A DNA stretch of 25,976 nt from a virus. The DNA lies in IMG/VR virus record IMGVR_UViG_3300025626_000117, positions 1 through 25,976 of that record; one strand, given 5' to 3'. The position numbers and the translations under genes were made by a program. The notes under the pieces are model-generated. The model was given only the letters and a program-made list of their open reading frames with translations. It was not told the DNA's origin and made no database searches. This document shows, piece after piece, positions 1-25,976 of the stretch; within the stretch, counting starts at the first letter, position 1; every line of letters begins with the position of its first letter.

Positions 1-796
1 TTACTTCGAGTTTTGTAGAGCCACCTGTTTGTAGCTTTAGCGACCCCGTACCGTTATCGTTGATTAAGCTATCTGAAGCATCATGATAAATCTCAAGATC
101 CTGACTTGTACCAAGTCTTAACTTTACGTTGTCAGGAAAATCGAGATTTGCAGTGGTATCGAGAGTAACATTGCGATTGCCTATTTCAACTTCGATAGCT
201 GTGCCAGAGGGAGGTGCAGTACTAAATGTAAGAGTAGTTCCGCTTACAGTGTAGTTTGATTTTGACTGATATACGCCGTCGATAAATACACGAGTATTAT
301 TTTCATCACCTGGATCGAGTGTAAGAGTAAAAGCAGTAGTAGAGTTGTTTCCAGAAAAAGCATCTACAGTCACGTTTCCATCACTAATCTTTTTCTTGAA
401 AGCAAAGATTTGAAGATAATCATCTACAGCGGCCGCTGACGCAAGAGTTATTAAAGCACCATTTGTAGCAGTATAATCTGTCTCGGGATCGAGAAGAATA
501 CCATTAAGAAATACTTGTATAGCACCTACTTCATAAGATAAAAAATCACTGTTATCATCATTTCCAGAAAAAGCAGTTTGCGAAGCAGTAGCAGTATAAA
601 GATACTCTACAAATATAGCATCGGCAGGAGTAAGACCTGAGCCTAACTCAACAATGCTTTCGGTACCTCCCACATTTTTCTTGATGTACATCTTGCCATC
701 ATAGGTATTGATAGCAACTTCACCAAGTTCAAGTTGTGAGGTAGTAGGTGTAGCGCCCGCAGTTGCGGAACGCCTTAATTTAATAGTCTGCGCCAT
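1..796 (-). CDS. Tail fibre / appendage structural protein, 3' end cut by window edge
   Basis: The frame starts at an ATG at 796, 5 nt after a GGAGGAG ribosome binding site, and stays open for 265 codons to the left edge, so the C-terminus is missing. The N-terminus MAQTIKLRRSATAG is a close relative of the start of the 542-aa protein just upstream, so the two are paralogous at that end. Residues about 66-130 and 143-205 look like two copies of one small beta domain (FSGND...VFLNG...DYT, then FSGNN...VFIDG...NYT). Residues 224-265 carry a repeat of the type LRLGTSQDLEIYHDASDS, which is common in fibre proteins of marine phages. It presumably forms part of a trimeric fibre or tail-tip appendage. 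Role in host binding is inferred from family and position; the specific receptor is unknown. Confidence 0.85.
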   Translation of the reverse strand, partial: MAQTIKLRRSATAGATPTTSQLELGEVAINTYDGKMYIKKNVGGTESIVELGSGLTPADAIFVEYLYTATASQTAFSGNDDNSDFLSYEVGAIQVFLNGILLDPETDYTATNGALITLASAAAVDDYLQIFAFKKKISDGNVTVDAFSGNNSTTAFTLTLDPGDENNTRVFIDGVYQSKSNYTVSGTTLTFSTAPPSGTAIEVEIGNRNVTLDTTANLDFPDNVKLRLGTSQDLEIYHDASDSLINDNGTGSLKLQTGGSTKLEV

Positions 797-813
797 ATGG
801 CTCCTCCGTTACG

Positions 814-827
814 GGCGTATATACGCC
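814..827. other. Perfect 14-bp palindrome between fibre genes
   Basis: GGCGTATATACGCC is a perfect inverted repeat in the 42-bp gap between two fibre genes, just upstream of the ribosome binding site of the downstream one. In the minus-strand transcript it follows an A-rich stretch rather than preceding a T-tract, so it is not a terminator in the direction of these genes. On the plus strand it is followed by AAAGAG and seven T's, but no plus-strand gene needs it. It may be a weak RNA hairpin separating two cistrons, a protein site, or chance. Confidence 0.4.
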
Positions 828-838
828 AAAGAGTTTTT

Positions 839-2467
839 TTAGAATGTGCCGCCGTCCAGCGTGTTTGCCCAAGAGGCTACACCAGAAGTGTTCATGCTTA
901 ATATATAATCAGAGGCAGTCGCATTTCCGGAAGGCTTGACAAGTCGTGTGTACCCAGCATTTGAAGCAGCGCCTATAAGAAGATCGCCTACTGCTGTTGC
1001 TGTAATACCTTTAATACGTACTGTATCTGAAGCAACTTCAAGAGTAATATTGTCGTCGTTTAAGTCAATTCGATTGCCTGACTTAGAAAGAGCATCTCCA
1101 GCAACGATTTGACCCGCACCCGAGAATTGAGAAACAGTAAGAGCAGTCGTACCAAGAGTAGGAGCACCATTATGTGTAAATACGTAGCCGTTTTCTGCTC
1201 CTATAGTACCTTGCTCTACAAAGGTGAATACACCTCCAGTCATTTCAGCGGAAGCATTTGCGTCTTCTGCTCGAGTAAGTACCCAAGCGGTAGAACCGTC
1301 ACCTACAGTAGTAACTACATAAATACCGTTCTCTGCGGCCGTAGACTGGTCTTTTACAAGTACTCTATCCGCAGAAGATACTGTAATACCATCTAATTGT
1401 AAAGCAGCATTTGAACCAGAGTTTGTGAGAGTTCCTCCCGCATTATTATAGGTTGCTGAAAGATTTGCAGTGGTTGCTACTGTTACGGAAGCTTTTACGT
1501 CGAGCGCTTGTTTGATTGCATCTACGTATTCTTTAGATACCAGAGATGTTGCTCCGAACCCCGCGCGATCCTTATATCCTGAAGGTACTGTTACTGTACC
1601 TGAACCGTTTGGAGAGAGGATTAAATTACCATTACTATTAGTAGTAGAGATTGTATTCGTATCTACGCGTACATTATCTACATCTAATTGTTCTAAGCCT
1701 GCTATTGAAGCTGTTGTGGCCCCTAAAGTAAGAGTAGAGCTACCTAAAGTAATAGTTGCAGCATTAATAGTTACAGTATTATTTGTAACTGCAGTGCTTA
1801 ATCCGGTTCCGGCTGAAAAGGTTAAAGTATCTGAAATAAGAGATACGGTGTCCGTACCGCTATCGCCAGCAATATCAAGTTCAGTAGAAATTGTAGTAAA
1901 AGCAACTGCGCCGCTACCGTCTGTAATAAGGGCTTGGCCAGTACTTCCATCAGAGGTGGGGAGTGTATAAGCCCCGGAAAACTCTACTTGCTGAGAAAAT
2001 TTAACTCTCTCTGCTGAGTTAGTTGTGTCGAGAGTAATATAGTTATTAGAGCCTTCACTAATCGTTAAAGCAGTACCAGAATTATCAATTAACTTAAATT
2101 CAGTAGCTTGACCACTTAGATCAACAGTACCTGTAGTAAGTACTAGATTACTTGCAGGGTTTAAGGTAAGGTCCCCTGAAGAAGTGTCAATATGACTAGT
2201 GGTGTTATTAATTTGAATAAGACCAGTAAGTAACTTATTTACTTTACTGTTTGAGTCTACTACAATCGCACTACTAGCAGTAAGAATACCTGCTGTATGG
2301 TCGAGCATGTCGACATAGACTTTACCCCCGATAGCTACTACAGCATTATCTGCTGGAGCACCAATAAATAACTTATCACTATTATCGGAATATGCTAACT
2401 CACCCGCAGTAAGAGTACTGGGTGCGGCAGTAGTTGTACTGCGTTTGATTTTGATTGTTTGAGCCAT
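839..2467 (-). CDS. Tail fibre-like structural protein, 542 aa
   Basis: Begins with ATG at 2467 after a GGAG ribosome binding site. The N-terminus (MAQTIKIKRSTTTAAPSTL, then LTAGELAYS...KLFIG) is a short motif seen in many phage fibre proteins and is repeated in the next gene downstream. The middle is Thr/Ser/Gly-rich beta-repeat sequence (residues about 95-300). A region near residues 300-450 resembles a known fibre module, with SKEYVDAIKQALDVKASV followed by LDGITVSSADRVLVKDQST, AENGIYVV and TRAEDA. The C-terminus ends in NTLDGGTF, matching the NTLDGGTF-like end (DTLDAGAF) of the preceding 141-aa protein. No transmembrane segment or enzyme motif is visible. Most likely a virion appendage or receptor-binding accessory protein; the exact location on the tail is not shown by sequence. 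Confidence 0.85.
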   Translation of the reverse strand: MAQTIKIKRSTTTAAPSTLTAGELAYSDNSDKLFIGAPADNAVVAIGGKVYVDMLDHTAGILTASSAIVVDSNSKVNKLLTGLIQINNTTSHIDTSSGDLTLNPASNLVLTTGTVDLSGQATEFKLIDNSGTALTISEGSNNYITLDTTNSAERVKFSQQVEFSGAYTLPTSDGSTGQALITDGSGAVAFTTISTELDIAGDSGTDTVSLISDTLTFSAGTGLSTAVTNNTVTINAATITLGSSTLTLGATTASIAGLEQLDVDNVRVDTNTISTTNSNGNLILSPNGSGTVTVPSGYKDRAGFGATSLVSKEYVDAIKQALDVKASVTVATTANLSATYNNAGGTLTNSGSNAALQLDGITVSSADRVLVKDQSTAAENGIYVVTTVGDGSTAWVLTRAEDANASAEMTGGVFTFVEQGTIGAENGYVFTHNGAPTLGTTALTVSQFSGAGQIVAGDALSKSGNRIDLNDDNITLEVASDTVRIKGITATAVGDLLIGAASNAGYTRLVKPSGNATASDYILSMNTSGVASWANTLDGGTF

Positions 2468-2486
2468 TTAAAGTCTCCGGTTAGCC

Positions 2487-2912
2487 TTAAAAGGCTCCTG
2501 CGTCAAGCGTGTCAGAATCATCAGTAGCCGCACCTACAATTATAGGGACCCACTCGAATACATTTGTGCTTGTCTCGCGATATACTTTTAACTGATTATC
2601 ATCAGTATCGTACCACGTATCTCCTTCTGAAATTGTGGATACTCCTCCTAATATACTTCCAGTAGGAGGTTCATCAGAACGAAAATTTTGATCTGCAAGT
2701 TGCTTTAAAGCATCTGTAACATTAGTTGCAGTGATAGTATTGTAAGGTGCAAAAACAACATTATCTGCATCCATAAAATTAATAGGAATAGCAAAGTTAT
2801 TCACAGTAATGGTAGTATTATCTGGAGTTAAATTAACAGATATAGCATTAGTATTAGATATAGCTATATCTGTTACTTCTTCTGTAATCGTTACTTCAGT
2901 TACATTACTCAT
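2487..2912 (-). CDS. Small virion appendage protein, 141 aa
   Basis: ATG at 2912 follows the stop of the preceding 112-aa gene by only 3 nt and is preceded by GAGATAGAAA, a modest ribosome binding site. Residues 1-50 are a Thr/Val/Ile-rich beta segment. Residues about 60-75 (NTITATNVTDALKQLADQ) resemble the short helical linker found in many fibre proteins. Residues about 80-125 contain PPTGSILGG...GDTWYDTDDNQLKVYRE, a small module common at the ends of phage fibre proteins. The last eight residues, DTLDAGAF, echo the end of the 542-aa fibre protein (NTLDGGTF), suggesting a shared docking or trimerisation end. It sits in the promoter-led fibre operon. Function is inferred from composition and neighbours only. 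Confidence 0.75.
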   Translation of the reverse strand: MSNVTEVTITEEVTDIAISNTNAISVNLTPDNTTITVNNFAIPINFMDADNVVFAPYNTITATNVTDALKQLADQNFRSDEPPTGSILGGVSTISEGDTWYDTDDNQLKVYRETSTNVFEWVPIIVGAATDDSDTLDAGAF

Positions 2913-2915
2913 TTT

Positions 2916-3254
2916 CTATCTCGTGACTTCTTGGTTTAAAGTAACCTTTCCTTCGAGAAGTCTTTTTACAATAGCATCGCTTCCAGTATGAACTTCGAGA
3001 TCATAAAAGTACATACCTGCTTCCATCGCAGAGGAAGTAGTTGCTGGAAGCTCTACTTTTAGAGTACCTCCAGAAGCATTTACAATAGTACAAGTAAACG
3101 TACCCGCCACTGTAGAAGATGTCTTAGTAGGGCGCATTTGAGCCCTAGCAGAGTAGCCAGTAAGGTCTTTGGCGGAACCTGACTCCTTAATAGCTAAATC
3201 AATAGCGAAAGTCGATCCCTGGTCAATCACTAAGTCATAGTTTGCTGCACTCAT
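2916..3254 (-). CDS. BppU N-terminal-like small virion protein, 112 aa
   Basis: First gene of the fibre operon. The ATG at 3254 has a good GGAGAG ribosome binding site 7 nt upstream and lies about 14 nt after the predicted transcription start. The sequence pattern YDLVIDQGSTFAIDLAIK...DLTGYSARAQMR...SGGTLKVELPA...AGMYFYDLEVHT...RLLEGKVTLNQEVTR resembles the immunoglobulin-like BppU N-terminal type domain found in phage baseplate and tail accessory proteins (known family resemblance; the assignment is by eye). The length of about 110 residues fits a single beta-sandwich domain. It probably anchors fibre proteins to the tail tip. No catalytic residues are evident. Confidence 0.75.
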   Translation of the reverse strand: MSAANYDLVIDQGSTFAIDLAIKESGSAKDLTGYSARAQMRPTKTSSTVAGTFTCTIVNASGGTLKVELPATTSSAMEAGMYFYDLEVHTGSDAIVKRLLEGKVTLNQEVTR

Positions 3255-3274
3255 TAAATTCTCTCCATTGTGAA

Positions 3275-3303
3275 ATTATAGCAAATAGGACATACGTAGT
3301 CAA
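3275..3303 (-). promoter_or_regulatory. Sigma70-type promoter for the fibre operon
   Basis: On the minus strand the -35 box TTGACT (3303-3298) and the -10 box TATAAT (3280-3275) are separated by exactly 17 nt. An A-tract element AAAAAATAGTTC lies directly upstream (3316-3304). The predicted transcript starts near 3268, leaving a leader of about 14 nt that contains the GGAGAG ribosome binding site of the 112-aa gene. The promoter sits in the only sizeable gap (74 bp) between the J-like gene and the fibre genes. The same upstream sequence occurs at the other promoter at 18874-18902. Confidence 0.85.
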
Positions 3304-3328
3304 GAACTATTTTTTAGAAGGTCTATTC

Positions 3329-6300
3329 TTATAGTAGTCCTATCTTGACTCGTATTGTGCCGCCGCTATCTCGTATAACAATTTTACCTGATGCATCAAA
3401 GTATATTCCTTGAGAAGTAGAACTAGTTCCATTATTTGATACTGCTATATGGTTTGCATTAATTACATTCGCATTTATCATACTTGCGTTAATTGTGTTT
3501 GCATTAAGAACGTCTGTAATTAAAGTACCTGTTTTCTCTATGTCTATAAAGCCGTTACCATCTACACTGATTAAGCTTGCAGCAGCAACTTTTACGCCTC
3601 CCTTAACACTAGCGCTGGCTGTGGGCAGACTGTACGTAGAGCCTTGAGTATCGGCAGAGAGTACTCCATTACTAATACTTAATCTAGCTCCTACTTTTAT
3701 TCCGCCTAAAACTGATGCTGTTGCCGTAGGTACAGTTGAAATATAATTATTACCGTTTGTTAGCTGATTATTATTAGTAATATAGTTAGCATTAGTAGCG
3801 CCTGTATAGCCTAAGTTAGCAAGAGTTAATGTACGAGTTCCCATTGATGTTATTACACCATCAGTAACATAAATATTATCTATTATAGTAGAACCCGATG
3901 TGTTAATATCAGTATCGGTGCCAATGATAGTATTTCCTGAGCTAGTTACATAACCGGCAGAAGCATGATTCCCCCAACCATATGCAGTATTCCAGTTCGT
4001 TGAGTTGCCACTAGTTGCAGAAAGTACTCCAGTTATAGTCACACCCGTAGATGAGGTTTCAAATTTACGCACACCATTATGATATATACTAACTGCTCCA
4101 TTTCGAGCAGCGTAAAGGGCCCATTCATTATCGGTGTCATTATAAATACCGGCGGCGTCTGCACCGTTTGACATAAAGACCCAGTCGTCACGAATTGCAT
4201 ATCCTGCCCAAGTTACTCCTCGATCATCATCAACTTTTATGGTACCGTAATTCCCTGTAGCCGTATCAATGTAGCCAAGAGGAGTGCTAGCTGACTGATA
4301 CCCTGCACTTGCGTGATTCCCCCAACCATATGCAGTATTCCAGTTACTCGAAGTGCCTCCACTCGCTGTTACTACACCCGAGGTCCATATTCCTGTCCCA
4401 AGAGCAGTATATGTTGTTCCGTTTGACATTAAAAGAAGTTGATGGCCTAATCCTGCTTTTGCTTGAGGATTTGAACCGCTGTAAGAATAATCGGGGTTAT
4501 AAGACCACGCTAACCCATAAAGATTACCTGCAGCCCCACTTTCATCAAGTCCATTAGAAGGAAGATTATATGCAGTACCCATACTCCATACATGTTGATA
4601 TCTTGTTGGGCTGTATACTCCATAAACACCCATACCATAATCACTTGCGATTAAGGCCTTTTGGGTGTTCATTGTTAATTGGCCGGTAAATGTATCTGCA
4701 GTATCTGAACGTAAGAAAGAGGCAGCATGAAGGCTATCTACCGTATCAGCATCATGGACTTGTATTGCTCCGTATGTGCCTGAAATATCTCCGCCGAATG
4801 CGGTAGTAGTTCGCAAAACTGTACTATCTACAGCCACAGAATCAGCTGCTACTGAAATACCGCTTCCTGCACCTATATTTAAAGTAAGAGATGCTGATCC
4901 AGAATTAACTGTACCGCCCCCAGTTAGGCCAGCACCTGCTCCGATTGCTATTCCTGTAATGTCACCAACATTAGTAGTATACCCAAAACTCTGTATTTTA
5001 TCCTGAATAGCTGCTGCAGTCATTAATACAGAGTTAGAATCTGAGAAACCTTCAGAACTTGTCTGAAGAGTAGCGTTCGCAAAATGAGAAGTAGTTAATC
5101 CAGATACAGTTACAGCATCGCTTACAATCGCAATACCAGTACCTGCATTTACATAAAGGCTACCCCCAGACTTTCCTAAGCCGTTGCCCGCTGTAATCGC
5201 TGCTTGAGCTCTTGCAGTGGTAAAATATAAGTTGCTTGTGCCTTCTGATAGATTATCAGTAGTCAAACCTACAAGAGAACTCGGAGTACCTGTTACATCG
5301 CCAACAAAAGTTCCAAAGAAAGTACCTGCTTGAACTCTTTCACTCCCAAAAGTCCAGCCCGCAGCATAGTTTCCTGATTCACCTACGTTAGTCTCTTTCC
5401 AGATAAAGTTTTTATTACTAGAACTTCCTCTCTCTACTTCTATACCTGCGTCTTCAGAAGGAGTACCTGTAGCATTACTATTTAAGAGAATCTTATTATC
5501 TGCAATATTGACAGTTTCACTATTAATAGTAGTTGTAGTTCCTGTTACGCTAAGATTTCCTTGCACAGTAACGTTGGTACTAAAAGTCTTGGCTCCTCCG
5601 ATTGTTTGAGTACCAGTTGTACGAACCACAGTACTATCTACAGCTACAGAATCTGTTCCTATACTAATACCGCTTCCTGCTGTGATTGAGAAGTTTCCGG
5701 AAGAGTCTTTAGCAATACCTGCTCCTCCCGTAAATAAATTTCTAATCTCAGTAGTAGAAGGACCAGTGTAAGTAAATACTCCAGTAGAGGAAGCATAGCT
5801 AAAAGAGCCTAATCCTCCTAGATCTGAGTGACTTATCAAACCTCTAATATCGGCCTCAGAGGGGCCAGTATAAGTATATTGGCCTGTAGAAGTAGTATAG
5901 CTAAAAGATCCTAAACCCCCATTGTCGGCAGCTGACATAGCGGCTCTTACTCGAGGTGTTGTATGATAGAGATTAGTTCCTTCTGTTAGATTTGTAGTTG
6001 TTTTTGTCCCAAAACGAGTATCAAACCGTCCATCAGTATAGTAAAGATTTGTACCCTCTGTAAGATGCGTTGTGGTTCTTCCCGAGAAATCTGTATTAAA
6101 ACGTGCAGTTGTATAATAAAGATTTGAAGAGCCTTCAGACAGAGCATCTGTGTCAGGATGAACAGCATTTACACGGGCATCTGCACGAGTATTGGTAAAG
6201 TATAAACGTGTTCCTTCTCCAATATTTGATGTTGTCGCATCGACACTAATAGTAGCTTCTGAACTGCTTACAGATACATTTAGTCCTGTAGTGAAGTTCA

Positions 6301-9300
6301 GAGAAGTAACATTAGTACCTTCTTCATTACCGTTCTCTTTTATACTAGGTATTCCGGAAGGGGCCTGTACAGTACTAGTAGGGTCAATATTTACTCCTGA
6401 AAGAGTAAGGTCGGTTCCGTCCCACAAAATATGCTTTGAAGCGCTACCAAATACGAACTTTCCGTTATCCAAATCAATGTGAGCGCCCTTCTCATTTCCG
6501 GAAGGAGCAGAGTTTGCGTCCGGTATTGAGTTAGCTCCATAATTTTTCATTGTTCCAGCAGTAATATTTCCAAGATTTGCTGATAGAGCAGAGAGGCTGT
6601 TTGTAGAAATGTCTGTAGCAGCAACACTTGTTGCATTTATAAGAGTAGCGACAATCGAGTTTGCCGCAACAGAGTCTGCTGTTACTGCACCCGCTGCAAT
6701 CTTATCTGCTGTGATAGCATCTGCTTCAATGGCTTCTGCTTTAATTTCACCTGCTGCAATATGGTTTGCGTTAATTACATCAGCGCCTACGTGAATTGCT
6801 TGAATAGAATTAGTAGTAATCTCGTTTGCAGTAATCTGGTTAGCTGCGATCTTGTCGGCTGTGATAGCATTTGCGAATATCTTATCAGTAGTAATACTTC
6901 CAGTGACTACTAAGTCCCCATCAATTACTTCTGCTTGCTGTTGCCAAGCGCCGCCATCATAAGTCCAAGCACCTTGTCCAGTATGATTAGCTTCTGTTCC
7001 TTCGAAGAATATGGCTTGATCCCCTACGACAGCAGCCCCTGGACGGTTTGTCCAGTTTGTGTCCCATGCTGTTTGTGCGGCTGCAGATGTGGTAGGTAAT
7101 GTAGTAACAGAAACTTGCCATCTACCTGCGCCTCGCTTACCTTTGGTACTGAGAAAGAACTCTATTGCGTATGAACCTGAGTTCCCTTTTTGAACCTGAG
7201 CTAAAATAGCATCTTCACCAAAGTCAGGGTCTAAAGACTGCTTCATAGCAAACTTGCTAGCATACGTTCTTGTAGAACTCTTTGTGATATAGAGCTGAGT
7301 ATCACTTATTACTTCTGCTACTTCAAAGTAGTCTGAAGTTGTTGCTTGGGTTCCTACTGTACTGTTATCAGTAATTTTTATTAAACCACCCTCAGTAAAC
7401 TGAGTTGTAAAAGCAGTGCCTGACCCCGTTACTAGAGTGCCCCCGGCAGTTACAGATACAGTGCCCGAAGTTGAAGATAGACCATTATTAGTAGCTCCAA
7501 CCTCTTTAAAATAATTAATATTTGTTTCTTGATTGGAAATATCTTGAGCAACACTATCAGTGTGTACCTGAACCGTTTTCCAAGGATTAGCAGGGGCAGT
7601 ACTATGATCATAATACAAGTATGCAGTAGTGTTATTTGCCATACTGCTGAAGTTAATTTCTTTCTGAGCAGTAGTAGGAGAAGATATGCCTAATACATAT
7701 GTAGAGGGTGCAATATAACTATAATCCGTGTCTTCGAATATAACCTTACCACTAACATAGTTAAAGTCTAAACTAGTAGTTAAAGTGCCTCCTCTAGGAA
7801 TTTTAGTTACTCGACTTAAATTAGGTGGAGGAGAAACAAGATTTCTGTTTGCAATATTCCACTTTGATTTTGCTCCAGTGTCTGAAACGGTACGGATCTT
7901 TACCGTGTACTTACCCGCTGTTACATTCGGCACCTTAACATTAGTTATTCCGCCTGGAGTTACAATCTCAGAAAAACCACCTTCAATACGTCCATCAGTA
8001 AAGTTATGATGAATTTCGAAACGACTAGTAAATCTATAGTCTCTTTTTGTGGAGTTTCCTGCCGTATCAATAAAGTCTTCTTGAGGATTAGACCACGATA
8101 TAACTGCCTCGACAGAAGTTTCCGCCGAGTCAATAGCTGCGGACGCCGAAGGTACCAACTCCATAGAAATATTCTCAGGATAAGGAATTATTGCGGTGCT
8201 ATTTGATTGAGTAGAGTAATCGGGTACTTCTACCTTACGGAAGGAATCAACCCCGCCGTATTTATCTACAGATACCTGAGTGGCGGCTATATTATATTTT
8301 TCTGTCGATCCTTCTTCTGCTATTGCTGCTACTCTGAATATTTTTACTTCCGCGGTAGAGTACTCCTCTGCCGGTCCAATAGCCCATATAACGTCGGAGT
8401 CAGGATAAGAAGTAAAAGCTGAATTAGGTATAACTCCAGGAGAGGTACCTATATCAATAGTACTTCCTCCAGAACTATTATTTATCTTTCTTTTTTCTAC
8501 TCGAGTATTCTCACTAAACTGAGTAATTACCGCATTACCACTATCATCAACTAAATTTGAGGCAGCTGCAGCAGTTGAAATTAAGCCACCCCCTGCATCG
8601 GAAGTAATTAACTCACCTCGACTATAGTCCACTCCATTTATTGTGACATCTGCATCTTGTGCTAAATAAGTTCCCGCATCAGGATAGATAAGGTATAAAA
8701 TATGAGACTGGTTTTGAACATACCCTGTAAGAGTTATCTCTCTATCAAGATAAATAGTTCCGGGAGATATTTCTTGTACATCATGAACTCGTCCGCTAGA
8801 TATGATGTTATCCGCATAGTGGTCTTGTATATTGAAAAAGTCCCCTGGACGTAAAAAAGAAGCATTTATACCTGTTATAAAAGAAACTAGTTCTGTTTCT
8901 TTTGTATCTGTAAGAAGATGCCACATTCCGACCCGTCGGGCTTGGCCTTCAGAGGTACAACCAAAAGCAACTACATCTTTTGAGACTATTCTTTTCTGGT
9001 CAATTATATTAGCAGTGTCTTCTACAGTAAGTATTGTTTGCTTATATTCTTCTGCAGGATTGCTCCAAGATACATTTATTTGGTTTATACGAGCACGCTG
9101 ACCTGTGTATGTATAATTAAACATACCGTCCTCTACATTACCATTAGTAAATGTATATACAGCTTCTTTTAAAGTGTCTTGAATAGGAGTAATATGTCCA
9201 TCAATCCAATACATCATGCCTCTAAAAGCTGATGCGAGGTCCTTCAGTACTTTGTACGCCTCTTCCTGTTTGCGAAAGTATACGTTACAGGTAAATCGAG

Positions 9301-11197
9301 GTTCTAAGCCACCTTTCCCGTCAGGAACAAGTTCATCACAATGACGTGCTATTTGATATAAAGCATACTTATCAATATCAGATTCGTATAGAAACTCCCC
9401 TAAACCAACATCTTTATCAGTAAGCATATCATAAAAAATCCAAGCTGGATTATTAGAGTATACTTTAGGTATATTTTTAACAGGAGTATTAGAGAGCTGA
9501 TCTCCTCTAAAAGTACCGTCCCAGTTCACGTAAGAATTAGTATCTGCTCCAGTAGTCTTGTTACGTGTATATTTAGCCTCATTAGTACCGGTCTCTTCTC
9601 GCGTAAAGTAGTTTGAAGGTACTTTTACCTTTTTGCCTCGAATATGATATGCTCTAGAGGGAGGACTACTGAAATCTTCCGCTGAGAAACCTACTACGGC
9701 ATAAGCAGAAAGAGGAAATCTTAGCTTTTCTTCTACAATAGCTTCTGCTGTTTTAAGACCTGCCATTCCTACAAAAGTGTGTTGGTCCACAGTATAGTCT
9801 TTGGAAGACTCTGGGGACATTCGTTTAATTCCTATTCTCCAATCATTAAGAGGCTGATACGGACGAAGATCTATTTCCCACTCTTTTAAAAATTTTACTT
9901 TCTGAGACGTTTTAGTAACGAGACCACTAGTTACTCCCGTGTTAGATCTTCGAGTGCCAGTCCCTCCATAGAAAGTTTGGGTATGTGTTTTATATGAATT
10001 ACTCCATGAAGGCACATTAGAATCAAAATTTGCGCCACCATAGTCTCTTCCTGCTATTAAAACAGGGGTGTATGCGGAGGCATTGGGGTCAATTTTATAC
10101 TCTAAAACTATTTGAAACTCTGCGTAGCCAGTTCGATCTTTTCCCTCGTCGGTAGTAAAGTGTATACCCCCAGGAAACTCTACTGCTAAGATTACTCTAT
10201 CGACTTCTTCTTTTGTATTTTGAGTGAACGAGAACGCACTAGCATTAATATAATAAGTACTCTGACCACTAGAAGGGTCGTTTGAAGTATGCCATTTGAG
10301 TTGGTGGTTTGGTTGTATCATATAAGAAGCGGCGGCTTCAGTGCCGGGCATATCATGAGCAGGCTGATAGCGAGTACCTGGGTATACAATTGCCCCAGAG
10401 TTTTGATAATTTCTTTTTGATACTCCAGTGTTATCAGTATTTACCAGGACGGCTGCACTAAGAATAGCGTCTGTAGTAGTAGCGGATCTAATAGGCGCAG
10501 TTTCGACCACACATGTAGTAGCGTTAGTTATTGATGAAATTTTTGTAACATGATCTATCTCTACGGCGGTTCCAGAAGCAGCTTGCTTAGGCAAAGGAGG
10601 ATAAATGTAAGCACCATTATTAGTACCACTTCCCTCGCTAGTAACTTGGGTAATAACAGCTATATGATCTTGATTATCTGCGCCAGCACCTGCTATTCTT
10701 ACTAAGTAAATAACTGAGTCATATATCGAAACAAGAGCACCTGGAGACCCCACCTTAGCCGCCATAGCAGGAGAAAAGACATTATTACCTGCTATAATTA
10801 AAGCGTCATTTTCTTTGGCAATAGCTGCTAGAGTTCCATTATTACCGGCTCCTTTAATTTGTAAATATCGTGCGTTTTCCGTAATATCACTTGTAGAAAT
10901 ATTTGTAAAAATACCTGTTCCTTGCGGATCAACTAAATTAGATATAGTAGTATTTGAAGCAACTGTAGTACAGCTGCCTTGAATTGGAAGTAGCTTTTTA
11001 GACTCAGCACCACCATCTACAATAGAGGTTCCATTAAAGTAAACTCCGGATAATCCACCTACTACACCTTCAATTTCTCCAGCGCATAATAGATCGTAGA
11101 CTATAGCTCTTTGCTTTTCATACTGTCCGCCTCTTGAAGCATTGCCTAAGTTATTCGCAGCATTGATAGCGTTATCTATTGTTTCTTGTTCAAACAT
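3329..11197 (-). CDS. J: Tail-tip (J-like) host-specificity protein with giant fibre extension, 2622 aa
   Basis: This is the central tail-tip protein that closes the tail and carries host recognition, equivalent to lambda gpJ (about 1130 aa), but more than twice as long. The ATG at 11197 has a GGAG site. Near the start, ARGGQYEKQRAIVYDLLCAGE-like sequence (residues about 20-45, GEIEGVVGGLSGVYFNG) matches the J family start. Residues about 560-900 hold the conserved core (NPAWIFYDMLTDKDVGLGEF; RPGDFFNIQDHYAD). An FN3-like segment lies near residues 1040-1120. Residues about 1430-1535 are a pseudo-repeat of the ITADKIAANQITANEI type. Residues about 1655-1830 contain about 25-aa LTEGTNLYYT repeats. 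A duplicated WGNHASAGY module lies further on. It follows the I-like gene by 12 nt, as in lambda. The long C-terminal part presumably replaces separate side fibres; which segment binds the receptor cannot be told. No chaperone-type self-cleaving domain is visible at the C-terminus. Confidence 0.93.
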   Translation of the reverse strand: MFEQETIDNAINAANNLGNASRGGQYEKQRAIVYDLLCAGEIEGVVGGLSGVYFNGTSIVDGGAESKKLLPIQGSCTTVASNTTISNLVDPQGTGIFTNISTSDITENARYLQIKGAGNNGTLAAIAKENDALIIAGNNVFSPAMAAKVGSPGALVSIYDSVIYLVRIAGAGADNQDHIAVITQVTSEGSGTNNGAYIYPPLPKQAASGTAVEIDHVTKISSITNATTCVVETAPIRSATTTDAILSAAVLVNTDNTGVSKRNYQNSGAIVYPGTRYQPAHDMPGTEAAASYMIQPNHQLKWHTSNDPSSGQSTYYINASAFSFTQNTKEEVDRVILAVEFPGGIHFTTDEGKDRTGYAEFQIVLEYKIDPNASAYTPVLIAGRDYGGANFDSNVPSWSNSYKTHTQTFYGGTGTRRSNTGVTSGLVTKTSQKVKFLKEWEIDLRPYQPLNDWRIGIKRMSPESSKDYTVDQHTFVGMAGLKTAEAIVEEKLRFPLSAYAVVGFSAEDFSSPPSRAYHIRGKKVKVPSNYFTREETGTNEAKYTRNKTTGADTNSYVNWDGTFRGDQLSNTPVKNIPKVYSNNPAWIFYDMLTDKDVGLGEFLYESDIDKYALYQIARHCDELVPDGKGGLEPRFTCNVYFRKQEEAYKVLKDLASAFRGMMYWIDGHITPIQDTLKEAVYTFTNGNVEDGMFNYTYTGQRARINQINVSWSNPAEEYKQTILTVEDTANIIDQKRIVSKDVVAFGCTSEGQARRVGMWHLLTDTKETELVSFITGINASFLRPGDFFNIQDHYADNIISSGRVHDVQEISPGTIYLDREITLTGYVQNQSHILYLIYPDAGTYLAQDADVTINGVDYSRGELITSDAGGGLISTAAAASNLVDDSGNAVITQFSENTRVEKRKINNSSGGSTIDIGTSPGVIPNSAFTSYPDSDVIWAIGPAEEYSTAEVKIFRVAAIAEEGSTEKYNIAATQVSVDKYGGVDSFRKVEVPDYSTQSNSTAIIPYPENISMELVPSASAAIDSAETSVEAVISWSNPQEDFIDTAGNSTKRDYRFTSRFEIHHNFTDGRIEGGFSEIVTPGGITNVKVPNVTAGKYTVKIRTVSDTGAKSKWNIANRNLVSPPPNLSRVTKIPRGGTLTTSLDFNYVSGKVIFEDTDYSYIAPSTYVLGISSPTTAQKEINFSSMANNTTAYLYYDHSTAPANPWKTVQVHTDSVAQDISNQETNINYFKEVGATNNGLSSTSGTVSVTAGGTLVTGSGTAFTTQFTEGGLIKITDNSTVGTQATTSDYFEVAEVISDTQLYITKSSTRTYASKFAMKQSLDPDFGEDAILAQVQKGNSGSYAIEFFLSTKGKRGAGRWQVSVTTLPTTSAAAQTAWDTNWTNRPGAAVVGDQAIFFEGTEANHTGQGAWTYDGGAWQQQAEVIDGDLVVTGSITTDKIFANAITADKIAANQITANEITTNSIQAIHVGADVINANHIAAGEIKAEAIEADAITADKIAAGAVTADSVAANSIVATLINATSVAATDISTNSLSALSANLGNITAGTMKNYGANSIPDANSAPSGNEKGAHIDLDNGKFVFGSASKHILWDGTDLTLSGVNIDPTSTVQAPSGIPSIKENGNEEGTNVTSLNFTTGLNVSVSSSEATISVDATTSNIGEGTRLYFTNTRADARVNAVHPDTDALSEGSSNLYYTTARFNTDFSGRTTTHLTEGTNLYYTDGRFDTRFGTKTTTNLTEGTNLYHTTPRVRAAMSAADNGGLGSFSYTTSTGQYTYTGPSEADIRGLISHSDLGGLGSFSYASSTGVFTYTGPSTTEIRNLFTGGAGIAKDSSGNFSITAGSGISIGTDSVAVDSTVVRTTGTQTIGGAKTFSTNVTVQGNLSVTGTTTTINSETVNIADNKILLNSNATGTPSEDAGIEVERGSSSNKNFIWKETNVGESGNYAAGWTFGSERVQAGTFFGTFVGDVTGTPSSLVGLTTDNLSEGTSNLYFTTARAQAAITAGNGLGKSGGSLYVNAGTGIAIVSDAVTVSGLTTSHFANATLQTSSEGFSDSNSVLMTAAAIQDKIQSFGYTTNVGDITGIAIGAGAGLTGGGTVNSGSASLTLNIGAGSGISVAADSVAVDSTVLRTTTAFGGDISGTYGAIQVHDADTVDSLHAASFLRSDTADTFTGQLTMNTQKALIASDYGMGVYGVYSPTRYQHVWSMGTAYNLPSNGLDESGAAGNLYGLAWSYNPDYSYSGSNPQAKAGLGHQLLLMSNGTTYTALGTGIWTSGVVTASGGTSSNWNTAYGWGNHASAGYQSASTPLGYIDTATGNYGTIKVDDDRGVTWAGYAIRDDWVFMSNGADAAGIYNDTDNEWALYAARNGAVSIYHNGVRKFETSSTGVTITGVLSATSGNSTNWNTAYGWGNHASAGYVTSSGNTIIGTDTDINTSGSTIIDNIYVTDGVITSMGTRTLTLANLGYTGATNANYITNNNQLTNGNNYISTVPTATASVLGGIKVGARLSISNGVLSADTQGSTYSLPTASASVKGGVKVAAASLISVDGNGFIDIEKTGTLITDVLNANTINASMINANVINANHIAVSNNGTSSTSQGIYFDASGKIVIRDSGGTIRVKIGLL
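3966..3997 (-). repeat. Direct repeat copy 1 inside the J-like gene (WGNHASAGY module)
   Basis: A 32-bp stretch here is identical to 4314-4345 and encodes the core of NWNTAYGWGNHASAG. The two copies are 348 bp apart, a multiple of three, so recombination between them would delete an in-frame block of the fibre. The module is a known type in phage fibre proteins. Confidence 0.85.
4314..4345 (-). repeat. Direct repeat copy 2 inside the J-like gene (WGNHASAGY module)
   Basis: Identical over 32 bp to 3966-3997. Flanking protein sequence differs between the copies (one followed by QSASTPLGY, the other by VTSSGNTIIG), consistent with module duplication followed by divergence of the surroundings. 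Confidence 0.85.
5740..5925 (-). repeat. Two tandem 34-residue repeats (GGLGSFSY...TYTGP) in the J-like protein
   Basis: The protein reads GGLGSFSYTTSTGQYTYTGP followed 34 residues later by GGLGSFSYASSTGVFTYTGP. Each is followed by a short helical stretch (SEADIRGLI and STTEIRNLF). The DNA copies have diverged moderately. These are structural repeats of the fibre shaft. Confidence 0.8.
5935..6230 (-). repeat. Four about 25-residue LTEGTNLYYT repeats in the J-like protein
   Basis: Consecutive units read GEGTRLYFTNTRADARV, SEGSSNLYYTTARFNTDF, TEGTNLYYTDGRFDTRFG and TEGTNLYHTTPRVRAAM, spaced by 25 to 26 residues. A fifth isolated unit (SEGTSNLYFTTARAQAAI) lies near 5200-5265. The pattern is a recognised shaft repeat in phage fibres; repeat number is a likely point of variation between relatives. 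Confidence 0.85.
6595..6900 (-). repeat. Short-period (A/N)xIxA repeats in the J-like protein
   Basis: Residues about 1432-1533 are a run of short units such as ITADKIAA, ITANEITT, INANHIAAGEI, ITADKIAAGA and VTADSVAANS, with an Ile/Val every five or ten residues. This resembles an extended coiled or beta-helical stem joining the tail-tip core to the fibre part. A shorter stretch of the same type (VLNANTINASMINANVINANH) occurs near 3440-3520, close to the C-terminus. Confidence 0.8.
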
Positions 11198-11209
11198 TTA
11201 TATCTCCGT

Positions 11210-11902
11210 TTATTTTAGCTTAAAGTAAGGGCCATCGCTTCCTGCGTTTACAGATCCTGCACCAATTCCACTTCCACTACCCGTGGACCCCATTCCTCTA
11301 AACGACACCCCTACAGGTGCTCCTCCAATTCTTAATTCGCCATAACATACAGGTATTGGCATACCTTGCTGTACTGTATTTACGGGGCCGTTAAATAAGT
11401 ATCCCTCATTTTGTTTCTTATCTGTCTCAGGGCCCGGAGCCAGAAGCTGACTAATACCTCCCATAGCTAAATTTACGGCTAGCATAGCTCCCATCGTTGT
11501 GGCAAATCCAGCAAGTCCAGTAGCAGTAGCAGTACCAGTAAAAGCAGCTCCTATAGCTTGAAAAAATCCACCAGCAGCAGCACCACCAGTTAAACCAATA
11601 ACTACAATTATAGCGATTGCTGCAAGAATCTTTGCACCTGCTGACTTGGCTCCTGCAGGTACTTCGGTAATAATTATATCTTCATCGTTTAGGCTCAGAA
11701 AAAGTTCTTCTTCGCTCTCTAAAAACTCTTGTCCTCGTCGAATCTCATAACCTACTCCAGCGTCGGCTGCTCCTATTAAATGCTGACGAAATCCAGGTGT
11801 TTGACATTCAATTAACTTAAAAATGTCACGAATATTATTGCAATTCGTTTCCCAGTTTTCTCCAAACTTTGATATATTACCTATTAGTTTAACTTTTTGC
11901 AT
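11210..11902 (-). CDS. I: Tail assembly protein, lambda gpI-like, 230 aa
   Basis: ATG at 11902 overlaps the end of the K-like gene by 14 nt and lacks a strong ribosome binding site, so translational coupling is likely. Residues 1-85 have the compact alpha/beta pattern of the ubiquitin-like N-terminal domain of the gpI family. Residues about 85-160 are a long hydrophobic, Ala/Gly-rich stretch (AKILAAIAIIVVIGLTGGAA, then LAGFATTMGAMLAVNLAMGG) that could form two membrane-spanning or buried helices. The C-terminal signature is YLFNGPVNTVQQGMPIPVCY followed by GELRIGG, typical of the family, and the end is Gly/Ser-rich. It lies between K and J as in lambda, where I is needed for tail-tip assembly. 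The family assignment is strong; its exact biochemical role is not settled. Confidence 0.9.
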   Translation of the reverse strand: MQKVKLIGNISKFGENWETNCNNIRDIFKLIECQTPGFRQHLIGAADAGVGYEIRRGQEFLESEEELFLSLNDEDIIITEVPAGAKSAGAKILAAIAIIVVIGLTGGAAAGGFFQAIGAAFTGTATATGLAGFATTMGAMLAVNLAMGGISQLLAPGPETDKKQNEGYLFNGPVNTVQQGMPIPVCYGELRIGGAPVGVSFRGMGSTGSGSGIGAGSVNAGSDGPYFKLK

Positions 11903-12587
11903 AACGTATAAATCTCGTTTTATGTTTAATCCACATGGGATGTAAGCTTTCTCTGCAGGACAATCTGTTTACTGCATGGTGTAAAAAAATATCTTCTCCG
12001 AGATAAATTCCACAATGGTTCTCTACATTGCAAAATACTTTGAATAAAATTCCATCTCCAATTTCAGGTTCCTCAACTTCTTCAAACCCAAAATTCTCAA
12101 GTAAGTCTCCAAAGTAATCTAAACCTTGGTCCCACCAGTCGTCTTCAAATTGTATTGTTGGTAAATTTATATTAAATTCTTGAAAATAATAATCTCGTAC
12201 CAAACTATAACAATCCGAAGTTCCAAAATTATAATCTCTTCCAAGAAGTTCATTACTTAATTTTTTAGGAATATACTCATGCTTTTCAAAGTCCGGTACT
12301 GAGTATATAATATAAGGTATTCCTAAAAAATCACTTGCTTTTTTATCCGCATCGCTTGGCTCACAGGAAAAATCAGGGTGACTATGAACTATTGCGTATA
12401 TATCTCCTGACAGACTTGCTTTTATATACTCTGATGCATCTATGTGAAATTCTTCTTCTGGGTTATCAGAGGTATTCTTGCAAGAAATCCACTCTATTTT
12501 TCCTTTTCTATTTACTAATAAACCACACCCTTCTTCTGGGTATACTTCCATTAGATCTAAATAAATCTTATCTTCTCTGTACGACAC
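11889..12587 (-). CDS. K: Tail assembly protein, lambda gpK-like: JAMM protease plus NlpC/P60 domains, 232 aa
   Basis: Two hydrolase domains are visible. The N-terminal JAB/MPN metalloprotease has Glu19 in the EEGCGLL motif and the zinc signature His68-Ser-His70-Pro...Ser78-x-x-Asp81. The C-terminal NlpC/P60 peptidase has Cys126 in SDCYSLVRDYY, His191 in ENHCGIYLG, and a further His pair at 203-204 (FLHHAVN). The start codon is GTG at 12587, chosen because a GGAGG site lies 8 nt upstream; this overlaps the L-like gene by 20 nt. In lambda-type phages this protein is part of the tail tip and is thought to cut peptidoglycan and process tail proteins. All expected catalytic residues are present, so both domains are probably active. 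Confidence 0.93.
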   Translation of the reverse strand: MSYREDKIYLDLMEVYPEEGCGLLVNRKGKIEWISCKNTSDNPEEEFHIDASEYIKASLSGDIYAIVHSHPDFSCEPSDADKKASDFLGIPYIIYSVPDFEKHEYIPKKLSNELLGRDYNFGTSDCYSLVRDYYFQEFNINLPTIQFEDDWWDQGLDYFGDLLENFGFEEVEEPEIGDGILFKVFCNVENHCGIYLGEDIFLHHAVNRLSCRESLHPMWIKHKTRFIRYAKS

Positions 12588-13764
12588 CTGGGAATCCTCC
12601 GTAGGGTAAAGAAATTTGAGAAGCTCGCTTACTTAAATAGCCCCCACTTCCGTCAGGACGAGCTTGGAATCTCATTGCACAAGAAGTTAAAGTCTTACCA
12701 CAGACATCTCCTCGAGTCCAGTGTAGGCCCTCTTCTACTGTGTAATGGCTTCCTCCGATCTGGGTTGTTCTATTAACTTTCCATAAAAATCCGTCTTTTA
12801 CTACATAAGCATTGTATCTTTTGTCTTGATACCCTAAATATGTTGCCGAAGTAGAATAAGCAGAATAAACCCATACTCTTCTCCAAGAAGCAGTATCGGC
12901 ATCTGTAGGAGAGTTAGAAGTATTATTTATACATTTCCAGTAATTAGTACCAGTAGTAGAGCTAAGTATACCTTCTGCTGTTATCTGCATTAAGTTTGCC
13001 TGAGAAGTTGAATAATAAGTACCGGCACTAAATGAGCTTAAACTGTTTCCATTAGTAAAAGTTATACCAGTTACAATATACTCATCTTCAGGACTCATAT
13101 AAAGAGTCAACTCTACTCCTCCGACGGTAATTTTACTATCGGCTCTCCAGTTACAACCTCCTACCTTATCTCTTTCTGGTTGATCTACATAAGCAGTTCC
13201 ATTGTGTGTCTTAGAACCTCCTCCAGTATATTTCCACGGACAACTTCCTCCTACAACTATACGTCTTGGTAATTGTATACCGGCTAAGTCAAAGGGAGCA
13301 GCAAGTTCAAACTCTACTTTAGTGGCATCCTTTGATGCAATTCTATCTATCACGTACACGGATCGCGGAAATTCTACAGGAGGGTTTCCATTACCTGAGT
13401 CCCCCGATTCTCCTACTAAGTATTTTTTAAGTGTTGTTCTACGAGTAAGTCTTTTTCCTATAAGATCTTCATAGCCTAGACCTCCTATAGACTGAGAAAA
13501 AGTATTGTGTAGATTTGCTACTGTGAACTTAGGGCGGTTCATTGCACCATCAGAACTAATTTCAAAGTCCTCTGCATGTGCTGGCAAAGCAATATAACTT
13601 CTTGATACTCCTGTAGCGTCTCTGAACTCTATTGTAGTTAAGTCACTATCTAATCCATCTGGAAAAAAGTACGCAAAATTGCCATCAGCATACTCTAAAT
13701 CGTATAGAGTTATTATTGCTGAGGATATTCCCTGGCTTTGTACGTCTTCTACTATGGCTGTCAT
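12568..13764 (-). CDS. L: Minor tail protein, lambda gpL-like, with an insertion, 398 aa
   Basis: ATG at 13764 overlaps the M-like stop as ATGA. The N-terminal two-thirds (residues 1-170) match the gpL/HK97 tail-hub type fold, with a segment ending in VEFELAAPFDLAGIQLPRR. Lambda gpL (about 230 aa) binds an Fe-S cluster through C-terminal cysteines. Here Cys175 (GGSCPWKY), Cys204 (GGCNWRA), Cys355 and Cys362 (VCGKTLTSCAMRF) are candidate ligands, followed by the family ending LPYGGFPGV. Between Cys204 and Cys355 lies an insertion of about 130 residues with YWKCINNTSNSP...W and LWKVNRTTQ...HW motifs, resembling small carbohydrate-binding modules. Family and position between M and K are clear; the cluster and sugar binding are inferred. 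Confidence 0.9.
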   Translation of the reverse strand: MTAIVEDVQSQGISSAIITLYDLEYADGNFAYFFPDGLDSDLTTIEFRDATGVSRSYIALPAHAEDFEISSDGAMNRPKFTVANLHNTFSQSIGGLGYEDLIGKRLTRRTTLKKYLVGESGDSGNGNPPVEFPRSVYVIDRIASKDATKVEFELAAPFDLAGIQLPRRIVVGGSCPWKYTGGGSKTHNGTAYVDQPERDKVGGCNWRADSKITVGGVELTLYMSPEDEYIVTGITFTNGNSLSSFSAGTYYSTSQANLMQITAEGILSSTTGTNYWKCINNTSNSPTDADTASWRRVWVYSAYSTSATYLGYQDKRYNAYVVKDGFLWKVNRTTQIGGSHYTVEEGLHWTRGDVCGKTLTSCAMRFQARPDGSGGYLSKRASQISLPYGGFPGVVQRR

Positions 13765-14177
13765 GATTCATATACTCTTCTGAATGTTGCTGATAAATTA
13801 TTGTGCCCGCTGTTATTATAGCTTTGACTAAATGTGTCGCATACTACTTTGATAGTTTTTTCATTATCGATACTACTGTCTAATACGCCGGTGACCTCTT
13901 CTGTAGTAGCAAAATCTGGTACGGTAAAGTTAAAGGAACTCACCCCATTTAAGCTGTTCAAAAATCCTGCGATATTATCAATATCCTGTTTCGGACGATT
14001 TTTGAAAGAAACATTATAAGTTTCTTCTGTATTATTTATGCCTTTTGTGCTTCTCTGCTCATATCCATCACCAAACTTTATACTACGAGTTTTTTGCTTA
14101 GCGCTACGAGTCATTCCTCTGTCAGGAAGTACACTTAAACTCCCATAGGCAGATGTTGTACTAAACCCTATTGCCAT
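13761..14177 (-). CDS. M: Minor tail protein, lambda gpM-like, 138 aa
   Basis: ATG at 14177 overlaps the tape measure stop as TAATG, with GGAG 7 nt upstream inside the end of that gene. The motif IKFGDGYEQRSTKGIN near residues 33-48, followed by ETYNVSF and a later SFNFTVPD, is characteristic of the gpM minor tail protein family (about 110-140 aa). The C-terminus ends in LSATFRRVYES, as expected for the family. In lambda, M forms part of the tail hub that links the tape measure to the L protein. Order here (tape measure, M, L, K, I, J) is exactly that of lambda. Confidence 0.92.
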   Translation of the reverse strand: MAIGFSTTSAYGSLSVLPDRGMTRSAKQKTRSIKFGDGYEQRSTKGINNTEETYNVSFKNRPKQDIDNIAGFLNSLNGVSSFNFTVPDFATTEEVTGVLDSSIDNEKTIKVVCDTFSQSYNNSGHNNLSATFRRVYES

Positions 14178-17100
14178 TATGCTGCTCCATAAGGACTAAG
14201 CATGCCGCCCGGTCTCTTTTGCTTTTGAAGTTCTTCTTGTACTACAGAAGCGAGCAACTTACCTATATTCGCTCCTTGTTGTCCATCACTATTGCTGCTT
14301 TGTTCTGCGCTTCCATCACCAGACATATTTACATTAATAGATACATTATTTGTACCGCCTCCGCCGTTTTTCATCTCAACAGGAATCTTACCGCCACTCG
14401 GAAGAGGTACTACAGCTTCTGTTCCATGAAGAATTGCAGGGTAACCTGCGTTTCTACCCCGTGCGATACCGCCTGTAGCATAGCCCTTCATAATACCGCC
14501 GTGTCGCGATCCAGGAAAAAGTCCTGAGCCGGAAGTTTTAAATATCTCGAGGTCAGCTACATTGCCGCCACCGCCTGCACCGGCACCGGCACCGGCACCT
14601 CCTGGCATCATCCCAGAGAGCATTCTAAACACAAGCATTTGTGTGATCATTTTTGCTATCATACCTAATACGCTCATTGCCATATTTTTAAAAGCATCTT
14701 TCATAGTCATAGTACCAGTAATTATTCCTTCTATACCCGCGGACAGACTATCTACAAAAGCATTTTGTACTCCCGCAACGCCTTTTGTTACAATTTTTAC
14801 TTGTTCTTGTGCCCGTATTGTTTCATACATTGACTCTCTTTCCGCAGCACTAAAACTAGCGCCTTTGTCTTCGTACTCGTTCATTTGTCTACGAAATTCT
14901 GCTAATACCGGATTAATTGTTAACTCTTCTCTTTTCTTTTGAAGACTTCGTAGCTCTGCTTCTTCGGTACGTAAAGCTATACCTTCCATCTCAAGATTGA
15001 GTTGCTTTTTTACACCTAACATAGCAAGTTCATTTGATAAGGCTTGTATTCTGGCATTTGCGGCTTGTATCTTTGTAGCATCTTTTGTCGCATCTAAATC
15101 CGCAAGAGCTGCAAGTGCATTTGTGTGCTCTAGTTCTTTAGATCTTACTTGCTCGTCAAAACTTTCCATTTCATGAGCTCGCTTCAGTGCTCCCATATCA
15201 GCTGAACTAAGACCTGCTCCATCGACTCCCTGTACTAATGCGAGACGTTTGCGTCCGGCGGCTGCTTGCCGGTTTTCCATCTCCAGCATAGCATTAGCTT
15301 CACCTATCTGTCGTTTCTGTATATCTAGCTGTCTTTCTTTTTCTGTAGTGATTGCTTGCTGAGATATTTCTAAAGCTTCTGCTATTGTTACTTCCTGCTG
15401 AGCTAGTTCTACTGCCTTCTCTGCATTTTTATATTGCTTGGAGCTCTTCTCAACACCCTGTGTGTCTAATAATTCTTTAGCTGTGGTAGCACTTACTTGT
15501 TTTTGTAATGCCTTGCTAACAGCATTCGCCGCTGTTAAATTTGATGCCTGTAGTCTGGCTTTTTTAGCTTCAAAACTCTGACTTACTTGATCTATTTTTG
15601 CAATTTTTTCTTTATTATCTAAGATAGAGTCTTCTATTAGTAGTTGCTTTTCTACAGAAACAGCTACTATAGCTCTAAGTTTTCCCGCATCTTCAACGGC
15701 TTTGTTTGCTCTATCTTGAGAACCTTCTAGCGCCTTTCTAGCGGCTTGCGCGGCTGCAAGATCTTCTTTATCACTAGCGGTTACAAGAGGAGTTGTCGTT
15801 GTTACTGTTCTATAATTCTTATTTCTGTTGCTTATTGGTATTTGCTGTGTTGTTGTCGTACTGCCGGTGCCCGTTGAGTATTTTTTTATGTCTGCATCAA
15901 GAGCTGCCATTTGATCCTTTATCACTTGACTCTCAGGAATTCCGGCTGCTACTTGTACTTTTAATTCATAGTCTTTATTTAAAGCATCTTGTAAAGACTG
16001 CAGAGGTGCTTGGGGTATACTATTAAATAAAGCGTTTAATTCGTTGGTAACATTCTTACTAGATTGGGCCAACTGTTCAGCGGCAGCGCCTGTTTGAATC
16101 ATAGCATTTGCGCGATTAAGCATTGCTTTTTTTGCTTTATCACTAGCTACTGTAAGCTTTCCTTCACTATCAAGCAGTGCTTTAAAAGCAGGATCTGCTA
16201 CTATTAATGAGTCTACAGTTGTTTTAATACTTGCACTTAGCTCGTCAAATCCTTCAGTACCTTTTAGTCCATCAAGTTTTTCTATATCTTGTAAAACACC
16301 AAAAACGTTCGCTTGTTCTATAGCGTTTCCTTGCTGGATTAAAAGCTCTGTGCCTGTTAAAAGACCTGGATTGTTTTTATTCAGGTCGTGAATTTTGGAC
16401 ATATGCTCATTTAATTCAGAGTATTTGCTATTCAGATTCTCTACTTCGTCTTGTGCTTTTTTTGCTTCTTTTGACATAGGAAAAAATGCATCATAAGCGG
16501 CTTTACCTAACTCATAAACCAGCAGTATCATCCCTAACCAGCCCGCCCCTTTCATGGCTGTATTCATACCTTTTGCCATTTTATTTGTAGCTCGCACCAT
16601 CATTAAACTAGCTTTTTTCCATGCTAAAGTAGCAGAAGATGCAGCAACTTTTGCCCCATTTGATACTGTTTTAAAACTAAAAAGGGCTCTTGTTTCGAAT
16701 TTTTTAACCGCCTGAGCACGAAGTTCGTATGAAGCTCTTAAGTCTGCTAATTGTTGTTTGTTATACTTCTTTAGAATACCTGTTCGCTTTGCACCACTTT
16801 TATCTACTTGCGCTTCCGCATTTTTAAGAATTCTATTAGCATTTGCTGCACCCTTTTTACTATTGGATGCTCCTGACAAAAAGTCCATGCCGGTATCTTT
16901 ACCCGTTCCAGGTTTACCTAAAGCTACACCTCCTTTTTTGGCGGCTTTATCCGCTGCATCAAAGGCTCCTTGTCGTGTTTTTAAATCATTTACTAAAGCC
17001 GAGGTGCTGTCTTTAAAAGCGGCAGTACTCTTGAGTGCTGATTGTTGGGCTATATCTGCACTTTCTTGCATTCTTTCTGCCATTTGATCAAAAGCCGGAA

Positions 17101-18010
17101 GCATAGCTTTTGTGATAGGAACGGCTACTACGGCAAAAGCTGCTGCTAAAGCATAAGTATTTTCACTTAGAAAATTAAGTATAGGAATTATTACGGGCAT
17201 AATACCCTTTTTAATAGTATTTATTAGATCGTCAAAACTCTTAGCAAATCTCTCTACAGCAAAAGCATCTCGGTCCATAGTCTTAGCAATGGTACCAAAC
17301 TTGCTTTCTGCCTCTTCAAGCACAAAGTTTGCAACAGCTTGACTTCTTTCAAAAGCGTTCAAGTCATCTGCGGTCTTTCCTATACTTGCAGCATATTGTT
17401 CTGTGGCAGGTTTAAGTCTTAGTATGATACCCAATTCGTCGAGAAGCTCTGGTTCTGCTTTTGTTACACCTTTAACTAAACGGTTGAAAGAGTCTGATAA
17501 ATCCCTTCCTAATACCAAAGAAGCATTCTTAGCTGCTGTACCTAAACCTGTTATCTGTGAAGCACTTAAACCCGCGGCACTTGCTATGGCGGTAGCCTGT
17601 GCTGCTTCTTTATATTTTAATTGTCCTTCTGTAGCGTCTTGTAACGCGAGACTTATTCCTCTAAAAGAGGTACCGGTTACTGCCCCGTACTGTTCTTGTG
17701 CGGCAATAAGATTACTTAGGTTTGCAGCTTCTCTCAGAAATCCGAAAGCGGCTGTGACTGCAAAGATTTGAGCAGCAAGTACTGCGTAAGCTTGTACTAA
17801 GCCTCCGGATGCGGAAGCTAGATTTGCAAAGTTTTTACTACCAGAAGACGCGGTTTGAGCTAATCCTCTTTGGGCTTTATTTGCACCACCAGCACTTTCG
17901 CTAACGCCCTTTAATTGATCTTTTAGCACTTTGGCATCTACAGCAATACGCTTAGTTGTACCTTTATCGTCAACTATTACGTCAATATATACTTTTCTTT
18001 TACCCGCCAT
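14177..18010 (-). CDS. Tail tape measure protein, 1277 aa
   Basis: Sets tail length and is ejected with the DNA. Its size is in the normal range for a siphovirus and would predict a tail of roughly 190 nm using the usual 1.5 angstrom per residue rule. Features: long Ala-rich helical and coiled-coil stretches (about residues 530-1100); hydrophobic segments near residues 69-92, 285-303, 490-515 and 1125-1150, which may insert into the host membrane; a Gly/Ala simple tract (GAGAGAGGGG) near residue 1145; and the typical ending GGIMKGYATGGIARG...GYPAILHGTEAVVPLP. Start at 18010 is 9 nt after the chaperone stop with only a weak ribosome binding site. No lysozyme or peptidase domain is evident. Confidence 0.95.
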   Translation of the reverse strand: MAGKRKVYIDVIVDDKGTTKRIAVDAKVLKDQLKGVSESAGGANKAQRGLAQTASSGSKNFANLASASGGLVQAYAVLAAQIFAVTAAFGFLREAANLSNLIAAQEQYGAVTGTSFRGISLALQDATEGQLKYKEAAQATAIASAAGLSASQITGLGTAAKNASLVLGRDLSDSFNRLVKGVTKAEPELLDELGIILRLKPATEQYAASIGKTADDLNAFERSQAVANFVLEEAESKFGTIAKTMDRDAFAVERFAKSFDDLINTIKKGIMPVIIPILNFLSENTYALAAAFAVVAVPITKAMLPAFDQMAERMQESADIAQQSALKSTAAFKDSTSALVNDLKTRQGAFDAADKAAKKGGVALGKPGTGKDTGMDFLSGASNSKKGAANANRILKNAEAQVDKSGAKRTGILKKYNKQQLADLRASYELRAQAVKKFETRALFSFKTVSNGAKVAASSATLAWKKASLMMVRATNKMAKGMNTAMKGAGWLGMILLVYELGKAAYDAFFPMSKEAKKAQDEVENLNSKYSELNEHMSKIHDLNKNNPGLLTGTELLIQQGNAIEQANVFGVLQDIEKLDGLKGTEGFDELSASIKTTVDSLIVADPAFKALLDSEGKLTVASDKAKKAMLNRANAMIQTGAAAEQLAQSSKNVTNELNALFNSIPQAPLQSLQDALNKDYELKVQVAAGIPESQVIKDQMAALDADIKKYSTGTGSTTTTQQIPISNRNKNYRTVTTTTPLVTASDKEDLAAAQAARKALEGSQDRANKAVEDAGKLRAIVAVSVEKQLLIEDSILDNKEKIAKIDQVSQSFEAKKARLQASNLTAANAVSKALQKQVSATTAKELLDTQGVEKSSKQYKNAEKAVELAQQEVTIAEALEISQQAITTEKERQLDIQKRQIGEANAMLEMENRQAAAGRKRLALVQGVDGAGLSSADMGALKRAHEMESFDEQVRSKELEHTNALAALADLDATKDATKIQAANARIQALSNELAMLGVKKQLNLEMEGIALRTEEAELRSLQKKREELTINPVLAEFRRQMNEYEDKGASFSAAERESMYETIRAQEQVKIVTKGVAGVQNAFVDSLSAGIEGIITGTMTMKDAFKNMAMSVLGMIAKMITQMLVFRMLSGMMPGGAGAGAGAGGGGNVADLEIFKTSGSGLFPGSRHGGIMKGYATGGIARGRNAGYPAILHGTEAVVPLPSGGKIPVEMKNGGGGTNNVSINVNMSGDGSAEQSSNSDGQQGANIGKLLASVVQEELQKQKRPGGMLSPYGAA
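14577..14599 (-). repeat. Hexamer tandem repeat (GCACCG x almost 4) in tape measure gene
   Basis: GCACCG is repeated three full times plus five bases of a fourth, encoding alternating Gly-Ala on the minus strand. In-frame changes of repeat number by slippage would only alter the flexible Gly/Ala linker before the C-terminal domain. Confidence 0.8.
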
Positions 18011-18019
18011 ATTATAGCT

Positions 18020-18457
18020 CTATCGCTTGGCTTTTGCCGCGCGCTCTGAAGCTTTACGTTTTTTGTTCGCTTCTTCTGCTTTTTCCCTTACTAATATACT
18101 TTCATATATTTTTGCAAAGTATGTAACGTATTGTATATCTTCTATTTCATATATCTTAAAGAGAAATTCTGCAGATGACCAGTCTTTTCCCAGATACATG
18201 CCTGACATACCCTCCCACCTGTCAGGTAAAAGGTCGAATATAAAAAATGCCACTTGCACTTCAGGTGGAAATACTGAAGCATCTAGTGGCATTTTGTCGG
18301 GATCTGGCTCTTGTTCGAGTTGCTCACACAATAGCAAATATGTTTCTATAGAAACATCGGAAGTACTCTCTTTTACTGATCGTTCAAGTAACTTTATTAT
18401 CTCAGTTACTTGTTCCCAGTAAAATTTTCCAAATCGCCTACTGTTTCTGTTACCCAT
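18020..18457 (-). CDS. Tail assembly chaperone, -1 frame extension (lambda T-like), made as a 269-aa fusion
   Basis: This frame overlaps the upstream chaperone gene by 52 nt and lies in the -1 frame relative to it. Its first ATG (18457) has no ribosome binding site, so it is probably reached only by ribosomes slipping at 18421-18427. The fusion would join the first 136 residues of the upstream protein (ending VGDLENF) to YWEQVTEIIKLL and the following 131 residues, giving about 269 aa. The C-terminus is Lys/Arg/Glu/Ala-rich helix (ESILVREKAEEANKKRKASE). In lambda the gpGT fusion binds the tape measure protein and recruits the tube protein through its T domain; the same role is inferred here from position just before the tape measure gene. 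Confidence 0.85.
   Translation of the reverse strand: MGNRNSRRFGKFYWEQVTEIIKLLERSVKESTSDVSIETYLLLCEQLEQEPDPDKMPLDASVFPPEVQVAFFIFDLLPDRWEGMSGMYLGKDWSSAEFLFKIYEIEDIQYVTYFAKIYESILVREKAEEANKKRKASERAAKAKR
18385..18427 (-). promoter_or_regulatory. Programmed -1 ribosomal frameshift signal
   Basis: In the transcript the heptamer A AAU UUU (18427-18421) is in the correct register (codons GAA AAT TTT) to be a canonical X XXY YYZ slippery site. An 8-nt spacer follows, then a perfect 8-bp inverted repeat CAAGTAAC (18412-18405) and GTTACTTG (18392-18385) with a 12-nt loop. The zero-frame stop codon TAA (18408-18406) is within the first arm. Frames were checked: upstream codons start at coordinates divisible by 3, downstream at remainder 1, which is a -1 shift. 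Confidence 0.85.
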
Positions 18458-18828
18458 GTATCAAACATGTTGGCATTCTTCATCAGTAGTTCTGCATTTT
18501 CTTGTGTGTAAGGCAGCTCATCATCAGGTTCAAGGCTAGAAACATCCACTAATAGAAGCTCTTCTAAGTATCGATATTTTAGACCCTTCCACCCTTTAAT
18601 TACTGCTTTAGTGTATTCTGTCAAAAACTTATCATCATTCAGCTCTTCTTCAGGCTGATGTGTTTTTTTGTTAAATTTTGTGGTTACGCATCTTTTTCTT
18701 AATTTAACTAATTCTTCCCGAGCTAGGTAGCATAAATCTACATCCATGCCAATATATCCAGGGAAATCAACCGTAACAGTTTTACTAGCAGTCATTAAAC
18801 TGGCTAGGGAAATAGGGGTATCGCTCAT
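18406..18828 (-). CDS. Tail assembly chaperone (lambda G-like), 140 aa
   Basis: First gene after the promoter at 18874-18902; ATG at 18828 with AAAGGAC as ribosome binding site. Residues about 55-70 and 75-95 are charged and helical (EEELNDDKFLTEYTKAVIKG, then GLKYRYLEELL). The length of 140 equals that of lambda gpG. It sits between the tube protein and the tape measure protein and ends inside a frameshift overlap, which is the standard arrangement for tail assembly chaperones; such proteins vary too much in sequence to be recognised by motifs alone. It likely coats the tape measure protein during assembly and is absent from the finished virion. Confidence 0.85.
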   Translation of the reverse strand: MSDTPISLASLMTASKTVTVDFPGYIGMDVDLCYLAREELVKLRKRCVTTKFNKKTHQPEEELNDDKFLTEYTKAVIKGWKGLKYRYLEELLLVDVSSLEPDDELPYTQENAELLMKNANMFDTWVTETVGDLENFTGNK

Positions 18829-18873
18829 TTATGTGTCCTTTTAAAAATAGAAATAGTAAGTTTTATATCGTAT

Positions 18874-18902
18874 AGTATATAGGAGAGGAGGAGGTTTGTC
18901 AA
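18874..18902 (-). promoter_or_regulatory. Near-consensus sigma70 promoter for the tail assembly operon
   Basis: TTGACA (18902-18897) and TATACT (18879-18874) with exactly 17 nt between them, preceded by the A-tract element AAAAAATAATTC (18914-18903). The predicted start near 18867 gives a leader of about 40 nt before the chaperone gene. It lies directly behind the terminator at 18926-18950, so the tail assembly genes form a new transcription unit. The upstream element plus -35 box differs by one base over 17 nt from the promoter at 3275-3303. Confidence 0.88.
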
Positions 18903-18922
18903 GAATTATTTTTTGGAGGTGA

Positions 18923-18950
18923 AATAAAAAAGGGGCCGAAGCCCCTTTTC
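18923..18950 (-). terminator. Intrinsic terminator (GGGGC-UUCG-GCCCC, then U-tract)
   Basis: On the minus strand AAAAGGGGC, a TTCG loop, GCCCC and TTTTTTATTT follow the tail tube gene stop (18955) within 6 nt. The stem is 9 bp if the A/T arms are included (18949-18941 with 18936-18928). The UUCG tetraloop and six U's make a strong rho-independent terminator. The A/T arms mean it could also work on the opposite strand, but no gene there needs it. Confidence 0.92.
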
Positions 18951-18954
18951 TAAG

Positions 18955-20082
18955 TTATGCCGCGCCTACGTACTTAATAGTCGCTTCGTTCGTGCTAGCA
19001 ATAGTTGAGGGTAATCCATGGAAAGAAGTCTCCAAGGAAATAACGTCCTCAATACCGTGAGAAGGAATCTCAAAGTGGGCGGTGCCCATAGCAAATTCCA
19101 TACGAGGTGTTGCAGAAGCTCCACCAATCTTGAAAGCAGTACTAAAAGAGTTAGTAATCAGTGATCGTGCCCCTGCAGCTGTCATATCGTTAAAGAAGTC
19201 TGTAGACGTTCCAGTATTAGTATTGGAATCTAGACCAAGATAACACGAGAAGTTTCCTGAGATTGATCTTGCGCCTGTAACATGACCTACTGGAGTATTT
19301 ACAGCTCCTAATGTTTCTGGAGTAATATAAGTAATATTATTAGAAATAGTAATTGCACCGCCTGTTAGAGTCAAAGTGTATACACCTGACCCTGAACCGG
19401 GAAAATTACTAGTGTCATTAGCTGTAATTGTGAGCTGAGTTAATCGATTACGAATAAAGTTATCCGTTGCATCTACATCTTCATATACAGTTTTAGTAGG
19501 TTTACTATCTGAAGTAAGTGTAGAACCAAAACCAGACCAGCTAATTGTAGCTAGCCCATCAATATCAAAATCAATAGAAGCTTCGTTTACTACTGCACTG
19601 GCAATTTTATAAACCTGTGGATTATCTCCTGCATCATCAAGAGAGAAGAAAATATCCGCTGTACCTAAAGTTGTTGTATTAGAATTAGCAAAGCTAATAT
19701 CTAAGTCTGTAGCATCACGTGTGAAGCCGGTAAAATCATTAGAAGTATAAGTGGCATCACCTACCATTAGCGCCCACAGTACTTCTTCTACTGCGTGATG
19801 AGCTACAGCATCATTTGCTGCGCCCGAGCCTGTTCCCGCCGATTTGAACGGACGAACATATGTTGAGAAGGACCACTCGACAGGAGCAAGTGAGTCGTTG
19901 AACATTCTTCGTCCACGCTTACTGACTCCAGAGGAATCTTCCATCTCTGCCAGAGTTACCTCTGTTGAGTTTGTTGCTTGTGAAAAGCTAAATCCATCAA
20001 GTACGGGAACTTCCCAAATTGCTGCTCCAATCTTGATGTACACTTTCGTGTCGCGACTAAAATATAAAGTATCGACTGCCAT
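18955..20082 (-). CDS. Major tail tube protein, 375 aa
   Basis: ATG at 20082 with AGGAG 6 nt upstream. The N-terminal motif VYIKIGAAIWEVPVLDGFSF and the following SQATNSTEVTLAEMED are typical of phage tail tube proteins, which form stacked hexameric rings. A later EWSFSTYVRPF (about residues 68-78) matches the beta-sheet core. At 375 aa it is longer than lambda gpV (246 aa); the extra residues (about 215-290, ending near GHVTGARSISGNFSCYLGLD) may be an added surface domain as in gpV's Ig-like C-terminus. It is the last gene before a strong terminator, as fits a protein needed in high copy number. Confidence 0.88.
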   Translation of the reverse strand: MAVDTLYFSRDTKVYIKIGAAIWEVPVLDGFSFSQATNSTEVTLAEMEDSSGVSKRGRRMFNDSLAPVEWSFSTYVRPFKSAGTGSGAANDAVAHHAVEEVLWALMVGDATYTSNDFTGFTRDATDLDISFANSNTTTLGTADIFFSLDDAGDNPQVYKIASAVVNEASIDFDIDGLATISWSGFGSTLTSDSKPTKTVYEDVDATDNFIRNRLTQLTITANDTSNFPGSGSGVYTLTLTGGAITISNNITYITPETLGAVNTPVGHVTGARSISGNFSCYLGLDSNTNTGTSTDFFNDMTAAGARSLITNSFSTAFKIGGASATPRMEFAMGTAHFEIPSHGIEDVISLETSFHGLPSTIASTNEATIKYVGAA

Positions 20083-20143
20083 AGTTTTCTCCTATGAATC
20101 TTGAAAAGACCTGGACGTGAACATTTGTTCTTGCCAGAATTTT

Positions 20144-20599
20144 CTAGTATTGAATCTCTATTGTTATTTCTCCAACACCTAGAGGTTCTAAAGCTCCTTC
20201 ATCAGTATCAATACTGATTATAGAGATTTGATTAGTAGTAAATAAATTATTTTGCTTATCACTATACTGTAATCGTGAGTTTTCTTCAATAACTGTTTCT
20301 ACGTCTTCCATTAATAAATTTAAGGCTTCTTGAGCATTTTCTTCGTTGACATAACAACGTAATACTACACCTAAGAACCTGTCCTTGTATCCGCCGGCTT
20401 GGTATTGGCGGGTTTCGCTTCCTGCATTTAAATGAATTGCAGGAAATTCTTCTATTTCATCCCAAAACTTTAAAAAAGGGTGAACATTATTTGCAACATC
20501 TGTAAGCATGGCCCCTGAACCATCAATGCCTTTTAGCTTCTCTGCTAGTGCTTTGAGTATATTAGACCTACGTGAAGTATAAGTTCTTTCTATAGTCAT
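20144..20599 (-). CDS. Tail terminator / tail completion protein, 151 aa
   Basis: ATG at 20599 overlaps the stop of the 431-aa gene as TAATG, with AGGAGAG 5 nt upstream. The pattern RRSNILKALAEKLKGI, then FPAIHLNAGSETRQYQAGG, RFLGVVLRCYV, and the C-terminal ALEPLGVGEITIEIQY matches the gpU/HK97 gp11-type tail terminator and completion family, about 130-150 aa long. These proteins cap the tube and stop its growth. Position just before the tube protein gene supports it. A 61-bp gap with no terminator separates it from the tube gene. Confidence 0.82.
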   Translation of the reverse strand: MTIERTYTSRRSNILKALAEKLKGIDGSGAMLTDVANNVHPFLKFWDEIEEFPAIHLNAGSETRQYQAGGYKDRFLGVVLRCYVNEENAQEALNLLMEDVETVIEENSRLQYSDKQNNLFTTNQISIISIDTDEGALEPLGVGEITIEIQY

Positions 20600-21894
20600 T
20601 ACACTCTCCTAGTATATAGTCTTACTTGTACCAATTCTTTTGCAATCTCTCTTATCGACTGATCTATTAAAGCTCTAGGGTCTCTCCTAACACTGGCGAA
20701 TCTAGAACCACTACTACTCTCAAAAACTTGGTAGGGGTTCTTTTGATACGTATAACCTATACTTGGTAACCCTGAACGAGTTGCTAAAACATCTGTTACT
20801 CGTACACTACTTGCGAATGTTCCTGATCTATAGTTTAGTGCGGGTGTTCCCATGTTTTTAGCTACTGTATCCGGTAGCTTTGCATTTAATAATGTCAATA
20901 GTCCTGTTACTGAAATTGATTGATTTGATCGTCGATCCTTTCCTGCTGGTCTTTGTTTAATCTTTCTTAACCGCTTTCTAGCTGTTTTAGCAGGGGCTTT
21001 CTTTTTACTTGCAGATATTGCCGTACCTTTTGTTTTCTTTTTTCTGTATTTCTTTTTTGGGTCAATAGTAGAAACAATCATTTCTTCTAAATCTTCGGGT
21101 ATAGTACGAGATCCACGAAGATCTGTTATATCCATATTTCCAAGGTCTCTGGTAAAAGAGTCCATACTTCCTTTTACTATATCAGCAAACATGCCGCCTA
21201 CCCAAGCTGATAAACGTCCCTTAAATTGATTTAATTCTTTCCACTCTAGCTCTAACTCTATCGTACCTTCTATGCCACGAAGTAAACTTACATCTTTTGT
21301 CCAGTCTACTTTTAGGTCCGCTCCTGACTCTACCGCTGCGCGTAATTTATCGATTAGCTCTATCTTATTTTCTGATGTAGAGCCTACTATCTTGTCTATC
21401 TTGTCTATATCTCCAGTTATCTGATAAAGAGCTAATAAAGCTTTTCTTTCATCCTGGGTAAAGTCTGGATCGTCCTCAAAGGTATCTAAAGCCAGTGCTA
21501 TATAGCCTCTAAGTACACTTATGTTTTTATGTCCTAACTCGTAGCTTTCAGATAGATCAGGAAAAAGTTTTGCTGCCACCCTTTTTTGCTGTCTAAAATT
21601 AGCTTTTTTATCTACTATCTTCTTACCTGTTCTTATCTGGAAGGCTTGACCGTCTACTTGAAAAGTTTTTCTAGACGACTCTTTGTCTTTTTGAGACATC
21701 CCTTTGCTAGCTTTCTCATATGCTTTTCCAAACTCTTCGTATTTTTTAGCAAACTCTCCATCTACCTGAAGTATTTGCTTTACTTGAGGATTTCTATCAA
21801 TAGCTTTCCTTAAAACCTTTGACTCTAGAAAAAGTCTTCTACTAAGAGTACCTGCTATACCTTTTACGGATCTTGGCTTTATAAGCTTAGCCAT
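20599..21894 (-). CDS. Neck / tail completion candidate of uncertain family, 431 aa
   Basis: ATG at 21894 overlaps the connector stop as TAATG with no clear ribosome binding site, so it should be translated by coupling. I do not recognise the first 320 residues, which are Lys/Glu-rich and mostly helical, with a very basic stretch at about 275-325 (DPKKKYRKKKTKG, ASKKKAPAKTARKRLRKIK). The C-terminal 100 residues (ALNYRSGTFASSVRVTDV, YQVFESSSGSRFA, ending in RLYTRRV) recall the HK97 gp10 or lambda Z type, where an R-S-G motif precedes a beta segment. Its slot between connector and tail terminator is that of neck genes, and no separate head-closure gene is present, so one long protein may do several jobs. 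Virion protein likely; precise role unknown. Confidence 0.6.
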   Translation of the reverse strand: MAKLIKPRSVKGIAGTLSRRLFLESKVLRKAIDRNPQVKQILQVDGEFAKKYEEFGKAYEKASKGMSQKDKESSRKTFQVDGQAFQIRTGKKIVDKKANFRQQKRVAAKLFPDLSESYELGHKNISVLRGYIALALDTFEDDPDFTQDERKALLALYQITGDIDKIDKIVGSTSENKIELIDKLRAAVESGADLKVDWTKDVSLLRGIEGTIELELEWKELNQFKGRLSAWVGGMFADIVKGSMDSFTRDLGNMDITDLRGSRTIPEDLEEMIVSTIDPKKKYRKKKTKGTAISASKKKAPAKTARKRLRKIKQRPAGKDRRSNQSISVTGLLTLLNAKLPDTVAKNMGTPALNYRSGTFASSVRVTDVLATRSGLPSIGYTYQKNPYQVFESSSGSRFASVRRDPRALIDQSIREIAKELVQVRLYTRRV

Positions 21895-22481
21895 TAAAAA
21901 TTCTTATACAAGTCTAAGACTCGTTTAATGTGGTCAGGAAATGCCACATTATCACGTTGACTAGTAGACGCTTGGTTCTGGATGCTTGCTGCACCAAGAG
22001 TTCTTCGTTCTTTATGCTCATCTTTAAGATAGTACGTAACCAAATCAATTACTGCTAATCTTAGATCTGCGGGGCAGGTATCGTATCCTGCCTTATAAAC
22101 TACTTCTACAGAGCCAGGGCCATGGGGCCAAAACATATAGCCACCTTGATTTGTTCTTAAAATACTATCAGTACTATAATCAAAGTAGTACTGATAATCA
22201 CTTGTTGTTAGTGTTTCATAGGAAGAATCATAAGAAGATCTTTCTTTTACACTTACTACTGTATTAACAGGAGTTTCTGTTAACTGAACCGCATATGTGT
22301 TCCAAGTAATATTAAAAGTTTCGGTCTTGTTAGTGGAAAAGTAGTCTACTAAACTATTCCCACAATAGGTTTTTACTAATTGACTCACGGATGGAATTAA
22401 AGAGTTCAGTCTCAAATCTTCTTTTGGAGACTGAATTCCCTCTGACTCTTTATACTCTGCTAATGTAATTAAGTTTGCCAT
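21894..22481 (-). CDS. Head-tail connector (HK97 gp6 / phiE125 gp8-like), 195 aa
   Basis: ATG at 22481, only weak Shine-Dalgarno (GGA 4-5 nt upstream), directly behind the capsid terminator. The N-terminal LITLAEYKESEGI and the helical KEDLRLNSLIPSVSQLVKTY, followed by TETFNI and the C-terminal VEVVYKAGYDTCPADLRLAV and IDLVTYYLKDEHKERR, are hallmarks of the head-tail adaptor family that forms a ring under the portal. The usual family length is about 100-200 aa, and this fits. Position between capsid and neck genes agrees. Confidence 0.88.
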   Translation of the reverse strand: MANLITLAEYKESEGIQSPKEDLRLNSLIPSVSQLVKTYCGNSLVDYFSTNKTETFNITWNTYAVQLTETPVNTVVSVKERSSYDSSYETLTTSDYQYYFDYSTDSILRTNQGGYMFWPHGPGSVEVVYKAGYDTCPADLRLAVIDLVTYYLKDEHKERRTLGAASIQNQASTSQRDNVAFPDHIKRVLDLYKNF

Positions 22482-22489
22482 AAATCCAT

Positions 22490-22523
22490 TAATAAAAACC
22501 TTGGGGGAGAAAACCCTCCCCCT
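22490..22523 (-). terminator. Terminator-like hairpin behind the capsid gene
   Basis: On the minus strand GGGGGAG (22522-22516), a 6-nt loop GGTTTT and CTCCCCC (22509-22503) form a 7-bp GC-rich stem, followed by AAGG and then TTTTT. The four bases between stem and U-tract make it a weaker terminator than the one at 18923-18950. Located 18 nt after the capsid stop and about 20 nt before the connector start, it may lower expression of downstream genes relative to the capsid protein. Confidence 0.7.
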
Positions 22524-22539
22524 CAGTCTCTAGCTGTTA

Positions 22540-24552
22540 TTAAGCTGCTGAATCGATCTTGATACAAGGCTGATCTGAGCCTGCACCGGCGACGATTTCG
22601 TTGAAGCCCAAAGATTGGCTGGCAACGATTACGCGACGCTGATTCAATACTTCGTAATCCTGCTCGACGGTTACACCGCGGAGTCGTGGAGTTACGTAGT
22701 TTCGTGCGTATACTGCAAAGGCTACTGGTACACCAGCGCCTTCTGCGGCGAACTCTTCAGAAACGATTACTGGAGAGCCGAAAACAGCCCCAACAGTACC
22801 CGTTACTTTGATAGCCAGTTCAGTACCGACTTCGTCTAAGCTTTGGAAAGCTGAATCACTTAACAAATCATAGTACATTTTTTGACTGACGATGAAAGTA
22901 ACATCGGAAGGATTCAAACCATACTTACCCATTTCCTTACGAGCATTCAACAAGTCAGCACCAGTCATGGTGTTGAAAGAAGTACCCGCAGCTCCGTCAC
23001 CAGAGATATCGTGAGTAATAGCGGAAGCTGCACCGTGTCCGTCAAGACCGGAAATAGTACCGTTACCTAAAAGGAAGGCCGATTCTACAGCGCGCCCGTG
23101 TGCACGTGCTACACCTTCAACCAACATAGGCATCAAGTTAATAAGAGTTTGCTCATCAACTTCGTTGTCCATAAAGGTGGTTGAGATCAAACGATAAGCA
23201 TTCAAGATAACTTGCTTAGGCTGATACGTAGAGTTGCTTGCGCCGCGGTTCTCTAAAGTACCTGCGCGCTCAGTTGCACCTGCGCCGCTTGCCCATGATG
23301 CTGGTTCTACGTCTACCTGGATAGGAAGAACTGTAGACTTACCATTAACAGGGATTTCGCGGAACAAACGAGCTACTTTCAACTCATTCATGATTTCTTT
23401 CTCGATTAAACGAGAAACTTCTTGGTCAATATCGCCAGCATTAGTTGCATAGTCGATACCGGCTTTCTGTTGAAGATCTTGTGCAAAAGAAGTATTCCAA
23501 CCCTTTTGAGTCATAACACCCAACATGTGAGCCTTCAAGAAATCTTGGCCCCACTTACTGACGTCAGATTTTTCAGCACGATCAGCGAATACTCGCTTAG
23601 ACTCACGCATCTTCTGGATTTCTTCAGATTTCTCTTCGAGATCTTTCTTATACTGAGCAAGGACTTCACCCATATCTGCGTCTTTAGCAGAAAGTTTTTC
23701 TTGCATATCGCTAAGAAGCTTTTCGGCCCCTGACTCTACGCCAGTTCTAATTGCTGATTTAACTTCTTCAGCTTGAAGATTTTTAGCTTCTGCGTCTGCA
23801 GCGGCTTTTTCTTCGGCTTCTTGTACAGCTTTAACTTCAGCTGCTTTTTGCTCGGCTTGCTTCATTGCAATCTTTGCAGCAGTTTCCTCTGCTACCTTCT
23901 TAGCAAAAGCTTCCAAGTCGACTTCGGGAGTATTAATTCCTTCCGACATATTAGTCTCCTTTTGGGCATTAGCCCCATCCGGTGCGTCACTAGCTAGTAA
24001 TGATTTTTCATCCTTAGCCAGAGACGGCTCGGCTAGTTCGACACTATTTATGAAAGTTTTTTTGAATTCTTCGTACTCAGCTAGTGAGTCAAAAGACTTC
24101 GCCAGAGAGAAAGTGGCTGCTTGATTGCAAGGAACGGATACAACCGATACTTCAAACAATTCAGCGTCCTTAATCTTTAGTCCGTCAGTTTCCGTAATAT
24201 AATCAGCATCCTTGACTCGGAAACCAACAGAAAAAGCCCCAAGGATACCTTCTTTAACTAGTTCACAAACATTAGCAGGTGCAGACTTGCTAATCTTTGC
24301 TTCTAACTCCAGGCCGTTCTCTGTTATTTTAAGGCCTGTAGCTCGACCGATTGGTCGATCATAGTCGTGATTGAAAAGAATGATAGGATTCTTCTCAAAA
24401 TTCTTTAGTCCACCTTTTGCCCATGCTTCACTGGAGATAGAATCTCCTGCACGATCAAAATCAGCGGTACTTGCCATACCGCGAATCATTACTGATCCGT
24501 CATCTATAGAGTGTGTCTTAAAAGTAGACGTTAAATTAAAAATTTTATCCAT
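22540..24552 (-). CDS. Prohead protease - scaffold - major capsid protein fusion, 670 aa
   Basis: One open frame carries two normally separate genes. Residues 1-160 are the HK97-type (U35) prohead protease: His62 (LFNHDYDRPIGRA), Ser108 (GILGAFSVGF) and a Glu at 131 or 134 (DAELFEVSVVSVP) are the likely catalytic residues. Residues about 210-325 are Ala/Glu/Lys-rich coiled coil, corresponding to the delta scaffolding domain. From about 330 the HK97-fold capsid protein begins (DIDQEVSRLIEKEIMNELKV; RLFREIPVNGKSTVLPIQ), ending CIKIDSAA. A strong ribosome binding site and ATG inside the frame (23949) could make the scaffold-capsid part alone. Such fusions are known in some other phages. It follows the previous gene by 1 nt. 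Confidence 0.93.
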   Translation of the reverse strand: MDKIFNLTSTFKTHSIDDGSVMIRGMASTADFDRAGDSISSEAWAKGGLKNFEKNPIILFNHDYDRPIGRATGLKITENGLELEAKISKSAPANVCELVKEGILGAFSVGFRVKDADYITETDGLKIKDAELFEVSVVSVPCNQAATFSLAKSFDSLAEYEEFKKTFINSVELAEPSLAKDEKSLLASDAPDGANAQKETNMSEGINTPEVDLEAFAKKVAEETAAKIAMKQAEQKAAEVKAVQEAEEKAAADAEAKNLQAEEVKSAIRTGVESGAEKLLSDMQEKLSAKDADMGEVLAQYKKDLEEKSEEIQKMRESKRVFADRAEKSDVSKWGQDFLKAHMLGVMTQKGWNTSFAQDLQQKAGIDYATNAGDIDQEVSRLIEKEIMNELKVARLFREIPVNGKSTVLPIQVDVEPASWASGAGATERAGTLENRGASNSTYQPKQVILNAYRLISTTFMDNEVDEQTLINLMPMLVEGVARAHGRAVESAFLLGNGTISGLDGHGAASAITHDISGDGAAGTSFNTMTGADLLNARKEMGKYGLNPSDVTFIVSQKMYYDLLSDSAFQSLDEVGTELAIKVTGTVGAVFGSPVIVSEEFAAEGAGVPVAFAVYARNYVTPRLRGVTVEQDYEVLNQRRVIVASQSLGFNEIVAGAGSDQPCIKIDSAA
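23947..23961 (-). promoter_or_regulatory. Internal ribosome binding site and start for a separate scaffold-capsid protein
   Basis: Within the fusion gene, AAGGAG (23961-23956), 6 nt and ATG (23949-23947, Met202, MSEGINTPEV) give the best Shine-Dalgarno and spacing of any internal codon I saw in that gene. Translation from here would give a 469-aa scaffold-capsid polypeptide ending at 22540. It falls exactly at the junction between the protease domain and the coiled-coil scaffold. Confidence 0.75.
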
Positions 24553-24553
24553 A

Positions 24554-24868
24554 TTACTTCTCGTCTGTGCTCTTTACTGCTGGAGCAGGCTTTGGCTTAG
24601 GAACAGCTTTGGGGGCAGGCTTAGGCTTAGGTTTAGGAGGGGGAGGATTCTCCGCCTTCTTAATCTCTGTCCATAATGCTGGGAGACTTCCTTCAAGTGT
24701 TTGAAGTAATCTTGACCAACTGCCAAAATGATTGAGGGCCATCCCTGAACGAATAGGAACCTCGTTTCCAAGCTGGTCATAATCATGCTTTTCAAGAACT
24801 TTTCCTTTTTCAAGCATGAACATTCCAATCTCTTCTAAAATTTGGTTTCTTACTCGTAATCTAGCCAT
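24554..24868 (-). CDS. Small protein with Pro/Lys-rich C-terminus, 104 aa, unknown function
   Basis: I chose the ATG at 24868 (MARLRVRNQ) rather than the ATG at 24877 because the AGGAG ribosome binding site directly abuts the latter but is 9 nt from the former. The gene overlaps the portal stop (ATGGCTAG). Residues about 1-60 form a compact helical domain (RNQILEEIGMFMLEKGKVLE, then GMALNHFGSWSRLLQTLEGS). From residue about 73 it is a low-complexity tail of PPPPKPKPKP and PKAVPKPKPAPA type. No known family is recognised. Being between portal and protease-capsid, a role in head assembly or packaging is possible but not supported by motif. Confidence 0.7.
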   Translation of the reverse strand: MARLRVRNQILEEIGMFMLEKGKVLEKHDYDQLGNEVPIRSGMALNHFGSWSRLLQTLEGSLPALWTEIKKAENPPPPKPKPKPAPKAVPKPKPAPAVKSTDEK

Positions 24869-25976
24869 CGGTGTCATCTCCTTCTACTGGTCTACCGCCT
24901 TCATCTGGATTTGCTGCGCTACCTGCAATATTTGCTGGTACTCGAAGACCATCATAACCTTCTACTGCGTCAAACCCTAAATGGTCCCTGGCTTCATTTG
25001 GAGTGATAACCCCAGCATTTACTAATGAAGTATAATACTGTGATTGATCTCTTAACTCCGGCTGAAGCGCAGGAATATCTGTAACATCTTCTTTTAGTTC
25101 AAACCCAAAGAATCTTTCAAATGCAAAGTTCATTTTACGAACAATAGGTAAGACAGTTTCTAAGTAGTACATTCGCATATTTGGGCGAATATTTGCATTG
25201 TTTCCGGAGTCCAACATAATAGGGGGTATGCCAAGTGCTTTTAGTATAATCTTTTCATTTTCCGAAATGGCACTCTGGAAGTCTAGTTCTTTAAAGTTCA
25301 CGTTTGCAAAAGAATCAATCTCTATTCCACCATCTAGGATAAGAGGTCTTCTTCCGCCTGCATCTGGTTTGTAACGAATGCTCCAGGATTGTAACATCCT
25401 TTCTTTAATTTTCTCTGATAAAGTATTTGGGCTTTTGAGTACTAATCCTGGAACGGCTCCGTTCTTAAAAAAGTTATCTTGAAAATCCCTCATTCTTTTC
25501 ATTAGAATCATTGTACGAAGAGCGGGTTTTAGTCTGGATACTCCCCTATAAATAGAGTAGAAAGAGTTGTCTTTGATATGTATAATTTCACTAGGTCTAT
25601 AATCAATTCTTTCATTAAAAGTAAACTTCTCAATATAAGTAGAATCACTAGCGTGTATAACCATCTTGCTTGATGGTAAGTGATATAAGTGCACTCCATC
25701 AAAGTAAACAAAGATGTTACCATCAAGCAAGAAATCCGTAATAAGATTACGCCTAAACGTACTAATATCTTGGAATGGGTTTGGTTCTTTATTCAGGAGT
25801 AAGGAGACTCGCGATCTCTTAATTCCTTTTATTACACTCGCTAAGTTTTGAATCTGAGGTCCAACAGCAGTCGGTATTTCCGCTGCATCATCTACAATGA
25901 GGTTTACACCTCTGTTTACTACTTCTAGATCTTCATACGCTCTTTCATATTTGAACGTAAACTCTCTCGAAGAGTC
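24861..25976 (-). CDS. Portal protein (HK97-type), 5' end cut by window edge
   Basis: The frame is open from the right edge, with no in-frame stop, to the stop at 24861, giving 371 residues in view. The beginning of the gene lies outside the window. Recognisable portal features are LLLNKEPNPFQDISTFRRN with ITDFLLDGNIFVYF just after, the clip-region DRLKP-like sequence (RGVSRLKPALRTMILMKRM), FFKNGAVPGLVLKSP, ALGIPPIMLDSG, and the C-terminal SLVNAGVITPNEARDHLGFD. These form the dodecameric ring through which DNA enters. A typical family length of 400 to 450 aa suggests only a short N-terminal part is missing. It precedes the small basic gene and protease-capsid fusion, as expected for a portal. 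Confidence 0.95.
   Translation of the reverse strand, partial: DSSREFTFKYERAYEDLEVVNRGVNLIVDDAAEIPTAVGPQIQNLASVIKGIKRSRVSLLLNKEPNPFQDISTFRRNLITDFLLDGNIFVYFDGVHLYHLPSSKMVIHASDSTYIEKFTFNERIDYRPSEIIHIKDNSFYSIYRGVSRLKPALRTMILMKRMRDFQDNFFKNGAVPGLVLKSPNTLSEKIKERMLQSWSIRYKPDAGGRRPLILDGGIEIDSFANVNFKELDFQSAISENEKIILKALGIPPIMLDSGNNANIRPNMRMYYLETVLPIVRKMNFAFERFFGFELKEDVTDIPALQPELRDQSQYYTSLVNAGVITPNEARDHLGFDAVEGYDGLRVPANIAGSAANPDEGGRPVEGDDTDG

Follow-up and report, generated by a model that had tools for sequence, protein, structure and literature searches.

Predicted -1 frameshifting at the tail assembly chaperone genes of an uncultivated phage lineage, and a probable switch of shift direction relative to T5-like phages

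The two overlapping tail assembly chaperone genes of the virus studied here are very likely expressed through programmed -1 ribosomal frameshifting, as judged from a slip site and a downstream hairpin that are conserved among its relatives. The window, by which we mean the whole 25,976-base virus record, has its genes on the minus strand, arranged as is usual for a long-tailed phage, and all features described below lie on that strand. That ribosomes shift frame at the tail chaperone pair is well established, with both directions found among phages, and for a tailed phage a -1 shift there is to be expected. Most ribosomes would complete the first open reading frame (ORF1) and release a short chaperone. 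A minority would pause at the hairpin with tRNA-Asn (on AAU) and tRNA-Phe (on UUU) positioned on A AAU UUU; the two tRNAs would move back in tandem by a single base, to AAA UUU, and translation, now in the frame of ORF2, would yield a fusion of 269 aa. In this scheme the short form would serve as a coat for the tape measure protein, and the long form, made rarely, would bring in the major tail protein. That the ribosome slips, how often it does so and what each product does are inferences, the last of them drawn by analogy with lambda.

ORF1 (18406..18828, 140 aa), the product of unshifted translation and the analogue of lambda gpG, matches the tail assembly chaperone family PHROG 313 (E = 1.7e-12). 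ORF2 (18020..18457, 145 aa), the analogue of lambda T, overlaps it in the -1 frame and matches a second tail assembly chaperone family, PHROG 3914 (E = 8.5e-19). The pair is flanked by the gene for the major tail protein (18955..20082; PHROG 3575, E = 1.8e-50), the expected partner of the C-terminal part of the fusion, and by that for the tape measure protein (14177..18010; PHROG 3779, E = 1.7e-46), the expected client of the chaperone. A Pfam search of the chaperone proteins returned no match. When the ORF1 model was compared with the PDB using Foldseek, the known tail chaperones of YqbN (3KLU) and HK97 (2OB9) type ranked first and third, but neither match is significant (E = 0.34 and 1.0, respectively; TM 0.32-0.39), and the ORF2 model gave no meaningful match.

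ORF1 has a Shine-Dalgarno-like AAGGA (18836..18840; AAAAGGACACATAA-ATG), and directly upstream of the gene is a near-perfect sigma-70 promoter, TTGACA-17-TATACT (18874..18902), with an 11/12 match. Promoter scores of 11-12 out of 12 were found upstream of ORF1 in 61 of 161 relatives and within ORF1 in none of the 161. An intrinsic-terminator-like hairpin (18926-18949) follows the major tail gene and precedes this promoter. Elsewhere in the window, a 670-aa ORF (22540-24552) resembles, by eye, a fusion of a prohead protease and a major capsid protein.

The ORF1 codons GAA AAT TTT place the slippery heptamer A AAT TTT in register at 18427..18421, with Asn AAU in the P site and Phe UUU in the A site. 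The slip site, GAAAATTTTA, is rich in A and T. It is followed by an 8-nt spacer, ACTGGGAA (18420..18413), and then by the putative stimulatory hairpin (18385..18412), in which the 5' arm CAAGTAAC (18412..18405) pairs with the 3' arm GTTACTTG (18392..18385) across a loop at 18404..18393. The zero-frame stop codon of ORF1, TAA (18408..18406), lies within the 5' arm. The shift would join 136 residues of ORF1 to 133 of ORF2, with the junction LENF-YWEQV, so that ORF2 from Tyr13 onward becomes residues 137-269 of the fusion. A sequence-only reading of the window had already proposed these elements. The heptamer, in register within the chaperone overlap, proved exact to the base; the joint product predicted at about 269 aa has that length; and the ORF2 ATG (18457..18455), said to have no ribosome binding site, indeed has no Shine-Dalgarno-like sequence upstream. 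The perfect 8-bp stem with its 12-nt loop and 8-nt spacer is present as described, with the amendment that the stem grows to 9 bp and the loop shrinks to 10 nt if one extra U-A pair is counted.

In-frame heptamers of the form X XXY YYZ occur 48 times in the 8503 codon positions of the window's genes, and the chance of finding any such heptamer in the overlap is about 9%. Of these 48, just one, the A AAT TTT at 18427..18421, is followed at a distance of 5-10 nt by a perfect 8-bp stem. Conservation in relatives places the predicted slip signal far beyond chance.

Relatives were collected by scanning viral contigs and, after near-identical junctions were removed, comprised 170 distinct junctions with ORF2 in the -1 frame. 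The sequence-only reading had pointed to relatives as the place to look for the heptamer, and there it was found: A AAT TTT is present at 152 of these junctions and G GGA AAC at 10 more, which makes 162 with a canonical in-frame heptamer, while the remaining 8 carry T/G AAT TTT. Codon usage at the site is nearly invariant in the closest relatives, where Asn is encoded by AAT in 142 of 142, Phe by TTT in 142 of 142 and a preceding Glu by GAA in 134 of 135, whereas at other conserved Asn and Phe positions of the same gene the commonest codon reaches only 50-75%. The residue before AAT TTT differs among relatives (Glu, Gln, Ser, Thr or Ala), but outside the one clade with T/G its codon ends in A. 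Fixed codons, together with a changing residue whose codon keeps a constant final A, therefore indicate selection on the slippery nucleotides and not on the peptide alone.

The members with G GGA AAC form a freshwater group, in which the site lies one codon upstream, as CTG GGA AAC. The freshwater relatives observed with this heptamer are L299, L303, L305, L312, L313, L316, L318, L319 and L323, among which no hairpin is conserved. No cultured relative of the window came up in a nucleotide search, and a search among genome contigs found relatives on two MAG contigs only, with no clear host. The phage lineage is uncultivated, mostly marine and widespread. Synonymous sites in ORF1 are also strongly constrained in a second stretch, 18544-18570 (TAC YTA GAA GAG CTT CTW TTR GTR GAT), which lies some 120-140 nt before the slip site; this stretch could fold as a hairpin with a GAGC loop, for which covariation is weak and confined to one pair.

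The hairpin region of the window folds with a z-score of -6.0, and across 134 loci the mean minimum free energy was -10.5 kcal/mol at the hairpin, compared with -4.0 and -4.7 in flanking windows. We measured conservation of pairing over the 8 pairs of the stem in 78 aligned junctions, using as controls 500 column shuffles and the same alignment slid by 1-3 columns; both controls leave shared ancestry in. Stem cells were paired in 88.0% of cases, compared with 81.5% in the shuffles (equalled in 0/500) and at most 38% when slid. Two-sided changes in the stem numbered 45, compared with 15.3 in the shuffles (0/500), and the covariation score was 0.246, compared with 0.131 (0/500). At the loop-closing pair, all four Watson-Crick combinations occur (A-U, C-G, G-C and U-A). 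Shared ancestry notwithstanding, such a variety of pairs in recognisably different sequences is hard to explain without selection for the predicted stem.

Not every relative has the same structure. In a second architecture (L132, L123 and others) the 5' arm is unchanged but the 3' arm with which it pairs lies closer, leaving a 7-nt loop, and in some deep branches, namely L258 and several of the G GGA AAC members, a strong conserved hairpin is absent. An outer helix, UUUUACUG/CAGUAAAA, which in the fold of the window would bury part of the heptamer, is not kept in relatives and appears to be incidental. An Rfam scan of the region produced sub-threshold chance matches only.

The most direct alternative is that ORF2 is an ordinary second gene with its own start, either ATG 18457 or an internal Met, perhaps used through translational coupling. 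An ATG is indeed present at 18457 in the window, and an internal ATG is often the annotated start of ORF2 in public records of T5-like phages. However, 160 of the 170 relatives have no ATG, GTG or TTG in the ORF2 frame ahead of the ORF1 stop, which leaves independent initiation unable to account for the product and makes the window's ATG at 18457 incidental. In 34 of the first 90 relatives the ORF2 frame is shut by a stop immediately before the heptamer, often an abutting TGA. The conserved internal ATG, about 130 nt downstream, would drop about 40 homologous residues, and a Shine-Dalgarno sequence precedes it in 0 of 120 loci. A second start also leaves the fixed heptamer and the covarying stem unaccounted for, and we regard it as very improbable. 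Less probable still, to the point of being negligible, is transcriptional slippage at the A/T run, by which a mixed mRNA population would yield the fusion through normal translation. The site is A/T rich, but its runs are just four A and four T, and slippage-prone homopolymers are longer than runs of four; moreover, the covarying stem and the replacement of the site by G GGA AAC fit tandem slippage by ribosomes. Programmed -1 ribosomal frameshifting is the reading that agrees with the comparison across relatives, which at the sequence level shows the site, selection on it, a covarying stem and no other start for ORF2. The sequence-only reading had reached the same view and had argued that the second frame would be lost without slipping, and both points are supported by the conserved heptamers and by the missing upstream starts.

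A variant of the frameshift reading, compatible with it, concerns how the tRNAs move: the slip could be mainly that of a single tRNA-Phe on U UUU and not a tandem one. AAT TTT is fixed in close relatives, while eight loci, all in one clade (L132, L133, L149, L152, L156, L157, L164 and L165), begin the heptamer with T or G. In these loci re-pairing in the P site is poor, which counts against the tandem reading. In the members with T, the heptamer is overlapped by a -1-frame TAA, which confines the shift to exactly AAT TTT. The same eight loci carry a 9-bp hairpin with a 7-nt loop, compared with 7 bp in an A AAT TTT relative (L154); the longer hairpin may compensate for a weaker slip site, although this is one clade and should be taken as a lead only. 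On the other side, every other member with N AAT TTT has A as its first base despite the changes among Glu, Gln, Ser, Thr and Ala, and the G GGA AAC members need tandem slippage. We consider a predominantly single-tRNA slip unlikely.

The nearest named relatives are T5-like phages (Demerecviridae). These phages have a homologous ORF1 (27-40% identity) and ORF2 in the same gene position, ORF2 can be reached only through a change of frame, and the junction falls at the homologous Phe codon. The difference is in direction: in T5-like phages ORF2 is in the +1 frame and the site is UUU CGU or UUU CGA, whereas in the window ORF2 is in the -1 frame. TTT followed by CGT or CGA is present at the homologous Phe codon in all 39 readable T5-like junctions (loci L143-L145, L241-L242, L244-L251 and L273-L298); a fortieth locus, L243, was unreadable because the frame of its ORF1 match runs elsewhere, and this partial record is probably disrupted there. 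The T5-like pair is usually annotated as two separate genes. The Shivani record gives it as a two-piece join, so some annotators did assume a shift, while the Sugarland report describes a chaperone that, like T5's, has no predicted frameshift signal (PMC6256483). Our prediction from the junction sequences is that a +1 shift takes place in T5-like phages.

In a tree of 49 ORF1 proteins, one branch divides the +1 from the -1 members with 99/98 support, and the -1 side contains a single switch to G GGA AAC and a single switch to N AAT TTT. The tree is unrooted and includes the junction columns; it separates the two directions but does not order them. It seems likely that homologous chaperone pairs have switched shift direction at one Phe codon, with A AAU UUU and a hairpin on the -1 side and UUU CGN on the +1 side. 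Such a switch suggests that selection keeps the fusion product and not the direction by which it is made.

In a search of the open-access literature we found no report of a phage tail chaperone that uses A AAU UUU, and no description of the heptamer-hairpin pair in this lineage or of a switch in direction at a homologous codon. Gene callers would list ORF1 and ORF2 as two separate genes; the analysis gives an expression mechanism, and the likely true 269-aa product, for a tail gene of a widespread uncultivated lineage. Among the relatives, heptamers (A AAU UUU, U/G AAU UUU and G GGA AAC) and hairpins (with loops of 12 nt or 7 nt) also vary naturally in a way that lets the trade-off between slip site and stem be followed, and UUU CGN is a concrete +1 candidate for T5-like phages.

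Outside phages, the closest parallel bears on the T5-like relatives and not on the window. The +1 site of influenza A PA-X is UCC_UUU_CGU, where the proposed slip is that of tRNA-Phe in the P site, from UUU to UUC (PMC3498833). T5-like junctions share the UUU_CGN part of this site, and the Pectobacterium phages My1 and DU_PP_V carry UCC UUU CGU exactly, although influenza A is an unrelated virus that uses eukaryotic ribosomes. For the window itself the comparison is with lambda G/G-T, with which it shares the order of major tail gene, chaperone pair and tape measure gene, the overlapping ORFs, the -1 direction and a heptamer of the form X XXY YYZ close to where the first ORF ends. The proteins of the window, unlike lambda's, match no Pfam model, and its shift is a prediction from sequence. 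As the sequence-only reading had noted, frameshifting at this gene pair is known in tailed phages and the heptamer of the window is unlike that of lambda: G GGA AAG in lambda, and in the window A AAU UUU, followed after 8 nt by a hairpin that is conserved and covaries. Lambda's short protein forms a coat on the tape measure protein, and its long one makes the link to the major tail protein (PMC5009743).
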